The notes beneath the pieces are model-generated. The model made no database searches. It saw nothing but the letters and a program-made list of their open reading frames with translations, and was not told where the DNA came from. Below, piece by piece: positions 1 to 64,000 of a DNA stretch of 64,000 nucleotides. How positions within the stretch are numbered: the first letter of the stretch is position 1; each line of letters begins with the position of its first letter. Location: contig NZ_JAUASX010000007.1 of NCBI RefSeq assembly GCF_030345715.1, positions 62,001-126,000 on the forward strand, read 5' to 3'. The stretch is from Solimonas sp. SE-A11. GTDB taxonomy: Bacteria > Pseudomonadota > Gammaproteobacteria > Nevskiales > Nevskiaceae. The translations under genes were made by a program, and so were the position numbers.

Positions 1-2610
1 GCCGTCGGCCTTGGCCACCTGGATCTCGCGCAGCATCCAGCGGCCCGAGGCCTTGAAGCGGTAGCGCGCCGTGCGCACCTCGATGCCGTCGCGCGGGAAG
101 CGATCGCTGGACGGCCGCGCCGTGGCCGGCGTGCCGTCGGGGCAGACCATGCCGGACAGGTTGGCACCGTAGTTGGTGTTGCTGGTGCCGAGCTTTTCCG
201 GATCGTCGTCGCGGAAGAAGGAGCGGTCGATCCACTGGTCGGCATTGGCGTCGCGCTGGTACTGCACGTAATGCGGGCGGCCGCGGAAGCTGGAGCCGCC
301 CGGCTTGCGGAACAGGTAGACCACGCGCTGCGTGGCGGGGTCCAGCGGATCGGCCAGGCGGACCTGCTGCGCGCTGGCACCAGCAGGCACGTCGGCGGGC
401 CGGCTGCCCGCCGGCGCACTGCCACCGGCATCGGCGGCCATGAAGACCACCTCGTCGTCGTTGTCCAGGCCCGGCACCGGGTCCGGCCTCGGGCCGGCCA
501 GGCCTTCCTGGCGGCCGTCGTCAATGCCGTTGCGGTCGTAGTCGCGGCGGCAGATGCCGGCGGTCATGCCCCAGGACTCGTTGTCCCAGACATAGGACAG
601 TTCAGGATCGGTGCCGGAGTAGATCGAGAAGGTGCTGTTGCCGTTGGCCAGGAAGTACGGCATGCGCTCGTCCACCTGCACCGGGATCTCCACCCAGGCG
701 CCGTCGCGCCAGGCATAAGCCGCGATCTCGTCCACCGGCACGCCGGCCGCCGGTGCTACGCCGGGCAGCGGATACAGCAGTGTGCCGTTGTGCGCATTGC
801 GCACGCCGACACCGCCGACCACGGTATCGAGCACGTCGATCAGCGGATTGCACAGCAGGTCCGAGGGCTCGGGACACTGGCGCAGGTCGGCGCCCGAGGG
901 AAAGGGCTTGGCGATGCCGGTGGCGGCAGGCACGGACCAGCCCGGCAGGCTCATGCCGCTGACGACCACCGCCTCCACGTCGCGGTGGGCGGAAGTGGCA
1001 CGCGCGATGGTGCCTGGCAGGTCCTGGTCCAGGCCGATGAATTCCTCCAGGCTGCCGGAGGCCGCAAGCTGCGCGAGGCTTTCGGCGTAGCCGCTGAAGG
1101 CCTGCTGCATCGCCGCGGCGGCGGACTCGAAGTCGCCGGTGAGCAGAGAGGAGATCGCCGTACCCGCCTGCGCGAAGAAGTGCGCGACCGCGCCGAGCAC
1201 GCCGCCGCCGTAGCCTCCGGCGCAACTGCCATCCGCCAGGCAACCGGCGGGCGGCTCGGGGCCTTCCTCGTCGTCGTTGAGTATGCGGCCCGTGGCCAGG
1301 TTGTCGGCAATGCCGGCATTGGCCGGCGCCGACAGGATCATGCTGAAGGTCTCGTCGGGCTCCACCACGGTATCGCCACGCACCGGCACCAACACGCGCT
1401 GCGTGGTGCTGCCCGGCGGGAAGTACAGCACCGTGTCCACGGCGACATAGTCGCTGGCGGCACTGGCGCTGCCGTCGATGCTGCGAACGGCGACGCTGAC
1501 CTGCTGCAACGCCGCCCGCGACAGCGTGACGACGAACTCCATCTGGCGGAAGCCGGCATTGCCTTCGGCGATGGCGGCATCGTCGATGCGCAGCAGCGGC
1601 TGCGGATCCACCGCGGGGCGATCCTGCACGGTCACCGCCACCTCGTCCTCCGAGATCGCGCCGGCCGGATCACGCACCTGCAGGCGGAAGCGCAGCACCG
1701 TGTCCATGACCACCACCGGCGCGGTGAAATGCGCCGCCTCGGTGTCGGCATCCGCCAGCGTCACGGTGGGACCGCCGGTCTGCGTCCACCGATACGTCAG
1801 CGGCTGGCCCTCGGGATCGCTGCTGCCGGCACCGCTCAGCGTGGCCTGCCCGCCCTCGATGATCGCGAAGTCGGGGCCCGCATTGGCCTGCGGCGGGCGG
1901 TTGAGCGGCGCGGCGTCGTTGACCACCACGCGCAGCGTGTCGCTGCTGCTCAGGCCCTGGTCGTCGGTCACGGTGAGCTGGAACTCGTAGACCGCACCTT
2001 CGGCGCCTACTGCCGGTGCCGTGAAGCGCGCCTGCACCGAATCCGCCGCGTCGAGCACGAGAGCCGGCGTGCCGGAGGTCTGCGCCCATCGATATGCGGC
2101 GATGACGCCGTCGGGGTCGCTGCTGAGTCTGCCGTCGAGGATCACGCCGGCGCCCTCGGTGACGCTGAGGTCGGCACCGGCATTGGCTTGCGGCGCGCGG
2201 TTGCCAGGCGCTGCGGGGATATCACGCACGGTGATGATGACCTGGTCCCGCGCCAGCGCTCCGACCTCATCGGTCACGGTCAGCTCGAAGCGTAGCGCGG
2301 CATCGGCATCCACCAGCGGCGCGGTGAAGTGCGGCTGCGCGGTATCGGCGTCGGATAGCACCACGATCGGCTCGCCGCCGACCTGCACCCAGCGATGGCT
2401 GCGGATGCTGCCTTCGGCGTCCTGGCTGTCGCGGCCGTCGAGCTGCACCGCGGCGCCCTCGTCCACGGTGCGATCGGCTCCGGCATCGGCCAGCGGCGGT
2501 TCGTTGCTTGAATTCTTGGCGTCGTCCGTGCCGCCACCACCGAGACAGGCAGCCAGCCACAGCGACAGGGACAGCACCGCGATGCGCGGCACGAAAAGCA
2601 GCTTGTCCAT
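1..2610 (-). CDS. PKD/Calx-beta repeat lipoprotein, 3' end outside window
   Basis: This reading frame stays open from an ATG at 2610 to the window edge (870 codons, no stop reached), so the C-terminus is missing. The N-terminus is a lipoprotein signal with lipobox WLAAC (Cys22). Next come three PKD-like repeats at about residues 35-130, 135-228 and 235-325, each with an NxxPxANAG-type start, a DGxxSxDPDG-type core and an RWxQxxG strand. A Calx-beta domain follows at about 335-447 and ends in LNDDE. The remaining 420 residues match nothing I recognise. Such repeats build extracellular adhesion or scaffold modules, so a surface-exposed outer-membrane lipoprotein is likely. It lies downstream of two ceramidase-like lipoprotein genes on the same strand and shares a promoter element with them. 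Confidence 0.82.
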   Translation of the reverse strand, partial: MDKLLFVPRIAVLSLSLWLAACLGGGGTDDAKNSSNEPPLADAGADRTVDEGAAVQLDGRDSQDAEGSIRSHRWVQVGGEPIVVLSDADTAQPHFTAPLVDADAALRFELTVTDEVGALARDQVIITVRDIPAAPGNRAPQANAGADLSVTEGAGVILDGRLSSDPDGVIAAYRWAQTSGTPALVLDAADSVQARFTAPAVGAEGAVYEFQLTVTDDQGLSSSDTLRVVVNDAAPLNRPPQANAGPDFAIIEGGQATLSGAGSSDPEGQPLTYRWTQTGGPTVTLADADTEAAHFTAPVVVMDTVLRFRLQVRDPAGAISEDEVAVTVQDRPAVDPQPLLRIDDAAIAEGNAGFRQMEFVVTLSRAALQQVSVAVRSIDGSASAASDYVAVDTVLYFPPGSTTQRVLVPVRGDTVVEPDETFSMILSAPANAGIADNLATGRILNDDEEGPEPPAGCLADGSCAGGYGGGVLGAVAHFFAQAGTAISSLLTGDFESAAAAMQQAFSGYAESLAQLAASGSLEEFIGLDQDLPGTIARATSAHRDVEAVVVSGMSLPGWSVPAATGIAKPFPSGADLRQCPEPSDLLCNPLIDVLDTVVGGVGVRNAHNGTLLYPLPGVAPAAGVPVDEIAAYAWRDGAWVEIPVQVDERMPYFLANGNSTFSIYSGTDPELSYVWDNESWGMTAGICRRDYDRNGIDDGRQEGLAGPRPDPVPGLDNDDEVVFMAADAGGSAPAGSRPADVPAGASAQQVRLADPLDPATQRVVYLFRKPGGSSFRGRPHYVQYQRDANADQWIDRSFFRDDDPEKLGTSNTNYGANLSGMVCPDGTPATARPSSDRFPRDGIEVRTARYRFKASGRWMLREIQVAKADG

Positions 2611-2764
2611 CAGACCTCCCCACGGTGGCACAGGCACGGCGCGCGCCCGTTCCCTGGACCCGCGCCGGCTGCTCCCCGCTTCTCCCCCAACCGGGTGCCG
2701 GGTCGATGCCGGCACCGCGCGCCTGCCGGCCCGACCGGGCCGGCGCTGTAATTTGTGTTCGAGC

Positions 2765-2808
2765 GAGTCTAGGACTGCGGCTGCCGTCAGCCCGATAGTA
2801 AATTTCGA
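2765..2808 (-). promoter_or_regulatory. Promoter with conserved upstream element (site B)
   Basis: Read on the minus strand, this holds the core TTTACTAT (2795-2802), followed by a -10-like TAGACT (2766-2771). The same core and spacing, within one base, recur at 7728-7770. There is no good -35 hexamer, and the core sits where an activator overlapping -35 would bind. The leader to the lipoprotein start at 2610 is about 155 nt. Activator control is an inference. Confidence 0.45.
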
Positions 2809-2902
2809 CTTTTGTCAGCGACGCGCCGATGCAGATCGTGCCGCAGAAAAAACAGAACCTGCGGCGCGCCCCCCGACGCACCGCAGGCCTGCCCCGGCAC
2901 CG

Positions 2903-5782
2903 TCAGCGCAGTTCGTGCGTGCCGGTGTTGCCGTCCTGGTCGTACGCGCGGATGCGCGCACGGTCGCCGTCGCCCAGTTTCACGCTGACGCGGCAGGCCT
3001 TGCCCTGCGCATTGCAGGACGCGGCCAGGGTTTCGCTGGCGCCACCGGCGCGTATCACCTGCAGCTCCGCACGCTGGAACCAGCCATGCTGCGCCCAGGG
3101 GCGGAAGCTGCACTGGTCGCAGATGCGCGGATCGCCGTTGTCGGAGACGAAGGGGAAAGGGCTCCCTTCGTAGCTGCGCGGGTAGACGATGTCGGCCACG
3201 TCGAAGCCCACCGAGTCGGCACCGGCTGACGCATTGGCAAAGCCGATGCCGTCCCACACCGACACCGCGAAGGGCTCGGAGCAGAAGGCGTAGGGCACGG
3301 TAGCGAAGGACTGGCGCGACTTGCCCTCCACGCAGAAGCGGTAATTGCCGGGAGCCGTGCTGCCGAGGCGCGCGGGGAAGGCGGTGTAGGCTTCGTAGCT
3401 GGCGGTCCAGACCCACTCCTGCATGCCGGTGTAGGTGCGCAGTACGCCAGGCAGGCCCTCGGGGAACTCGACGCGCACCGGGATCTCGCCGCTCTGGTCG
3501 GCGTGCGGCAGCCACACGCCGGGCGCGGACTCGCGTTCCACGCGGACTCGCGGGTTGTCCACCGCGGTGGAGCCGCCACGCCACTGGAAGTGCGCGGCCT
3601 GGAAGCGCGTGATGCCTTGCGGCTGCTGCAGCGCCTCGGGCGTGCCCGAGTCATTCGGCAGGCCAGCGTTCCAAAGGTCATAGGCCGCGCCGCTGAGCGC
3701 GCCCACGGTGGTGGACACGATCTGCTGGCGCAGTTCGTCCACCGCCGCCAGTGGATCGAGCAGTTCGCCGGACAGCGCCGCGCCGCCCTGCATGCGGGCC
3801 GCCATGCGTACCAGGCGCGTGGCCATGTAGTCGGCGGTATGCGCGCCGTAGGACGTCAGGGCCTTGCGGTAGCTGTCGCGGTTCATGTACTCGCGGTAGC
3901 TCAGCGTGTAGCCGTTGTAGTCGCCGGCGTGGCCGATGCCAACGGCGAGCTTGTAGCCCGGGGCGTTGAGGTCCTGCACTTCCTCGCGCGTGAAGTTTCC
4001 CCAGATCTTCGTGATGTCGGTCGGCTCGCTGTTGGCGGCCAGGGCGTTCTGCGGCAGGTCCCAGCCGCGGGCATCGTTGTGCACCTGCGCACGCATGCGT
4101 GCGATGGCCTCGGGGGTGAAATTGTCTCCGGGGATGGTGGTGGCGTTCTCCGGATCATCCGGATCGAAATGGGTCTTCTGGATCGCGCAGGCCTGCGCGT
4201 AGGCCGGGTCGTCCTTGAACTCGGGGATCAGGCAGGCCCAGTCGAAGCCGGCGTAGATGTCACCGCGCGTGCGGTTGAGGCGCGACTCCAGATTGAGGAT
4301 CAGGTCGGACTGGGCCTCGCAGGCACAGGAGGCCAGCAGCACGTCACCCAGGCGGAAGGTCTGCAGCTTGAGCCGCAGGTTTTCCTCCACGACACCGATC
4401 GAGGGCGCATCGTAGTGGTCCGGCACCGGGATGTTCTCGGACTTGAGCAGGGCGTAGAGCTGGCCCGCACGGCCCAGGATCGGATCGGCGCCCGGAACCT
4501 GGATGCGCGTGCAGTCCGGCAGTCCGATCACCGGTACGCCGATGTCGCCGCCCACGGTGGGCTCGGTGCGGCAGTTGGACACGCTGGGATACGGATGTGA
4601 CAGCGGGCCCGGCACCCAGGCGGTGAGATGGTCCACCTCGAAGTCGCCGGACAGCGGCACGCGCGCCTGCGCCGTTCCGATCTGCTGCCAGGCCTTCTTG
4701 ATGTCGTCGGCCAGGAAGCGGGCGTTGCGCTCGGTCTGCACGTAGCCGGAATGCTGCCAGTCGCGGATCACGCCCTGTCCGGGCGGGCAGTCGTTGCGCT
4801 CCGGGACTTCAGCGTCACCCTTCCAGCGGCCGCAGACGCGAGCCTGGTCATCGAGCAGTTCCTCGGGGTCGCCGCTGTTCTCGGCGCTGCCGACATCACC
4901 CTGGCTGAACACCAGCGGCGCACCGATCTCGCGGTCGATGAAGCGTTCCAGCGGACCGAGGTAGTCGGCGCTGTGCAGGTCGTGCGGGTCCAGGCTCTCG
5001 GGGTGCTCGCCCCAGTTGACCCAGACCGCCAACGGCTTGGGCTGCGCCGGGTCGCTGAGGTCGTCGAAGCGCATCACCACCAGGCCGTGGTCGTTGAACT
5101 CGCGCGGGTAGCCGGCGGGCGTGCCGTCGTCGGCGGTGGCGGTGCGCACGACATTGCCCTTGTAGACGCGGTGGTGGATCTCGGTGGCGCCCATGCGCGC
5201 GGGCTTGAGATTGGCCGCGGCGGTCTCGATGGCACTGGCCATGGAGCGCGCCTGGTGCTCGAAGAAGCGGGCGTCGAACACATCCTGGAACACGAACAGG
5301 CCCACTGCCAGCGATGAGGCGTAGGCCGAGGTGTGGTCGTGGGTGACGTGGTACAGGATCTGGTCGTAGCCGATGCCGGAGTCGCCCTGGTCAAGCAACT
5401 GGCCGACGCGGCGCAGCAGCATGTCCTGCGCCAGGTAGTTGTCGGTCTTCAGCAGGGCGATGCGCTTGCCGTTGCTGCCCTCCACCACGATGGCGCGCGC
5501 CGTGGGGCGCGACTGCACGCCGTAGCTGGCGTGCTTGAGCTTGTGCGTCAGGAAGGGATCGAAGTCGCCGTTGATGATGCCGCCGAGCGTGTCGGTGGCG
5601 TACTCGCAGTACTGCCCGGCGCAGTAGCCGACGTCGGCCGTCATGTCGGCCACGCCAACGCCGGCCTTGATCTTCGAGACGCCAGCCGGCGGATTGCCGC
5701 CGGCCTCGCCGTCCACGGGATCGCTGCGGCCGGTGCAGGCGCACAGGGCCAGCGCCAGGGCCAGCAGCAGGGTGGCGCGCAT
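2903..5782 (-). CDS. Large ceramidase-like lipoprotein
   Basis: This 959-residue protein has a lipoprotein signal (LCAC, Cys16). Its N-terminal half resembles the neutral/alkaline ceramidase N-terminal family: an early GVGVADMT segment, a histidine-rich VTHDHTSAYA segment at the place of the family's THTHSGP motif, and later NWGEHPES and FSQGDVGS segments. Neutral ceramidases are zinc amidases that hydrolyse N-acyl sphingosines, but the substrate here is unknown. The C-terminal 300 residues (about 640-959) look beta-rich and are not assigned. The ATG at 5782 overlaps the TGA of the upstream paralogue, and an in-frame GTG lies one codon earlier, so the two genes are translationally coupled. 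At 959 residues it is longer than typical bacterial ceramidases (about 650). Confidence 0.72.
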   Translation of the reverse strand: MRATLLLALALALCACTGRSDPVDGEAGGNPPAGVSKIKAGVGVADMTADVGYCAGQYCEYATDTLGGIINGDFDPFLTHKLKHASYGVQSRPTARAIVVEGSNGKRIALLKTDNYLAQDMLLRRVGQLLDQGDSGIGYDQILYHVTHDHTSAYASSLAVGLFVFQDVFDARFFEHQARSMASAIETAAANLKPARMGATEIHHRVYKGNVVRTATADDGTPAGYPREFNDHGLVVMRFDDLSDPAQPKPLAVWVNWGEHPESLDPHDLHSADYLGPLERFIDREIGAPLVFSQGDVGSAENSGDPEELLDDQARVCGRWKGDAEVPERNDCPPGQGVIRDWQHSGYVQTERNARFLADDIKKAWQQIGTAQARVPLSGDFEVDHLTAWVPGPLSHPYPSVSNCRTEPTVGGDIGVPVIGLPDCTRIQVPGADPILGRAGQLYALLKSENIPVPDHYDAPSIGVVEENLRLKLQTFRLGDVLLASCACEAQSDLILNLESRLNRTRGDIYAGFDWACLIPEFKDDPAYAQACAIQKTHFDPDDPENATTIPGDNFTPEAIARMRAQVHNDARGWDLPQNALAANSEPTDITKIWGNFTREEVQDLNAPGYKLAVGIGHAGDYNGYTLSYREYMNRDSYRKALTSYGAHTADYMATRLVRMAARMQGGAALSGELLDPLAAVDELRQQIVSTTVGALSGAAYDLWNAGLPNDSGTPEALQQPQGITRFQAAHFQWRGGSTAVDNPRVRVERESAPGVWLPHADQSGEIPVRVEFPEGLPGVLRTYTGMQEWVWTASYEAYTAFPARLGSTAPGNYRFCVEGKSRQSFATVPYAFCSEPFAVSVWDGIGFANASAGADSVGFDVADIVYPRSYEGSPFPFVSDNGDPRICDQCSFRPWAQHGWFQRAELQVIRAGGASETLAASCNAQGKACRVSVKLGDGDRARIRAYDQDGNTGTHELR

Positions 5783-7596
5783 CACAGCGACTCGTCGTCG
5801 TTGAGCAGGCCGCAGATCGCCGGCGACAGGCTCAGCAGGCTGCAGAGGCTGGTGACCGGCAGCTTGGGGTCGATCAGCCCGCAGAAGGCCGCCGGGGCGC
5901 CGGCGTCCAAGCAGTTCTGCGCGAACTGCGTCTGCACGTACTCCAGCTGCAGGGCGATGTCGCTGATGATGCAGTCGCCGCTGCCCGGCGCAGTACAGGC
6001 GCGCAGGTTGGCGGGCAGGTACTCGATGGGGGACGCGTCGAACAGCGGCAGGTAGCCCTGCAGGCGCAGCAGCGGCGCCGTCAGCGGGCCCATCGACACG
6101 AATTCCTCGTAGCCGGTGAAGGGGATCAGGAAGCCGGTGTCGCCGGAGGCGTCGATATAGGAGAACTCTTCCTCGGGCAGGATGTAGCCGAAGGAATTCT
6201 GCGTGAGACCCAGCAGCATCACGCCGGAGCCGGGATTGGCGCCTTCAGCCAGGCCGCGGATGAACTGGCCAAAGGTGTTGGTGGCCTCGCCGGGGATGGT
6301 GGCCATTTCCAGTCCGCCGGCACCGCCCATGCTGATGCGCGTGACCAGGGTCTCTGCCGTCATCGGCACCTGGCCGATCTGGGTGGTGACGGTGCCGAGA
6401 ATCTCGTGCAGCACCGGGATGCTGGTGATCTCGCGCGGGGTGAAGTCGTAGTAGCGGTTGAAGGCGCCCAGCGGCGCGGCCACCGCGAACAGCGGGTTGG
6501 TGACCGGCAGGATGACGTTGGCGTTGCGCAGCGCCAGCTGCGGCGCCAGCGCGCGGCGCGGCTGGCGCAGGGCGAAGGCGGCAAGATCATGGCCGCGGCA
6601 GCGCACGCTCTCGTAGGGGTCCGGCTCGGTGAAGGCGCACTGGCCACCGCGCGGCGAGGCATCGGCGATCGGGCCGTTGTAGTAGAGGCCGACGCCGCCG
6701 AGCCGCTCCAGCTCCTTCATGGCGCCGTATACGTAGTCGGCATGCGGGACGCGCGGGTCCTCGTCGATGCTGGTGGGGTGCGCGGCGTACTGCAGGATCT
6801 GCAGGATCGGCCGGCGACTGCGCGAATCCTCGAAGCGCAGCAGGCTGACCGCCGGATCGGCGTCGTCGGCCGGGTTCACCTGCGGACGCCGGTAGTTGTT
6901 GAAGTCGGAGTTGATGCCCTGGCCGAGGCTGGCGTTGGCGCGGGCGCGGCCGGCGATGGCGGCGCGCGTGGCCTGGGCAGCGCCGGCGTAGAGCACATCG
7001 GTGATCCACTGCTGGGGAACGCCGCCCCAGAGGCCCTGCAGGTCGGCGCCGGCATGGGTGTGGGTCTGGCCGAAGACGACGTGATCGGCCGCGATGCACC
7101 ACTCCAGGGCACAGCTGGCCTCGACCACGGCGGCGCGCAGGCCGTCCTGGATCAGGTTGCCGGCCCCGATGGCGTCAAGCGTGACGAAGGCGACGCGGGT
7201 CTCGCCCTGCTCCACCACGGCCAGGCGCAGCCAGGTGTGCTCGTCCTCGCGGTAGCGGTCGCTGTGGTGCACCCGCTCCTGGGCCGGCTGGGTCAGGCTG
7301 GGGCCGAGCTGGGCGAAGGGGTTGGGCAGGTTCTGGATCGGGTTGATGCCGTAGCCGCCCAGGTTGAACTGCTGCAGCTTGGTGCCCAGGAACAGGCGCG
7401 ATTCCTCGACGCCGTCGATCTGCTCCTGGGTGGGGCTGACGATGGCCTTGGCCGCCCCCACGCACCAGTCGCCCGCCTCGCAGGGCGTACCCGCCCCCCC
7501 GGGGCCGGCGGCGCCGTCTCCCTCCACCGGCACGCTGTTGTGGCAGCCAGCGAGCATCGCCAGCGACAGGGTGGCCCCTATCCGGAACATCCGCAT
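5782..7596 (-). CDS. Ceramidase-like lipoprotein
   Basis: This 604-residue protein is the first gene of the coupled lipoprotein pair. The ATG at 7596 is chosen because GGGGGAG lies seven bases upstream; a TTG at 7602 is in frame. The lipoprotein signal ends in LAGC (Cys18 from this start). The family signature is clearer here than in its neighbour: GQTHTHAGADLQG for the zinc-binding THTHSGP segment, plus a later QYAAHPTS segment and YYNGPIADASPRGG. These support membership in the neutral ceramidase N-terminal superfamily. Enzymatic activity and substrate are unproven. An envelope-anchored amidase acting on lipids from outside is a reasonable inference. Confidence 0.72.
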   Translation of the reverse strand: MRMFRIGATLSLAMLAGCHNSVPVEGDGAAGPGGAGTPCEAGDWCVGAAKAIVSPTQEQIDGVEESRLFLGTKLQQFNLGGYGINPIQNLPNPFAQLGPSLTQPAQERVHHSDRYREDEHTWLRLAVVEQGETRVAFVTLDAIGAGNLIQDGLRAAVVEASCALEWCIAADHVVFGQTHTHAGADLQGLWGGVPQQWITDVLYAGAAQATRAAIAGRARANASLGQGINSDFNNYRRPQVNPADDADPAVSLLRFEDSRSRRPILQILQYAAHPTSIDEDPRVPHADYVYGAMKELERLGGVGLYYNGPIADASPRGGQCAFTEPDPYESVRCRGHDLAAFALRQPRRALAPQLALRNANVILPVTNPLFAVAAPLGAFNRYYDFTPREITSIPVLHEILGTVTTQIGQVPMTAETLVTRISMGGAGGLEMATIPGEATNTFGQFIRGLAEGANPGSGVMLLGLTQNSFGYILPEEEFSYIDASGDTGFLIPFTGYEEFVSMGPLTAPLLRLQGYLPLFDASPIEYLPANLRACTAPGSGDCIISDIALQLEYVQTQFAQNCLDAGAPAAFCGLIDPKLPVTSLCSLLSLSPAICGLLNDDESL

Positions 7597-7727
7597 CTGC
7601 AATCTCCCCCAGCACGGGGGTACGCCGCGGATGACCGCCGGTCGCCCCCTCTGGACTCGTTATGACGACGGCCTGGGGCCGCCCGTGCCCACGCCCGCCG
7701 GGCGCAGAATTCTGTTTTGTTACAAGG

Positions 7728-7770
7728 GAGTCTAGGTCGCCACCGGGACCGGCTACATAGTAAATTCGAC
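7728..7770 (-). promoter_or_regulatory. Promoter with conserved upstream element (site A)
   Basis: On the minus strand GTCGAATTTACTAT is followed by CCTAGACTC; TAGACT (7729-7734) is a plausible -10. It matches site B at 2765-2808 in both blocks, while the DNA between the blocks is unlike. The leader to the ceramidase-like start at 7596 is about 130 nt. The repeated, spaced blocks suggest one regulator for both transcription units. Confidence 0.45.
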
Positions 7771-7831
7771 CTTGAAGGCGAGCGGCCATTCGGCGCCTGG
7801 GTTCTTGCGGCGGTGCAACAAGAGGATTAAC

Positions 7832-7873
7832 GTGCGCGCCCTTGAAGGCATGATGGGACAGGCCCTGTCGTGA
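7832..7873 (+). CDS. Possible 13-codon leader peptide before trkA
   Basis: A GTG start with AGAGGA eight bases upstream opens a 13-residue frame ([13 protein letters not shown]) whose TGA overlaps the trkA GTG start (GTGA). The overlap and the ribosome site suggest translational coupling, since trkA itself has only a weak Shine-Dalgarno. It may be fortuitous. Confidence 0.25.
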
Positions 7874-9243
7874 AGATCATCATCCTTGGCGCGGGGCAGG
7901 TCGGCACGACATTGGCCGAGAACCTCGCGAGCGAGCAGAACGACATCACCGTCGTCGACCAGAGCGTGGCCTCCCTGGAGGACCTGCAGGAGCGGCTCGA
8001 CATCCGCACGGTGGAAGGCAACGCGGCGCACCCCGACGTGCTGCGCCGTGCCGGCACCGACGACGCCGACATGCTGATCGCGGTCACCGACAGCGACGAG
8101 ACCAACATGCTCGCCTGCCAGATCGCCTATACCCTGTTCCAGACGCCGACCAAGATCGCCCGGGTCCGCGCCACCGAATACCTCAAGGAACCCAGGCTGT
8201 TCGGCCCCGGCGCGCTGCCGGTGGACATGCACATCTCGCCCGAGCAGCTGGTCACCGACTACATCCGCCGCCTGATCGAATACCCGGGCGCGCTGCAGGT
8301 GGTGGACTTCGCCGACGGCAAGGTGCGGCTGGTGGGCGTCAAGGCGCACTTCGGCGGCCCGCTGGTGTCGCGCCAGCTCAAGGAGCTGCCTCAGCACCTG
8401 CCCGGGGTGGACGCCCGTGTCGCCGCGATCTACCGCCGCGGCCGCCCGATGATCCCCGAGGGCGATACCGTGATCGAGTCGGACGACGAGGTGTTCTTCG
8501 TCGCCGCGCGCGACCACATCCCCAAGATCATCGCGGAGCTGCGCCGCCAGGACAAACCGGTCAAGCGCATCATGCTGGCTGGCGGCGGCAACATTGGCCT
8601 GCGCCTGGCGCGCGGGCTGGAGGACAAAATCCAGGTCAAGCTGATCGAGCGCTCGCGCGACCGCGCGCGGCATCTCTCGGGCCAGCTGAACCACGCCATC
8701 GTGCTCTGCGGCGATGCCGCCAACGAGGCGCTACTGCGCGAGGAGAACATCGAGGACATCGACGTGTTCTGCGCGGTAACCAACGACGACGAGGCCAACA
8801 TCCTCTCGGCGATGCTGGCCAAGCGCCTGGGCGCGCGCAAGGCGCTGTGCCTGATCAACCGCGTGTCCTACGTGGACCTGGTGGAAGGCAGCTCGATCGA
8901 CATCGCGATCTCGCCGCAGCAGTCCACCGTCTCCGCCCTGCTGGCGCACGTGCGCCGCGGCGACGTGGTCAAGGTACACGCGCTGCGCCGCGGCGCCGCC
9001 GAGGCGATCGAGGCCGTGGCCCACGGCGACCGCCACAACTCCAAGGTGGTGGGCCGCCGGCTCGACGAGATCAAGCTGCCGCCGGGCACCACCATCGGCG
9101 CCATCGTGCGCGGCGACGAGGTGATCATCGCCCACCATGACACGGTGATCGAGGCGGAGGACCACGTGATCCTGTTCATCGTGGACAAGAAGCACGCCCG
9201 CGAGGTCGAGAAACTGTTCCAGCTGGGACTGCGCTTCCTCTGA
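7870..9243 (+). CDS. trkA: Trk potassium uptake regulator TrkA
   Basis: TrkA is the cytoplasmic NAD(H)/ATP-binding gating subunit that docks on the TrkH channel and controls potassium uptake. The 457-residue length matches the family. The duplicated RCK architecture is visible: a Rossmann start GAGQVG at residues 7-12 and a second one, GGGNIG, near 237, each followed by a C-terminal subdomain (a TrkA_C-like segment with [15 protein letters not shown] near 195). The start is GTG. trkH begins two bases after the stop, so both are made from one transcript. Identification is very secure. Confidence 0.97.
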
Positions 9244-9245
9244 CC

Positions 9246-10739
9246 GTGGGCTACCGCGCGCTCGTCAACGGCCGTCCCCGCCACCACCGCTACGCGGGCG
9301 TGCAGCGCATCATGGGCATCCTGCTCATGGTGTTCAGCCTCACGATGCTGCCGCCGCTAGCCATGGATATCTTCTGGGCGGAGGAGACCACCACACCTTT
9401 CCTCGGCGGCATGTGGATCACGCTGACCACCGGCGCCCTGCTGTGGTGGCCGGTACGCCACGAGCGCAGCGAGCTGAAGGTACGGGACGGCTTCCTGATC
9501 ACCACTCTGTTCTGGGCGGTACTGGGGCTGTTCGGCGCCATTCCCTTCTACTTTGCCGACGAGGGCTGGCACAGCATCACGGAGTCGGTGTTCGAGTCCG
9601 TCTCCGGCCTGACCACGACCGGCTCCACCACCATCGCCCAAGGCCTTGACGAGCTACCTCATTCGCTCAAGTACTACCGCAGCCAGCTGCACTGGCTGGG
9701 CGGCATGGGCATCGTGGTGCTGGCGGTGGCGGTACTGCCGATGCTCGGCGTCGGCGGCATGGGCCTGTACAAGGCCGAGACGCCGGGGCCGATGAAGGAC
9801 TCCAAGCTGACGCCGCGTATCACCAGCACGGCCCGCGCCCTATGGATGGTCTACCTGGTGCTGACCATCGCCTGCGGCCTGGCTTTCTGGTGGGCGGGGA
9901 TGACGCCCTTTGACGCGCTCTGCCACGCCTTCTCGACCATCGCCAACGGCGGCTTCTCTACCCACGACAACAGCATCGGCCACTACGGCACCTTGCGCAT
10001 CGAACTGGTGGCGATGTTCTTCATGCTGGTCGGCGCCACCAATTTCGCCCTGCACTACACCGCCTTCACCCGCCGCAACCTGGGCAGCTACTTCCGCGAC
10101 GGCGAGTTCCGCGTCTTCCTGTCGCTGTACCTGGGCATGGGCATCCTGGTCTGCCTGCCGCTGGTGGTGATGGGCCCCTACCCTGATGCGCTGACGGCGA
10201 TCCGCCACGGCATGTTCCAGGTGATCGCCTTCGGCACCACTGCGGGCTTTGCCACCGACAACCCCACCTCCTGGCCGGTCTACGTACCGCTGCTGCTGGT
10301 GATGTGCACCTTCATGATGTGCAGCGGCGGCAGCACCGGCGGCGGCGTCAAGGTCGTGCGCCTGATGCTGTTCGTGCGCCAGGCCTTCCGCGAACTCAAG
10401 CTGCTGGTACATCCCAACGCCGAGGTCGCGATCAAGCTCGACGGCAAGGTGGTGCCCAATGACGTGGTCTACGCCGTGGGCGGCTTCTTCTCGGTCTACA
10501 TCGGCATGACCCTGGCCCTCACTGGCCTGATGCTGCTGACCGGCATGGACGGCATCACCGCCTTCTCCGCGGTCGCCGCCAGCATCAACAACGCCGGCCC
10601 TGGCCTGGGCGAGGTCAACGCCAACGTCGCCAGCGTCAGCGCCTTCGGCAAGTGGGTCATGATCTTCGCCATGCTGGCGGGGCGCCTGGAGGTCTTTACC
10701 TTGCTGGTGCTGTTCACGCCGGCGTTCTGGCGACGGTGA
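9246..10739 (+). CDS. trkH: Trk potassium channel subunit TrkH
   Basis: This is the membrane pore of the Trk system. The four pore-loop signatures are recognisable: SGLTTTGST near residue 120, ANGGFST near 235, FGTTAGFAT near 330 and INNAGPGLG near 450. About ten hydrophobic segments surround them. The GTG start at 9246 gives 497 residues; an internal ATG at 9312 (MGILLMVF) would give a length near the family norm of about 480, so the N-terminus is uncertain. It follows trkA by two bases. Function is secure. Confidence 0.96.
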   Translation: MGYRALVNGRPRHHRYAGVQRIMGILLMVFSLTMLPPLAMDIFWAEETTTPFLGGMWITLTTGALLWWPVRHERSELKVRDGFLITTLFWAVLGLFGAIPFYFADEGWHSITESVFESVSGLTTTGSTTIAQGLDELPHSLKYYRSQLHWLGGMGIVVLAVAVLPMLGVGGMGLYKAETPGPMKDSKLTPRITSTARALWMVYLVLTIACGLAFWWAGMTPFDALCHAFSTIANGGFSTHDNSIGHYGTLRIELVAMFFMLVGATNFALHYTAFTRRNLGSYFRDGEFRVFLSLYLGMGILVCLPLVVMGPYPDALTAIRHGMFQVIAFGTTAGFATDNPTSWPVYVPLLLVMCTFMMCSGGSTGGGVKVVRLMLFVRQAFRELKLLVHPNAEVAIKLDGKVVPNDVVYAVGGFFSVYIGMTLALTGLMLLTGMDGITAFSAVAASINNAGPGLGEVNANVASVSAFGKWVMIFAMLAGRLEVFTLLVLFTPAFWRR

Positions 10740-10744
10740 TCCGC

Positions 10745-10880
10745 TGTCCCCTCGCCCGCTTGCGGGAGAGGGTGGTCCGGAGGGTCGGGAGAGGGCTGCA
10801 GCTCTTGCCGGCATCTCCGAACCCTGAAGCCTTTACAGCCCCCTCTCCCCCCACCCCTTTCCCGCCAGCGGGCGAGGGGA
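10745..10880 (+). repeat. Inverted REP doublet, family CCCTC-hairpin, copy 1
   Basis: Two GC-rich hairpins (10748-10772 and 10855-10878), each of the form CCCTCxCCCGC-loop-GCGGGxGAGGG, face each other across about 80 bases. Similar doublets occur at 11903-12018, 34535-34661 and 48132-48252. They fill the trkH-thrB gap and may also act as a transcription stop. Confidence 0.7.
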
Positions 10881-10954
10881 GCCAAGCTTGCGGATGACGG
10901 CAGCCCAGGGACTTTGCTCTAATCCGTCCTCTCACCGGCCATCCGCCCCCTTTT

Positions 10955-11893
10955 ATGTCCGTCTTCACCAAGGTCAGCCACAGCGAACTGCAGGAATTCC
11001 TGCGCCAGTACCCCGTCGGGGAGCTGCTCGGCTTCCAGGGCATTGGCGAGGGGGTGGAGAACACCAACTACTTCGTGGATACCGGCGACGGGCGCTGGGT
11101 GCTGACCCTGTTCGAGCGCCTGAACTACGCCGACCTGCCGTTCTTCCTGGGCCTGATGGAGCACCTGGCCACCCGGGGCTTCCCCGGCGCCATGCCGGCC
11201 CACACCCATGACGGCCAGTCGCTGACCACGCTCAACGGCAAGCCCGCCGCCCTGGTGCGGCGCCTGACCGGCCAGAGCGTGCTGTTCCCCGACATCGAGC
11301 AGTGCCGGCAGGTGGGCCGCGCCCTGGCCGAGCTGCACATCGACGGCCAGTCCTATTCCGGCCGCTGCGAGAACTCGCGCGGCGCGGCCTGGCGCCGCGA
11401 GACCGGCCGGCTGATAGCCCCCAAGGTGGACGCCGACGCCCGCGCCCTGATCGAGGACGAGCTGGCGGCACAGGAGACGCTGGACCTGGCGGGCCTGCCG
11501 CAGGGCGTGATCCACGCCGACCTGTTCCGCGACAACGTGCTGTTCGTGGACCAGCGCCTGACCGGGGTGATCGACTTCTACTATGCCTGCAACGACTCGC
11601 TGGCCTACGATCTGGCGGTGACGCTGAACGACTGGTGCTTCGGTTCCGACGGCGAGCTGAACCCGGCGCGCTGGGAGGCGATGCTGTCGGCCTACCGCAG
11701 CCGCCGCGAGCTGACTGCCGCCGAGCGCGCCGCCTGGCCGCTGGTGCTGCGCGCGGCGGCGCTGCGCTTCTGGCTGTCGCGCCTGCACGACTGGGTGTTC
11801 CCGCGCGGCGGCGACATGGTCCACATCAAGGACCCCAACCAATACCGCCGGGTCCTGGAGCATCACCGCAACACGCCGCCGCCGGCATTCTGA
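10955..11893 (+). CDS. thrB: Homoserine kinase, APH-fold type
   Basis: This phosphorylates L-homoserine to O-phosphohomoserine in threonine synthesis. At 312 residues it matches the Pseudomonas-type ThrB, which has an aminoglycoside-phosphotransferase fold rather than the GHMP fold of E. coli. Visible motifs are the early GIGEGVENTNYFV loop, the catalytic VIHADLFRDNVLF (HxDxxxxN) near residue 190 and the metal-binding VIDFYYAC near 207. It stands alone between two REP doublets, with no other thr gene nearby. A related choline/ethanolamine kinase-like activity cannot be excluded from sequence, but the EGVENTNY pattern is typical of ThrB. Confidence 0.9.
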   Translation: MSVFTKVSHSELQEFLRQYPVGELLGFQGIGEGVENTNYFVDTGDGRWVLTLFERLNYADLPFFLGLMEHLATRGFPGAMPAHTHDGQSLTTLNGKPAALVRRLTGQSVLFPDIEQCRQVGRALAELHIDGQSYSGRCENSRGAAWRRETGRLIAPKVDADARALIEDELAAQETLDLAGLPQGVIHADLFRDNVLFVDQRLTGVIDFYYACNDSLAYDLAVTLNDWCFGSDGELNPARWEAMLSAYRSRRELTAAERAAWPLVLRAAALRFWLSRLHDWVFPRGGDMVHIKDPNQYRRVLEHHRNTPPPAF

Positions 11894-11902
11894 TTTGATT
11901 TG

Positions 11903-12018
11903 CTCCCTCTCCCGCCGACGGGAGAGGGCTGGGGTGAGGGAGGGCCTTCGATCGGCGGCGATGTGCGTGGCCGCCACTGCACCACCCTCACCCTACCTTC
12001 TCCCGCCAGCGGGAGAGG
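11903..12018 (+). repeat. Inverted REP doublet, family CCCTC-hairpin, copy 2
   Basis: Hairpins at 11903-11942 (CCCTCTCCCGCC-GA-CGGGAGAGGG, then CTGGGGTGAGGG) and 11984-12018 in reverse orientation. The element occupies almost the whole thrB-MFS gap. Its right arm ends just before the MFS ribosome site. Confidence 0.7.
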
Positions 12019-12062
12019 AAAAACGAGTACGGCGATCGCCGAATAGCTTGGGGGAGCACCGG

Positions 12063-13355
12063 ATGAGCAAGGGAACTGATGGCGCGGCACCGGCCGGCAA
12101 TTCGCCGGGCAAGGTGCTGTTCGCGAGCCTGATCGGCACCACGATCGAGTTCTTCGACTTCTACATCTACGCCACCGCCGCGGTGCTGGTGTTCCCCAAG
12201 CTGTTCTTCCCCGCTGCCGACCCCACCTCGGCCACGCTGCAGTCGCTGGCGACCTTCGCCATCGCCTTCTTCGCGCGGCCCATCGGCTCGGCGCTGTTCG
12301 GCCACTTCGGCGACCGCATCGGCCGCAAGGCCACGCTGGTGGCGGCGCTGCTGACCATGGGCCTGTCCACCGTCGCCATAGGCCTGCTACCCACCTACGC
12401 GCAGATCGGCGTGCTGGCGCCGGCCCTGCTTGCGCTGTGCCGCTTCGGCCAGGGCCTGGGCCTGGGCGGCGAATGGGGCGGCGCGGTGCTGCTGGCCACC
12501 GAGAACGCCCCGCCAGGCAAGCGCGCCTGGTACGGCATGTTCCCGCAGCTCGGCGCGCCCATCGGCTTCATCCTGTCCGGCGGCTCCTTCCTGATCCTGG
12601 CGGAGACCCTGACCGACGAGCAGTTCTTCGGCTGGGGCTGGCGCATCCCCTTCGTCGCCAGCAGCCTGCTGGTGCTGGTGGGCCTGTGGGTGCGCCTGTC
12701 GATCAGCGAGACGCCGGTGTTCCAGAAGGCCATCGACCATGCCGAGCGCGTGGAGGTGCCGATGCTCACCGTGTTCCGCGAACACGGCCGCGCGCTGGTG
12801 CTGGGCACGGTGGCGGCCATCGCCACCTTCGTGCTGTTCTACCTGATGACGGTGTTCGCGCTGACCTGGGGCACCAGCGCCCTGGGCTACAAGCGCCAGG
12901 AATTCCTGATGATCCAGCTGTTCGCGGTACTGTTCTTCGCCGCGACGATCCCGGTCTCCGCCGTGCTGGCGGACCGCCATGGCCGCCGCCGCACGCTGAT
13001 GTGGGTCAGCGCCGCGATTGCCGCCTATGGCCTGCTGTTCGCGCCGCTGTTCGGCAGTGGCAGCCTGCCCGGCGTGGTCGCCTTCCTGGCCCTGGGCCTG
13101 GCGCTGATGGGCATGACCTACGGCCCGCTGGGCACGGTGCTGTCGGAGCTGTTCCCCACCGCCGTGCGCTACACCGGCTCCTCGCTGACCTTCAATCTCG
13201 CCGGCATCTTCGGCGCGTCGCTGGCGCCCTACATCGCCACCACGCTGGCGACGAAGTACGGCCTGCATACCGTGGGCTGGTATCTCAGCGCCGCCGCGCT
13301 GCTGACGCTGGCCGCGCTGTGGGCCACGCGCGAGACCAAGGACGACGTGCTCTAA
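12063..13355 (+). CDS. MFS metabolite:proton symporter
   Basis: This is a 430-residue inner-membrane carrier of the major facilitator superfamily. GTTIEFFDFYIY in helix 1, GHFGDRIGRK between helices 2 and 3, RFGQGLGLGGEWGG in helix 4 and DRHGRRRT between helices 8 and 9 are typical of the metabolite:H+ symporter (ShiA/ProP-like) group, whose substrates include shikimate, alpha-ketoglutarate and betaines. The substrate cannot be told here. The ATG at 12063 is preceded by GGGGGAG; earlier in-frame codons run through the REP doublet and are not coding. Another MFS gene follows 22 bases downstream. Confidence 0.88.
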   Translation: MSKGTDGAAPAGNSPGKVLFASLIGTTIEFFDFYIYATAAVLVFPKLFFPAADPTSATLQSLATFAIAFFARPIGSALFGHFGDRIGRKATLVAALLTMGLSTVAIGLLPTYAQIGVLAPALLALCRFGQGLGLGGEWGGAVLLATENAPPGKRAWYGMFPQLGAPIGFILSGGSFLILAETLTDEQFFGWGWRIPFVASSLLVLVGLWVRLSISETPVFQKAIDHAERVEVPMLTVFREHGRALVLGTVAAIATFVLFYLMTVFALTWGTSALGYKRQEFLMIQLFAVLFFAATIPVSAVLADRHGRRRTLMWVSAAIAAYGLLFAPLFGSGSLPGVVAFLALGLALMGMTYGPLGTVLSELFPTAVRYTGSSLTFNLAGIFGASLAPYIATTLATKYGLHTVGWYLSAAALLTLAALWATRETKDDVL

Positions 13356-13377
13356 CCCCGGACATCGAGACCCTGCC

Positions 13378-14679
13378 ATGCTCGGCATGACCCGCTACCA
13401 GTGGACCGTCCTGTTCGCCGCCTGGCTGGGCTGGGGCTTCGATATCTTCGACAGCCTGCTGTTCAACTACGTGGCGCCCAACTGCGTGCCGACGCTGCTG
13501 GGCCTGCCCATCGGCTCGCCCGAGGCCAAGCAGGCCACGCTGTACTGGACCGGCATCCTCACCTCCGTGCTGCTGCTGGGCTGGGCGGCCGGCGGCATCC
13601 TCTTCGGCTGGGTCTGCGACCGCATCGGCCGCACCCGCACGCTGCTGCTGACCATGCTGATGTATGCGCTGGGCACCGCCGCCTGCGCCTTTGCCGACAA
13701 CATCTGGATGCTGCTGGTGTTCCGCATCGTCGCCAGCCTCGGCATCGGCGGCGAGTGGGCCGCTGGTGCCTCGATGGTCGCGGAGGTGGTGCCGGAGGAC
13801 AAGCGCGTGGAAGCCGGCGCCCTGCTCTACACTGCCGCCCCCTTCGGCCTGTTCCTGGCCACCTTCGTCAACTTCCAGGTGGCCGGCAACTGGATGGCCG
13901 CAAGCCCGGAGACCTCCTGGCGCTACGTCTTCCTGTTCGGCCTGCTGCCGGCGGCCGTGGCCTTCATCGTGCGCCTATTCCTGAAGGAGCCGGAGCGCTG
14001 GACCCAGGTGCGCCAGACCACGCAGCCGCCGCGCATCGCCGAGCTGTTCGGCCCCGAGGTGCGGCGCTACACCATCAGCGGCTTCCTGATGGCGCTGGTG
14101 GCGCTAATCACCTGGTGGAGCTGCAATGCCTTCATACCGGTGGTGTCCGCGGGCCTGGCACAGACCGAGGCCGCGCTGCGCGGCCTGGACAAGGCCGGCA
14201 CGCTGGCGCTGGTGGAGAACTGGAAGCTCACCGCCACCGCCGCCTTCAACTTCGGTGGCCTGATCGGCACGCTGCTGACCATCCCCGCCGCCAAGCTGCT
14301 GGGCCGGCGAGCGATGTTCGGCATCTACTTCGCCGCCTCCGCCGCCGCGATCTTCGCTACCTTCGGCCTGGACCTGCCGAGCGAAGCGCGCTTGCACATG
14401 TACTTCGCCATCGGCCTGTCGGTGTTCGGCGTGTTCGGCAGCTTCACCTACTACCTGCCGGAGCTGTTCCCCACGCGCCTGCGCGGCACCGGCGCCGGCT
14501 TCTGCTACAACGCCGGCCGCGTGTTCGCCGCCGCCGGCCCCTTCCTGGTCGGCGTCATCGCCGCGCAGGGCGTGGACGCCGCCGTGGGCGTGCTGTTCTG
14601 GGTGGGCGTAGTCCCGATGGCGGCGCTGCTGATGATGCCGTGGGTGATCGAGACACGCGGGCTGCGGCTGGCGGATTGA
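13378..14679 (+). CDS. MFS transporter, sugar/aromatic acid porter-like
   Basis: This 433-residue carrier has 12 predicted helices and MFS signatures (GWGFDIFDS in helix 1, GWVCDRIGRTR between helices 2 and 3, GIGGEWAAG in helix 4, LPELFPTRLRGTG late). The pattern resembles the sialate/sugar and aromatic-acid symporter groups rather than that of its upstream neighbour, so the two are not recent duplicates. The first ATG is followed two codons later by another (MLGM), and either could start. It lies 22 bases after the first MFS gene and is probably co-transcribed. Substrate unknown. Confidence 0.85.
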   Translation: MLGMTRYQWTVLFAAWLGWGFDIFDSLLFNYVAPNCVPTLLGLPIGSPEAKQATLYWTGILTSVLLLGWAAGGILFGWVCDRIGRTRTLLLTMLMYALGTAACAFADNIWMLLVFRIVASLGIGGEWAAGASMVAEVVPEDKRVEAGALLYTAAPFGLFLATFVNFQVAGNWMAASPETSWRYVFLFGLLPAAVAFIVRLFLKEPERWTQVRQTTQPPRIAELFGPEVRRYTISGFLMALVALITWWSCNAFIPVVSAGLAQTEAALRGLDKAGTLALVENWKLTATAAFNFGGLIGTLLTIPAAKLLGRRAMFGIYFAASAAAIFATFGLDLPSEARLHMYFAIGLSVFGVFGSFTYYLPELFPTRLRGTGAGFCYNAGRVFAAAGPFLVGVIAAQGVDAAVGVLFWVGVVPMAALLMMPWVIETRGLRLAD

Positions 14680-14798
14680 TCGGCAGGCCACGTCTTCGCG
14701 TTCGATGCAGAAACGTCGGCCGGCCTGGAGAGCCGAACGTTCATCATCGTTGCGGAGTCTTGTAGTGTCGTGCGCAACAGCCAAGGACGGAACCACGG

Positions 14799-15128
14799 AT
14801 GAGGGAAGCACTGGCGCTGGCGCTGGCGCTGGTGGCAGGAGGCTTCGCCGTGCTCGGCAGCCCGGTCACCGGCTGGTTCACCTACATCTCCGCCGCCAGG
14901 CAGCGAGAGACCGAGCGCTACAAGCGCAAGCTGCGGCAGACCTACGCCGACGTCGCGGCCTTCCACCGGCTGGAGGAGCGCTACACCCGGGCGCTGGAGA
15001 CCGACGGCAAGAGTGCCGAGTGCTGGAAGCGCGAGATGCGGCTGCGCCTGCGCGAGGACGGCTTCAGCTCGCCCAGCGACGAGGCCACCGTTCAGAAGGC
15101 CGAGCAGCGCATCGCCGAAATGGGCTGA
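14799..15128 (+). CDS. Small membrane-anchored protein, unknown
   Basis: This 109-residue protein has one N-terminal hydrophobic segment (residues 3-30) that could be a signal anchor. A strongly charged helical region follows (QRETERYKRKLRQ, then YADVAAFHRLEERY). No family is recognised. The ATG follows ACCACGG, with no strong Shine-Dalgarno. Its protein-like composition and ordered charge pattern support a real gene, but only moderately. It could be part of a small-protein cluster with the exported protein downstream. Confidence 0.5.
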   Translation: MREALALALALVAGGFAVLGSPVTGWFTYISAARQRETERYKRKLRQTYADVAAFHRLEERYTRALETDGKSAECWKREMRLRLREDGFSSPSDEATVQKAEQRIAEMG

Positions 15129-15169
15129 GGCCCTCTACACAACGCGGTAACGACACCCTAGGATTACCC

Positions 15170-15616
15170 ATGTTCAAGTTTTCCCTCTCCTGCGCCGCGC
15201 TGCTGCTGGCGCTCTCCCTGCCGGCCAGCGCGGAGGCTCCGTCAAAGGACGACACGGACCTGGCCGAGCAGTTCCTCGGTTGCGGCTACTACTTCGCCTT
15301 GCTGCCCTCGCTGTCCGACAACAAGACGCAAGGCGAGCAGCAGGTTCGCGTGAAGGAACTGGAGAACTTCAGCCGCCTGGCGGCACTGGCCCTGGTCGGC
15401 CGGAACAACGCCAGGCTGGCCTCGGCCGTGGCCCGCAACCGCTTCTCCGAGGAGTTGCGACAGGCCGACACCCAGGGCGATGCCGCGCTGGTGCAGATGC
15501 TGCAGTCCTGGTCGGACCGCTGCACGGCGCTGATGGAACAGCAGTCGGCCGGCGTCGCGCCGCGCATCGAGGCCTACGTCGCGGCAGACGAGGCGGCACA
15601 CGCCAAGGCCCCGTAG
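15170..15616 (+). CDS. Small exported protein, unknown
   Basis: This 148-residue protein has a clear Sec signal peptide (residues 1-21, ending PASAEA). The mature part is all-helical in appearance, with two cysteines (FLGCGYYF and SDRCTAL) that could form a disulfide in the periplasm. The C-terminal AADEAAHAKAP tail is disordered-looking. No family is recognised. The preceding gene ends 42 bases upstream. Confidence 0.65.
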   Translation: MFKFSLSCAALLLALSLPASAEAPSKDDTDLAEQFLGCGYYFALLPSLSDNKTQGEQQVRVKELENFSRLAALALVGRNNARLASAVARNRFSEELRQADTQGDAALVQMLQSWSDRCTALMEQQSAGVAPRIEAYVAADEAAHAKAP

Positions 15617-15728
15617 GCGCGACTGTGGACTGAATCATCCGGCCAGTCGCCCTTCCTGGAATCTGCTACACAGTCGGCCCGGGGCCAAGACCCCGGGACC
15701 GATCGTCCATGAAGAGGAGAAGATTCCG

Positions 15729-16196
15729 ATGCCTGGTGTCCGCCGCCCGTCGATGTCGTCCGCCTGCCTGCTCGCGTTGGCGGCCCTGGCCTTCTCTTCC
15801 GCCGGCATCGCGGCGGAAGAAGCCGCACAGGGGCATGCGCATCACGATCATCATCACCATCACGACCACAGCCCGCTGCACCTCGGCACCAAGAATGCGC
15901 CGTCGGTCTCGCTGAAGGCCGAGCGCGACCCCATGGGCGGATGGAACCTGCACATCGACACCCCCGGCTTCCGCTTTGCGCCGGAGCACGTGAACCGGGC
16001 CAACGTCGAGGGAGAGGGACATGCCCACCTGTACGTGGACGGTGTGAAGCGTGCACGGCTCTACGCACCCTGGTTCCATGTCGACGCGCTCGGCGCCGGC
16101 GAGCACAAGCTGCGCGTCACGCTCAACGCCAACTCGCACCAGGAGCTGTACTCGGGCGGCAAACCGATCCAGGCCGAGATCGTCGTCAAGGAATGA
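15729..16196 (+). CDS. Histidine-rich exported protein, possible metal binder
   Basis: The ATG is chosen because GAGGAG lies nine bases upstream. A signal peptide ends near AGIAAEE (about residue 30). The mature N-terminus is a histidine cluster (GHAHHDHHHHHDHS) of the kind that binds zinc, copper or nickel. The rest is a compact beta domain with HAHLYVDGVK, APWFHVD and EHKLRVTLNANSH segments; these histidines could add a second metal site. It resembles small periplasmic proteins found near copper or heavy-metal genes, but no such genes adjoin it here. A role in metal buffering is an inference. Confidence 0.65.
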   Translation: MPGVRRPSMSSACLLALAALAFSSAGIAAEEAAQGHAHHDHHHHHDHSPLHLGTKNAPSVSLKAERDPMGGWNLHIDTPGFRFAPEHVNRANVEGEGHAHLYVDGVKRARLYAPWFHVDALGAGEHKLRVTLNANSHQELYSGGKPIQAEIVVKE

Positions 16197-16352
16197 GAGC
16201 CGGGCGGGCCCTGCCCGCTTGAGCCGGCTGCCGCTGCGCTCATCGCCGGAGCTTTGCCCGCCATCGGAACCTGACATCTGCGGGCTGGACGGCATGCTTC
16301 CGGCATGCTGAAGTCGCTTCCATCCGGGGAAGCCAGACCAGCAGGGAACGCC

Positions 16353-16763
16353 ATGGACCAGCAGGGACGCGAGGGCGGTTGCCAGTGCGGCAATGTGCGC
16401 TACGAGATCGGCGGAGAGCCGATGCTGGCGGCGATCTGCCACTGCAGCATGTGCCGGCGCGCCAATGCCGCGCCGGTCGTGGCCTGGGCCATGTATGCGC
16501 AGGAGCAGGTCCGCTTCACCCGCGCCCAGCCGCAGGAATACGCGTCCTCCGCCGAAGCGCGCCGCGGCTTCTGCCCGCACTGCGGCACGCAGATCAGCTT
16601 CACCGCCGACTTCCTGCCCGGCCTGATCGACATCACCATCGGCAGCCTCGACCAGCCGGAGGCGCTGAAGCCGACGCTGCACTACTGGCACTCGAAGCAC
16701 CTGGGCTGGGTGGAATTCGCCGACGGCCTGCCACGTCATCCGGAGCTGCCGCCCTTCGAGTGA
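16353..16763 (+). CDS. GFA-family zinc protein
   Basis: This 136-residue protein belongs to the glutathione-dependent formaldehyde-activating enzyme (GFA/CENP-V) fold, which carries structural and catalytic zinc. The cysteine pattern is complete: GGCQCGNVRY (residues 10-20), CHCSMCRR (about 31-38) and FCPHCGTQI (about 74-82). True formaldehyde-handling activity is proven for few members, so the substrate is unknown. The start at 16353 is the first ATG giving the usual family N-terminus; the longer frame from 16305 lacks conservation. Confidence 0.85.
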   Translation: MDQQGREGGCQCGNVRYEIGGEPMLAAICHCSMCRRANAAPVVAWAMYAQEQVRFTRAQPQEYASSAEARRGFCPHCGTQISFTADFLPGLIDITIGSLDQPEALKPTLHYWHSKHLGWVEFADGLPRHPELPPFE

Positions 16764-16841
16764 GGCGTTCCGAGTTCCGATGAATCCCGCCATCCGCCCC
16801 GTGGTCATGTTCCGCGCCTGCGCCCGCCAGGGAGAGCGCTC

Positions 16842-17375
16842 ATGAGCACGCCGATCCTGATCCTGCCCGGCATCGGCGGCTCTGGGCCCGAGCACTGGCA
16901 GACGCTGTGGCAGCAGGCCGAGCCGCGCATGCAGCGCGTGCAGCAGCGCGACTGGGAGCAGCCGCACCGAGAGGAATGGGTGCAGGCGCTGGAAACAGCC
17001 GTGGCCGCCACCGCCGGCGACGCCATCCTGGTGGCGCACAGCCTGGGCTGCCTGCTAGTGGCGCACTGGGGCCTGCAGACCAAGCGCAAGATTTCCGGCG
17101 CGATGCTGGTGGCGCCGCCGGACCCGGCCGGTGCCGGGTTTCCCGCCGCGGCGCGCAGCTTCGGGCCGATGCCGCAGCAGCGGCTGCCCTTCCCCAGCAT
17201 GATCGTGGCGAGCAGCAACGATCCCTACGGCAACGTCGCCTTCTCGCGCAATGCCGCGCGCGCCTGGGGCAGCCTCTACCGTTCGATCGGCCCCTGCGGC
17301 CACATCAACGCCGCCAGCGGGCTGGGCCACTGGAAGGCCGGGCGCATGCTGCTCTGGGAACTGAGCGCGAGCTGA
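16842..17375 (+). CDS. RBBP9/YdeN-type alpha/beta hydrolase
   Basis: This 177-residue serine hydrolase has the pattern of the RBBP9/YdeN family. It starts with ILPGIGGSGPEHWQ, has the nucleophile elbow AHSLG (Ser near residue 68), an acid in SSNDPY (near 127) and the catalytic histidine in GHINAAS (near 151). Cytoplasmic, with no signal peptide. Natural substrates of this family are poorly defined. It lies on the plus strand, convergent with the next hydrolase gene. Confidence 0.87.
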   Translation: MSTPILILPGIGGSGPEHWQTLWQQAEPRMQRVQQRDWEQPHREEWVQALETAVAATAGDAILVAHSLGCLLVAHWGLQTKRKISGAMLVAPPDPAGAGFPAAARSFGPMPQQRLPFPSMIVASSNDPYGNVAFSRNAARAWGSLYRSIGPCGHINAASGLGHWKAGRMLLWELSAS

Positions 17376-17397
17376 GCGCTGCACTCCCATCGTCATG

Positions 17398-17416
17398 CCG
17401 GCGGAAGCCGGTATGA
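17398..17416. repeat. Small palindrome CCGGCGGAAGCCGG
   Basis: An inverted repeat (GCCGGC-GGAA-GCCGGT within CGTCATGCCGGCGG...) lies just after the RBBP9-like gene. Flanks CGTCAT and ATGACG extend the stem. It resembles short dispersed palindromes seen in many bacteria; only one copy was noticed here. Confidence 0.4.
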
Positions 17417-17461
17417 CGTGCAAGGGTTTTGGAACCCCCTCCACAAACGGCTTCCAGCGCC

Positions 17462-17502
17462 AAAAAAGATGCCGCCGCCCCGACGATGAACGGGGCAGCG
17501 GC
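17462..17502 (-). terminator. Rho-independent terminator
   Basis: On the minus strand, GCCGCTGCCCCG pairs with CGGGGCGGCGGC across eight bases, and CATCTTTTTT follows. It terminates the minus-strand hydrolase gene ending at 17539. Confidence 0.7.
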
Positions 17503-17538
17503 AGAGGAGTGAGCGCGGTGCGAGTGCGCTCGGAAGAC

Positions 17539-18390
17539 TCAGGCGGCGCGGGGCAGTTCGGCGGTGAAGCGCTCCGGTGTCAGGAAGGCCATCACGCGTT
17601 CCAGCACGCGCTCGTCGGTGAGGATGCGCCAGTGGCCGAGGCGATTGGTGCTGTACAGCTCGGCCTGGGGCCAGGCGGCCGCCAGCGCGGCGCTGTCGCC
17701 GTAGGGCACGGTGTCGTCGTCTCGGTCGTGCACGATCAGCGCGGCGGGCTTCAGGCGCGGCGCGGTACGCACGCCGTCGAGCTCGTCCAGCGGCACGCCG
17801 GTGTAGTCCTCCACTTCCTGCAGGAAGCGCGCATGCGCCGCCTGCGGCAGGCCGACGAAGCCGGCGAAGCGGTTCAGCACGCCGCGCAGCGAGGACGGCC
17901 CGCCCAGCAGCACCACGCGCTCCACGTTGAGCCCCTGGCCCAGCGCGTAGACCACGGCGCCGGCACCCATGGAATGGCCGACGACGGCTTCCAGGTTCTC
18001 GATCTCCGGCACCACTTCCATCAGCGCGTAGGCAAAACTGATGACGTTGGCCTCGTCACCCGGCGACTGGCCATGGGCAGGGCCTTCCAGGGCGATCACT
18101 TGGCGGCCGGCGGCGAGCAGCGGCGCCACGAAGCGGCCGAACTGCGAGGGGCGGCCTTCCCAGCCGTGTAGCATCAGCACCACCGGGTCGCCAGCCTTGC
18201 CCCAGCGCAGGCCCGATAGCCCGAAGCGGAAATGGATGCGCTGCGCCGTGGCCAGCGCCGGCTGTTCCCAGTCGCGCGGCGGCAGGCGCCGCGGGCGCAT
18301 CATCAGGCGGCGTGCCGAGCGCACCGCGAACTGCGGGGCGAACAGCCCGGCCAGGGTGTGGTAGGTCTGCAGGGTGCTGAGGCGGGTCAT
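17539..18390 (-). CDS. Alpha/beta hydrolase
   Basis: A 283-residue alpha/beta hydrolase with an oxyanion segment MLHGWEGRPSQFGRF (near residue 73), nucleophile elbow GHSMGAG (near 138), acid in HDRDDDTVPY (near 220) and histidine in RLGHWRILTD (near 248). Esterase, thioesterase or lipase activity is possible and the substrate is unknown. The first 45 residues are basic and amphipathic without a signal peptide. It is the last gene of a likely three-gene minus-strand set with the SnoaL-like and small exported proteins. Confidence 0.85.
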   Translation of the reverse strand: MTRLSTLQTYHTLAGLFAPQFAVRSARRLMMRPRRLPPRDWEQPALATAQRIHFRFGLSGLRWGKAGDPVVLMLHGWEGRPSQFGRFVAPLLAAGRQVIALEGPAHGQSPGDEANVISFAYALMEVVPEIENLEAVVGHSMGAGAVVYALGQGLNVERVVLLGGPSSLRGVLNRFAGFVGLPQAAHARFLQEVEDYTGVPLDELDGVRTAPRLKPAALIVHDRDDDTVPYGDSAALAAAWPQAELYSTNRLGHWRILTDERVLERVMAFLTPERFTAELPRAA

Positions 18391-18447
18391 GGCAGGTACT
18401 CCGATTACAGAAAGCGGGTTACAAAAAGCGGCTGCTCGAAACCTCTT

Positions 18448-18828
18448 TCAGGCGACTTGAAGGACGACGGCGGCGGACCGCGCCGGGTCGTACTGGGTGT
18501 GTTCCTCGACGATGCGGTCGCCGCGCCAGCGCTGCTGCGCGAGCTCTTCCTGGCGGTGACGGCGGCCGTCATGCCCGGTGAATTCGTAGACCCAGCGGAT
18601 CCGCGTGCGGTCGCCGTCGAGCATCCAGTCCGCCGCCCGCACACGCAGCCCGCGCACGGAGCGCAGCAGGTGCTGGGCGTTGGCGATCTGGCGCGCACGG
18701 CCCTGCAACGGCGGGTCCTGGTTGTCCTGCGACTGCGCGTCCTCGGCATAGAACTCGTGCAGGGCGTCGATCAGCATGCCCTCCTCGACGAGGGCGATCA
18801 GGGCGGCGACACGTTCGCGGTTCGGCAT
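18448..18828 (-). CDS. SnoaL-like (NTF2-fold) protein
   Basis: A 126-residue protein with the pattern of the SnoaL-like/NTF2 superfamily: helical start MPNRERVAALIALV, then FYAEDAQSQDN near residue 26, a beta-sheet VRAADWMLDGDRTRIRW, and GDRIVEEHTQYDP near the C-terminus. These are small cone-shaped pockets used as isomerases, hydrolases or binding domains. No substrate is implied. It lies 57 bases upstream of the hydrolase on the same strand. Confidence 0.75.
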   Translation of the reverse strand: MPNRERVAALIALVEEGMLIDALHEFYAEDAQSQDNQDPPLQGRARQIANAQHLLRSVRGLRVRAADWMLDGDRTRIRWVYEFTGHDGRRHRQEELAQQRWRGDRIVEEHTQYDPARSAAVVLQVA

Positions 18829-18920
18829 GTTCTGGGGTCTCGTCAGGGTTTCCGGTCCGGCCTGCGCGCGCTATCGGGGGGAGGGGGCGAGCGCGGGCAG
18901 GCCGGGCAGGAAAAGGGCGA

Positions 18921-19151
18921 TCAGGGCACGATCTGGAAGGCCGGGGACAGGCGGCGGACGACCTGGTCGCGGCGGGTGCGCGCTTCCAGCAGGCGGTCGT
19001 CGGCGCCCCGGACCAGGGTCACGGCCGTGGCGTCGCCGCCGGCAACCGGGGCAGCGCCCGCCTGTTCGGCGGCGCGGGCCTCCGCGGCCGCCAGGGTCAG
19101 CAGGACCAGGCCTGCGGCGGCGCCGGTAACGGTCAACAGGTTGCGGGTCAT
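18921..19151 (-). CDS. Small exported protein, unknown
   Basis: A 76-residue protein with an N-terminal signal-like segment (residues 3-28, ending ARAAEQ). The mature part is 48 residues, charged (DDRLLEARTRRDQVVRRL), and without cysteines. No family is recognised. It is divergent from a LysR-type gene (starts 128 bases apart), so that regulator may control it. A TAGTCT -10-like sequence (rc of 19180-19185) lies upstream. Confidence 0.55.
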   Translation of the reverse strand: MTRNLLTVTGAAAGLVLLTLAAAEARAAEQAGAAPVAGGDATAVTLVRGADDRLLEARTRRDQVVRRLSPAFQIVP

Positions 19152-19279
19152 GGCATCACTCCGGTTTCGGACTGATGCCTAGACTATTTACTTCCACGGC
19201 CCTGATAAGCTGGGGTATAAGACATTTATTGTTTCCGCCATGGAATCAATAGGCCCTCCAGGGCCGGGGGAGCGGGGCC

Positions 19280-20209
19280 ATGGAAGATCTGAACTACGTG
19301 CTGACCTTCACCCGCGTGGTGCAGGCGGGCAGCTTCGCCGCCGCCGGCGAGCGCCTGAAGCTGGCGCCCTCGGTGGTCAGCAAGCACGTCGCCAAGCTGG
19401 AGAAATCGCTGGGTGCCCGCCTGCTGCAGCGGAGCACGCGCAAGCTCTCGCTGACCGACGCCGGCAGCGCCTACTTCGAGCATTGCGCGCGCATCGTGGA
19501 GGAGCTGGAGCAGTCGCAGCACGCGGTGGCGCGGCTGCAGGCCGAGCCCAGCGGCAAGCTGCGCGTCAGCAGCCTGAATTCCTTCGTCGACGCGGTGGTG
19601 GCGCCGCTGCTGCCGGAGTTCTTCCGGCGCTTTCCCAAGATCGAGCTGGAGATCGTCACCAACGACCGCACGGTGGACCTGGCCGAGGAAGGCTTCGACA
19701 TGGCGCTGCGCCTGACGCATGCGCCGGGCCCGCTGCTGGTGGCACGCAAGCTGGCGCCGATCCACTTCGTGGTCTGCGCCACGCCGGAGTACCTGGCGCG
19801 CCACGGCACGCCGCAGCACCCGGACGACCTGCGCGCGCACAACTGCCTGGGCTTCCCCAGCCCGCTGGAGCGCAACTTCCACTTCCTGCGCGGCGGTGAG
19901 GCCTACACGGTGCCGATCAACGGCAACTTCCGCGTCAACAACATCAATGCCCTGCGCACCGTGCTGCTGAAGCACACCGGCATCTCGCTGCTGCCCACCT
20001 ACTGCATCGGCCCGGACCTGGCCGCGGGCCGGCTGGTGGCGCCGCTGCGCGGCTGGTACGGCTCCGACGCCACCTCGGTCTACGCCGTGCACTTGCCCAA
20101 CCGCTACGGCTCGCCCAAGCTGCGGGCCTTCGTCGATTACCTGCAGCAGAGCATCGGCGACCCGCCCTACTGGGACCGGGACCTGGACATCCACAAGGGG
20201 GCCGCATGA
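19280..20209 (+). CDS. LysR-type transcriptional regulator
   Basis: A 309-residue LTTR with a winged helix-turn-helix at residues 1-60 (FAAAGERLKLAPSVVSKHVAKLE) and a periplasmic-binding-like effector domain from about 90. The N-terminal MEDLNYVLTFTRVVQAGSF resembles the DsdC/CrgA-like branch. The intergenic DNA to the divergent small gene has T-N11-A sequences (for example TAAGCTGGGGTATA near 19206), as LTTR sites do. The stop overlaps the start of the DUF2238 gene (ATGA), so regulator and membrane protein are coupled. Confidence 0.9.
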   Translation: MEDLNYVLTFTRVVQAGSFAAAGERLKLAPSVVSKHVAKLEKSLGARLLQRSTRKLSLTDAGSAYFEHCARIVEELEQSQHAVARLQAEPSGKLRVSSLNSFVDAVVAPLLPEFFRRFPKIELEIVTNDRTVDLAEEGFDMALRLTHAPGPLLVARKLAPIHFVVCATPEYLARHGTPQHPDDLRAHNCLGFPSPLERNFHFLRGGEAYTVPINGNFRVNNINALRTVLLKHTGISLLPTYCIGPDLAAGRLVAPLRGWYGSDATSVYAVHLPNRYGSPKLRAFVDYLQQSIGDPPYWDRDLDIHKGAA

Positions 20210-20946
20210 AAATCGAACGCACGCAGGCCTGGCGCACCTATGTCGGCGGGCTGATCGTCGTCTACACGCTGATCTGGCTGTGGCTGGGCATCTCCCCGCT
20301 GCACCGCAAGGACTGGATCCTGGAGAACGTGCTGGTGCTGGCCTTCGGCGTGGGGCTCTGGGCCAGCCGTCGCGTGTTCGTGTTCTCGCGTGTGTCCTAT
20401 ACGCTGATCTTCGTGTTCCTGTGCCTGCACTGCATCGGCTCGCACTACACCTACGCCATGGTCCCCTACGACCAATGGTGGGAGGCGCTGACCGGCCACA
20501 CCTTCAACAGCCTGTTCGGCTGGGAGCGCAACCACTTCGACCGCCTGGTGCACTTCTCCTACGGCCTGCTGCTGGCCTACCCGCTGCGCGAGATCTTCCT
20601 GCGCGTGGCCGAGGCCCGCGGCTTCTGGGGCTACTTCTTCCCGCTGGAATTCACGCTGGCCACCTCGGCGCTCTACGAGCTGATCGAATGGGGCGCCGCG
20701 GAATTCTTCGGCGGCGAGCTGGGCGCCGCCTACCTCGGCACACAGGGCGACATCTGGGACGCGCACAAGGACATGGCCCTGGCCGGCTGCGGCGCCCTGC
20801 TGGCGATGCTGATCACCGCCGCGATCAACCGATATTTGCAGCGCGACTTCGCCCGCGAGTGGAGCAACAGCCTCAAGGTGAAGGACTCGCGCCCCTACGG
20901 CGAGAACGAGATCAAGCGCATGCTCGACGAACGCGAGGGGGCCTGA
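20206..20946 (+). CDS. DUF2238 inner-membrane protein (YjdF-like)
   Basis: A 246-residue protein with about six hydrophobic helices. It carries conserved-looking DUF2238 segments: GSHYTYAMVPYD, NHFDRLVHFSYGLL, YELIEWG and a QGDIWDAHKDMALA motif. No molecular function is known for the family. The start overlaps the LysR stop by four bases and the next gene begins one base after its stop, so the three are one operon. Acid and histidine residues in the membrane (H109, E149-type) are typical of the family. Confidence 0.8.
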   Translation: MKIERTQAWRTYVGGLIVVYTLIWLWLGISPLHRKDWILENVLVLAFGVGLWASRRVFVFSRVSYTLIFVFLCLHCIGSHYTYAMVPYDQWWEALTGHTFNSLFGWERNHFDRLVHFSYGLLLAYPLREIFLRVAEARGFWGYFFPLEFTLATSALYELIEWGAAEFFGGELGAAYLGTQGDIWDAHKDMALAGCGALLAMLITAAINRYLQRDFAREWSNSLKVKDSRPYGENEIKRMLDEREGA

Positions 20947-20947
20947 G

Positions 20948-21574
20948 TTGCGCGACCTGATCGTGGAGCAACCGCTACAGGCCTACCTGCAGGCCACGCC
21001 GGTGATCGACTGGCGGCAGCCGCAGGTGCTGGCCCAGGCGCAGGCGCTGTCGGCCGGCGATCCGGTGGACACCGCGCGCCGCTGCTTCGAGTGGGTCCGC
21101 GACCAGGTGCTGCACAGCGTCGATCACCAGCGCAACCCAGTCACCTGCCAAGCCTCGGACGTGCTGCAGCACCGCACCGGCTACTGCTACGCCAAGAGCC
21201 ACCTGCTGGCGGCACTGCTGCGCGCCAACGGCATCCCCACCGGCTTCTGCTACCAAAGGCTCAGCATCCACGACGACGGCGAGCCCTACTCGCTGCACGG
21301 CTTCAACGCGCTGTACCTGGAGTCCTGGGGCTGGGTGCGCGTGGATGCGCGCGGCAACCGGCCGGGGATCGCTGCGCGCTTCGATCCGCCCAAGGAAACC
21401 CTGGCGTTCGCGGGAACGCTGCCGGGCGAGGCAACCTTCGCCAATGTGCTGGCGGAGCCGCTAGAAGTGGTGGTGGAGGCGCTGCAGGCCGGGACGAGCT
21501 GGGACGGGATGCTGGAGATGCTGCCGGATGTGGGGACGGCGGAGGCTGCGAATCTGGGGCTGGAGCCTCAGTAA
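20948..21574 (+). CDS. Transglutaminase-like cysteine protease-fold protein
   Basis: A 208-residue protein of the transglutaminase-like superfamily. The catalytic triad is visible as TGYCYAKSHLLAALLRA (Cys near 79), LHGFNALYLE (His near 118) and RVDARGN (Asp near 133). The start is TTG, one base after the preceding stop, consistent with translational coupling. Family members act as peptidases or amidases as well as crosslinkers. Pairing with a DUF2238 membrane protein suggests a membrane-linked role, but this is inference. The stop codon directly abuts a REP palindrome. Confidence 0.82.
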   Translation: MRDLIVEQPLQAYLQATPVIDWRQPQVLAQAQALSAGDPVDTARRCFEWVRDQVLHSVDHQRNPVTCQASDVLQHRTGYCYAKSHLLAALLRANGIPTGFCYQRLSIHDDGEPYSLHGFNALYLESWGWVRVDARGNRPGIAARFDPPKETLAFAGTLPGEATFANVLAEPLEVVVEALQAGTSWDGMLEMLPDVGTAEAANLGLEPQ

Positions 21575-21575
21575 C

Positions 21576-21606
21576 GTAGGGCGGGAAAGCGAAGCGCATC
21601 CCGCCT
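21576..21606 (+). repeat. REP palindrome, left of RAYT
   Basis: GTAG followed by a hairpin with arms GGCGGGA and TCCCGCC. The 31 bases are an exact inverted copy of 22150-22180 on the far side of the transposase gene. GTAG heads are the recognition tetranucleotide of the E. coli REP transposase. Confidence 0.85.
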
Positions 21607-21617
21607 TAGGGGAAGAC

Positions 21618-22145
21618 ATGCCGAACTATATCCGAGCCTTCATCCCTGGCGGCACATTCTTCTTCACTGTCACGCTCCTGGAGCGACGCCGGCGTTTATT
21701 AGTCGACCACGTCGATCTGCTCCGTAAGGTCTTCGATGACGCGCGCCGACGCCGGCCCTTCTCGATCGACGCCATCGTGATCTTGCCGGATCATCTGCAC
21801 TGCATCTGGACATTGCCGGAAGAAGACGCCGATTTTTCGGTGCGTTGGCATGACATCAAGTCGCGCTTCTCTGCTGGCATTCCAAAAGACGAATTGCTCA
21901 GCCAGCGCAGGCTGTCCAAGGGCGAGCGCGGCATCTGGCAGCGGCGCTTCTGGGAGCATGCTATCCGCGATGAACAGGATCTTGAGCAGCATATCGATTA
22001 CATACACTACAACCCAGTGAAGCATGGGCATGTGCTCTCACCGGCAGAATGGCCGCATTCCAGCTTTCAGCGGTTCGTTAGGGCTGGAATCTATGCCCCG
22101 GATTGGGGCGGAACCGATGAGGTTCGGGCGATCGAGAGGGAGTAG
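21618..22145 (+). CDS. REP-associated tyrosine transposase (RAYT)
   Basis: A 175-residue Y1-family transposase that nicks single-stranded DNA at REP sequences. The metal-binding HUH motif is in ILPDHLHCIW (near residue 60) and the Tyr-bearing helix in HIDYIHYNPVKHGH (near 130). RRFWEHAIRDEQD is also typical. The ATG at 21618 is used because it gives the usual MPNYIRAxxPGGTFFFTVT start. The gene is intact and sits between two perfectly matched REPs, the standard REPtron layout. Confidence 0.95.
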   Translation: MPNYIRAFIPGGTFFFTVTLLERRRRLLVDHVDLLRKVFDDARRRRPFSIDAIVILPDHLHCIWTLPEEDADFSVRWHDIKSRFSAGIPKDELLSQRRLSKGERGIWQRRFWEHAIRDEQDLEQHIDYIHYNPVKHGHVLSPAEWPHSSFQRFVRAGIYAPDWGGTDEVRAIERE

Positions 22146-22149
22146 AAAA

Positions 22150-22180
22150 AGGCGGGATGCGCTTCGCTTTCCCGCCCTAC
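22150..22180 (-). repeat. REP palindrome, right of RAYT
   Basis: Exact inverted copy of 21576-21606, starting five bases after the transposase stop. One base differs from the REP pair at 42130-42208. Confidence 0.85.
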
Positions 22181-22205
22181 GATCCCGCCAGGAGCATCAT
22201 TATCA

Positions 22206-22433
22206 TCACCATGGCCAAACCGATTGTCTGCGCAGGTCGATGATATCTTCGACTTCAAAAGGAACTCCGCCCTCTGGATTCAAGCGTGTTCCGGTTAGGT
22301 AGCGCGAGCCACGAACCACCAATCCGCGATGCACCGCACCGGATTTCAGCTTCACGTCTACCCAGTGCACATCCATCTTCATCTCCGGCCCGAGTCGGGC
22401 ACGAAATGGGTCCGGAACCTCCAGCGCCTGCAT
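22206..22433 (-). CDS. Small conserved-looking protein, unknown
   Basis: A 75-residue protein. The ATG at 22433 has GGGAGG just upstream; a TTG at 22445 is in frame. The centre reads as a small beta-barrel (VDVKLKSGAVHRGLVVRG, then GVPFEVEDIIDLRRQS), like a short regulatory or RNA-binding fold, but no family is recognised. It follows the thioesterase gene by 15 bases on the same strand. Confidence 0.55.
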   Translation of the reverse strand: MQALEVPDPFRARLGPEMKMDVHWVDVKLKSGAVHRGLVVRGSRYLTGTRLNPEGGVPFEVEDIIDLRRQSVWPW

Positions 22434-22448
22434 GCGCCCTCCCAATGC

Positions 22449-22868
22449 CTACTTCACCGGCAACGCATAACTCCCCGTCACATGCGCCACCGGCATCGGA
22501 TCGCCGCCGGTGGTGATGCTCACTTCCATCACCGCGAGCCGGCGGCCCAGCTTGAGCATTTTCGCCTCGGCTAGCACGTCGCCGGGGCGGCCCTTGTTGA
22601 GGAAGTTGATGTTGAGGTTGGACGTCACCGCCATCAGCTCGGGGCCGACGTGCGACAGCACCAGGGCGTACATGGCCGAGTCCGCTGCGCTGAACAGCGT
22701 GGGACCGGAGATCACGTTGCCCGGTCGCAGCATCTTCTCGTGGTACGGCAGGCGCACACGTGCATAACCAGGGCGCACCTCCTCCACCGCAAAGCCGCTC
22801 TTACCCACCGCCGGCAGGCCACCACGAATCAGCATCTGCACTTCTTCCGCCGTCAGCTTCAGATCCAC
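22449..22868 (-). CDS. PaaI/DUF4442-type hotdog thioesterase
   Basis: A 139-residue hotdog-fold protein. The GTG at 22868 is chosen because it gives the normal length; longer readings continue antisense-like into the upstream gene. PGNVISGPTLFSAADSAMYALV contains the acidic/serine active region of PaaI-like thioesterases, with a parallel LNINFLNKGRPGDVLAEA strand. It overlaps the TauE stop by ten bases, so they are co-translated. The acyl-CoA substrate is unknown. Confidence 0.8.
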   Translation of the reverse strand: MDLKLTAEEVQMLIRGGLPAVGKSGFAVEEVRPGYARVRLPYHEKMLRPGNVISGPTLFSAADSAMYALVLSHVGPELMAVTSNLNINFLNKGRPGDVLAEAKMLKLGRRLAVMEVSITTGGDPMPVAHVTGSYALPVK

Positions 22869-23605
22869 CCCAATCCCCTCGATGCGTCCCACAACAGTTT
22901 CAGCGACAGCACGACCAGGATGATCTTGAATATCCGGTCGAACTGATCCTGGGCGATGCGCCCGTTGAAGTGCTTGCCCAGCGCCGTGCCGGCGATCACC
23001 GCGACACACAAGGGCAGCAAGCGCTCCGGCTGCGCCAGCGCGCTGAAGCCGACCACGCCGAAGGCCGCCACGCGCAGGCCGTGGCCGAGCATCTGCGTCA
23101 GCGCCAGCGTGCCGATCACGGTTTCCTTGCGCCATTGCGGCAGAAAGAACAGGCGCCCCACGAACAGGCCGGTGGCACCGACGAACATGCCGAGCACACC
23201 GTTGAGTGCGCCCGCGGTGAGGAAGGCCAGCGTCGGCGGCATCAGTGCCTGGTCACCACGGCCCGGTGCCAGCGAGACCAGGATCAGCCCCGCCAGCAGC
23301 AGTTGTACCCAGTTGGCATCCACGCCCACTGCATAGGGCGCCACCAGGAAGGTGATCGGCACCGCGGCCAGCAGGAACCAGCCGGCGGCACGCCATTCCA
23401 CGTGCTTCACGTAGGCCACGGTGCGCGAGGTGTTGGAAACGAACTGTACCGCGGCGAACAGCGGCACAGCCTCGGCCGTGGTCATGCCAATGGCATAGAA
23501 CAGGCCGATCAGGATGGTGCCACCGCCCAGTCCGGCCACGCCGGACAGCGCCGAGGTCAGGAATCCGGCGACGGTGATGACGGCGATGAGGGGGAGGTCG
23601 GACAA
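22859..23605 (-). CDS. TauE/SafE-family permease
   Basis: A 248-residue membrane protein with eight hydrophobic helices. The N-terminal GFLTSALSGVAGLGGGTIL and the mid-protein LTAGALNGVLGMFVGATG repeats are the duplicated signature of TauE/SafE (sulfite/organosulfur anion exporter) permeases. The transported anion is not deducible. It is upstream of, and overlaps, the thioesterase gene. Confidence 0.88.
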   Translation of the reverse strand: MSDLPLIAVITVAGFLTSALSGVAGLGGGTILIGLFYAIGMTTAEAVPLFAAVQFVSNTSRTVAYVKHVEWRAAGWFLLAAVPITFLVAPYAVGVDANWVQLLLAGLILVSLAPGRGDQALMPPTLAFLTAGALNGVLGMFVGATGLFVGRLFFLPQWRKETVIGTLALTQMLGHGLRVAAFGVVGFSALAQPERLLPLCVAVIAGTALGKHFNGRIAQDQFDRIFKIILVVLSLKLLWDASRGLGWI

Positions 23606-23634
23606 CGAAACTTCCAGGACAGCAGGGCGCTCAT

Positions 23635-23692
23635 TGTAGGAGCCGGCTCGCCGGCGACAAGTTGGGTGTCGCCGGCAAGCCGGCTCCTACAA
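23635..23692. repeat. Inverted repeat doublet GTAGGAGCCGGC, copy 1
   Basis: TGTAGGAGCCGGCTCGCCGG and its reverse complement face each other across about ten bases. The same half-elements in the opposite arrangement occur at 27740-27798. Fills the gap between the TauE start and the MgtE stop. Confidence 0.75.
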
Positions 23693-23706
23693 GGGAACAG
23701 AGGCCC

Positions 23707-24888
23707 TCAGAGTACGAACGCCGCCGCCAGCCCCAGCATCAGGCCCATGCCGGCGATATCGGTGCCGGTAGTCAGGAAGATGCTGGAGGCCGTGGCTGGG
23801 TCGGCACCGAAGCGGCGCAGCGTCAGCGGCACCATCACGCCGAACAGGCCGCTGAGCACGCAGGCCCCGGTCATGGCGGCGCAGATCACCACGCCCAGCA
23901 GCGGGGCCTGCTCGTTGCCGTCACGCGCGGCGGTCCACCACATGGCGGCACCGGCCACCAGGCCGGTGAGGAATCCGTTGAGCGCACCCAGCAGCATCTC
24001 CTTACCCAGCAGGCGGCGCATCGGGAAGCCGTCCAGGTCGCCCAGCGTCAGGCCGCGCAGCGTGATCGCCAGCGTCTGGCAGCCGTTGTTGCCGCTCTGC
24101 CCCGCCAGCACCGGCAGGAAGGCCGCCAGCGCCACGACCTTGGAGATGGTGTCCTCGAAAGCACCGACCACGAAGGCGGCGAGGAACGCCGTGAGCAGGT
24201 TGATCTGCAGCCAGGGGTGGCGCTGGCGGAAGGCCTGCCACAGCGGCGTCTGCACGCGCTCTTCCTTGTCCAGGCCCACCATGCTGCCGGACTGCGCGCT
24301 GATCTCCACCGCCTGGCGCTCGAACAGCTTCCAGCCGCGCACGATGCCGGTGAGCCCGCCCTCCGCGTCCACCACCGGGTACACCGGGTAGTGCCGGTAG
24401 ACCGCCGCCTTGATCGCATCGCCCGCCGCCATGTCGGCGGTCAGCGCGAAAGGATGGGGCAGCATCACGCCGGCCAGAGTCTGCTCCGGCTGTGCCAGCA
24501 GCAGGTCGCGGATCACCACCATGCCGGCCAGGCGCTTTTCGCGGGTGACGTAAAGGTAAGTGATCTGCTGCGGATTGTCGTGGCCGCGCAGGTAGGCGAT
24601 GGCCTGCGCCACGGTAGCGTCCGCGTCGAGCACGCCCACCGCCGGTTCCATCATCTCGGCCACGGTGCCGGGGATCTCCAGCTCTGTGGTGGCCTGGTCT
24701 CGCCCGTCCGGGCAGAGGTGATCCGGCAGGTGCTGCTGGATCTCCGCGGCGAGCTTGGCAGGCAGCTCGCGCAGCACCGCCGCCACCCGTTCCACCGGCT
24801 CGCGGCTCAGCAGCTGGGCGGCGTCCAGGGGTACGCGGGTCCGTACGGCGCGCACCAGTTCCTTGTGCGTATGCGACGAGGTTTCCAT
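23707..24888 (-). CDS. mgtE: MgtE-type magnesium transporter
   Basis: A 393-residue magnesium/divalent cation channel. The N-terminal domain (residues 1-70) is shorter than in most MgtE proteins (about 450 in total). A CBS pair (75-195) contains YLYVTREKRLAGMVVIRDLL and YPVVDAEGGLTGIV. The membrane domain from about 225 has five helices with LPVLAGQSGNNGCQTLAITLRG (near 270), the pore signature, and TTGTDIAGMG near the end. The shortened N-terminal domain may change gating. Divergent from a TetR gene. Confidence 0.9.
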   Translation of the reverse strand: METSSHTHKELVRAVRTRVPLDAAQLLSREPVERVAAVLRELPAKLAAEIQQHLPDHLCPDGRDQATTELEIPGTVAEMMEPAVGVLDADATVAQAIAYLRGHDNPQQITYLYVTREKRLAGMVVIRDLLLAQPEQTLAGVMLPHPFALTADMAAGDAIKAAVYRHYPVYPVVDAEGGLTGIVRGWKLFERQAVEISAQSGSMVGLDKEERVQTPLWQAFRQRHPWLQINLLTAFLAAFVVGAFEDTISKVVALAAFLPVLAGQSGNNGCQTLAITLRGLTLGDLDGFPMRRLLGKEMLLGALNGFLTGLVAGAAMWWTAARDGNEQAPLLGVVICAAMTGACVLSGLFGVMVPLTLRRFGADPATASSIFLTTGTDIAGMGLMLGLAAAFVL

Positions 24889-24982
24889 GAGGCTGATCTC
24901 CCCTCTGTTTACCGGATTATGCCGGGCGGCATTGACATCGTGGCAGCCGGCCAGATACTAGCCGGTATGCAGAGCCCGCCCC

Positions 24983-25591
24983 ATGCCCGCCGCCGCGCCT
25001 AAGCGCCAGCCCGACGTCACCCGCCAGCGCCTGCTGGAATGTGCCTTCGACGAGATATACCGATGCGGCTTTCGTGCCGCCAGCCTTGACGCGATTCTGC
25101 GCGACTCCGGTGTGACCAAAGGCGCGCTTTACCACCACTTCGAGAACAAGACGGCGCTGGGTTATGCCGTGGTGGACGAAATGGTGCGCCCCTGGATCGA
25201 GCAAAGCTGGCGCCCATTGGTGGAGGCCGACGACATCGTCACCACCGCCCTGGCCCTGAGCGGCGAGCTGCTGCGCGAGCGCGCCGAGAAGATCCTGGCC
25301 TACGGCTGCCCGCTCAACAACCTGGTCAACGAGATGGCCCCGGTGGACGAGGGCTTCCGCGAGCGCCTGCAGTCGATCCTGGACGACTGGCGCAGCGGCC
25401 TGGCCGAGGCGCTGAGCCAGGGCCAGAAGCGAGGCCAGTTGCGCCGCGGCTTCGATCCGGGCGCGGCGGCGGACTTCATCATCGCCTGCGTGGAAGGCAG
25501 CTTCGGCCTGGCCAAGCTGCGGCAGTCACCGCAGGTGCTGCAGTCGGTGATGCGCGGGCTGGGCGATTACCTGGAGCAGTTGCGGGCCTGA
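24983..25591 (+). CDS. TetR/AcrR-family regulator
   Basis: A 202-residue repressor. The helix-turn-helix spans residues 8-55, with IYRCGFRAASLDAILRDSG and VTKGALYHHFENKTAL typical of the family. The C-terminal domain (GCPLNNLVNEMAPVDEGFR) resembles the QacR/AcuR-like group that responds to small organic ligands. It is divergent from mgtE with 94 bases between the starts. A role in mgtE control is possible but no clean operator palindrome is seen. Confidence 0.9.
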   Translation: MPAAAPKRQPDVTRQRLLECAFDEIYRCGFRAASLDAILRDSGVTKGALYHHFENKTALGYAVVDEMVRPWIEQSWRPLVEADDIVTTALALSGELLRERAEKILAYGCPLNNLVNEMAPVDEGFRERLQSILDDWRSGLAEALSQGQKRGQLRRGFDPGAAADFIIACVEGSFGLAKLRQSPQVLQSVMRGLGDYLEQLRA

Positions 25592-25607
25592 GACAACTCT
25601 CGCCAAT

Positions 25608-26015
25608 TCAGCAGGGCGGGCCGGGGCGAAGGCAGAGCCTGAGCACCAGGACTGGATCGAAGGCGGGCGCGTAGTCCGGTAAAGGCATCGGGCTGGCGCG
25701 ATGAGCGGCAGCTATCACCGAGCGATCCAGTTCCTCACTGCCACAGGGCTGGACCAAGCTAGCGTCCGTCACGCGTCCATCGTCCGCCAGCTCGACACGC
25801 ACCACGCATCTGAAGTTCTCCGTCACGGGGCCATTCACCATCCAGGCAGCGCGCAGCTTCCGCGCGATAGCCTGCGCCCAGGCGGCCTGCTCCTTCTGCA
25901 GCATCGACGCTGCACGATCCTCAACCGGCAGCGTTTGGGGCCGCTCCACAGCACCGCCGGCGCAGGCCACCTGCATCATCAACAGCGCCAGCAGGAGTAT
26001 TCGCAGGTCCTTCAC
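25608..26015 (-). CDS. TonB/TolA C-terminal-like exported protein
   Basis: A 135-residue protein starting at GTG 26015, which overlaps the LysR stop (GTGA). The N-terminus is hydrophobic (LRILLLALLMMQVACAGG) with a possible but weak lipobox (QVAC). The C-terminal 90 residues follow the TonB/TolA C-terminal pattern: WAQAIARKLRAAW, then CVVRVELADDGRVTDASLVQ and LDRSVIAAAHRASPMP. Without an N-terminal transmembrane anchor plus proline linker it is not a standard TonB. Two cysteines (FRCVV and VQPCGS) may form a disulfide. Confidence 0.72.
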   Translation of the reverse strand: MKDLRILLLALLMMQVACAGGAVERPQTLPVEDRAASMLQKEQAAWAQAIARKLRAAWMVNGPVTENFRCVVRVELADDGRVTDASLVQPCGSEELDRSVIAAAHRASPMPLPDYAPAFDPVLVLRLCLRPGPPC

Positions 26016-26923
26016 CCCTGGCGCCCCATCAACGCCCGCATCCCTGGCTCCTCCGCGATGCGGTCGCGGAACCACTGCAGCGCCCGCCCCTCTTCGCCGG
26101 AGCGCCAGGCCAGGTGCATGGTCACCGGCGAGCGCTCGGCAGCCACCTGGCGCTCCACCAGCCGCCCGGCCTCGATGTGCGGGCGTGCGAGGTGCTCCGG
26201 CAGGTAGCCCACGCCCAGGCCGGCGATCTGCGCCGCGGCCTTGGCGGACAGCGAGGACACCACCATCACCTCCTGCCCGGGCTGGATGCCGTTGCTGCGC
26301 GCCGGCAGGCGCCGCGAGGAGTCCGCGGCGGCGATGCTGCGGTAGCGCGCCACGATCTCCGGCAGCAGCGGCTCCGGCGCCTCGACCAGCGGATGGTGCG
26401 GCGCCACCACGAAGACGAAGGGGATGACGCCGATCTGCTTGGTCAGCAGGCCATAGCCATGCGGGGCATCGCCGCCCGCGCCCACGGTGAGGTCGGCACG
26501 GCGGTCGATCAGCGCGTCCCAGGTGCCGCCGAATATCTCCTGGGTGAAGCGCAGGCGCGTGCCGGTCATCAGCGCGTCGAAGGCCGAGATCACCGGGAAC
26601 AGGGCCTCGATCGGGATGATGTCGTCCACCGCAATGACCAGCTGCGTCTCCCAGCCATGGCCGGCGCGCTTGACCGAGTTCTCCAGGCTCTCGGCCTGGC
26701 GCAGAAGCTCGCGGCCGCGCTCCAGCAGCACCAGCCCGGCAGGCGTCAGCCGGGCCCGGCGGCCGCTGCGGTCGAACAAGGGCACGCCCATGTCGGACTC
26801 CAGCTTCTGCACGGTGTAGGTCACGGCGGAGGGCACGCGGTGCAGGGCCTCGGCGGCCCGAGCGAAGCTGCCGTGCTCGTCGATGGCGTCCAGGGTCTCC
26901 AGGGCTTCCAGGGTCAGGCGCAT
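26012..26923 (-). CDS. LysR-type transcriptional regulator
   Basis: The ATG at 26923 (MRLTLEALETLDAIDEHGSF) gives the usual LysR N-terminus; the 19 residues read from 26980 cross the operator region and are unlikely. DNA-binding helix-turn-helix at 1-60, effector domain after 90. It is divergent from a pirin gene with about 105 bp between, and that DNA holds paired inverted sites. Homologues next to pirin genes usually repress or activate the pirin. Confidence 0.9.
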   Translation of the reverse strand: MRLTLEALETLDAIDEHGSFARAAEALHRVPSAVTYTVQKLESDMGVPLFDRSGRRARLTPAGLVLLERGRELLRQAESLENSVKRAGHGWETQLVIAVDDIIPIEALFPVISAFDALMTGTRLRFTQEIFGGTWDALIDRRADLTVGAGGDAPHGYGLLTKQIGVIPFVFVVAPHHPLVEAPEPLLPEIVARYRSIAAADSSRRLPARSNGIQPGQEVMVVSSLSAKAAAQIAGLGVGYLPEHLARPHIEAGRLVERQVAAERSPVTMHLAWRSGEEGRALQWFRDRIAEEPGMRALMGRQG

Positions 26924-26926
26924 CTT

Positions 26927-27014
26927 CAACTCGTTTGAATGTTCGCTTCGAAACTTTCCGCTTTTTTGACCCCAGGTCAAGTCTTACATTGGGTTTGAGC
27001 ATTCAAACGAACTG
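26927..27014. promoter_or_regulatory. Symmetric operator region of LysR/pirin pair
   Basis: CAACTCGTTTGAATGTTC (26927-26944) and its near-perfect inverse GAGCATTCAAACGAACTG (26997-27014) match at 15 of 18 positions, with the 11-base core TCGTTTGAATG exact. Midway lies a perfect palindrome, TTGACC-CCA-GGTCAA (26966-26980). The layout fits one regulator controlling both divergent promoters. Confidence 0.6.
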
Positions 27015-27027
27015 ACTGGAGCGAACC

Positions 27028-27726
27028 ATGCAAGCCCTGATACGCAGCGATGAACGCGGCCATGCCGACCGTGGCTGGCTGGAGTCCTGGCACAGCTTTT
27101 CGTTCAGCGACTACTACGACCCCCAGCGCATGGGCTTCAGCGCACTGCGCGTGATCAACGAGGACATCATCGTGCCCACGGCGGGCTTCCCGCCGCATTC
27201 TCACCAGGACATGGAGATCATCACCTACGTCCTGGAGGGCACCATCCGCCACCGCGACTCCACCGGCGGCAGCGGCGACCTGCGCCATGGCGAACTGCAG
27301 GTGATGCATGCCGGCGGCGGCATCACCCACAGCGAGATCAACCCCTCGACGCAGGAACGCACGCACCTGCTGCAGATCTGGGTGCAGCCCGACCGCCGCG
27401 GCCATGCGGCCGGCTACGAGCAGTCCGCGCTGGACACCAAGGCGCTGCGCCGCGGCTTCACCACGGTGGTCGGCCCCGCCGGCAGCGGCACGCCCTTCCA
27501 GATCAACCAGGACGCGCGCCTGGACATCGCCTGGCTGGCGGATGGGCAGGTGGCGGAGAAGGCCCTGCAGCCGCAGCGGGCCTACTACCTGCATGTGGCG
27601 CGCGGCGCGGTCGTGATCAACGGCGACGCGCTGTCGGCCGGCGACGCCCTGGCGCTGAAGGACGAGACCCGGCTGGCGGTGACGGCCAGCGGCGCGGCGG
27701 AAGTGCTGTTGTTCGATCTGGCTTGA
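27028..27726 (+). CDS. Pirin-family cupin (YhhW-like)
   Basis: A 232-residue bicupin of the pirin family. The metal-binding cupin residues are in FPPHSHQDMEIITYV (H57, H59, E62-type) and MHAGGGITHSE near 102. Bacterial YhhW has quercetin 2,3-dioxygenase activity in vitro, but the physiological substrate is unknown. The C-terminal cupin lacks metal ligands. Start ATG with TGGAGCG upstream. Divergent from the LysR gene. Confidence 0.9.
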   Translation: MQALIRSDERGHADRGWLESWHSFSFSDYYDPQRMGFSALRVINEDIIVPTAGFPPHSHQDMEIITYVLEGTIRHRDSTGGSGDLRHGELQVMHAGGGITHSEINPSTQERTHLLQIWVQPDRRGHAAGYEQSALDTKALRRGFTTVVGPAGSGTPFQINQDARLDIAWLADGQVAEKALQPQRAYYLHVARGAVVINGDALSAGDALALKDETRLAVTASGAAEVLLFDLA

Positions 27727-27739
27727 TCGAAGCGAAACG

Positions 27740-27798
27740 GTCGCCGGCAAGCCGGCTCCTACAAGAAGCCCTGCTATAGGAGCCAGCTTGCTGGCGAC
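27740..27798. repeat. Inverted repeat doublet GTAGGAGCCGGC, copy 2
   Basis: GTCGCCGGCAAGCCGGCTCC then, 14 bases later, a diverged inverse copy (AGGAGCCAGCTTGCTGGCGAC). Half-elements point opposite to those at 23635-23692. It lies between two convergent genes and could act as a bidirectional terminator. Confidence 0.75.
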
Positions 27799-27810
27799 AG
27801 GCGCCTTCGT

Positions 27811-28773
27811 TTACCGCGACGCCAGCGTCAGCCCGACGTGGATCGAGAAGTCCGGCGAGGACTTGGTGATCAGGTCTTCCTGGAAGGCGATGTCCAGCGC
27901 CCAGGCCTTTTCGATCCAGCGGCCGCCGAACACCAGCTGCAGGCCGGCACGGTCAAGCTGGTCCAGCGCGGAATCCTTGTAGAGCGGGCCGTGGGCGTAG
28001 AGCTGCGCGCCCAGCTCGATCTTCTGCGTGGCGCGCAGGAAGGCGCCCGCGCCGCCGAAGGGCACCAGGGTCTCCTGCTGGTCCTCCAGCACGTCGCCCT
28101 TCTGGTTCAGCGACAGGCCGGCGGAGGCAAAGCCGCTCCAGCGGCTGTCCTGGTCGAAGGGCAGCGCCCAGTCGGCCCACAGCGCGCCGCCGAGATTGCC
28201 CCCCGTGAGCTTGTCCTCGTCGCCGGTGGGCAGCTTCAGCTCGGCACGCAGCGCCAGGTCTTCCGTGGCGGCCCAGCCGGCGGAGACGCGCAGGTCGCCC
28301 AGCGCCCAGCCTTCCTCGGTGCGGTCCAGCAGCACCACGCCGTTCTTCTCGTAGCGGTACTGGTAGCGGTCCTGCGGCACCAGCTCGCGGCCGCCGTTGG
28401 GCAAGCCGAAGAAGTCGTGCCAGCCCTCGATGAAGCTGTCCATGAAGCCGCCGCCGACATGCACCACCGACAGTTCCGCGCCCCACTCCCAACCTTCGCC
28501 CAGGCCCGCGCGGTAGCGGCCGGTCAGGTGGGCGCTCTCGCCGTCCAGGCCGATGGTCTCGGTGCCCACCGTGTCGGTGGTGTATTCGCTGGTCAGGTCC
28601 AGGCTGTAGCGGCTGGCGCTGTCGCCCTTGGCCAGCACCCGGCCATGGCCGATCACGGGCAGGGCGAAGCCCTGCGCCAGCGCGCCCTGGTTGGTGGTGT
28701 CGAAAGGGGCGGCCTGGGCCACCGGGGCCAGCACCGCCAGCAGGGCCGCAAGCGGCAGGGTCGGACGGATCAT
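27811..28773 (-). CDS. DUF3187-type outer-membrane protein
   Basis: A 320-residue protein with a clear signal peptide (residues 1-21, ending AQAAPF). The rest is predicted as an antiparallel beta-barrel with alternating hydrophobic/polar strands and an aromatic C-terminal strand (DFSIHVGLTLASR). FIEGWHDFFGLPNGGR (near 115) and ELKLPTGDEDKLTGG (near 180) match the DUF3187 pattern as I know it. Transport role unknown. The AT-rich upstream DNA (28774-28820) has a promoter-like composition. Confidence 0.8.
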   Translation of the reverse strand: MIRPTLPLAALLAVLAPVAQAAPFDTTNQGALAQGFALPVIGHGRVLAKGDSASRYSLDLTSEYTTDTVGTETIGLDGESAHLTGRYRAGLGEGWEWGAELSVVHVGGGFMDSFIEGWHDFFGLPNGGRELVPQDRYQYRYEKNGVVLLDRTEEGWALGDLRVSAGWAATEDLALRAELKLPTGDEDKLTGGNLGGALWADWALPFDQDSRWSGFASAGLSLNQKGDVLEDQQETLVPFGGAGAFLRATQKIELGAQLYAHGPLYKDSALDQLDRAGLQLVFGGRWIEKAWALDIAFQEDLITKSSPDFSIHVGLTLASR

Positions 28774-28975
28774 GGGATTCCTGTGTTTATTTATTGATTA
28801 ATACTGCAAATGATTATTTTAAATCTCTTTCTGCCAGGGCCCTTCCTGGCATCCCGGCCGCAGCACCGTCGCAGTATGCCGCAAGCGGCCGGCCAGACCC
28901 GTGACAGCCGCGTTTTGCCGCTCCCTGGCCTTTGCTATAGCATCGCCCTCCCTTTTGCTTGACAAGCGGTTACCG

Positions 28976-30040
28976 ATGTTTGCCACCGAAAATACGCGGA
29001 TCAGTTCCGTCCGCCCCGTCTCCACCCCCGCCCAGGTCCAGGACGAATTCCCGCTGACCGATAACGCGGCGGCGACGGTGTTCCAGACCCGCAAGGAAAT
29101 CCAGGACATCCTGCACGGCCGCGACAGCCGCCTGCTGGTGATCGTGGGCCCCTGCTCGATCCACGACACCCAGGCCGCGCTGGAGTACGCCGCGCGCCTG
29201 AAGGCCTTCCGCGAACAGGTGCAGGACGACCTGCTGGTGGTGATGCGCGTGTACTTTGAGAAGCCGCGCACCACGGTGGGCTGGAAGGGCCTGATCAACG
29301 ACCCGAACCTCAATGACAGCTACGACATCGAGCAGGGCCTGCGCGTGGCGCGCAAGCTGCTGGTCACGCTCAACGACATGGGCGTGCCGGCCGGCGTGGA
29401 GTTCCTGGACCTGCTGACGCCGCAGTACCTGGCGGACCTGGTGAGCTGGGGCGCCATCGGCGCGCGCACCACCGAATCGCAGCTGCATCGCGAAATGGCG
29501 TCCGGCCTGTCCTGCCCGGTGGGCTTCAAGAATGGCACCGACGGCAGCGTGAAGGTGGCGGTGGATGCCATCGTCTCCGCCCAGAGCCCGCACCGCTTCC
29601 TGTCGCTGACCAAGGACGGCCAGATCTCGATCTTCGAGACCGCCGGCAATGCCGACTGCCACGTGATCCTGCGCGGCGGCAGCAGCGGCACCAACTACGA
29701 CGCCAAGAGCGTGGACGCCGCCTGCGCGGCGCTGACCAAGGCCGGCCTCAAGCCGCAGGTGATGGTCGATTTCTCGCACGCCAACAGCCAGAAGCAGCAC
29801 AAGCGCCAGGTCAATGTCGGCGAGGACGTGGGCCACCAGATCGCCGGCGGCGACGATCGCATCGTCGGCGTGATGATCGAGTCGCACCTGGTGGAAGGCC
29901 GCCAGGACATCGGCCCCGACATGGTCTATGGCCAGTCGATCACCGACGCCTGCATCCACTGGGACGACACCACCGCGGTGCTGGGTGGGCTGGCGGCGAG
30001 TGTGGCCAAGCGCGGCAAGCGGCTGGTGAAGAGCGCGTAA
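28976..30040 (+). CDS. aroG: DAHP synthase, class I (AroG-like)
   Basis: 3-deoxy-7-phosphoheptulonate synthase, the first step of the shikimate pathway (PEP plus erythrose 4-phosphate). The 354-residue length fits the AroF/G/H type. Visible are VGPCSIHD (near 55), YFEKPRTTVGWKG (PEP/E4P site, near 90), GARTTESQLHREMASG (near 162), ILRGG (near 230) and VDFSHANSQK (near 263). Which aromatic amino acid inhibits it cannot be read reliably. The start at 28976 is used; the frame from 28901 adds residues with no homology. A strong bidirectional terminator follows. Confidence 0.95.
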   Translation: MFATENTRISSVRPVSTPAQVQDEFPLTDNAAATVFQTRKEIQDILHGRDSRLLVIVGPCSIHDTQAALEYAARLKAFREQVQDDLLVVMRVYFEKPRTTVGWKGLINDPNLNDSYDIEQGLRVARKLLVTLNDMGVPAGVEFLDLLTPQYLADLVSWGAIGARTTESQLHREMASGLSCPVGFKNGTDGSVKVAVDAIVSAQSPHRFLSLTKDGQISIFETAGNADCHVILRGGSSGTNYDAKSVDAACAALTKAGLKPQVMVDFSHANSQKQHKRQVNVGEDVGHQIAGGDDRIVGVMIESHLVEGRQDIGPDMVYGQSITDACIHWDDTTAVLGGLAASVAKRGKRLVKSA

Positions 30041-30062
30041 AGCACTCCGGCTTCAGAGCATG

Positions 30063-30090
30063 AAAAAGGCCCGTGAAAGCGGGCCTTTTT
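30063..30090. terminator. Bidirectional rho-independent terminator
   Basis: AAAAAGGCCCG pairs with CGGGCCTTTTT over a six-base loop, giving a T-run in both directions between convergent aroG and the acyl-CoA reductase gene. Confidence 0.9.
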
Positions 30091-30107
30091 CGTTGCTGCG
30101 GTGAAGC

Positions 30108-32090
30108 CTAGAAATATTCGCCCTTGAACACGTTCGCGAACACCACCTGCTCCAGCGTCGGCTTGCCGCCGTCCTTGCGGCCCTTGGCCGAGGCCGAGGA
30201 GGGGAACAGGCGGAAGCCGCGGTTGAGCATGCTGTCGTTGAGCTTGGGCCACAGCGCGTAGGACACGGCGGCGACGGTGCCCAGCGGCGTGGCGATGGAC
30301 TTCGGGCGGCGCAGCACCGACTCCAGCACGGTGTCGCCGGCCTTCTCCGGCGACCAGGCCGGCACGTAGTCGTAGAGCTTGGTCGGCGCGATCATCGGCG
30401 TGCGCACCAGCGGCATGTAGATCGCGGTGACCTCGATGCCGCGGTGCTTCACCTCGGCCGACAGGCAGCGGCTGAAGGCATCGAGCGCGGACTTGCTGGC
30501 GACGTAGGCGGAGAAGCGCGCGGCATTGGTCAGCACGCCAATGGAGCTGATGTTGACGATGTGGCCGTCGCGGCGCTTCGCCATCCCCGGCAGGAAGTTG
30601 AGGATCATGCGGATGGCGCCGAAGTAGTTCAGCTGCATCGTACGCTCGAAGTCGTGGAAGCGGTCCAGCGACTCGAACACGGCACGACGGATGGAGCGGC
30701 CGGCGTTGTTGATCAGGATGTCGACGTGGCCGAAGTCCTTCAGGATCTCGGCGCAGCAATTGTCGATGGCCTGCATGTCGTTGAGGTCGCAGGGGTACAC
30801 ATGCGCCTCGCCTCCGGCCATCTGGATGATCTTCTGCGTCTCTTCCAGTTTCTCGCGCGTACGCGCCACCAGGATCACCTTGGCGCCGGCGGCGGCGAAC
30901 TTCTTGGCCGAGATGAAACCAATGCCCGAGGACGCGCCGGTGATGACCACGACCTTGCCGGACAGCTTGCGCTCGGCGCCCTTGGGAATCTTGGCGTAGA
31001 TGTCGAGGAACTGTTCCCAATAGGCCCAGAGCTTGTCGGCGTAATCCTTGATGTCCGGGCAGTTGATGCCCGAGCCCTTGAGGGCGCGGCGCGCGTTCTT
31101 GTCGTCGAACACCGCCGGGTTGGTGACGTAGCCCAGCACCGACACCGGCACGCCGATGGCCTTGGAGAGGGTCTTGCTGACGTTGCCGGGGATGCTCTCG
31201 CCGAGGCGGTTGGCCAGGTCGCGCGCCGCCTTGGGTATCGCCGGCAGCTCGAACTTGGCGGCGAACTGCGGGCCGTGCGCGGCTTCCATCAGTGTCTGCA
31301 GCAGGCTGCCGACCGTGGGCGAATCCGACTGGATCAGGCAGAAGACCTGGCCGTCGAGACCATCCTTGTGCGCGATGTGGTCCATGGCCTTGGCCACGTA
31401 ATCCACCGGCGCCAGCGGCACGCGGCCGCCTTCGATGCCCAGCAGCGGCAGCCACTTGGGCACCGCGTACGACAGCTTCTGGATGGTCTTGAAGAAGTAG
31501 TAGGGGCCGTCGATCTTGTCCATCTCGCCCGTCTCGGAGTGGCCGACCACGGCGCCCGGACGATAGATGCGGAAGGGCACCTTCGACTCCTCGCGCACGA
31601 TCTGTTCCGACTGGAACTTGGTGCGGAAGTAGGGGTGCGCCACGCGCTGGCCCTCGTCGAACATGTCCTCGGTGAAACGGCCGTTGAAGTCGCCGCCGGC
31701 CACCGCCACGCTGGAGGCGTGATGCAGCTTCACGTTGCCGCCCAGGTCGTTGGCGAAGGCCACGAGATTGCGCGTGCCCTCGTTGTTGATGCGGTCGCCG
31801 GTGGCGTCGTCCATGCCCATGTCGTAGACGGCAGCCAGGTGGAAGACATGGTCGATCTTGCCCTGCAGCTTTTTGAAGTCGGCCGCGGACACCAAGCCCG
31901 GCGTGGTGATGTCGCCATACACGGCGTGCAGGCGCGTGCCGGCCTCACCGTAGCGCTCCTGCAGTGCCGCGAACTTGTCCTTGGACGACTCGCGTACCAG
32001 GACATGCACCTGCGCCTCGGGCCGGGCCAGCAGCTGTTCCAGCAGGAACTTGCCGATGAAACCTGTCGCCCCCGTCACGAAATAGTTCAC
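30108..32090 (-). CDS. Two-domain fatty acyl-CoA reductase (wax-ester type)
   Basis: A 660-residue fusion of two short-chain dehydrogenase domains, as in the Marinobacter fatty acyl-CoA reductase that reduces acyl-CoA to fatty alcohol. N-terminal extended SDR (1-350): TGATGFIGKF nucleotide site, HVFHLAAVYDM and YRPGAVVGHSETGEMDKIDGPYYF regions. C-terminal classical SDR (about 370-600): VITGASSGIG, NNAGRSIRR and the YVASK catalytic pair. The GTG at 32090 gives the MNYFVTG start and has GAGGAGA upstream. The product would feed wax esters or fatty alcohols, but no wax ester synthase is in the window. Confidence 0.88.
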   Translation of the reverse strand: MNYFVTGATGFIGKFLLEQLLARPEAQVHVLVRESSKDKFAALQERYGEAGTRLHAVYGDITTPGLVSAADFKKLQGKIDHVFHLAAVYDMGMDDATGDRINNEGTRNLVAFANDLGGNVKLHHASSVAVAGGDFNGRFTEDMFDEGQRVAHPYFRTKFQSEQIVREESKVPFRIYRPGAVVGHSETGEMDKIDGPYYFFKTIQKLSYAVPKWLPLLGIEGGRVPLAPVDYVAKAMDHIAHKDGLDGQVFCLIQSDSPTVGSLLQTLMEAAHGPQFAAKFELPAIPKAARDLANRLGESIPGNVSKTLSKAIGVPVSVLGYVTNPAVFDDKNARRALKGSGINCPDIKDYADKLWAYWEQFLDIYAKIPKGAERKLSGKVVVITGASSGIGFISAKKFAAAGAKVILVARTREKLEETQKIIQMAGGEAHVYPCDLNDMQAIDNCCAEILKDFGHVDILINNAGRSIRRAVFESLDRFHDFERTMQLNYFGAIRMILNFLPGMAKRRDGHIVNISSIGVLTNAARFSAYVASKSALDAFSRCLSAEVKHRGIEVTAIYMPLVRTPMIAPTKLYDYVPAWSPEKAGDTVLESVLRRPKSIATPLGTVAAVSYALWPKLNDSMLNRGFRLFPSSASAKGRKDGGKPTLEQVVFANVFKGEYF

Positions 32091-32222
32091 GGCCAATCTC
32101 CTCAAGAAAGTGATTTCGGGATCATTCTGGGAGATCGATATTACCGGGGACATGGCCGCAGAGACACAAACGCCGGCGGGGTCTCCGCCGGCGCTGGAAA
32201 ATCGGACACGCGTTTGCAGCGA

Positions 32223-32531
32223 TCACTGTGACAGTGTGGCTTCCTCGATCCAGCCGCTGTACTGCTGGTGCTGCGTATACCACCAGCCACCATCGCGATT
32301 AGTCTGCCGCACCTGCAGCTTGAGGCTGGCGCCCGCCGGCACCGGTCCCTCGATGGGGGACTGATGCTGCGGCCGTGCACGGAGCACCGTGGCCTGCTTG
32401 GTCTTCGCCGGGCCCGGCATCAGGGCCGGTGGCGGTGCCACCACGGGCGGAGCCACGATCATCACCGGCAATTGCGCCTGCGCTGAAAAGCCCAGCCCCG
32501 CCAGCACGGCAGCCACCAGAATCCTGTTCAC
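32223..32531 (-). CDS. Small exported SH3b protein
   Basis: A 102-residue protein: signal peptide (1-19, ending AQAQ), proline-rich stretch (VVAPPPALMPGPA), then a bacterial SH3-like domain at about 46-102 with ATVLRARPQHQSP, GWWYTQHQQYSGWIEE. SH3b domains often bind peptidoglycan or choline-like ligands in envelope proteins. It follows the barrel-SH3b gene on the same strand and its domain resembles that protein's C-terminus, so the two are likely related in origin. Confidence 0.72.
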   Translation of the reverse strand: MNRILVAAVLAGLGFSAQAQLPVMIVAPPVVAPPPALMPGPAKTKQATVLRARPQHQSPIEGPVPAGASLKLQVRQTNRDGGWWYTQHQQYSGWIEEATLSQ

Positions 32532-32552
32532 GCCTCCCCCTTACTTTTTTTA

Positions 32553-32582
32553 TAAGGCGGCCCGCCCGCCGGGCCGCCTTGT
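32553..32582. other. GC-rich hairpin between two SH3b genes
   Basis: AAGGCGGCCCG and CGGGCCGCCTT pair across a five-base loop. On the minus strand an A-rich stretch, not a T-run, follows, so it is not a canonical terminator for the upstream gene; it may limit readthrough or stabilise mRNA. Confidence 0.5.
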
Positions 32583-32587
32583 CCAGC

Positions 32588-33568
32588 TTACTGCGGCGCC
32601 AGGGCGCTGTCGTTCACCCAACCGGTGGTGTTGCCGGCATAGACATACCACCACACGCCGAGCGCATTGGGTACGCGCTGCATGAGCTGCACCTCCGAGC
32701 CGGCAGGCAGGCTGCCGTCTACCGGAGCGCCAGCACGCGGCTGACGCAGCAGCGCGGTCGGCTGGGCCGTGCGGCGGACGCCGATGATCGGCATGACGGG
32801 CTTGGACGCGGACGCGGCAGCGGCCGGAGCCACCGGGGCCGCAGCCAGTACCGGCTGCGGGGCCGGGGCCGGCGTAGCCACCGGTTCTGGCGGCATCGCC
32901 GCAGGAGCCGGGGTGTAGGCCGGTGCGGGGGTGTAGGCCGGCGCAGGCGCCGGTGCGGGAGCCGGCGGCGGTGTATAGCTGCTGCGGCTGCTGGAATTGG
33001 AGGAAGAGGAAGAGCCTCCCGAGGGCAATTCGAACACCAGGCCCAGACTGATCACGGTAACGTCGCTCTCGTTATCGACGGTCACCGGATAACCATTGAA
33101 ATCCTTCACGCCCATGTAGCTTTCGAGGTCTAGCCGCAGGCCGAAATGGCGGGTGATCTTCCAGTCGCCGCCGATGCCCCAAGTAAAGCCGCTGCTGGAC
33201 AGCTCATCGCTGCCGAAACCCGCCTCTTTTCCCTCGGAGTCACCCTTGTAGTAGCCCCCCTTGATCCAGACACCGGAGCCGCTTGGGCTCAGGCGGCCGT
33301 AATAGCCAGCCGAGGCACGTACCCCGGAGAATCCAATGCTGACACCGGGAAGGTCGGAAACGTCATGCTCGCCGAAGTCCGTGTAGGCGACCTCGAACAT
33401 TAGCGGCAGCGATTCCGGGCGGAACCCCGCGAAAGCGGTGAAGCCGGCCGCGTCATCGACATTCTCGTATTCGTACTGCGTCATGCTGGCGGCGCCGCCC
33501 GCATAGACGCCCGCGTGTGCCGCTCCGCTCAGCAGGGCAGCGAGCCCCACCCATTTCGCCCCTTTCAT
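32588..33568 (-). CDS. Outer-membrane beta-barrel fused to SH3b domain
   Basis: A 326-residue protein with signal peptide (1-19, ending AHAG), an eight-stranded-looking barrel at 20-180 of the OmpA/OmpW-like kind (YAGGAASMTQYEYE, FEVAYTDFGEHD, GIGGDWKITRHFGLRLDLE, VISLGLVFEL), a serine run, a long Pro/Ala linker (about 190-262, YTPAPAYTPAP repeats), and an SH3b domain at about 265-326 (LRQPRAGAPVDG, GVWWYVYAGNTTGW). The linker would span the periplasm, tethering the barrel to peptidoglycan or another envelope partner. The ligand is unknown. Confidence 0.75.
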   Translation of the reverse strand: MKGAKWVGLAALLSGAAHAGVYAGGAASMTQYEYENVDDAAGFTAFAGFRPESLPLMFEVAYTDFGEHDVSDLPGVSIGFSGVRASAGYYGRLSPSGSGVWIKGGYYKGDSEGKEAGFGSDELSSSGFTWGIGGDWKITRHFGLRLDLESYMGVKDFNGYPVTVDNESDVTVISLGLVFELPSGGSSSSSNSSSRSSYTPPPAPAPAPAPAYTPAPAYTPAPAAMPPEPVATPAPAPQPVLAAAPVAPAAAASASKPVMPIIGVRRTAQPTALLRQPRAGAPVDGSLPAGSEVQLMQRVPNALGVWWYVYAGNTTGWVNDSALAPQ

Positions 33569-33648
33569 GCATCCCCCGTTGTATGCGCCCGTTCCTGGGC
33601 TGGTTTGAACCCTAATCTTATTCTGCCGCGAGGGATCGGGTCATGGCA

Positions 33649-33664
33649 TTAGCCGATCGGCTAA
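33649..33664. promoter_or_regulatory. Perfect 16-bp palindrome TTAGCCGATCGGCTAA
   Basis: An exact inverted repeat about 80 bases upstream of the barrel-SH3b start. A TAAGAT -10-like sequence (rc of 33616-33621) lies between. It looks like an operator of a dimeric repressor; the regulator is not identifiable. Confidence 0.4.
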
Positions 33665-33694
33665 AACCCCCTGAAGGCCCCCAGTAAAACCAGC

Positions 33695-34534
33695 CTAGTA
33701 GTCCCCTTCATGGTGCTTGGCCGCCTCGCGCAGCTCGGCCCGCTGCTGCAGGCGCTGGGCGCGGTCCTTGTCGGAACGCCAGATCACGTCCGGGAACAGC
33801 AACACGCGCAGCAGGCCCACCAGCATGAACAGGTAGCTGAAGCTGAACAGGATGCCGCAAAACATCGACACCCACTCGAAGCTCGGCGCCACGTACTTGA
33901 TGCCCCACCAGGACATCACGTCCACCATCGAGGCGGCCAGGCCCACCGGGAAGATCCACTGGTAGGACTGCAGCTGGTTGAACTGCATCGAGAACGGGAT
34001 GCCGATGATGAAAAAGCAGGTGGTGAAGCCGAACAGGTGCGCATGGGTGAAGGCGATCAGCTTGCCCAGCGACATCTGCTCGAAGTAAGCCTGCGCCGTG
34101 CCGTGCAGCCGCAGCTGGTACCAGATCTCTGACGCTCCGAAGCAGAAGGCGATGCCGAACATCACCACTGCCATGGCGATGCCGCGCTTGGCCGCCGGCG
34201 GCAGCTCGCGCAGGTTCAGCTCCACGCTGTGCGAGTCGAAGGGGATGAACCACCACACCGCCGCCAGGATCAGGAAGAACACCGCGATCAGCGCCAGCGG
34301 GCCGCCCGCGGTGATCCACAGCGGCTTCTCCGGCGGCAGTTCGACCACCGCCGCACTCTCCACCGGCTGGTCGCTGAAGAAGTCGAAGTCGTCGCCGCCA
34401 GGCTGGGCCTGCTGCGTCTCGGCCGCCGGCACCTGCGCGGCATCCGCGTCGGCCGCAGAAACCGCCAGGCTGCGCGCCAGCAGGAACACGGCGACGAAGA
34501 AGGCCACCAGGCCGAATTCGAACAGGCGTATCAC
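33695..34534 (-). CDS. Six-helix membrane protein of cytochrome operon
   Basis: A 279-residue inner-membrane protein at the 3' end of the cytochrome operon. The GTG at 34534 is preceded by GGGAGAGGGGA, itself part of a REP doublet. Helix 1 is a signal-anchor-like segment, then an acidic linker (DDFDFFSDQPVES), then five helices. IAFTHAHLFGFTT in helix 4 has paired histidines placed as in membrane haem proteins, and VMSWWGIKYV follows in helix 5. No family name is known to me. A membrane electron-transfer partner of the cytochromes is an inference. Confidence 0.72.
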   Translation of the reverse strand: MIRLFEFGLVAFFVAVFLLARSLAVSAADADAAQVPAAETQQAQPGGDDFDFFSDQPVESAAVVELPPEKPLWITAGGPLALIAVFFLILAAVWWFIPFDSHSVELNLRELPPAAKRGIAMAVVMFGIAFCFGASEIWYQLRLHGTAQAYFEQMSLGKLIAFTHAHLFGFTTCFFIIGIPFSMQFNQLQSYQWIFPVGLAASMVDVMSWWGIKYVAPSFEWVSMFCGILFSFSYLFMLVGLLRVLLFPDVIWRSDKDRAQRLQQRAELREAAKHHEGDY

Positions 34535-34661
34535 TCCCCTCTCCCGCCATGCGGGAGAGGGGCTGGGGGAGAGGGTTTCTGTAGAACTCTCCCGACGTCG
34601 CCATCCTCTAGCTTTCACAGACACCCTCTCCCCTGCCCCTCTCCCGCAAGCGGGCGAGGGG
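34535..34661 (-). repeat. Inverted REP doublet, family CCCTC-hairpin, copy 3
   Basis: Hairpins at 34535-34575 and 34621-34661 facing each other. The left arm supplies the ribosome site for the six-helix protein gene; the right arm begins three bases from the stop of the cytochrome c gene. It lies within the cytochrome operon. Confidence 0.7.
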
Positions 34662-34663
34662 TA

Positions 34664-35491
34664 TTAAGCATTCTTGAGCCTCACGTAGAGCAGCGTGCCC
34701 GCCTTCTTCACCGCCGCGGTGATAGCAGCATCGAGGTCACTGCCGGTGGCTGCCGGCAGCTGGTCCACGGCGATGCCGTTGAACTTGCCATAGACCTTGC
34801 TCTGCGCCGCGGCCGGCACCTGGGTGCTGCTCATGGGCTTGACCTGGGTCACCTTGAGCTGGCGGTCGGTCACCATCAGCAGGAAGAACAGCTTGCCCTT
34901 GAACTCGGCGGGGAAGATCAGCGCCGTGCCGGCTGGGCGTTTGTCCTGCAGCGGCACGTAGATGGTGTTCTCGTCGGCCTTGCCCAGGACGGCGCCCATT
35001 GTCTTGGCACGGGCGATATCGGCGTCGGTCAGGATCGCGTCGCGCGGCAGGTACTCGCGCACGCCGGGGAATGCCGCCTGCACCTCGCGCGGGATCAGGC
35101 TGGCGGTGTCCAGCCAGTCACCCTTGCTGGCGGGCGTGGAGCTCTTGCTGCCGGGATTGGCGCGGGCCTGCGCCTCGGCACCGTTGGCCGCGCCGTCGCC
35201 GTCGGCATCCTTGCTGGCGATCTTGGCGAAGGACCCGGCACTCATGCCGGCGTCCTTGAACTCCTGTCCGTAGGCATTCAGCGGCGTGCCGCCGCCATCC
35301 TTGTGGCAGGCATTGCAGGAGGGCGCGTAGCCGTACTCGGCCTTGTACATCCGGGCGAAGGCGGGCTCGGCGCTTGCGGTGCAGCTCCACAGGAGCAGCG
35401 CCGCCGTGAGGCGTGAGGCGTGAGGCGTGAGGCGTTGAAAAGCCGTGCGCCGCCGCGGCGCTGCTTCTGTCTTCTTGCTGTTACGCCTCAC
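34664..35491 (-). CDS. Monoheme cytochrome c with FMN_bind-like C-terminal domain
   Basis: A 275-residue exported protein. The signal-like stretch is at 25-42 behind a long basic N-region, one heme-binding CNACH at 59-63, an EF-hand-like loop DADGDGAANGAE at 95-106, and a C-terminal domain at about 140-275. That last part follows the FMN_bind fold order: GTALIFPAEFKGKLFFLLMV strand pair, then DQLPAAT (243-249), aligned to the flavinylation signature DxxSGAT of NqrC/RnfG, where a threonine carries FMN via ApbE. The Ser-Gly pair is replaced by Pro-Ala. Heme and flavin in one chain implies periplasmic electron transfer. The GTG start lies in a GTGAGGC repeat region; the N-terminus is therefore uncertain. 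Confidence 0.7.
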   Translation of the reverse strand: MRRNSKKTEAAPRRRTAFQRLTPHASRLTAALLLWSCTASAEPAFARMYKAEYGYAPSCNACHKDGGGTPLNAYGQEFKDAGMSAGSFAKIASKDADGDGAANGAEAQARANPGSKSSTPASKGDWLDTASLIPREVQAAFPGVREYLPRDAILTDADIARAKTMGAVLGKADENTIYVPLQDKRPAGTALIFPAEFKGKLFFLLMVTDRQLKVTQVKPMSSTQVPAAAQSKVYGKFNGIAVDQLPAATGSDLDAAITAAVKKAGTLLYVRLKNA

Positions 35492-35506
35492 GCCTCACCC
35501 CTCACG
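35405..35506. repeat. Heptamer repeat CGTGAGG and inverse copies
   Basis: Four perfect tandem CGTGAGG heptamers (35405-35432), then an inverse CGCCTCA-type run (35483-35506). The first set codes part of the N-terminus of the cytochrome c (LTPHASRLT) and the second holds its GTG start region. The element seems to have been absorbed into the coding sequence. Confidence 0.6.
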
Positions 35507-35511
35507 TTTTT

Positions 35512-37233
35512 CTAGAAGTCGAACAGCCCCGGAACCGTGTCGCGCATGCGCTCCATCAGCTTCGGATCCTTCTTCAGCGCATCCTCCATCGCGGCGCGCT
35601 GCGGCGAGTCCGCAGGCGGCATCAGGGTATGCGCCTTGTCGCTGCCGCGGTAGCGCTCCCAGTCGAGCACGTCGCGGATCTTGGGCGTGGCCTTGACCTG
35701 GGCCAGCACCTCGGCCTCGTTGCGCCCGCCCATGAAGTCCAGGCGCTTGGCCGGGTTACCGCGGTGGCAGCTGAAACAGTATTCCTCGAAGGGATGCAGC
35801 GGCGAGCCGGCGGACAGTTCCAGCGGCGGACCGCCGCTGGCCTGGGGCGGCGACATCTCAGCCGTATCCAGGCAGCAGTAGGCCGGCAGGGTCTTCTCGC
35901 CCAGGGCGCCGAGCAGGGCCTGCATGAGCTTCACCCGCGAGACGGGCGCGGCACGGAACAGCATCGGGTCGAGCCGGTCCACCGCCGCCTCCAACCGCTC
36001 GGGGCCGATGCCCCCGGCCTGCTCCAGCCGCGCGCGGTCGCCGTCGCTGAACAGCGCGGCCAGGCCGTAGACGCCATCGATGTCACCAGCGGTCAGCTTG
36101 CGCTTGGGTGGGCGCGGTGTCAGCGGGTCCAATACCGCCGGCAGCTTCGGCAGCTGGTCGAAGGCCACCAGGTCCTCGTTGTTGCGGGCACCCTCGCCCG
36201 GCTGTGGTGCCGGCGTGAACAGTGCGCGGATGCGGTTGCGCAGGCCGCGCTGCCCGGCCAGCGGATCGCGGTTGCGCAGGTCCGACTCCGGCACGGCGAT
36301 GCCCTCCGGCGGCCAGGACGCGGCCTGCATCTGCCGCAGCCGCGCGGCATCGACGGACTGGGCGTCGAAATTGCCGGGGTCGGAGAGATAGCGCAGTGCC
36401 AGCTTCAGCATCAGGCGGCGGCAATCCGCTCCCTCCGCGCCGCAGGCATCGATCCACAGCTGCTGCGTCACCGCAACGAAGGTGCCGGTGTCGGTCAACT
36501 CGTCGAAACGCTCCGGCGAAGCCAGCGGCTGCTCCAGCGGCATGCCGAGGTAGGGCTCGTTGCCACGCGCGGCGGCGATCATCGCGGCGATCTCGGGCTG
36601 CCCGTTGGTCTCGGCCCAGGGGCGCTGCGGGAAGATCGGCGTGCCGCCCTGATGGCAAGTAGTGCAGACCGCGCGGCGCGCGTAGACGATGCGACGCGCA
36701 CCGGTGGCGGAGTAGTCCTGCACCAGCTGGAACTCGAAGCGGCCAGCGGCCTCGTTGTAGCTCAGCACCTCGATCTCGTTGGCATCTTCCACGAAGCCGA
36801 GGAACAACTGGCCACGCGGCGCCAGGCCCAGCGAGGCCGGCGTGCCCGGCGCCTGGAAATCCGCCGCCACCAGCACGCGTGGATGATGAAAGTCCGCCTG
36901 CGCCTTCAACAGCGAACGCCCTTGCGGGATCATCAGCGTCACCGGCATGCGGCCTTCCGGATCCTGCTTCTTCAGCATCTCCACCAGCTTCTCGAAGGGA
37001 TACGGCAGGCCGTCGTTCTGCGCCACCAGGTGATCGAACAGCGAGCGCGTGCCGGCCGGCGGCAGATCCTCGGTGGCGATCAGCCTCGCGCTCAGGCGCG
37101 GCGCGGCATGCACCGGCTCCTGCGTGCTGCGCTGGACGATATCCGGCCCGCGCGGCCCCGACTCGGGCCGCAGCCAGAGCCAGGCGGCAATGCCCAGGCC
37201 GGCAAGCAACAGCAGGACGAAGAGGCGCTTCAT
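35512..37233 (-). CDS. Membrane-anchored diheme c-type cytochrome
   Basis: A 573-residue protein with an N-terminal transmembrane anchor (2-20), then a periplasmic domain carrying heme sites CTTCH at 190-194 and CFSCH at 486-490. The MPP in HTLMPPADSP (near 538) may give an axial methionine for the second heme. The 300-residue spacing of the hemes and the long N-terminal domain are unlike simple cytochromes and resemble diheme peroxidase/MauG-like architectures only loosely. The ATG overlaps the stop of the upstream membrane gene (ATGA), so these are co-translated. Confidence 0.78.
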   Translation of the reverse strand: MKRLFVLLLLAGLGIAAWLWLRPESGPRGPDIVQRSTQEPVHAAPRLSARLIATEDLPPAGTRSLFDHLVAQNDGLPYPFEKLVEMLKKQDPEGRMPVTLMIPQGRSLLKAQADFHHPRVLVAADFQAPGTPASLGLAPRGQLFLGFVEDANEIEVLSYNEAAGRFEFQLVQDYSATGARRIVYARRAVCTTCHQGGTPIFPQRPWAETNGQPEIAAMIAAARGNEPYLGMPLEQPLASPERFDELTDTGTFVAVTQQLWIDACGAEGADCRRLMLKLALRYLSDPGNFDAQSVDAARLRQMQAASWPPEGIAVPESDLRNRDPLAGQRGLRNRIRALFTPAPQPGEGARNNEDLVAFDQLPKLPAVLDPLTPRPPKRKLTAGDIDGVYGLAALFSDGDRARLEQAGGIGPERLEAAVDRLDPMLFRAAPVSRVKLMQALLGALGEKTLPAYCCLDTAEMSPPQASGGPPLELSAGSPLHPFEEYCFSCHRGNPAKRLDFMGGRNEAEVLAQVKATPKIRDVLDWERYRGSDKAHTLMPPADSPQRAAMEDALKKDPKLMERMRDTVPGLFDF

Positions 37234-37877
37234 GCCGGCGCGGCTCCGCGCTCGGCCCAGCCCGCGGCGACGGCAAAGACCAGGTAGCCGCCCAGCGCCA
37301 TCGCGGCCACGCCGCGGGCGTCATTCATCAGCCACGGCCCCAGTGTATGACCGGCCTGCACCAGCGCCAGCACCGCGCCGAGCGTCCAGGCACGCCGCGC
37401 ATGCTGCGGCAGCGCGCGCACGTAGAGCAGGATGGCGCCGGCCAGCAGGCCCAGTTCCAGCGCCAGCTCGGGCAGCGGGTAATTCCAGAGGCCCAGGCCC
37501 TGCTTGTGCTGGTCCCCATACAGCGGTAGGTCCGGGGCGTGGACCAGCAGGTCGAGGAACCAGTGGGAGGCCACGGCCGCCGCCACCGCCAGCGCCGCCG
37601 CGCGGCCGTCGCCACGGCGCCAGGCGAGATATGCCAGCCCCAGCGCGGTCGCCCAGATCGCGGTGGCCAGCAGGCTGTGGGTGTAGGGCATGTAGTAGAG
37701 TTCCACCGGGAAGGCCGCGGTGAAGCCCGGCACCACCCGTGCCTTCTCGATGCCCGCCATCACCAGCAGCGCCCAGCCGATGTCCACCGCCTGCACGGCG
37801 AGGAACATCGCCCACAGCGGCACCCTCGGCTGCGAGGCCTTGAGCGCGAAGGCGGCGCTGTAGTGGCCGACGAACAT
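37230..37877 (-). CDS. DUF457/YdjM-like membrane protein
   Basis: A 215-residue protein with about five hydrophobic helices. MFVGHYSAAFALKA at the N-terminus, MPYTHSLLATA (near 63) and SHWFLDLLVHAPDLPLY (near 104) resemble the LexA-binding/metal-dependent hydrolase-like DUF457 membrane family, whose histidine and aspartate residues suggest metal binding. Function unknown. It is sandwiched between two cytochrome genes, four-base overlap downstream and six bases upstream, so it is an integral part of the operon. Confidence 0.72.
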   Translation of the reverse strand: MFVGHYSAAFALKASQPRVPLWAMFLAVQAVDIGWALLVMAGIEKARVVPGFTAAFPVELYYMPYTHSLLATAIWATALGLAYLAWRRGDGRAAALAVAAAVASHWFLDLLVHAPDLPLYGDQHKQGLGLWNYPLPELALELGLLAGAILLYVRALPQHARRAWTLGAVLALVQAGHTLGPWLMNDARGVAAMALGGYLVFAVAAGWAERGAAPA

Positions 37878-37883
37878 GGCCGG

Positions 37884-40301
37884 CTACATCAGCTTGAGGA
37901 ATTCGCGCAGCGCCAGCTTGTCGTCCTTCGACAGCGACACGCCGAACTGGTGACCCTTGTTCTCCACCAGGTCATCGCACTTCATGAAAAGCGGCGAATG
38001 CGGATCGGACGAGGTGAAGGCCGCGACCGGCGTGCCCTTCTTCACCGGCAGGCGGATCGGCCCCTGCTGGTCTTCGCGCGGCGCCAGCTTGATGTCGCGG
38101 TCGGTGACGCTGATCTTCTGCGGGCGGTGCGGCGTGACCTTGGGATTGTCCGAGGTCAGCAGCTCGTCGAAGGCCATCTCGAACTGCTTCACGCGGCCGC
38201 GCACGGTGTAGTCGATGCTGCCGTCCTTCAGGTGCGTCAGCTCGCCGACCGCGTTGTTGTGCAGGAAGGGCGCGGTGGCCCAGGCCGACAGCAGCGAGAA
38301 GTTGCGCAGGTAGCCGCTGCCGCCCTCGATCTTCTTCTCGCCCAGCACGCGGCCGCCCAGGCCCGGCACCATGCGGTTGAGCACCTGCGGCACCGAGCCC
38401 GGCGACGGCCGCGCGCGATAGTCCTCGGAGGCAAACTGCTCCCAGATGTGGCCGGCGCTGTGATTGTCGTGCATGGCGCGGCACATGTTGGTGCCGATGA
38501 TGTTGAACGGCACCGGCTCGTCGTTGGCCAGCCAGTCCTGCCCGAGGAAGTCCTTGCCGACGAACTGGCGCGGCCGCAGCTTGCCGCTCTGCGGATCCTT
38601 GGCCAGGTACTTGGCCTGGAATGCCGGCGAGTCGCGCTCGGCCTGGGTAAACTCGTGCTGCCAGTAGTCCTCGGCGCCAAAGACATGGCCCTCGTAGTAG
38701 CGCTCCAGCGCGGCCTTGTCGGCGCGCACGTTGTCCGGCGCGAACTTGGAGCTGTGGCAGCCGGCGCACTCGCGCGCAAAGACCTTGCGCCCCTGCGGCA
38801 CCTTGGCCAGGTCGATGAAGGCCGAGCCCGGCGTGCCGTCCACGTCCCTGGCCTTCAGCAGGTAGGTGGGGCCGCCGGTCATCAGGAAGGAGGCCAGCTC
38901 CGGCATCTTGGCGTCGGCATAGTTCCAGGCCTCGCAGTCCTTGGCGCACTGCGCGATGTCGAAGGGCTGCTGGTGCGACTTGTCGCCGAAGAACGTGCCC
39001 GGCTTGGGGAACTTGGGTGTCCAGCATTCCTCGGTGCACATGCCGATGTTGACGTACACGCGGATCAGCGCGAGATGTTCTCCGACGCTGTCCTCACCGC
39101 CCTTAAGCACGTGGCGCGTGCGCGCCTTGGTGATCTTGCCGGTGACGGGGTCCTTCATGCTCTCCTCGAACAGACGCTTGTTCGAGAAGTCCATGATGTT
39201 GTTCTGCGTGCCCGGGTTGTGCTGGAAGTCGGTGGCCACCAGCGAAGTGTCGATGGTGCCCACGCGATGGCCTACGCCCAGCACCTGGCGCGACAGCGAA
39301 TCCTCCGGCGTACCCATCACGTACTGCATCGGCTGCATGGTGTACTGGTTGCCGATGGTGGCGTGGATGTTCTCCCACTTCGGCTGGTTGGGGTCCTTCG
39401 GCGGGTTGGTGGGGTCGAAAGCCACGTGGCACTGCACGCAGGGGCCACCCAGCACGTAGCGCAGGTTCTTCTGCAGCTCGTCCTTGCGGTAGGGCGAGGT
39501 GGCCGGGTCGAACGTCACCTTGCCGGAGGCATCCTTGGTCACGTCCTGGTGGTACTTGCGGTAGCCCAGCACGCCGGAGCTGTGCGCGTCCGGGCAGCGG
39601 TCGTACCAGTTCGTGCTGGCATCGCCTTCCGTGCAGTCCGGGTCGTTGATCATTCCCCACTTGGTGAAGCGGTGCTTGCGCTCGCGCGTGTCGAGCCAGG
39701 GATACCAGACGTTGTCCTTGCCCACCGTGCGCGTCGTGTGCAGGTACTCCTCGTCCTGGTTGCCGAAGCTGCCCTTGAACCAGACATCGCGGCCGCGGCG
39801 GACCTGCTCACGCGCCAGTCGGGCGGCGGCGGGGTTGGTCTTGGCCAGGTCCTTGAACAGCTGGTTGACGTAGCGGCAGGACTCGGCGTCGTAGCCGGTG
39901 GGCTGCGGCTGGTCGCAGGGCGGCGGCGGCGCCTGCGGGATCGGCACGATGTCCCAGGTGATGGGCCCCTGGAACGGCGGGTAGCGCGGCGGCGAGCTGC
40001 CGTCGCGCCAGACCTTGCGGGCGGCCAGGGTGTCGTAGAAGTGCGCGTCGTACCAGGCGCGGTCCTTCTGCACCTTGGGCGAGCCATGCCAGGTGCCGGT
40101 CGTAAGGTTCAGGCGGACCAGGTCGTCCAGCGAGATCGAGCGATAGGTGGCGGTGTACGGCGCATCGGGCACCGGGTATAGGCCGGCGCCGCCGGGCACG
40201 GCGTAGGGCGCCGGGGCGGCAGCCGCGGGCTGCGCGGCCGGTGTCGCGGCCAGCGCCGCCGGTGAAGACAGCAACAGCGCCCACAGCAGCCGCTTGACCA
40301 T
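37884..40301 (-). CDS. Large exported diheme c-type cytochrome
   Basis: First gene of the operon, 805 residues. Signal peptide (1-19), Ala/Pro-rich start, heme sites CVQCH at 288-292 and CAGCH at 512-516. The region after the second heme (TNMCRAMHDNHSAGHIWEQF; GSGYLRNFSLLSAWATAPFLHNN) recalls the diheme cytochrome c peroxidase/RoxA superfamily, where such residues lie near the active heme. Four extra cysteine pairs (CPD, MCTEEC, QCAKDC) may be disulfides. Size and spacing are near those of rubber oxygenase-like proteins, but I cannot confirm kinship. Substrate unknown. Confidence 0.75.
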   Translation of the reverse strand: MVKRLLWALLLSSPAALAATPAAQPAAAAPAPYAVPGGAGLYPVPDAPYTATYRSISLDDLVRLNLTTGTWHGSPKVQKDRAWYDAHFYDTLAARKVWRDGSSPPRYPPFQGPITWDIVPIPQAPPPPCDQPQPTGYDAESCRYVNQLFKDLAKTNPAAARLAREQVRRGRDVWFKGSFGNQDEEYLHTTRTVGKDNVWYPWLDTRERKHRFTKWGMINDPDCTEGDASTNWYDRCPDAHSSGVLGYRKYHQDVTKDASGKVTFDPATSPYRKDELQKNLRYVLGGPCVQCHVAFDPTNPPKDPNQPKWENIHATIGNQYTMQPMQYVMGTPEDSLSRQVLGVGHRVGTIDTSLVATDFQHNPGTQNNIMDFSNKRLFEESMKDPVTGKITKARTRHVLKGGEDSVGEHLALIRVYVNIGMCTEECWTPKFPKPGTFFGDKSHQQPFDIAQCAKDCEAWNYADAKMPELASFLMTGGPTYLLKARDVDGTPGSAFIDLAKVPQGRKVFARECAGCHSSKFAPDNVRADKAALERYYEGHVFGAEDYWQHEFTQAERDSPAFQAKYLAKDPQSGKLRPRQFVGKDFLGQDWLANDEPVPFNIIGTNMCRAMHDNHSAGHIWEQFASEDYRARPSPGSVPQVLNRMVPGLGGRVLGEKKIEGGSGYLRNFSLLSAWATAPFLHNNAVGELTHLKDGSIDYTVRGRVKQFEMAFDELLTSDNPKVTPHRPQKISVTDRDIKLAPREDQQGPIRLPVKKGTPVAAFTSSDPHSPLFMKCDDLVENKGHQFGVSLSKDDKLALREFLKLM

Positions 40302-40382
40302 GCCCTATCCCCTCGTCTCTCGCTGTATCGTGTGCTGGGGCCGGACGGCCCTGGCCCGCCTCGTGTCGGGCGGTGTCGGGCC

Positions 40383-40412
40383 AGTCTAGGGACCGGCCAC
40401 GGGGGGAAGCAA
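40383..40412 (-). promoter_or_regulatory. Sigma-70-like promoter of cytochrome operon
   Basis: On the minus strand TTGCTT (40407-40412), 18 bases, then TAGACT (40383-40388), about 80 bases before the first start codon. No operator palindrome was seen. Confidence 0.45.
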
Positions 40413-40426
40413 GCGGAGCGGAAGGC

Positions 40427-40897
40427 CTACTGGTCGGTCGGCGGAGCGACCGAGGGCGAAATCGTGCGCAGCGGCATCAGCGGCAGCTCCAGCCGAGGCA
40501 GCAGGCGCTCGATCTGGGCCAGGGCCTCGCCCTCCGAATACGGCACGGCCGGGTGCTTGCCCCAGACCGGCGAGGGCCAGGCGGCGTCGCTGGTGAAGCG
40601 CACGATATGGTGCAGATGCAGCTGCGACACCATGTTGCCCAGGGCGGCGATGTTCAGCTTGTCGCCCTTGTAGGCCTGGGCCAGGGCACGGCTCAGGATC
40701 ATCGACTCCCGGAACAGCTGGGTCTGGTCCGCCGCGTCCAGCTCGTGGATCTCGCGGATGTCTGCGCGCCGGGGCACCAGGATGTACCAGGGGTACTGGC
40801 TGTCGTTCATCAGCAGCAGGCGGGACAGCGGCCAGTCGCCCGCCACGATGCAGTCGGCGTTGAGGCGGGGGTGCAGGGCAAAAGAGACAGAAGTCAT
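40427..40897 (-). CDS. HIT-family nucleotide-binding protein
   Basis: A 156-residue HIT-domain protein. The ATG at 40897 gives the MTSVSFALHPRL start. Motifs: NDSQYPWYILVPRR near residue 31 and the histidine triad region SQLHLHHIVRF near 92, a variant of HxHxHxx seen in a bacterial subgroup. HIT proteins hydrolyse nucleoside phosphoramidates or dinucleotides; the substrate of this group is not fixed. Divergent from an oxidoreductase gene, upstream of the cytochrome operon promoter on the same strand. Confidence 0.85.
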   Translation of the reverse strand: MTSVSFALHPRLNADCIVAGDWPLSRLLLMNDSQYPWYILVPRRADIREIHELDAADQTQLFRESMILSRALAQAYKGDKLNIAALGNMVSQLHLHHIVRFTSDAAWPSPVWGKHPAVPYSEGEALAQIERLLPRLELPLMPLRTISPSVAPPTDQ

Positions 40898-40995
40898 GGG
40901 CCATCCTTGGCAACGGCAAGCTTTGACCAGCGACCGTTGCCGCAGTTTCAACTGCCGGCGGGTACACTTCCGGCCATTGATTCGAGGATAGCACC

Positions 40996-41646
40996 GTGAA
41001 CGAGTCCAAGACCGCCCTGCTCGCCGGGGCTACCGGCGCCATCGGCCAGCAGCTGCTGCCGCTGCTGTTGGCCTCCCCCGACTACGGCCGGGTCAAGGTC
41101 ATCGGCCGCCGCCCGCCGGCCCAGGCCCACGCCAAGCTCGAGGCCGTCATCAGCGACTTCAGCGACCTGAAGGCCCTCGGCAGTCAGCTGGCCGCGGACG
41201 ATGTCTACTGCTGCCTGGGCACCACCCAGGGCAAGTCCGGCCGGGCCGGCCTGGAGCAGGTGGACCATGACTACGTCGTGGCCCTGGCCGCCGCCGCCCT
41301 GGCCCAGGGCGCCCGTCAGTTCCTGGTAGTGTCCGCCATCGGCGCCTCGTCGCATTCCCCCTCGTTCTATTCCCGCGTGAAAGGCCGCATGGAAGAGGAC
41401 GTGGCCGCGCTGGGCTACCCGTCCCTGCGCATCGTGCAGCCCTCGCTGCTGCTGGGCCCGCGCGAGGAGCACCGCCCCGGAGAGGCCTTCGCGCAGAAGC
41501 TCAGCCCCCTGCTCTCGCCGCTGCTGGCCGGCCCGCTGGCCAAGTACCGCCCGATCAGCACCCAGGCCGTGGCCGCGGCGCTGCTGACGCTGTCGCGGCG
41601 GCCGTACCAGGGGACGCGGGTGCATACGCTGCCGTTACGGGGGTAG
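40996..41646 (+). CDS. NAD(P)-binding atypical SDR (TIP30-like)
   Basis: A 216-residue Rossmann protein with GATGAIGQ (residues 11-18) for dinucleotide binding, DDVYCCLGTTQGKSG (near 68), and VSAIGASSHSPSFYSRVKGRMEE (near 113) carrying a Tyr-x3-Lys-like YSRVKG. These are features of the HTATIP2/TIP30-like atypical SDR group. Start GTG. Substrate unknown. Confidence 0.82.
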   Translation: MNESKTALLAGATGAIGQQLLPLLLASPDYGRVKVIGRRPPAQAHAKLEAVISDFSDLKALGSQLAADDVYCCLGTTQGKSGRAGLEQVDHDYVVALAAAALAQGARQFLVVSAIGASSHSPSFYSRVKGRMEEDVAALGYPSLRIVQPSLLLGPREEHRPGEAFAQKLSPLLSPLLAGPLAKYRPISTQAVAAALLTLSRRPYQGTRVHTLPLRG

Positions 41647-41651
41647 CCCCG

Positions 41652-42125
41652 ATGTTCATCCTCGCGGCGCAGCGAGATGATGACCATGTCGGGGCATTTC
41701 ACAGGTATCGGACTTACCTGGAAGAGAATCGGACTCGCTTTCCGAAATGCGCCCATGCCCTGGCGATCTCGGCCTGGTACTTCGACTTTCAGCGGCACGA
41801 CTGCCCGCATGACGCCTGGCTGGAATGGATACGGATCGAAGAGGCCTCCTCCGGGCAGCGCCATGAAATCCGAAGCTCGGCCATCACCATAAGGCTGCTC
41901 GGCGCTTACCACGATGGGAACATCGAGCTTCATTACCCGCGTGTTTTCGAGTACCAGTTCGACTCGCCGGGGATCGAGGGAGGCCATCGGAACTGGCGCT
42001 ATGACGAATTGCGCGTGGACACCCAGGGGCGTTTGATCCATGAGATCGAGTGGTGTGGCGCCCGTACGGCCGCCACATGGCGAATCGTGGCCTCGGATGT
42101 CGAGTTTCGCTGGATGCCTTGCTAG
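41652..42125 (+). CDS. Hypothetical protein
   Basis: A 157-residue cytoplasmic-looking protein with no signal or membrane segment. It is rich in aromatic residues and histidines (WYFDFQRHDCPHDAW, RLLGAYHDGNIELHYPRVF, HEIEWCGARTAATW) and looks like a beta-sandwich. No family is recognised. It starts five bases after the upstream stop, and its stop lies just before a REPIN. Confidence 0.6.
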   Translation: MFILAAQRDDDHVGAFHRYRTYLEENRTRFPKCAHALAISAWYFDFQRHDCPHDAWLEWIRIEEASSGQRHEIRSSAITIRLLGAYHDGNIELHYPRVFEYQFDSPGIEGGHRNWRYDELRVDTQGRLIHEIEWCGARTAATWRIVASDVEFRWMPC

Positions 42126-42129
42126 CTAC

Positions 42130-42208
42130 GTAGGGCGGGAAAGCGCAGCGCATCCCGCCTTCCGCATTGCCACCAGAAGGCGGGATGCGCTGCGCTTTCC
42201 CGCCCTAC
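42130..42208. repeat. REPIN: inverted REP pair
   Basis: Two 31-base REPs in perfect inverse orientation (42130-42160 and 42178-42208) separated by 17 bases. Each starts with GTAG and carries a GGCGGGA/TCCCGCC hairpin. It differs by one base from the REPs flanking the RAYT gene at 21.6-22.2 kb, so it is a likely non-autonomous substrate of that transposase. Confidence 0.9.
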
Positions 42209-42594
42209 TGTGAAGGCTGGAAAATACATCGCCCGTAATACTGCGAGGGCACCAACTCTCCAGCCAGTATCGTATTTCTGCTGTGAACAGATTCACCATT
42301 GGCCGCGATAGCCGTGGACATAATGTTTCCGGCGCCAGTCACCTCGACGAAGCTAACTCCGTCGTTCGCCTCACTCCCGAAGGCAAGAACTTCGCTGCTC
42401 CCGCTGTTTCCTATGAGCGTGGCCTTGCCGGCCGAATCGACGACAAAGATCAAAGCGAAGGCTGGCTTCGCTTTGTGTATAGATTCACCATCAGAGAAGT
42501 GCTCATAGTTGCATCGATAAGTGGACGTCCCACCTACAGCCCACGTCGGTGAGACGAAAAGCATCCAAAAAATGGCCACGAGCGCCTTCTGCAT
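42205..42594 (-). CDS. Small exported protein, unknown
   Basis: A 129-residue protein with a signal peptide (1-19, ending TWAVGG). The mature part is beta-rich with two cysteines (TYRCNYEHF and YYGRCIFQPS), probably disulfide-linked. No family is recognised. The TAG stop codon is the complement of the GTAG head of the REPIN (42205-42207), so the REPIN trims or defines the C-terminus. Confidence 0.65.
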   Translation of the reverse strand: MQKALVAIFWMLFVSPTWAVGGTSTYRCNYEHFSDGESIHKAKPAFALIFVVDSAGKATLIGNSGSSEVLAFGSEANDGVSFVEVTGAGNIMSTAIAANGESVHSRNTILAGELVPSQYYGRCIFQPSQ

Positions 42595-42603
42595 ATTTCC
42601 TCT

Positions 42604-43494
42604 CTACCGATCCTTCCGCAGCAACTCCCGCATCTCGTCAAACCGCAGCTTCTCCTCCGGCTCCAGCTCCGGATAGCGCAGGTCCAGCTTCTTCAGGCTG
42701 GCGACGACCAGCTCCGCCACGGTGGCGCGCATGAAGGGCTTGTTGTCGGCGGGGATCGCGTACCACGGCGCCCAGGGGCGCGAGGTGGCGTTGAGCGCGT
42801 CCTGGTAGGCTTTCATGTAGTCGCGCCAGAAGCCGCGCTCGGTGATATCGCCGCTCTCGAACTTCCAGTTCTTCTCCGGCTCGTCCAGGCGGGCCAGGAA
42901 GCGCTGGCGCTGCTCCTCGCGCGAAACGTTGAGCCAGAACTTGAGGATCAGCGTGCCGTTGCGCGCCAGGTGCTTCTCGTGGTCGCGGATGGACTCGTAG
43001 CGCTCTTCCCAGAGCTCGTCGAGCTTCTTGGGGATGCGCGGCAGCTTCTGGTACTTGAGGAACTCCGGGTGCACGCGCACCGCCAGAACTTCCTCGTAGT
43101 AGCTGCGATTGAACACGCCGATGCGCCCACGCTCGGGCAGGCGCGTGGCGGAGCGCCAGAGGAAATCGTGGTCCAGCTCCTGCAGCGAAGGGCGCTTGAA
43201 GGAATGCACGTCGCAGCCGGCCGGGTCCACGCCTGTGAACACGGCGCGGATGGTGCTGTCCTTGCCGGCGGCGTCCATCGCCTGGAAGACCAGCAATACG
43301 CTGTGGTAGTCATGGGCATACAGCATGTGTTGCAGCCCGGAGAGTTCCTCCACGGCCTCGGCCAGCCAGAGCTTGCAGGTCTCCTTGTCGGCATGCTTGG
43401 CCGGCGGCTTGGTCGCCGTGCGGTCGACGCGGAACGTGCCGTCGTAGGGCACCAGATAGGGGCTGCGCACCGCGGCAAAGCCGTTCTTGGCCAT
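42604..43494 (-). CDS. ppk2: Polyphosphate:nucleotide phosphotransferase (PPK2)
   Basis: A 296-residue kinase that uses polyphosphate to phosphorylate nucleotides. Walker A FQAMDAAGKDST (near 69), VDPAGCDVHSFKRP (near 90), VFNRSYYEEVL (near 127) and a lid FWLNVSREEQRQRF (near 192) are typical of the PPK2 family. Whether the acceptor is AMP, ADP or GDP cannot be read. The ATG at 43494 gives MAKNGFAAVRSPYLVP. Two perfect copies of an 18-base sequence lie just upstream. Confidence 0.93.
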   Translation of the reverse strand: MAKNGFAAVRSPYLVPYDGTFRVDRTATKPPAKHADKETCKLWLAEAVEELSGLQHMLYAHDYHSVLLVFQAMDAAGKDSTIRAVFTGVDPAGCDVHSFKRPSLQELDHDFLWRSATRLPERGRIGVFNRSYYEEVLAVRVHPEFLKYQKLPRIPKKLDELWEERYESIRDHEKHLARNGTLILKFWLNVSREEQRQRFLARLDEPEKNWKFESGDITERGFWRDYMKAYQDALNATSRPWAPWYAIPADNKPFMRATVAELVVASLKKLDLRYPELEPEEKLRFDEMRELLRKDR

Positions 43495-43506
43495 GGACTC
43501 TCCTCT

Positions 43507-43542
43507 TTGTTCCGGGAGTCTAGCTTGTTCCGGGAGTCTAGC
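43507..43542 (-). promoter_or_regulatory. Tandem 18-bp duplication with -10-like TAGACT
   Basis: GCTAGACTCCCGGAACAA occurs twice in direct contact (43507-43524 and 43525-43542, minus-strand reading). It lies in the 62-base gap before ppk2. Each copy holds TAGACT, used as -10 elsewhere in this window. Either a slippage duplication or a doubled promoter element. Confidence 0.4.
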
Positions 43543-43556
43543 CGCCCGGCAGGCTC

Positions 43557-44240
43557 CTAGTCTTGGGGTCCGGGAATCACGTAGAACAGGATCGCAAAGA
43601 AATGCAGCACGCTGCCGCCCAGCACGAACAGGTGCCAGACCGCGTGGTGGTAGCGCAGGCTGGTCCAGGTGTAGAAGGCCACGCCGCCGCTGTAGGTCAG
43701 GCCGCCCGCCAGCACCAGCCACAGCGCCGCCGGCTCCAGCGCCACCAGCAACGGCTTGATCGCCACCAGCGCGCACCAGCCCATCAGCAGGTAGATGGCC
43801 AGCGAGATCTTCTCGAACTTGCCGGTGGCGAAGATCTTGAACACCACGCCGGCCAGTGCCAGTCCCCAGGTGAAGGCGAACAGGCCCCAGCCCCAGGGGC
43901 CGCGCAGCGTGATCAGCGTGAACGGCGTATAGGTGCCGGCGATCAGGAAGTAGATCAGCGAGTGGTCGATCACGCGCAGCACGCGCTTGGCGCCGGGCAG
44001 CGGGATCGAGTGATACAGGGTGGAGGCGGCGTACATCAGCACCAGGGTGCTGCCGAAGATCGCCGCCGCCACGATATGCCAGGCGTTGCCGTAGAGGGTG
44101 GCCTTGGCCACCAGCACCACCAGGCCGATGATCGACAGCACCACGCCCAGGCCGTGGGTCACGGCGTGGCTGATCTCCTCGCCGAGCGAGTATAGGTTCT
44201 CGGCACCGGTGATGTGCGGCGGCTGCAGCGGATGCCGCAG
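43557..44240 (-). CDS. PAQR/hemolysin III-family membrane protein
   Basis: A 227-residue, seven-helix inner-membrane protein of the hemolysin III (YqfA/PAQR) family. Metal-site motifs: YAASTLYHSIP (near 70), RVIDHSLIYFLIAGTYTPF (near 90) and YHHAVWHLFVLGGSVLHFF (near 200). The usual N-terminal block (YSLGEEISHAVTHGLG) is encoded upstream of the first ATG/GTG/TTG in this frame (a GTG at 44162). The best start is CTG at 44240, seven bases after AAGGAAGG. Preceded by an NfeD-SPFH pair on the same strand. Confidence 0.82.
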   Translation of the reverse strand: MRHPLQPPHITGAENLYSLGEEISHAVTHGLGVVLSIIGLVVLVAKATLYGNAWHIVAAAIFGSTLVLMYAASTLYHSIPLPGAKRVLRVIDHSLIYFLIAGTYTPFTLITLRGPWGWGLFAFTWGLALAGVVFKIFATGKFEKISLAIYLLMGWCALVAIKPLLVALEPAALWLVLAGGLTYSGGVAFYTWTSLRYHHAVWHLFVLGGSVLHFFAILFYVIPGPQD

Positions 44241-44272
44241 CGGCGTGCCTTCCTTGGCGTGTTGGTGCTCGA

Positions 44273-44701
44273 TTACGCGGGCTCCACGTGCAGGGTGGCG
44301 CCGTCGGCACGGGTCACTCGCACCTGCGTGCCGGCAGGCACGTCAGGGCCGGTGATGCGCCACTGCGAGTCGTCCACGCGCAGCTTGCCGACGCCGTTGA
44401 CGATCGGGTCCTTCAGCGTGAAGTTGCGGCCGATGTAGGACTGGCCGCGGCGATTGAGCATCGGCTGGTCGCTTTCCTGCGCCGCCGGGCGGAATGTCTT
44501 CCACACCAGGAAGCTGCCCAGCGACAGCACCGAGAACAGCACCAGCTCGATCTCCCAGCTCAGCGGCAGCAGCCAGCTCAGGGCCCCGACGATGATCGCC
44601 GAGGCGCCGATCCACAGCAGCACGAAGCCGGTGGGCAGCAGCATCTCCGCCACCAGCAGCACCAGCCCGAACACCCACCAGTGCCAGTAGAGCACGTCCA
44701 T
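44273..44701 (-). CDS. NfeD-family membrane protein
   Basis: A 142-residue protein with two to three N-terminal helices (about 5-65) and a C-terminal OB-fold domain (80-142: RRGQSYIGRNFTLKDPIVNG, GPDVPAGTQVRVTRADG), the short NfeD1b form. These partner SPFH/stomatin proteins in membrane microdomains. The ATG at 44701 follows GGAGAG; a GTG lies just before it. It sits 18 bases downstream of the SPFH gene. Confidence 0.9.
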   Translation of the reverse strand: MDVLYWHWWVFGLVLLVAEMLLPTGFVLLWIGASAIIVGALSWLLPLSWEIELVLFSVLSLGSFLVWKTFRPAAQESDQPMLNRRGQSYIGRNFTLKDPIVNGVGKLRVDDSQWRITGPDVPAGTQVRVTRADGATLHVEPA

Positions 44702-44719
44702 CACGACTCTCCGTCCGGG

Positions 44720-45676
44720 TTACTTCGCGGGACCCGCGGAAACCTTCTTGGTCAGCTCGGCGATGCCGCCGAGGGCGCCGATCACGTTACCGGCTTCCAG
44801 CGGCATCAGCACCAGCTTCTCGTTGGGGCTGGTGGCGATACGGCCCAGCGCCTCGATGTACTTGGTGGCGACGAAGTAGTTGATCGCCTGCACGTCGCCC
44901 TTCTCGATGGCCTGCGACACCATCATGGTGGCGCGGGCTTCGGCCTCGGCCTGGCGCTCGCGGGCCTCGGCATCGCGGAAGGCGGCTTCCTTGCGGCCCT
45001 CGGCGTCGAGGATGGCCTGCTGCTTCTCACCCTCGGCGATCAGGATTTGCGACTGGCGCTCACCTTCGGCCTTGAGGATGGCGGCCTGGCGGAAGCCCTC
45101 GGCCTCCAGGATGTTGGCGCGCTTCTCGCGCTCGGCCTTCATCTGGCGCGCCATGGAGTCGACCAGGTCGGTCGGCGGGCGGATGTCCTTGATCTCGATG
45201 CGGGTGACCTTGATGCCCCAAGGCGTGGTCGCCTCGTCCACCACCGACAGCAGCTTGGCGTTGATGTGGTCACGCTGGCTGAGCAACTCGTCCAGATCCA
45301 TGGAGCCCATCACGGTGCGCAGGTTGGTCATGGTGAGCTGCATGATCGCCAGTTCCAGGTGCTGCACCTCGTAGGCGGCCTTCGGCGCGTCCAGGATCTG
45401 GAAGAACACCACGCCGTCCACGCCGACCATGGCGTTGTCCTTGGTGATGACTTCCTGCGAGGGCACGTCCAGCACCTGTTCCATCAGCGACAGCTTGCGG
45501 CCGACGCGGTCCACCCAGGGCACCAGCCAGTGCAGGCCCGGCGTGAAGGTCGCGCGGTACTTGCCGAAGCGCTCGATCGTGTATTCCTTGCCCTGGGGCA
45601 CGGTGACCACGCCCTTGAACAGGGTGACCACGAAGAAGATCACCAGTGCATAGAAGAAGAATGCGCCCATCGCCAT
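44720..45676 (-). CDS. SPFH/stomatin-like protein (QmcA type)
   Basis: A 318-residue stomatin/prohibitin-family protein. N-terminal transmembrane segment (1-25), Band 7 domain (30-190: VPQGKEYTIERFGKY, GLHWLVPWVDRVG, TTPWGIKVTRIEIKDI), then a long charged coiled coil with repeated AEGxR/KQ units (ILEAEGFRQAAILKAEGERQ). Together with the NfeD gene next to it, it forms a standard SPFH-NfeD operon for membrane quality control or microdomain organisation. Three starts are possible (TTG 45682, ATG 45676, ATG 45670). Confidence 0.93.
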   Translation of the reverse strand: MAMGAFFFYALVIFFVVTLFKGVVTVPQGKEYTIERFGKYRATFTPGLHWLVPWVDRVGRKLSLMEQVLDVPSQEVITKDNAMVGVDGVVFFQILDAPKAAYEVQHLELAIMQLTMTNLRTVMGSMDLDELLSQRDHINAKLLSVVDEATTPWGIKVTRIEIKDIRPPTDLVDSMARQMKAEREKRANILEAEGFRQAAILKAEGERQSQILIAEGEKQQAILDAEGRKEAAFRDAEARERQAEAEARATMMVSQAIEKGDVQAINYFVATKYIEALGRIATSPNEKLVLMPLEAGNVIGALGGIAELTKKVSAGPAK

Positions 45677-45723
45677 CTCCAATTACTCCCTCGATTTGTC
45701 CGGCCGATTCTATCGGCCCCTTG

Positions 45724-46143
45724 TTACGCGCGCGCGAGTTCCTCGCGGGCGATGTTCTGGATCCGCTCCACCATAGAGTAGAAACCGTTGCGTCGGTTCA
45801 TCGTGATGTGGTTCTCCAAGCCCAGGCGGGTGAAGATCTCGCCAATGTCGGAGTCCACGATCTGTTTCGGCGTTTTGTCGGAAACCACCGCAAACAGCAA
45901 TGCGATCAAGCCCTTGACGATGTGGGCGTCGGAATCGCCGCGGAATTCCAGGGTGGCGGGCGAGCCCGGCTTGAGGCTATGCGAAAACCACACCTGCGAC
46001 ATGCAGCCGCGCACCTTGTTGGCCTCCGTGTGCTCGTCCGCCGGCATCGGCGGCAGCTTGCGCCCCAGATCGATCAGGTAGCGGTAGCGCTCCTCCCAAT
46101 CACCCAGGAATTCGAAGGTCTCGATCAGTTCGTCCAGCTCCAT
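45724..46143 (-). CDS. sufE: SufE-family cysteine desulfurase acceptor
   Basis: A 139-residue SufE-like protein. The catalytic cysteine lies in KVRGCMSQVWF (near 47), which accepts persulfide sulfur from SufS/CsdA. The ATG at 46143 gives the normal length; the frame upstream to 46209 is not homologous. No suf genes adjoin it, so it may serve CsdA or SufS encoded elsewhere. Divergent from msrP. Confidence 0.9.
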   Translation of the reverse strand: MELDELIETFEFLGDWEERYRYLIDLGRKLPPMPADEHTEANKVRGCMSQVWFSHSLKPGSPATLEFRGDSDAHIVKGLIALLFAVVSDKTPKQIVDSDIGEIFTRLGLENHITMNRRNGFYSMVERIQNIAREELARA

Positions 46144-46259
46144 ATGCCCGTTCGTCCGCGTTTCATGATGCAACGTCCGGACATTATGACAGCCACGAAC
46201 AGCCGGCATCCGGCAGTGTCAGACTGGCGTAGTTCCGAAATAAGCCCCGGAGTTCTCCC

Positions 46260-47228
46260 ATGCTGATCCGCATCCTGCCGCCGTCGGCCGTCATTTCCAG
46301 CGAAATCACGCCGGAACCAACCTATTACCGGCGCCGCGACATCCTGGCCCGCATGGGGCTGGGTACGGCCGCGCTGCTGGCGGCCGGTTGCGGTGACGCC
46401 GCCGCGCCCGCTGCTCCGGCGGCGGCACCCTCCCTTGGCGGGCTGAAGATCGCCAAGCGCAGCGAGCAGGCCGGCGGCGAGACCGTGACGCCCTTCGAGA
46501 CCACCAGCACCTACAACAACTACTACGAATTCGGCACCGACAAGGGCGACCCCGCGCGCAACGCCCACAGCCTGCGCACCCGCCCCTGGTCGGTGGCGGT
46601 GGAAGGCGAGTGCGAGGCCCCGGGCCGCATCGACCTCGATGCCCTGGTCAGGCCGCATGCCCTGGAAGAGCGCATCTACCGCCACCGCTGCGTGGAGGCC
46701 TGGAGCATCGTGGTGCCCTGGCTGGGCTTCCCGCTGGCGGACCTGCTGAAGCGCTTCAAGCCAACCTCGAAGGCGAAGTACGTGGCATTCGAGACCCTGT
46801 ACGACAAGGAGCAGATGCCCCTGTCGCGCTGGAGCGGCCTGGACCTGCCCTACAAGGAGGGCCTGCGCATCGACGAGGCCATGCATCCGCTGTCCTTCAT
46901 GTCGGTGGGCATGTACGGCAAGGTACTGCCGAACCAGAACGGTGCGCCGCTGCGCCTGACCATCCCCTGGAAGTACGGCTACAAGAGCATCAAGTCGGTG
47001 GTGCGCATCCGCTTCACCGAGCGCGAGCCGGTGACCACCTGGAAGCAGATGGCGCCGCAGGAGTACGGCTTCTACTCCAACGTGGACCCGGCGGTGGACC
47101 ACCCGCGCTGGAGCCAGGCCACGGAGCGTCGCCTGGGCGAGCTGTTCAAGCGCAAGACCCTACCCTTCAACGGCTACCCGGAGGTGGCGCCGCTCTACGC
47201 CGGCCTGGACCCGAAGAAGCTGTACTAG
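46260..47228 (+). CDS. msrP: Methionine sulfoxide reductase, molybdopterin subunit MsrP
   Basis: A 322-residue periplasmic oxidoreductase that repairs oxidised methionine, with MsrQ supplying electrons. A twin-arginine signal (YYRRRDIL, 22-29) precedes LLAAGC, so Cys44 may be a lipid anchor, which is unusual for MsrP. The molybdenum-ligating cysteine is Cys144 in [20 protein letters not shown] and the C-terminal AGLDPKKLY are typical. The TAG stop is formed by the left end of a MITE-like repeat that separates it from msrQ. Confidence 0.95.
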
Positions 47229-47544
47229 GGCCTGTTGACGCTATGAACATCGCTGCGATGCCACCCGATTTGCCGCCAGGCCAGACGCGAGGAGGGCGCT
47301 TGGTGGTTCCAAGTAACCGACGAGGCCATTGGCCCAAGCTGCGGAGCGACTCAATGTCGCTCCGCAGTAAGCCCGATGGCCCGCATGGCGGCAAATCGGG
47401 CGGCACCCGGAGGGCGGGACCGTTTTGGCGCAGGGCGTCGTCCCGACCCGCTGATTTACGTTCCGTACACGGCGCGTGCCGGGACATAGCCCTGCGCCAA
47501 AACGGTCTCCGTCGCAGCGATGTTCATAGCGTCAACAGGCCCTA
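47226..47544. mobile_element. MITE-like element with 33-bp perfect inverted ends
   Basis: 319 bp with no ORF. Ends are perfect inverses: 47226-47258 (TAGGGCCTGTTGACGCTATG...) and 47512-47544. TA flanks fit a Tc1/IS630-type TA target duplication. Inside are nested palindromes: 47260-47278 with 47386-47404 (18 of 19), a 12-bp stem at 47339-47367, and 47418-47436 with 47489-47507 (19 of 19). Inserted exactly between msrP and msrQ. Covers the only gap over 300 bases in the window. Confidence 0.8.
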
Positions 47545-48162
47545 ATGCCCGCCATCAGACGCCCGCTGCTGTGGTGGCGGCTGGCCGCCTGGACCTTGGG
47601 CGGCGGGCCGCTGCTGTGGCTGGCCTGGTGCGTGGCCACCGCCCGGCTCGGACCCAACCCGGTGGAGTTTCTGGAGCACCAGACCGGGCTGTGGGCCCTG
47701 CGCCTGCTGCTGGCCACGCTGGCGATGACGCCGCTGCGCCGCCTCAGCGGCCGCGCCGAGGCGATCCAGGTGCGGCGCCTGCTGGGGCTGTGGGCCTATG
47801 CCTGGATCACGCTGCACTTCGCGACCTACCTGACCTTCGACCTCGAATGGTCGGCGGCTCAGTTGGGCAAGGACCTGGTGAAGCGCACCTATATCACGCT
47901 GGGCTTCACCGCCTGGCTGCTGCTATTGCCGCTGGCCCTGACCTCCACCCGCGGCTGGCAGCGCCGGCTGAAACGCCGCTGGACGCTGCTGCACCGGCTG
48001 ATCTACCCGGCGGCAATCCTGGCCTGCCTGCACTTCCTGTGGCTGGTGAAGTCGGATGTGCGGGAGCCGGCGATATATATCGGAATATTGACGGTGCTGT
48101 TTGCACTGCGCATCAGGAAGCCCAGTGCCATTCCCTCTCCCCGCTTGCGGGGAGAGGGCTAG
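47545..48162 (+). CDS. msrQ: Methionine sulfoxide reductase heme subunit MsrQ
   Basis: A 205-residue, six-helix b-type heme membrane protein that passes electrons from the quinone pool or flavin reductase to MsrP. HFATYLTFDL (near 91) and TLLHRLIYPAAILACLHF (near 148) hold heme-ligating histidines. ATG at 47545 lies one base past the MITE. The last nine residues (PSPRLRGEG) are encoded by a CCCTC-type REP, so the natural C-terminus may have been replaced or extended. Confidence 0.92.
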   Translation: MPAIRRPLLWWRLAAWTLGGGPLLWLAWCVATARLGPNPVEFLEHQTGLWALRLLLATLAMTPLRRLSGRAEAIQVRRLLGLWAYAWITLHFATYLTFDLEWSAAQLGKDLVKRTYITLGFTAWLLLLPLALTSTRGWQRRLKRRWTLLHRLIYPAAILACLHFLWLVKSDVREPAIYIGILTVLFALRIRKPSAIPSPRLRGEG

Positions 48163-48252
48163 GGTGAGGGGGGCGCGCTGGCAGTCTGCACTTTGGCGCG
48201 AACTGAAAGCTCCGCCCCTCACCCCCACCCTCTCGCAAACGGGGAGAGAGAG
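48132..48252. repeat. Inverted REP doublet, family CCCTC-hairpin, copy 4
   Basis: CCCTCTCCCCGC-TT-GCGGGGAGAGGG (48132-48158, tail to 48170) and a more decayed inverse copy at 48214-48252. It overlaps the 3' end of msrQ and ends 16 bases before the stop of the acylase gene. Confidence 0.65.
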
Positions 48253-48267
48253 AGTCAGGAAGTTCAG

Positions 48268-50757
48268 CTACTCGCTCAGACTGTACTTCCGGATCGCATC
48301 CGCCTCCACATCCGCCGCCTTAAACGGCAGCTTGTGCCAGCGCTTGGCCGAGTACTCACGGGTGTAGTCGGAGAAGTGCGGGTTGGCCGGGTCGGTGGAC
48401 TCGGAGTAGGTGAGGAAGCCCTCGGCCTCCACGCCGCCGCTGCCCCAGGTCACGGTCTGGATGTAGCTGTTGCCGTAGTCGATGTTGTAGCCGTCCGCGG
48501 AAATCGGGCCGGAGTTGGCGATGGTGAACGCGCCCTCGAAGCCCTCGCCGCCGAACACGGGGATGCTCTTGTCGATGAAGCCTGGGTGCTGGATCTCGCC
48601 CAGGGGCGCGTCCGGCGCAAAGCCGGCGTCGGCCACGGCCTTCACGGCATCCGCAAAGGCCACGCTCACCATCGGCAGCAACACGTTGATGCCACGCGGC
48701 GTGTTGACCGGATCGCTGGCGGAGAACGGCGTCAAATACAGCAGCGGGTTCTCGGGCCCGATCGGCAGGGGCAGCAGCGGTCCGGCGACGTTGCGGTAGA
48801 ACTCGCGCCAGACGTGCGCGCCGCGCGAGTCGAGGTTGGCCTTCATGTCCCAGTTCTTCAGTGCCTCGCAGGCCGCCGCGACGTTCACCGGGCCGGTGCT
48901 GCCCACCAGCACCGGCAGGCGGCACAGGGTGCCGACCACGGTATCCCGCTCCATCTGCGCCGACAGGATCTGGCTGGACAGCACCACATCCTGTAGCGTC
49001 GGGATGTCGAAGCGGTTGCCGGGGCGGCCGTCGGTGCCGCTGAGGCGCTTGGTGATCTGCTGGATGCACAGGCGCGTGCGCAGCGAACGGGCGCTGCGCT
49101 CATCGCCGATGATGCCGGCATAGCCCTCGATGGGTTCGGCCGGGTTGGTCAGCCAGTAGCTGTCGTTGCAGTTGTGCACCCAGTCGTCACGCTGGATCTT
49201 GGGCAGGTTGGACGCACCGAAGATGCCGGGGCGCGGCGCGTCCTCGTCCGAGTCCCACTCGCAGGCGGAGCGCGAGCCATCCAGCAGCGGCAGGCCGGGC
49301 GCCAGCAGCTGCACCACTTGGTGCAGGGGAATGGCCTGGCAGGTGGTGACCTTGGAGTCCGGGACATTGGGCACTACGGTGACGTCGGAATAGTAGACCT
49401 TGCCACCCGGGCCGCTGGCCACGGTGTTGACCCAGGGCACGCCCAGCACCTCGGCCTGCGCGCGGATGAACTCGTCCAGGTTCGCCGCCTGGTTCCAGCG
49501 CGCGAACTGATTGATCAGGCTGTCGTTCTCGGCGTTGGCGTCCCGCAGCGCGTAAGCCTTGAGGTTGTTCCAGCCCAGGATCGGGATGCCGGCGGCCTTC
49601 AGCACCAGCACCGGGCCGTAATGGGTCTTGTACAGCGTGCGCGTCGCTTCCGACAGGCTGCCGTCCTCGTTCCTGACCTGGATCGTGACCGGCACCGCCA
49701 CCATGTCGCGCAGCTTGCCGTCATACAGGTACTGGCGCGGGTTCAGCGGGTTCAGCGTCAGTTCGTAGAAGGTGAAACGGTAGGCGGTGGAGACGGTGTG
49801 GGTCCAGGCGATGTGATCATTGAAGCCGATCAGCACGGCCGGCACCCCGTAGAGCGAGGCGCCCATGATGTCGAGCTTGCCGGGAATGGTGGCGTGCGCC
49901 AGGTACAGGCGCTCGGTGCCGATCCAGGGGAAGTGAGGGTTGCCGTAGACCACCGAGCGGCCGTCGGTGGTGGCGTCCTTGCCCAGCGCGTACATGTTGC
50001 TGCCGAAGGTCTTCTCGCGCTGGAAGAAGCGGAAGGGGCCGGGGTCGCTGCGCAGTGCCGCCGCCTTCTGCTCCGCCGAGGGCTCGGCGGCCGACTTGGC
50101 GCGTGCCGCAGCGGCGCTGCTGCCCGACGGCGGCAGCGGCGGCGGCTGTGCCGTGGCTACTTCATTGATCCATACCGAACCGGAGGCGATCAGCGCCAGG
50201 CGCAGGTAGCGCCGGTACATGTCGTTTTCCTCGATCTCGAACACCCAGTCCGCCGCGCGGCAAGCAGCGTGGCGGCCCTCGTGCCCGCCGGCCTTGAGCT
50301 CGCGGACGTAGCGGTTGTAGCCGTCGACGAAACCACGCGTCACGTCCTTGTAGTCGGCCAGCGTCTTGTCCCGCGCCGGCGCGATCGCCTCGTCGGTGGC
50401 GGTGCTGCGCCAGTAGAAGTCGCTGTCGACGTTGTTGGCGGTGACACCGTTGGGCTGGATCGTATAGCTGCCGTCGCGGCCGAAGTAGCGCGCGCGCAGG
50501 CCGCGAATGGTGATGAAGTCCTCCTGCATCACGCAAAGGTTGTCCTCCGCGAAGGCATAGCCGTAGCCATAGCCAAGGCTGCCGAAGTCCTGCGCCTTGA
50601 TGTGGGGGATGCCCAGGGACGTGCGGGTGATGTCCGCCGTGTACTTCGCCCCGCCGGGACCGGGGCCGCCGGTTTCCGGGGCCTTGTCGTCCGAACGACT
50701 GCAGCCGCCCACGAGCATCACCGCGGCCGCCAGGCCGCCCACCAACCAGTTGCGCAT
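48268..50757 (-). CDS. Penicillin-acylase-family lipoprotein (Ntn hydrolase)
   Basis: An 829-residue N-terminal-nucleophile hydrolase precursor. Lipoprotein signal MLVGGC (Cys19). Alpha-subunit region to about 230, an Ala-rich spacer, then TFGSNMYALG where Ser253 would become the new N-terminal nucleophile after self-cleavage, followed by DGRSVVYGNPHFPW and WTHTVSTAYR. This family includes PvdQ/QuiP acyl-homoserine-lactone acylases and aculeacin acylases. Lipid anchoring is less usual. Substrate (AHL, fatty acyl amide or other) unknown. Confidence 0.88.
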   Translation of the reverse strand: MRNWLVGGLAAAVMLVGGCSRSDDKAPETGGPGPGGAKYTADITRTSLGIPHIKAQDFGSLGYGYGYAFAEDNLCVMQEDFITIRGLRARYFGRDGSYTIQPNGVTANNVDSDFYWRSTATDEAIAPARDKTLADYKDVTRGFVDGYNRYVRELKAGGHEGRHAACRAADWVFEIEENDMYRRYLRLALIASGSVWINEVATAQPPPLPPSGSSAAAARAKSAAEPSAEQKAAALRSDPGPFRFFQREKTFGSNMYALGKDATTDGRSVVYGNPHFPWIGTERLYLAHATIPGKLDIMGASLYGVPAVLIGFNDHIAWTHTVSTAYRFTFYELTLNPLNPRQYLYDGKLRDMVAVPVTIQVRNEDGSLSEATRTLYKTHYGPVLVLKAAGIPILGWNNLKAYALRDANAENDSLINQFARWNQAANLDEFIRAQAEVLGVPWVNTVASGPGGKVYYSDVTVVPNVPDSKVTTCQAIPLHQVVQLLAPGLPLLDGSRSACEWDSDEDAPRPGIFGASNLPKIQRDDWVHNCNDSYWLTNPAEPIEGYAGIIGDERSARSLRTRLCIQQITKRLSGTDGRPGNRFDIPTLQDVVLSSQILSAQMERDTVVGTLCRLPVLVGSTGPVNVAAACEALKNWDMKANLDSRGAHVWREFYRNVAGPLLPLPIGPENPLLYLTPFSASDPVNTPRGINVLLPMVSVAFADAVKAVADAGFAPDAPLGEIQHPGFIDKSIPVFGGEGFEGAFTIANSGPISADGYNIDYGNSYIQTVTWGSGGVEAEGFLTYSESTDPANPHFSDYTREYSAKRWHKLPFKAADVEADAIRKYSLSE

Positions 50758-50872
50758 GAATCTCTCCTCGAAATGCCGCAGGCTCTATGGGCCTGTCATG
50801 GTTCTGGCACGATCATAGCCGCTGGCCCCCGGCCGCGCCGTATAATTCGCGGCCCTCAGGCGAGATTCCCAC

Positions 50873-51592
50873 ATGCCCACCCGTATCTCCGGCCGTGCGC
50901 CGGACCAGCTGCGTCCGGTTTCGATCCAGCGCCAGTTCACCCGCCACGCCGAAGGCTCGGTGCTGGTCAGCTTCGGCGACACCCGCGTGCTATGCACCGC
51001 CAGCGTGGAGGAGCGCGGCCCGTCCTGGAAGAAGGATGGCGGCGGCTGGGTCACGGCCGAGTACGGCATGCTGCCCCGCGCCACCCACACCCGCAGCCGC
51101 CGTGAAGCGGCCCAGGGCAAGCAGTCCGGCCGCACCCAGGAAATCCAGCGCCTGATCGGCCGCTCGCTGCGCGCCTGCGTCAACCTGGAAGCCCTGGGCA
51201 ACTACACCGTCACACTGGACTGCGACGTGCTGCAGGCCGACGGTGGTACCCGCACCGCCGCCATCACCGGCGCCTACGTGGCCATGGCCGACGCCATCAA
51301 CGCCATGCTGAAGAAGGGCCAGATCAAGAAGAACCCGCTGTTCGGCCAGGTGGCCGCGGTCTCGGTGGGCATCTCCGGCGGCCAGCCGGTGCTGGACCTG
51401 GATTACGCCGAGGACTCCGGCTGCGAGTGCGACATGAACGTGGTCATGAACGAGGCCGGCCAGTTCATCGAGGTGCAGGGTACCGCCGAGGGCCACGCCT
51501 TCCGCCGCGAGGAGCTCGACGCCCTGCTGGACCTGGCCACGACCGGCATCCGGCAGCTGATCGAGGCACAGCGTCAGGCGCTGGGCGCCTGA
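50873..51592 (+). CDS. rph: Ribonuclease PH
   Basis: A 239-residue phosphate-dependent 3'-5' exoribonuclease that trims tRNA 3' ends. [24 protein letters not shown] near the N-terminus, [37 protein letters not shown] (near 65-100) and [14 protein letters not shown] (near 178) are standard. Full length for the family; the common rph frameshift of E. coli K-12 is absent. First of rph-rdgB-hemW. Confidence 0.97.
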
Positions 51593-51595
51593 CGC

Positions 51596-51678
51596 CGGGA
51601 ATGGAGAATCGGGAATCGTAAAAGACGCGCTCGCCGCCACATGCGGGTATCCTTATCCCGATTCCCGATTCCCGGCTT
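51596..51678. repeat. GGGAATCGGGAAT inverted element
   Basis: GGGAATGGAGAATCGGGAAT and an inverse run ATTCCCGATTCCCG surround about 45 bases between rph and rdgB. It looks like one more dispersed palindromic repeat; only this copy was noticed. Confidence 0.45.
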
Positions 51679-51683
51679 TTGAC

Positions 51684-52277
51684 ATGCCCACCGAAGTCGT
51701 CCTCGCCAGCCGCAACGCCGGCAAGCTGAAGGAAATGCAGGCGCTGCTGGCGCCGCTGGGCTGGGAACTGCGCCTGGTCACCGACTTCAGCGACGAGGAG
51801 CCGGAGGAATCCGCGCCGACCTTCGTCGAGAACGCGCTGATCAAGGCACGCCACGCCTCGAAGGTCTCGGGCCTGCCGGCCATCGCGGACGACTCCGGCA
51901 TCGAGGTGGATTTCCTCAACGGCCAGCCGGGCGTGCATTCCGCCCGCTATGCCGCCCAGGGCGCTGGCGACCGCGCCAACAACCGCAAGCTGATGGGCGC
52001 GCTGGAAGGCGTGGCCGAGCAGGACCGCGGCGCGCAGTTCGTCTGCGTGATGGTGTTCCTGCGCCATGCCGCCGACCCCACGCCGCTGATCGCCCAGGGC
52101 GCCTGGCGCGGGCGAATCCTGCACGAGCCGCAGGGTGAAGGTGGCTTCGGCTACGACCCGCTGTTCTGGGTGCCGGGCCACGACCGCAGCGCCGCCCAGC
52201 TCGATCCGGCATTGAAGAATCGCGTCTCGCACCGCGCCCAGGCCGCGGCCGAGCTGCTCGACATGCTGAGAGATTGA
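51684..52277 (+). CDS. rdgB: dITP/XTP pyrophosphatase
   Basis: A 197-residue Ham1/RdgB enzyme that removes non-canonical purine nucleotides (dITP, XTP) to the monophosphate. SRNAGKLKEMQ (residues 8-18), FVENALIKARHASKVSGLPAIADDSGIEVD with the catalytic Asp (near 72) and GEGGFGYDPLF (near 150) are all present. Follows rph and overlaps nothing; hemW starts five bases after. Confidence 0.97.
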   Translation: MPTEVVLASRNAGKLKEMQALLAPLGWELRLVTDFSDEEPEESAPTFVENALIKARHASKVSGLPAIADDSGIEVDFLNGQPGVHSARYAAQGAGDRANNRKLMGALEGVAEQDRGAQFVCVMVFLRHAADPTPLIAQGAWRGRILHEPQGEGGFGYDPLFWVPGHDRSAAQLDPALKNRVSHRAQAAAELLDMLRD

Positions 52278-52281
52278 CTGA

Positions 52282-53532
52282 ATGAACTCCGGTGCCGCCA
52301 TCCCTGGCGCGACCTCGGATCCCGATCTACCCCCGGCCCGCACATCCATGTGCGGGCGATCGCCGGGCCAGACTGCCATTCAAGGCAGTCTGGCTATTCC
52401 GGCGATCCCCCTATCGCTGTACCTGCACTTCCCCTGGTGCGTCCAGAAGTGCCCCTACTGCGACTTCAACTCCCACGCCCTGCGCGGGGAAGCGCCGGAA
52501 GACGCCTACGTCGAGGCCCTGGTCCGCGACCTGGAGCATGAACTGGGCGAGCCGGAGCAACGCCCGCTGGTCTCGATCTTCATGGGCGGCGGCACTCCCA
52601 GCCTGTTTTCCGGCCGCGCCATCGGCCGCGTGCTGGAGGCCGTGTCGAAACGGCTGGCCTTTGCCCCGGACATCGAGATCACGCTGGAGGCCAACCCCGG
52701 CACCGCCGACGCCTCGCATTTCCGCGGCTACCGCGCGGCGGGGATCAACCGCCTGTCCATCGGCGTGCAGAGCCTGGATGCGGCGCAACTCAAGAAGCTG
52801 GGGCGCATCCACGATCCCGGCCAGGCGGTGGAGGCGCTGCGGCTGGCACGCGACGCCGGCTTCGACAACGTGAACCTGGACCTGATGTTCGCCCTGCCAC
52901 AGCAAGCCGAGGCCCAGGCCCTGGCCGACCTGGACGGCGTGCTGGCGCTGCAGCCGGAGCATGTCTCCTGGTACCAGCTCACGCTGGAACCCAACACCGA
53001 GTTCGCCGCCCGCCCCCCGCCCCTGCCGGACGATGACGCCGTGGCGGCAATGTTCGACGCCGGCCAAGCACGCCTGGCCGACGCCGGCTACGCTCAGTAC
53101 GAGGTTTCGGCCTATGCACGCCCCGGCCGGCGTGCCCGCCACAACCTCAACTACTGGGAATTCGGCGACTACCTGGGTATCGGCGCCGGCGCCCACGGCA
53201 AGCGCAGCGGGCCGGCGGGAGTCGCTCGCCGGGCACGCCACAAGCATCCCAAGCGCTACCAGGAGCACGCCGGGACGGAAGCCGCCGTGCAGGAGCAACG
53301 CCTGCTGTCCGCCGAGGAGATGCCGGTGGAGTTCATGCTCAATGTGCTGCGCTTGAACGCCGGCGTGCCGGCCAGCCTCTGGGAGGCACGCACCGGCCTG
53401 CCCCTGTCGGCGCTGAACGCGCCCATGGCCGAGGCCCGGCGCCTGGGCCTGATGGACCCGGACCCGGCCCTGCTGCGGCCGACGGCGCTGGGGCACCGGC
53501 ATTTGAACCGGCTGCTGGAACTGTTCCTCTAA
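52282..53532 (+). CDS. hemW: Radical SAM heme chaperone HemW
   Basis: A 416-residue radical SAM protein with the [4Fe-4S] motif CVQKCPYCDF (near 54-62) and the HemW/HemN-like GGGTPSLF (near 105) and SIGVQS (near 162). HemW binds heme and delivers it to respiratory enzymes; it is not a coproporphyrinogen oxidase. The first 44 residues before LSLYLHFPW are long for the family and are coded by a palindromic repeat (52337-52407). ATG 52282 or ATG 52348 may start. Confidence 0.93.
   Translation: MNSGAAIPGATSDPDLPPARTSMCGRSPGQTAIQGSLAIPAIPLSLYLHFPWCVQKCPYCDFNSHALRGEAPEDAYVEALVRDLEHELGEPEQRPLVSIFMGGGTPSLFSGRAIGRVLEAVSKRLAFAPDIEITLEANPGTADASHFRGYRAAGINRLSIGVQSLDAAQLKKLGRIHDPGQAVEALRLARDAGFDNVNLDLMFALPQQAEAQALADLDGVLALQPEHVSWYQLTLEPNTEFAARPPPLPDDDAVAAMFDAGQARLADAGYAQYEVSAYARPGRRARHNLNYWEFGDYLGIGAGAHGKRSGPAGVARRARHKHPKRYQEHAGTEAAVQEQRLLSAEEMPVEFMLNVLRLNAGVPASLWEARTGLPLSALNAPMAEARRLGLMDPDPALLRPTALGHRHLNRLLELFL
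52337..52407. repeat. Nested palindromes in the hemW 5' coding region
   Basis: CCCGCACAT-CC-ATGTGCGGG (52337-52356), then CCAGACTGCC-ATTCAA-GGCAGTCTGG (52368-52393) inside an outer CGATCGCCGG/CCGGCGATC pair (52357-52366 and 52399-52407). All three stems are near perfect. It lies within the first 42 codons of hemW and contains a possible start ATG at 52348. Confidence 0.65.
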
Positions 53533-53564
53533 GTCAGCTCGGATAAGGAAGGTCGGAGGCCGCC

Positions 53565-53750
53565 ATGCTCGAAGAAGCCATCGTCACCTGCCCATGCTGC
53601 TGGGAAGAAATCGTCCTCGAGATCGATCTCTCCGGCGGATCAGCGGTTTACACCGAGGATTGCTCGGTCTGCTGCCGGCCGATGACGGTGCGGGTCACGG
53701 TGGACGAGGAGGGCGGCTTCGAGGTGGGAGTGGAATCCGAGGAGGGCTGA
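53565..53750 (+). CDS. CPXCG-motif cysteine-rich protein
   Basis: A 61-residue protein with CPCC (residues 9-12) and CSVCCRP (33-39), forming a rubredoxin/zinc-ribbon-like site, and an acidic C-terminus. This matches the small CPXCG cysteine-rich family of gammaproteobacteria. Function unknown. Downstream of hemW. Confidence 0.85.
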   Translation: MLEEAIVTCPCCWEEIVLEIDLSGGSAVYTEDCSVCCRPMTVRVTVDEEGGFEVGVESEEG

Positions 53751-53834
53751 AGGGCCGATTCTGTGGATAAGCTTGCCTCCACCGGCCCTTCCCTTTACAC
53801 TGCGCGCCCTTTTAGTTTTGCCGGAAGCTGTGTC

Positions 53835-54080
53835 ATGAAAGAAGGCATCCACCCCGAATACCGCCCGGTCGTGTTCCGCGACTCCTCCATCGGTCAGAAC
53901 TTCATCATCCGTTCGACCGTGAAGACCAAGGACAAGATCACCGTCGACGGCCAGGAGTATCCCCTGGTGAACCTGGATACCTCCAGCGCCTCGCACCCGC
54001 ACTACACGGGCAAGCAGAAGGTGGTGGACACCGGCGGTCGCGTGGGCAAGTTCAACGCCCGCTACGCGCGCAAGGCCTGA
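53835..54080 (+). CDS. rpmE2: Ribosomal protein L31, type B (zinc-independent)
   Basis: An 81-residue L31 of the type B class: it lacks the zinc-binding cysteines of type A L31. MKEGIHPEYRPVVFRDSS and the ASHPHYTGKQ and FNARYARK segments are diagnostic. Type B L31 is often induced when zinc is scarce, by Zur in many bacteria, but no Zur box is evident here. Terminator follows. Confidence 0.95.
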   Translation: MKEGIHPEYRPVVFRDSSIGQNFIIRSTVKTKDKITVDGQEYPLVNLDTSSASHPHYTGKQKVVDTGGRVGKFNARYARKA

Positions 54081-54096
54081 GCCGCATCGGCTTCAA

Positions 54097-54128
54097 GCAA
54101 GGCCGCCCTCTGGGCGGCCTTGCTGTTT
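54097..54128 (+). terminator. Rho-independent terminator of rpmE2
   Basis: GCAAGGCCGCC-CTCT-GGGCGGCCTTGC, followed by TGTTTGT. The stem of 11 pairs is strong; the T-run is short. Confidence 0.8.
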
Positions 54129-54238
54129 GTATCGAGCAGCAACCCACGGCAGCTGAACCCTGCCGGGCTAAACCGTTGTTCCGGCCAGGTTCCAGCCGCC
54201 GTTCCCCCACGCGTATCCAGGCAGAAGGCACTGCGCGC

Positions 54239-55498
<1,260 letters not shown>

Positions 55499-55588
55499 GG
55501 AAGACTCGTCACCAGGGAAACTCTGGGGAAGCGCGTGCCGGCACGGTTCTCGCTTCAGGATTCGCCACAAAAAGATTGCGGAGCAAGC

Positions 55589-56884
55589 ATGAGCGACGTC
55601 AGCTACAGTCTGGTCAATAACGCCACCGGTGAGAAAACCGATCTTCCGGCCATCGGCGGCACCCTCGGCCCGGTCGGCCTCGACGTGGGCAAGGTCTACG
55701 ACAAGCTGGACGTCTTCACCTACGACCCCGGCTTCAGTTCCACCTGCTCGACCAAGTCGGCCATCACCTACATCGACGGTGACAAGGGCGTGCTGCTGTA
55801 CCGCGGCTACCCGGTGGCCCAGCTGGCCGAGCACTGCAACTTCATCGAGGTGGCCTACCTGATCCTGAACGGCGAACTGCCGAACAAGGAACAGCTCGCG
55901 GCGTTCGACATGAACATCCGCAAGCACACCATGATCAACGAGAACCTCAAGGGGTTCTTCGGCGGCTTCAACTACGACGCCCACCCGATGGCCATGCTGA
56001 CCGGCATCGTCGGCTCGCTGTCCGCGTTCTACCACGACACCACCAACAACAAGGATGCGCGGCACCGCGAGATCTTCGCGCACCGCATGATCGCCAAGAT
56101 CCCGACGATCGCCGCCGCCGCCTACAAGAAGTATTACGGCCAGCCGTTCGTCTACCCGCAGAACCACCTGGACTACTGCAGCAACCTGCTGCATATGATG
56201 TTCGCCGTGCCGGCCGAGCCGTACCACGTCGATCCGGTCGCCGCCAAGGCACTGGACGTGCTGTTCATCCTGCACGCCGACCATGAGCAGAACGCCTCCA
56301 CCTCCACGGTGCGCATGGCCGGCTCCACCGGCACCAACCCCTACGCCGCGATCGCCTCGGGCATCGCCGCGCTGTGGGGCCCCGCCCACGGCGGCGCCAA
56401 CGAGGCCGTGCTGAAGATGCTGGAGGAGATCGGCGACGTGAAGAACGTGCCGGCCTTCATGGCCAAGGTCAAGGACAAGGCCTCGGGCGTGCGCCTGATG
56501 GGCTTCGGCCACCGCGTGTACAAGAACTTCGACCCGCGCGCCACGATCATCCGCGAGCAGTGCCACAAGGTGCTCAAGCATCTGGGCAAGGACAGCGACC
56601 CGCAACTGGAACTGGCAATGAAGCTGGAAGAGATCGCCCTGTCGGACGACTACTTCAAGGCCCGCGCGCTGTACCCGAACGTGGATTTCTACTCGGGCAT
56701 CATCTACAAGGCCCTGGGCATCCCGGTGAACATGTTCACGCCGATGTTCGCCATCGCGCGCACGGTCGGCTGGGTGGCCCACTGGATCGAGATGGTGGCG
56801 GATCCGTCGATGCGCATCGCCCGTCCGCGCCAGGTCTACACCGGCGCCGGCGACCGCAATGTCACTCCGATCGCCAACCGCTAA
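55589..56884 (+). CDS. gltA: Citrate synthase
   Basis: A 431-residue type II (hexameric) citrate synthase. [14 protein letters not shown] (near 70), [15 protein letters not shown] (near 268), [14 protein letters not shown] (near 305, catalytic His) and [17 protein letters not shown] (near 365, catalytic Asp) are standard. NADH inhibition typical of this type is expected but unproven. ATG at 55589; upstream codons lack conservation. Confidence 0.97.
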
Positions 56885-56929
56885 AGGATACGAATAGGCC
56901 TACTGCGCATCCCTTGGCCGGCTGAAGGA

Positions 56930-56962
56930 AAAAGCCCTCCGAAAGGAGGGCTTTTCGTTTTT
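56930..56962. terminator. Bidirectional rho-independent terminator
   Basis: AAAAGCCCTCC-GAA-AGGAGGGCTTTT, followed by CGTTTTT. Serves gltA and the convergent gene ending at 56989. Confidence 0.9.
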
Positions 56963-56988
56963 GCGCCTCTGCGCTTTCGTTGAGGAAG

Positions 56989-57576
56989 TCAGGCTGCCTG
57001 CTGCGTGGCGATCAGTTTCTCCACCTGCCTCGGATCCAGGCGCCGGAACGGCTGGTTCTCCACCGGACTCAGCGGCGCGCGGCGCTGCTCGTTCTCGGAG
57101 AACACCGCCAGATCCACGCCCACCCCTTCCACCTCGAAGCAGGCCAGCGGGATGCGCTGCTCCTTGCCGTCCGGATAGCGATAGCGGCGCTCGTCCTGGT
57201 CGAAATCGATGCCGCGGTCGTGCAGGTAGATGTCGATGGCCTCCGGCTTGTCGGCAAAGGCATGCAGCTGCAGGCGGTGGGCCTCGGTGATGGCTCCGCT
57301 GACGGCACCGCCGACCAGGCGTGGCGAGAACTCGGCCAGCTGGCGCATTACGCGCAGCGCGGTGCGGCGCATGCGCCGCAGGCGGTCGTGATAGGCGTCG
57401 CCGCCGAAGAGCCGCTGGTATTCGATCACCGCCTGCTGCACCTGGGCATTGTCCGGCAGACCGGAGCGCGCCGGCAGGCCGAGGCGTTCGGCCGCCTTCT
57501 GCTTGGCCGAACGGTAGTCGGTCACCTGCTCTTCGCAGATGATCCGCGCGGCTTCCTGCACGATGCTGTATTGCAC
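56989..57576 (-). CDS. Nucleotidyltransferase-like protein downstream of mrcA
   Basis: A 195-residue protein from GTG 57576; upstream codons in this frame overlap the PBP1A gene and are not coding. Helical N-terminus (QYSIVQEAARIICEEQVTDY), then LVGGAVSGAITEAHRLQLHAFADKPEAIDIYLHDRGI, which resembles the core of small nucleotidyltransferase-fold proteins. Family function unknown. It follows mrcA by 37 bases. Confidence 0.7.
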   Translation of the reverse strand: MQYSIVQEAARIICEEQVTDYRSAKQKAAERLGLPARSGLPDNAQVQQAVIEYQRLFGGDAYHDRLRRMRRTALRVMRQLAEFSPRLVGGAVSGAITEAHRLQLHAFADKPEAIDIYLHDRGIDFDQDERRYRYPDGKEQRIPLACFEVEGVGVDLAVFSENEQRRAPLSPVENQPFRRLDPRQVEKLIATQQAA

Positions 57577-57613
57577 GGCGACACCCCTGGCCCGGTGACG
57601 GGCGACGATAGCC

Positions 57614-60016
57614 TCAAAACAGCTCTTCCACCCCTCCGGAGGACGAACGGCCCTCTTCATCCGCGGCCGGAGCATCGGCCGCCTCGGGGATGCGGTCCTG
57701 GGGCACGACCTCGAACACGGCGTCTGCCTCATCCCCGGCAAGCTTGCCACTGCGGCGGTCGATGCGCACGCTGACCAGGCCCGAGGGCCGCGGCAGCATG
57801 CCCTGCGGCACGTCCTTGAGGGCGACCCGCATGAAGTCCATCCACATCGGCAGCGCGGCACGGCCGCCGACCTCGCCCTTGCCCAGCGGGCCGGGCTGGT
57901 CGCGGCCGACCCAGGCGGTGGCCACCAGGGTCTTCTGGTAGCCGTTGAACCAGGCGTCGGTCTCGTCGTTGGTGGTGCCGGTCTTGCCGGCCAGGTCGTT
58001 GCGCCCCAGCTCGTTGAGCTTGGCGGCGGTGCCGCGCACGGTCACGTCGTGCAGGATGTCGGTGATCATCCAGACGGTCTGGGCATCGACCACGCGCGGC
58101 GCCCCATTCTCCGGGATATCGGGCGGCGGGGCTTCGTTTTCGTTGGCAGAAGGGTCGTCGGCCGCCTCTTCCGGCGGCGGCGGCAACTGCTCGCATTCGA
58201 AGCAGGCGATCTTCGGCTGGGCCTTGAACAGCAGCTTGCCGGCGCCGTCACGGATGCTGTCGATGAAATGCGGCTCGACCAGGTAGCCGCCATTGGCCAG
58301 CGTGGTGAACCCGCGCGCCATCTCCAGGGGCGTGAAATCGCCGGTACCCAGGGACATGGTCAGGTTGCGCGGCATGTGGTCCTTGGGCAGGCCGAAGCGC
58401 GCAATGTAGTCACGGGCATAGTCGACGCCGATCGCTTCGAGCACGCGGATCGACACCAGGTTGCGCGACTGCACCAGGGCCTCGCGCAGGGTCATGGGCC
58501 CCTTGAAGTCGCCGCCGTAGTTTTCCGGGCGCCAGTCCTTCTGGCCGCGGACGCTGAAGACCACCGGCGCGTCCAGGAAGATCGAGGCCGGGGTATAGCC
58601 CCGTGCCATGGCCGCCGCGTAGAGGAAGGGCTTGAAGCCCGAACCGGCCTGGCGCCGCGCCTGGGTCACGCGGTTGAACTTGCCCTGGAAGAAGTCGTAG
58701 CCGCCCACCAGGGCGACGATCGAGCCATCCCGTGGGTCCAGCGCCACCAGCGCGCCCTGGGCCTGGGGCAGCTGGCCCAGCACCCACTCCCGCCCCTCCT
58801 TGCCGCCCGCGCGGATGCGCAGCACGTCGCCCACCGCCGGCGCTCGCTTGGCGCTGAAGGCGGCCCATTTGAAATGCTGCGGCTCCAGGTCCACGTCGCC
58901 TTCGCGGGCGCGCAGGGTCAGCTTCTGGGGGGTATAGGACAGCACCACCACCGGCAGCAGGCCAGTGACCTGCGGCCGGGCATCGAGGGCATCCACCAGC
59001 TTCTGCTCCTCGCCGGGGGCGAGCAGTGCCGGATCGATCTTGGCCTCCGGGCCGCGCCAGCCATGGCGCTCGCTGTAGTCGTCCAGCGCCTTGCGCAGGG
59101 CGGCGTTGGCGGCCAGCTGGCGCCGGGAATCGATCGTGGTGGTCACGATGAAACCCTGGGTGTAGGCCGCCTCCTCGCCGTAGCGGGCCAGGATGTCCTG
59201 CCGCACCATCTCGGCGACGTAGTAGGCATCCACCTCGGCCTTGGCCCGATAGGGCTTGACCACCAGCGGCTCCTGCGCCGCCGCCTTGAACTCCTCGGCG
59301 GAGATGTAGCCCAGCTGGTGCATGCGGCGCAGCACGTAGTTGCGCCGCTCCTTGGCACGCTCGGGGTTCGCAATCGGGTTGTCGCGCGACGGAGCCTTCG
59401 GCAGGCCGGCGATGACCGCCGCCTCCGAAAGCTTCAAGTCATTGATATTTTTTCCAAAATAGATCAGGGCCGCGGCACCGACGCCGTAGGCGCGCTCGCC
59501 CAGGTAGATCTTGTTGAGATAGAGCTCGAGGATTTCCTCCTTCTTCAGCTCCTTCTCGATGTTCAGTGCCAGCAGGATTTCCTTGAACTTGCGTCCATAG
59601 GTGCGCTCGCTGGACAGGAAGACGTTGCGGGCCAGCTGCATGGTGATGGTGCTGCCGCCCTGGGACTTCTGGCCGGTCACGGCCAGCGCGAAGGCGGCTC
59701 GCGCCAGGCCCATCCAGTCCACGCCGGGATGGTCGAAGAAGCGGTCGTCCTCGGCCGCCAGGAAGGCCTGCACCACGCGCGGCGGAAACTCGTTGTACTT
59801 GAGCAGGGCGCGGCGCTCGGCGCCGAATTCGCCCAGCAGCTTGCCGTCTGCCGAATAAATCTTCAGAGGCAAGGCCAGCTGCAGCTCGCGCAGGCTCTGG
59901 ACCGAAGGCAGTTCCGGCTCGAAATACGCCCGGGCGACCAGGAAGCCGCCCCAGAGCGCCAGGACGCCAGCCACCAGCAAGCCCGCCAGGACCGACAGCA
60001 ACAGCTTCCACTTCAT
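57614..60016 (-). CDS. mrcA: Penicillin-binding protein 1A
   Basis: A bifunctional peptidoglycan synthase of 800 residues. N-terminal membrane anchor (5-30), glycosyltransferase GT51 domain with catalytic Glu near 89 (AAEDDRFFDHPG), ODD-type inserts, then transpeptidase motifs SGFK (near 459), SRN (near 515) and KTGT (near 678). The C-terminal extension is acidic and Pro-rich. Divergent from pilM, the classical arrangement in Pseudomonas and Xanthomonas. Gene name mrcA or ponA. Confidence 0.96.
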   Translation of the reverse strand: MKWKLLLSVLAGLLVAGVLALWGGFLVARAYFEPELPSVQSLRELQLALPLKIYSADGKLLGEFGAERRALLKYNEFPPRVVQAFLAAEDDRFFDHPGVDWMGLARAAFALAVTGQKSQGGSTITMQLARNVFLSSERTYGRKFKEILLALNIEKELKKEEILELYLNKIYLGERAYGVGAAALIYFGKNINDLKLSEAAVIAGLPKAPSRDNPIANPERAKERRNYVLRRMHQLGYISAEEFKAAAQEPLVVKPYRAKAEVDAYYVAEMVRQDILARYGEEAAYTQGFIVTTTIDSRRQLAANAALRKALDDYSERHGWRGPEAKIDPALLAPGEEQKLVDALDARPQVTGLLPVVVLSYTPQKLTLRAREGDVDLEPQHFKWAAFSAKRAPAVGDVLRIRAGGKEGREWVLGQLPQAQGALVALDPRDGSIVALVGGYDFFQGKFNRVTQARRQAGSGFKPFLYAAAMARGYTPASIFLDAPVVFSVRGQKDWRPENYGGDFKGPMTLREALVQSRNLVSIRVLEAIGVDYARDYIARFGLPKDHMPRNLTMSLGTGDFTPLEMARGFTTLANGGYLVEPHFIDSIRDGAGKLLFKAQPKIACFECEQLPPPPEEAADDPSANENEAPPPDIPENGAPRVVDAQTVWMITDILHDVTVRGTAAKLNELGRNDLAGKTGTTNDETDAWFNGYQKTLVATAWVGRDQPGPLGKGEVGGRAALPMWMDFMRVALKDVPQGMLPRPSGLVSVRIDRRSGKLAGDEADAVFEVVPQDRIPEAADAPAADEEGRSSSGGVEELF

Positions 60017-60075
60017 TGAATCCCTACCTTCGGGGGTGCCAAAAACCTACAGAAATGCATTCCAGCTTATGAAGC

Positions 60076-60088
60076 ACTATCAGATAGT
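60076..60088. promoter_or_regulatory. Palindrome ACTATC-A-GATAGT
   Basis: A perfect 13-base inverted repeat in the mrcA-pilM intergenic region, 19 bases upstream of the pilM -35. Could bind a regulator of either promoter. Confidence 0.3.
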
Positions 60089-60106
60089 TGGAGCCACTAC
60101 TTATAG

Positions 60107-60134
60107 TTGCATCGCAGAATGTTTGCGTTATAGT
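60107..60134 (+). promoter_or_regulatory. Sigma-70-like promoter of pilMNOPQ
   Basis: TTGCAT, 16 bases, TATAGT. It lies about 95 bases before the pilM ATG. Confidence 0.6.
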
Positions 60135-60161
60135 AAGGCTCAATGCGGGAGGAGTCACCAC

Positions 60162-60206
60162 GATTCCTGCAAGGGAATTCGACACGATTCCCGCTGGGGG
60201 AATGTC
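60162..60206 (+). promoter_or_regulatory. Two tandem TTCC-GGAA palindromes in pilM leader
   Basis: GATTCCTGCAAGGGAATTC (60162-60180) and GATTCCCGCTGGGGGAATG (60186-60204), centres about 24 bases apart, both with ACGATTCC at the left and GGGAAT at the right. They follow the promoter and precede the pilM start, so they may act in the 5' leader RNA or as a repressor site. Confidence 0.4.
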
Positions 60207-60228
60207 AACGCGAGTCTGGTGAGGCGAT

Positions 60229-61317
60229 ATGTCCATAGTGCAATCGCTGTTAGGCGGGGGAGAGCAGGCGCTCATCGGTCTGGATATCAGTTCCAGTGCC
60301 GTGAAGTTGCTTGAGCTGTCGCGCAGGGGCGAAAAATTCCACGTAGAAACCTACGCGGTTGAGCCGTTGCCGGCCAATGCCGTCGCGGACAAGCAGATCT
60401 CCGATCCGAAGATCGTCGGAGAGGCCGTCATGCGCGCGCTCAGCCGCGCCGGCACCCGCACCAAGAACGCGGCCGTGGCCGTGGCCGGGGCCTCCGTCAT
60501 CACCAAGGTCATCCAGCTCCCCAAGGGCCTGTCGGAAGACGACATGGAGGAGCAGATCAAGGTCGAGGCCGACCAGTACATTCCCTATCCCATCGAGGAA
60601 GTCAGCATCGACTTCGAAGTGATCGGCGATAGCGAAAAGGCCAAGGACAACGTCGACGTGCTGCTCGCGGCCTGCCGCAAGGAGCAGGTCGAGCAGCGCG
60701 CTGCCGCGCTGGAGATCGCCGGACTCAAGCCGACGATCGTGGACATCGAAAGCTACGCACTCGAAAACGCCTGCCAGTTCCTGCAGCACCAGATGCCGGA
60801 CCGCGGCGTGCGCCGCACCATCGCCGTGGTGGACGTGGGCGCGACCACCACTTCCGTGCTGATCCTCCACGATCTCAAGACCGTCTACACCCGCGACCAG
60901 AGCTTCGGCGGCCGCCAGCTCACCGAAGACATCATGCGCCACTACGGCATGAGCCTCGATGAAGCCGGCAAAGCCAAGAAATTCGGCAATCTGCCGGATG
61001 ACTACCAGACCGAGGTGCTGACGCATTTCATCAGCGACATGGCGCAGCAGATCGACCGCTCACTGCAGTTCTTCTTCTCCGCCGCCTCGCAGTACAACAC
61101 CATCGACCAGATCATCCTCGCCGGCGGCTCCGCCCACATCGCGGGCATCGATGCCGCGATCCAGGATCGCCTGCGCATCCCGACCGTGGTCGCCAAGCCC
61201 TTCGCCGGCATGAGCGTGTCCTCCAAGGCCAAGCCGGCCGTGCTGGCCAAGGAAGAAGCCTCGCTGCTGATCGCCTGTGGCCTCGCCTACCGCGCGTTCG
61301 ACGGAGAGGTCAAATGA
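60229..61317 (+). CDS. pilM: Type IV pilus inner-membrane platform protein PilM
   Basis: A 362-residue cytoplasmic actin-like ATPase that binds the N-terminus of PilN and links the alignment complex to the assembly motors. ALIGLDISSSAVKLLEL (near 14), KVIQLPKGLSEDDMEEQI (near 90), VVDVGATTTSVLILH (near 202) and ILAGGSAHIAGI (near 297) match. Followed by pilN with a four-base overlap. Confidence 0.96.
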   Translation: MSIVQSLLGGGEQALIGLDISSSAVKLLELSRRGEKFHVETYAVEPLPANAVADKQISDPKIVGEAVMRALSRAGTRTKNAAVAVAGASVITKVIQLPKGLSEDDMEEQIKVEADQYIPYPIEEVSIDFEVIGDSEKAKDNVDVLLAACRKEQVEQRAAALEIAGLKPTIVDIESYALENACQFLQHQMPDRGVRRTIAVVDVGATTTSVLILHDLKTVYTRDQSFGGRQLTEDIMRHYGMSLDEAGKAKKFGNLPDDYQTEVLTHFISDMAQQIDRSLQFFFSAASQYNTIDQIILAGGSAHIAGIDAAIQDRLRIPTVVAKPFAGMSVSSKAKPAVLAKEEASLLIACGLAYRAFDGEVK

Positions 61318-61904
61318 CGACGCGCATCAACCTACTCGACTGGCGCGCCGAGCGGCGCGCCAAGCGCAAGCAGCAGTTCCTCAGCACCCTGGGGCTGGGC
61401 GTACTGGCGAGCGCTGCCATCGTTGGCCTGGCCTGGAGCACCGTCAGCGGCGCGGTCTCCTCGCAGCAGGAGCGCAACACCTACCTGCAGCGCCAGATCG
61501 ACGAGACCGAGCAGAAGATCAAGGAAATACAGGAACTCGAGAAGGTCCGTGACAATCTGCTGGCGCGCATGCGCGTGATCGAAGAGCTGCAGGCCAGCCG
61601 CTCGGCTTCGGTGCACTTCTTCGACGAAATCGTCAGCACTCTGCCGGATGGCGTCAGCATTCGCGCGATCAAGCAGACTCCCGAGGGCGTCACCATCGAT
61701 GGCACTGCGGAGTCCAATGGCCGCGTTTCCACCTACATGAAGAATCTCGAGGCCTCGCGCTGGTTCCAGAACCCGATGCTGGTGGTGATCAAGACCAGCG
61801 AGCAGGAACAGCTGAGGCGCGGTGATTTCCAGCTTCGGGTCAAGGCCCTGAAAGCGCCCTCGGATGCTTCCTCCCCTGCAGGCAGTGAGAGGGGCGTGCA
61901 ATGA
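61314..61904 (+). CDS. pilN: Type IV pilus protein PilN
   Basis: A 196-residue bitopic membrane protein with the conserved PilM-binding N-terminus INLLDWRAERRAKRK (residues 4-18), one transmembrane helix (about 23-45), coiled coil (about 50-90) and periplasmic ferredoxin-like domain. It forms a dimer with PilO. Overlaps pilM and pilO by four bases each. Confidence 0.95.
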   Translation: MTTRINLLDWRAERRAKRKQQFLSTLGLGVLASAAIVGLAWSTVSGAVSSQQERNTYLQRQIDETEQKIKEIQELEKVRDNLLARMRVIEELQASRSASVHFFDEIVSTLPDGVSIRAIKQTPEGVTIDGTAESNGRVSTYMKNLEASRWFQNPMLVVIKTSEQEQLRRGDFQLRVKALKAPSDASSPAGSERGVQ

Positions 61905-62581
61905 ACGTCCAGCAGATCATTGCGGAACTGCAGACGCTGGATTCCCGCAATCCCGGGGGCTGGCCGCTCTGGGTCCGCATTTCCGCCTCGGTACTTGGAG
62001 GACTGCTGGTCCTGATGCTGGGCACTTATGCCTTGGTAAAGCCCGTGTACGAAGAGCTCCAGGCCGAGGAAGCTCGTGAGTTGACCCTTCGCAAGCAATT
62101 CGAGGAAAACCAGGGCAAGGCCGCGGCGTTGGACGCCTTCAAGGCACAGTTGGCCGAGATGGAAAAGGACTTCGGCGCCATGCTCAAGCAGCTGCCGAGC
62201 AAGAGCGAGGTTGCCAACCTGCTCAACGACATTTCTCAGGCTCGCGTGGCATCAAGCCTGGAGGAGGAGCTGTTTCAACCTCAGCCAGACAGCCCTCGCG
62301 AATTTTATGCCGAAATCCCGAACAAGATCATCGTCACCGGCACCTATCACGAGATGGGTAATTTCGCCAGCGCGATTGCGGCTCTGCCGCGCATCGTGAC
62401 CATCGACGATGTCGAGATCACGGTACCGCCCAAGAACGACAAGGCAAACTGGCCGGAGGGCACGCTCCGCATGCAGGCACTCGCCAAGACTTATCGCTAT
62501 CTCGACGAAGAAGAAGTCGCAGAGGCCGAAAGCGCGGCGGCGGCGGCCTCGAAGGGCAAGAAGCCCACGAAGGCCAAGTAA
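61901..62581 (+). CDS. pilO: Type IV pilus protein PilO
   Basis: A 226-residue bitopic protein: transmembrane helix (about 26-48), coiled coil (about 55-110), globular periplasmic domain with ISQARVASSLEEELFQP and PNKIIVTGTYHEMGNFASAIA (near 140-165), typical of PilO. Partner of PilN and PilP. The Lys/Ala C-terminus (KGKKPTKAK) is unstructured. Confidence 0.95.
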   Translation: MNVQQIIAELQTLDSRNPGGWPLWVRISASVLGGLLVLMLGTYALVKPVYEELQAEEARELTLRKQFEENQGKAAALDAFKAQLAEMEKDFGAMLKQLPSKSEVANLLNDISQARVASSLEEELFQPQPDSPREFYAEIPNKIIVTGTYHEMGNFASAIAALPRIVTIDDVEITVPPKNDKANWPEGTLRMQALAKTYRYLDEEEVAEAESAAAAASKGKKPTKAK

Positions 62582-62593
62582 GGACCCGGAGCC

Positions 62594-63127
62594 ATGAAGC
62601 CAGAACCGCTCAAGAAACTCCGCCCAGCTATCGCATTCCTGTCGATCGTCCTGCTGAGTGCCTGCGGCAAGGGCATGAAGGACCTGGAAGCCTGGGTGGC
62701 CGAGGTCAAGGCCCGGCCGCCGGCGCCGATCGAGCCGATCCCGCAGATGAAGCAGTACGAGGCCTTCACGTACGAAGCAGCCGGACGGCGCGATCCTTTT
62801 GCCTCGATCCAGCCATCCCGCCAGGCCAGCAACAGCGGTATCAGACCCGACCTGAACCGCAACAAGGAACCGCTTGAGGAGTTCCCGCTGGACGGCCTGC
62901 GCATGGTCGGCACCATCGACTCCAAGGGCAAGGTATTCGCGCTGATCAAGGCACCGGACGGAGTCGTGCACCGGGTCTCGGTCAAGAATCATATGGGGCA
63001 GAACTACGGCGAGATCGTCTCCATTTCCGAGGCCGAAGTCGGTCTGATGGAACTGGTGGCAGACGGTTTCGGCGGATGGATTCAACGTCCGGCGTCACTG
63101 ACGCTGGCGGAAACAAAAAGTAATTAG
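62594..63127 (+). CDS. pilP: Type IV pilus lipoprotein PilP
   Basis: A 177-residue lipoprotein (lipobox LLSAC, Cys23) that bridges PilN/PilO to the secretin PilQ. YEAAGRRDPFA (near 55) is the conserved PilQ-binding-region signature; the beta-domain (near 85-170) has LDGLRMVGTID and VHRVSVKNHMGQNYGEIVSI. Twelve bases after pilO. Confidence 0.95.
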   Translation: MKPEPLKKLRPAIAFLSIVLLSACGKGMKDLEAWVAEVKARPPAPIEPIPQMKQYEAFTYEAAGRRDPFASIQPSRQASNSGIRPDLNRNKEPLEEFPLDGLRMVGTIDSKGKVFALIKAPDGVVHRVSVKNHMGQNYGEIVSISEAEVGLMELVADGFGGWIQRPASLTLAETKSN

Positions 63128-63140
63128 GGAGTGACTGGCG

Positions 63141-64000
63141 ATGTTCAAGCTCAGTGAGATGACCAAAGCGGCCTTGAGAGCTGCCTTCGCGTCGGCAGCC
63201 CTGCTGCTGGCCGGAGGGGCGCAGGCCCAGGGCGCACGCGCCCTGCAGTCGATCGACTTCACGACCCAGGACAACGATCGTGTCCTGCTGACCATGACGC
63301 TCTCCGCGGCCGCTCCCGAGCCGGTGGTCTTCACCATCGACAAGCCGGCGCGGCTGTCGCTGGACCTGCCGGAGACGCAAGTCGCGCTTCCTGAGCGCTA
63401 CAAGAAGGTCAACGTCGGCAACGTACGCTCCGTCGCCGCTGCCGAAGCCAAGGGCCGCACGCGCGTCGTCGTGGAACTGGGCCAACTCACTCCCTACAAC
63501 CTGCGCGTCGAGGGCAACAAGGTCCTGGTGCAGTTGGACGGCTACGCTTCGGCCGCCACCGGCAGCGATGCCGCACCCAGCACGCCGGTGGCGCGCCTCG
63601 CACCTTCGGCGGCGCTTTCGTCTCAGGCCGAGCCCATCGGTTCCGCCCTGCGCGGCATCGACTTCCGCCGCGGGGAACGCGGCGAAGGCCGCGTCGTCGT
63701 GCAGCTCGCCAATACCCGTACCCCGGTGGACGTGCGTGAGGAAGGCGGCAAAGTCATCGCCACCTTCCGCGACGCAACCATCGCCGAGCGACTGCTCAAG
63801 CGTCTGGACGTGCTCGATTTCGCCACGCCGGTGAAGTTCGTCGACGCCCGTCGCGAAGGCGGCGACGTGGTGATCAGCGTCACCCCGGCCGCCGGCATCG
63901 AATACGAGCAGGCCGCCTACCAGACGGGCGACCAGTTCACGCTGGAAATCCAGGCGCTGACGCCGGAGAAGGTCGAGCAGAAGAAGAGGGAGCAGCCGCA
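63141..64000 (+). CDS. pilQ: Type IV pilus secretin PilQ, 3' end outside window
   Basis: The first 286 residues of the outer-membrane secretin. Signal peptide (about 1-30, ending AQAQG). Two AMIN domains, peptidoglycan-binding, at about 35-135 (DRVLLTMTLSAAAPEPVVF; RLSLDLPE) and 170-270 (LRGIDFRRGERGEGRVVVQLAN). GGGAG-type ribosome site before the ATG. The N0/N1 and secretin domains lie beyond the window. Confidence 0.95.
   Translation, partial: MFKLSEMTKAALRAAFASAALLLAGGAQAQGARALQSIDFTTQDNDRVLLTMTLSAAAPEPVVFTIDKPARLSLDLPETQVALPERYKKVNVGNVRSVAAAEAKGRTRVVVELGQLTPYNLRVEGNKVLVQLDGYASAATGSDAAPSTPVARLAPSAALSSQAEPIGSALRGIDFRRGERGEGRVVVQLANTRTPVDVREEGGKVIATFRDATIAERLLKRLDVLDFATPVKFVDARREGGDVVISVTPAAGIEYEQAAYQTGDQFTLEIQALTPEKVEQKKREQP

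Follow-up and report, generated by a model that had tools for sequence, protein, structure and literature searches.

What do five adjacent genes for c-type cytochromes and membrane proteins in Solimonas sp. SE-A11 encode, and do all five belong together? They lie in a window of 64,000 nucleotides, the whole stretch of DNA analyzed, and all occupy the minus strand, with open reading frames (ORFs) found where the original prediction had placed them. The features are as follows.

Gene A, 37884-40301, minus strand: 805-residue protein with two hemes c and a signal-like N-terminus, RoxA/MauG-like superfamily
Gene B, 37230-37877, minus strand: 215-residue membrane protein, weakly YdjM-like, between A and C
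Gene C, 35512-37233, minus strand: 573-residue protein with two hemes c; its N-terminus forms an anchor-like helix
Heptamer (CTCACGC/GTGAGGC) inverted repeat array, 35405-35506, no strand: C-D junction
Gene D, 34664-35491, minus strand: 275-residue monoheme protein with an EF-hand-like motif
Repeat with GCGGGAGAGGGG arms, 34550-34648, no strand: D-E junction, just 5' of the start of E
Gene E, 33695-34534 (revised, start GTG 34534), minus strand: 279-residue membrane protein; the ORF, 33695-34624, encodes 309 residues

A gap of 6 bp separates A from B, B and C overlap by an ATGA (37230-37233), and inverted repeats (I3/I4 and I15) intrude at the C-D and D-E junctions, all as had been described. 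The earlier count of five CxxCH motifs in three exported proteins likewise stands, with two in A, two in C, and one in D, the N-termini of these three being read by eye as signal or anchor. Internal promoters or terminators in the gene set were not found above chance level. Comparison of the DNA with two sister species makes GTG 34534 the most likely start of E; the first 30 codons of the ORF (34535-34624) fall in the repeat-bearing junction, where the same frame contains stops in the sister species L006.

In 42 of 47 genome loci, genes A, C, D, and E are arranged in the same order on the same strand, and three of the five departing loci are interrupted by contig ends. Two genomes retain all four genes with one of them on a separate contig of the assembly, A in G046 and E in G042. 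Among 61 related genomes, the four are present in exactly the same 23, and three genera contain both states. The fixed arrangement and the identical profile establish that conservation of this cassette exceeds chance. Its loci are labelled Nevskiales, Moraxellaceae and relatives, Burkholderiales (Limnobacter), Leptospiraceae, Salinisphaerales, and Oleiphilus, and many come from MAGs. Over 41 loci, the distance matrices of the four proteins are correlated with one another at r 0.765-0.858 (the highest of 1000 permutations reached 0.347), a correlation also expected from shared species history. The four-gene set was absent from the open-licence literature among the matches listed.

Gene B is found in only four of the 47 cassette loci, which rules it out as a member of the system, and it is missing from one of four genomes of the genus Solimonas (G003, locus L051). 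The operon first proposed does exist, with A, C, D, and E as its core and B outside the conserved unit; co-occurrence, on which that proposal had been staked, holds for the four and fails for B. The description of B as DUF457-like found no DUF457 match in Pfam, and its single match, to YdjM, falls below threshold (16.5 vs 29 bits).

By its sequence, A belongs to the diheme proteins of RoxA/MauG type as a divergent member. Its heme 1 (CVQCH, H292) and heme 2 (CAGCH, H516) are accompanied by a MauG-type motif, APFLHNNAVG (H681), and a C-terminal NKGHQFG (H784), with all four His residues present in 48/48 rows. The Rox proteins (the rubber oxygenases RoxA and RoxB, together with RoxC; PF21419, NF050034, NF051462) likewise have two CxxCH motifs in the same order, a MauG-type motif His between heme 2 and the C-terminus, and a C-terminal GHxF His. 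H292, H516, H681, and H784 align across 26/26 A sequences and 12/12 Rox sequences other than RoxA itself, and the H784 column holds His in 41/41 alignment rows. The available text of PMC10837239 gives residue roles in RoxA, where the C-terminal His serves as the second heme 2 ligand; by analogy, H784 would have this role in A.

A also departs from Rox. Where Rox has the motif P[YF]xHNG[SA]VP, as in HNGSVP, A has PFLHNNAVG, with the same His, first Asn, and spacing, Asn in place of Gly, and Gly in place of the last Pro. It is divergent in the region of F317 and W302 of active RoxA and, unlike Rox, has ten more conserved Cys residues outside the heme motifs and an HxxHxxxH segment (H611 and H614 in 48/48 rows, H618 in 46/48). 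It is encoded with C, D, and E, partners of a kind unmentioned for Rox in the available text of PMC10837239. Over the heme 1 region, the profile comparison of A with Rox (hhalign) gave E = 0.00029; its probability was 40%, and plain profile searches between the two sets gave a best E of 0.013. The RoxA-like family PF21419 matches 17 of 26 A proteins (E <= 0.01); the window's A lies below the curated cut-offs of both PF21419 (20.3 vs 26.7 bits) and the RoxB model NF050034 (15.3 vs 900). A sequence search of solved structures found cytochrome c6 as the best match to A (E 0.0039), and a fold search with a poor structure model (pLDDT 65.6) found none at E <= 0.001. Plasmid records covering 80% of A were not found.

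Because of this RoxA/MauG-type diheme layout, A is probably catalytic rather than a mere electron carrier. The periplasmic electron-transfer chain originally proposed is thus partly supported, better as a periplasmic redox system than as a plain chain, and the statement that no standard oxidase, nitrate, or sulfur system is involved fits the evidence. Among the 61 relatives, 18 have both the cassette and RoxB/C-type genes, five the cassette only, six Rox only, and 32 neither, an association with a Fisher p of 1.8e-6, or 4e-4 leaving out one family without either, in a test that ignores phylogeny. RoxC is the largest Rox-related group, with 243 of 458 sequences, described in the available text of PMC10837239 as without known function. 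The available text of PMC4496055 presents the FadCcp oleate-diol synthase enzymes PA2077 and PA2078 as RoxA-like diheme proteins acting on long-chain fatty acids and encoded by a two-gene operon, as against four genes here, a likeness taken from the published description.

The second diheme protein, C, has hemes at CTTCH (H194) and CFSCH (H490), with M501 in 45/46 rows and M538 in 46/46. The window's C matched no Pfam family at its cut-off, and in the solved-structure sequence search both C and D returned only matches of E > 0.7. D has its heme c site at CNACH (H63) and no His or Met beyond CxxCH conserved in at least 60% of rows. It carries an EF-hand-like motif, DADGDGAANGAE (DxDxDGxxNxxE), five positions of which are kept in 45/45 rows, and likely binds calcium. 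The label FMN_bind-like, earlier given to D, does not hold, as Pfam FMN_bind matched neither the window's D (E <= 1) nor any of 26 D proteins (E <= 0.01). Temptin_C matches the window's D below threshold, and TSP3_bac matches 11 of the 26 D proteins, the window's D excepted. The model for GEGP diheme proteins, NF041762, matches 26/26 D proteins at E <= 0.001; the window's D scores 51 bits against a cut-off of 300 and has one CxxCH versus two hemes.

E has a signal-like N-terminal helix and five predicted membrane helices, with H194, H196, D235, W239, and W240 (ORF numbering) in 42/42 rows. The window's E matched no Pfam family at cut-off. With E, the cassette contributes a family of membrane proteins whose conserved HxH site is a common feature and to which Pfam and NCBIfam gave no name in the scans run. 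E had no match in the solved-structure sequence search, nor did its structure model match the PDB or viral fold libraries at E <= 0.001. The half of E containing the HxH site does match a heme-c-fused membrane family (P0001, c131-c136; hhalign probability 97%, E = 1.1e-10), and HxHLF, D, and SW are common to both in matching helices. Members of that family carry one heme c of their own, in a domain that precedes the HxH helix, whereas the window's E has no CxxCH, hence no fused heme c domain, and is instead encoded beside heme proteins. The idea that the heme domain of D is the detached domain of these relatives was unsupported (E = 0.015, probability 2.9%).

We propose, with a probability of about 0.5, that A, C, D, and E form one self-contained periplasmic redox system in which A is a RoxA-like oxygenase or peroxidase. 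Catalysis would fall to A, as a diheme enzyme of RoxA/MauG type. By analogy with RoxA, its heme 1 (His292) would be open, binding O2 or peroxide, and would receive electrons from heme 2 (His516 and His784). C, anchored and with two hemes, and D, with one, would be the electron carriers linking A to the cytoplasmic membrane; there, E may connect to the membrane redox pool through its HxH site, presumably with a quinone as partner and the HxH on the periplasmic side. Electrons would run from E, D, and C to A rather than away, and the substrate of A would be hydrophobic, lipid or isoprenoid-like. RoxA is a dioxygenase that is not known to need electron partners, so the presence of dedicated carriers is more in line with a reaction of the peroxidase or monooxygenase-like kind. 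The branch of RoxA-like diheme proteins described here, a more distant one, has three fixed partners, and its function is therefore testable by deletion and reconstitution.

A more specific form of this proposal is tentative and on balance doubtful: the four proteins may form a new membrane-coupled, electron-fed RoxA-type complex, an oxygenase or peroxidase with two hemes for hydrophobic molecules, drawing quinone-pool electrons through E, whose HxH site would pass them to the c hemes. As no His or Met of D is conserved outside CxxCH, a docked E could supply the His completing the D heme; the pair would then correspond, in two chains, to the single-chain architecture of the heme-c-fused family.

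The hint of lipid-like substrates for A-type proteins comes from the neighbors of distant A-like genes. A GMC oxidoreductase lies immediately downstream in 6/6 such loci, three of them rhizobial plasmids, and a patatin-like gene is nearby in 4/6. These distant proteins, among them those of the rhizobial plasmids and of L083, L084, and L085, match the A profile at E 1e-59 to 1e-85, and L083-L085 and L143 have both heme sites and the C-terminal His. The plasmid matches listed show 30-32% identity, and no C, D, or E match is nearby. Profile searches with positive controls found no GMC or patatin genes in 2173 ORFs of the 47 cassette loci, nor at L088, a partial second copy of A in genome G019, so the hint may not apply to the cassette.

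The somewhat unlikely alternative that A is a diheme cytochrome c peroxidase removing periplasmic H2O2 or lipid hydroperoxides, with C, D, and E supplying electrons and no carbon substrate oxygenated, gains from the need of peroxidases for dedicated electron donors. A has two c hemes and an enzyme-like motif in common with bacterial diheme peroxidases and MauG. The best-scoring NCBIfam model of A is the di-heme cytochrome c peroxidase model NF040606, but its 43.1 bits are far under the cut-off of 150. To our knowledge, classical bacterial diheme peroxidases do not have three dedicated partners including a membrane protein, which counts against this reading. The available text of PMC4496055 cuts both ways, grouping RoxA-like fatty-acid enzymes with diheme peroxidases but giving classical bacterial peroxidases as 35-40 kDa, about half of A.

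That the genes instead form a pure electron-transfer or respiratory module, with A a conduit from an outside donor through C and D to E and the quinone pool, or the reverse, seems to us unlikely. The five c hemes would suit such a module, as would a membrane protein with heme-c-fused homologs, and A could be closed at both hemes; another of its conserved His residues could be the distal ligand of heme 1. However, the MauG-motif His, invariant in A, is Leu in the distant L083, L085, and L143, as expected if this residue is catalytically important in A. Quite unlikely is a MauG-like role in which A oxidizes side chains of a partner (D or C, for example, or a protein that is secreted), making the cassette a system for protein maturation. 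The conserved APFLHNN, the ten non-heme Cys residues, and the encoding of A with the same three proteins are in keeping with it, yet Rox proteins carry the MauG-type motif and are not known to be maturation enzymes. An accidental neighborhood, which the passenger B and the variation of flanking genes across lineages might suggest, is contradicted for A, C, D, and E by their identical profiles and fixed order, and we give it next to no credence.

Flanking genes gave no substrate clue: among 105 of 149 ORFs picked around 16 loci and scanned, no family exceeded 3/105. The downstream SDR gene H occurs in 15 of 47 loci (12 labelled Nevskiales, and three MAGs labelled Gammaproteobacteria or Lysobacteraceae) and the upstream HIT gene also in 15 of 47; both are excluded from the core, each being restricted to part of the cassette's range.

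A 22-bp palindrome closely related to the D-E repeat occurs at 22 genomic places, among which the D-E repeat, whose arms differ slightly from the pattern, is not counted. The C-D heptamer array stands at a junction that is short in two sister species. In the sister species this position holds the start of D together with its signal-like N-terminus, and in strain SE-A11 the N-terminus of D is built from the repeat.

Forty-seven distinct loci bearing gene A, which encodes an 805-aa diheme c-type protein, were collected by one protein-based scan of named genomes that detects close relatives only, with A identities of 58-97%. In 42 of these, A is found in identical order and strand with C (an anchored diheme protein), D (a monoheme protein) and E (a membrane protein with an HxH motif); this count includes L007, whose E was taken from tblastn. 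Three of the five exceptions (L015, L017, L018) are cut by a contig end. The remaining two, L036 without E and L037 without C, D and E, correspond by contig coordinates to relative genomes G042 and G046 respectively, where the absent genes lie on other contigs, and these bins may be misassembled. Gene B, a small and weakly YdjM-like passenger, occurs in 4 of the 47 loci. The original prediction of a five-gene operon holds in its reading frames, its five CxxCH motifs, its short A-B gap (6 bp) and its ATGA overlap at the B/C junction, but two boundaries were revised and the unit is one of four genes. The closest named isolate in the scan is S. fluminis, whose A is 94% identical to that of the window; A from a Solimonas MAG is 97% identical.

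The co-occurrence expected by the original prediction was found for A, C, D and E: each is present in 23 of 61 relatives, and the 23 genomes are the same for all. Genera g3 (two with, three without), g4 (one and two) and g6 (two and one) each hold both states, and the four genes have therefore been gained or lost as one. In a 398-genome phylum sample searched with A, C and E, C occurs in two genomes (SE-A11 and G138), E in these and one weak relative, and A in these and three distant relatives. Distances among the four proteins co-vary highly, but this is expected from common history. In a joined-protein tree of 42 rows, built by a quick, short search that carried a long-branch warning, rows cluster mostly by order. 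Leptospiraceae, of another phylum, are nested there among Moraxellaceae-type rows, which suggests transfer, although bins may carry wrong contigs. One relative with a full cassette, G019, also has a partial second A copy (L071/L088; residues 410-715, 53% identity, one CxxCH).

Against Pfam and NCBIfam, A scores below threshold with every model that it hits, namely the RoxA-like, RoxB and diheme peroxidase ones. Plain profile searches between the A set and the RoxA/RoxB/RoxC rubber oxygenase (Rox) set gave a best E of 0.013, and profile comparison gave E = 0.00029 with a probability of only 40%. We aligned 26 A proteins with three distant A-like proteins and with 12 proteins of RoxB/C type taken from the relatives. 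Both heme motifs and the C-terminal His784 are aligned in 41 of 41 rows, and the MauG-motif His in all 26 A rows, all 12 Rox rows and one of the three distant ones; Leu takes its place in the remaining two. The context of this His is LLSAWATAPFLHNNAVG in the window's A and LYGVWATAPYFHNGSVP in a Rox example. The corresponding residues of RoxA (PMC10837239) are H195 as heme 1 ligand, H394 and H641 as heme 2 ligands, and H517 in the MauG motif. Judged from this alignment, heme 1 of A may be open and heme 2 may have two His ligands. Further conserved histidines exist in A besides these. In the cassette, a RoxA/MauG-like protein of divergent sequence comes with a fixed partner set; among the matches listed from open-licence literature, that partner set was not found. 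The SE-A11 genome has four RoxB-model matches (C1:670397, C20:29227, C5:2714, C12:270708), two of them above cut-off, and one relative in the genus Solimonas has 18.

The structure model of E (mean pLDDT 81.9) has a signal-like helix followed by five membrane helices. His194 and His196 are present in 42 of 42 rows, and from its positive residues we read a cytoplasmic C-terminus and an HxH motif on the periplasmic side. The HxH half is homologous (E = 1.1e-10) to an unnamed membrane family with a fused heme c domain. That family has members in 62 of 388 genomes of the phylum, not counting SE-A11, whose match is E itself. Its members (L086 7464-8282; L131-L136) carry a SHIHLF motif; 57 of the 62 genomes belong to one family (f45), and a triheme protein lies nearby in two of six neighbourhoods. 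C has two CxxCH motifs; Met501 is conserved in 45 of 46 rows and Met538 in all 46, a pattern that would suit methionine ligation of the second heme. D has one CxxCH and an EF-hand-like motif in 45 of 45 rows, among which no other His or Met is conserved in at least 60%.

Most likely, electrons would pass between the membrane, at E, and A by way of D and C. At A, either these electrons or an intrinsic two-electron reaction would serve to activate O2 or peroxide for reaction with a hydrophobic molecule. The components and their common inheritance are observed; we infer the electron direction, the chemistry and the substrate. The periplasmic electron-transfer chain originally proposed is supported in part, for the four genes inherited together and not for the rarely present B. 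Of the rival accounts of the cassette, a peroxidase is rather unlikely, a plain electron conduit unlikely and a MauG-like maturation system improbable.

For the substrate of the RoxA/MauG-like protein, distant relatives, Rox genes and known RoxA-like enzymes offer hints only, and do not fix it. Six whole distant A-like loci were compared, three from the phylum sample (L083-L085) and three from rhizobial plasmids (L141-L143, picked out of 21 such records). All six have a GMC oxidoreductase gene directly downstream, and a patatin-like gene is close in four (L084, L141, L142, L143). Across the 47 cassette loci, with 2173 ORFs in all, profile searches that recovered their positive controls found neither, and the partial-copy locus L088 also has neither. 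The fatty-acid dioxygenases PA2077/PA2078 are RoxA-like (PMC4496055). The cassette is associated with Rox genes among the 61 relatives (Fisher test, kinship ignored): p is 6e-5 without G019 and G034, two of 24 Rox-positive genomes with weak or partial matches only, and 0.003 with family f6 also excluded. In L141 and L143, an NADH:flavin oxidoreductase, diheme c proteins (in L143, two RoxA-like and one A-like), the GMC oxidoreductase and the patatin-like gene form one cluster, and in L142 a single reading frame holds GMC and patatin-like parts.

Two repeats lie within the one operon in this strain:

35405-35506, C-D junction of the minus-strand cassette: heptamer inverted repeat, encoding the D N-terminus in frame
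34550-34648, D-E junction of the minus-strand cassette, upstream of E: GCGGGAGAGGGG element

The same junctions in two sister species (L002, L006) have neither repeat; there only a short stretch separates C from D, whose N-terminus reads VKRLLPLLL. E most likely starts at GTG 34534, to judge from DNA comparison with these species, and in L006 in-frame stops lie upstream of the matching position. A 22-bp palindrome related to the D-E element, CCTCTCCCNNNNGCGGGAGAGG, has 22 sites in the SE-A11 genome; the D-E arms differ slightly from it and fall outside these sites.

Solimonas and a few relatives have two further genes downstream of E. The first encodes an outer-membrane beta-barrel-like protein (window 32588-33568) that has a Pro/Ala linker and ends in a sub-threshold GW/SH3-like match, the second a small SH3-like protein (32223-32531). 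A 681-aa two-domain SDR (30108-32153; NAD_binding_4 and adh_short, NF005539), with a layout resembling that of fatty acyl-CoA reductases, follows the cassette on its downstream side in 15 of the 47 loci, of which 12 carry a Nevskiales label. Elsewhere in the window, a 960-aa protein (2903-5785) has a neutral ceramidase N-terminal match of 37.6 bits against a Pfam cut-off of 32.1.
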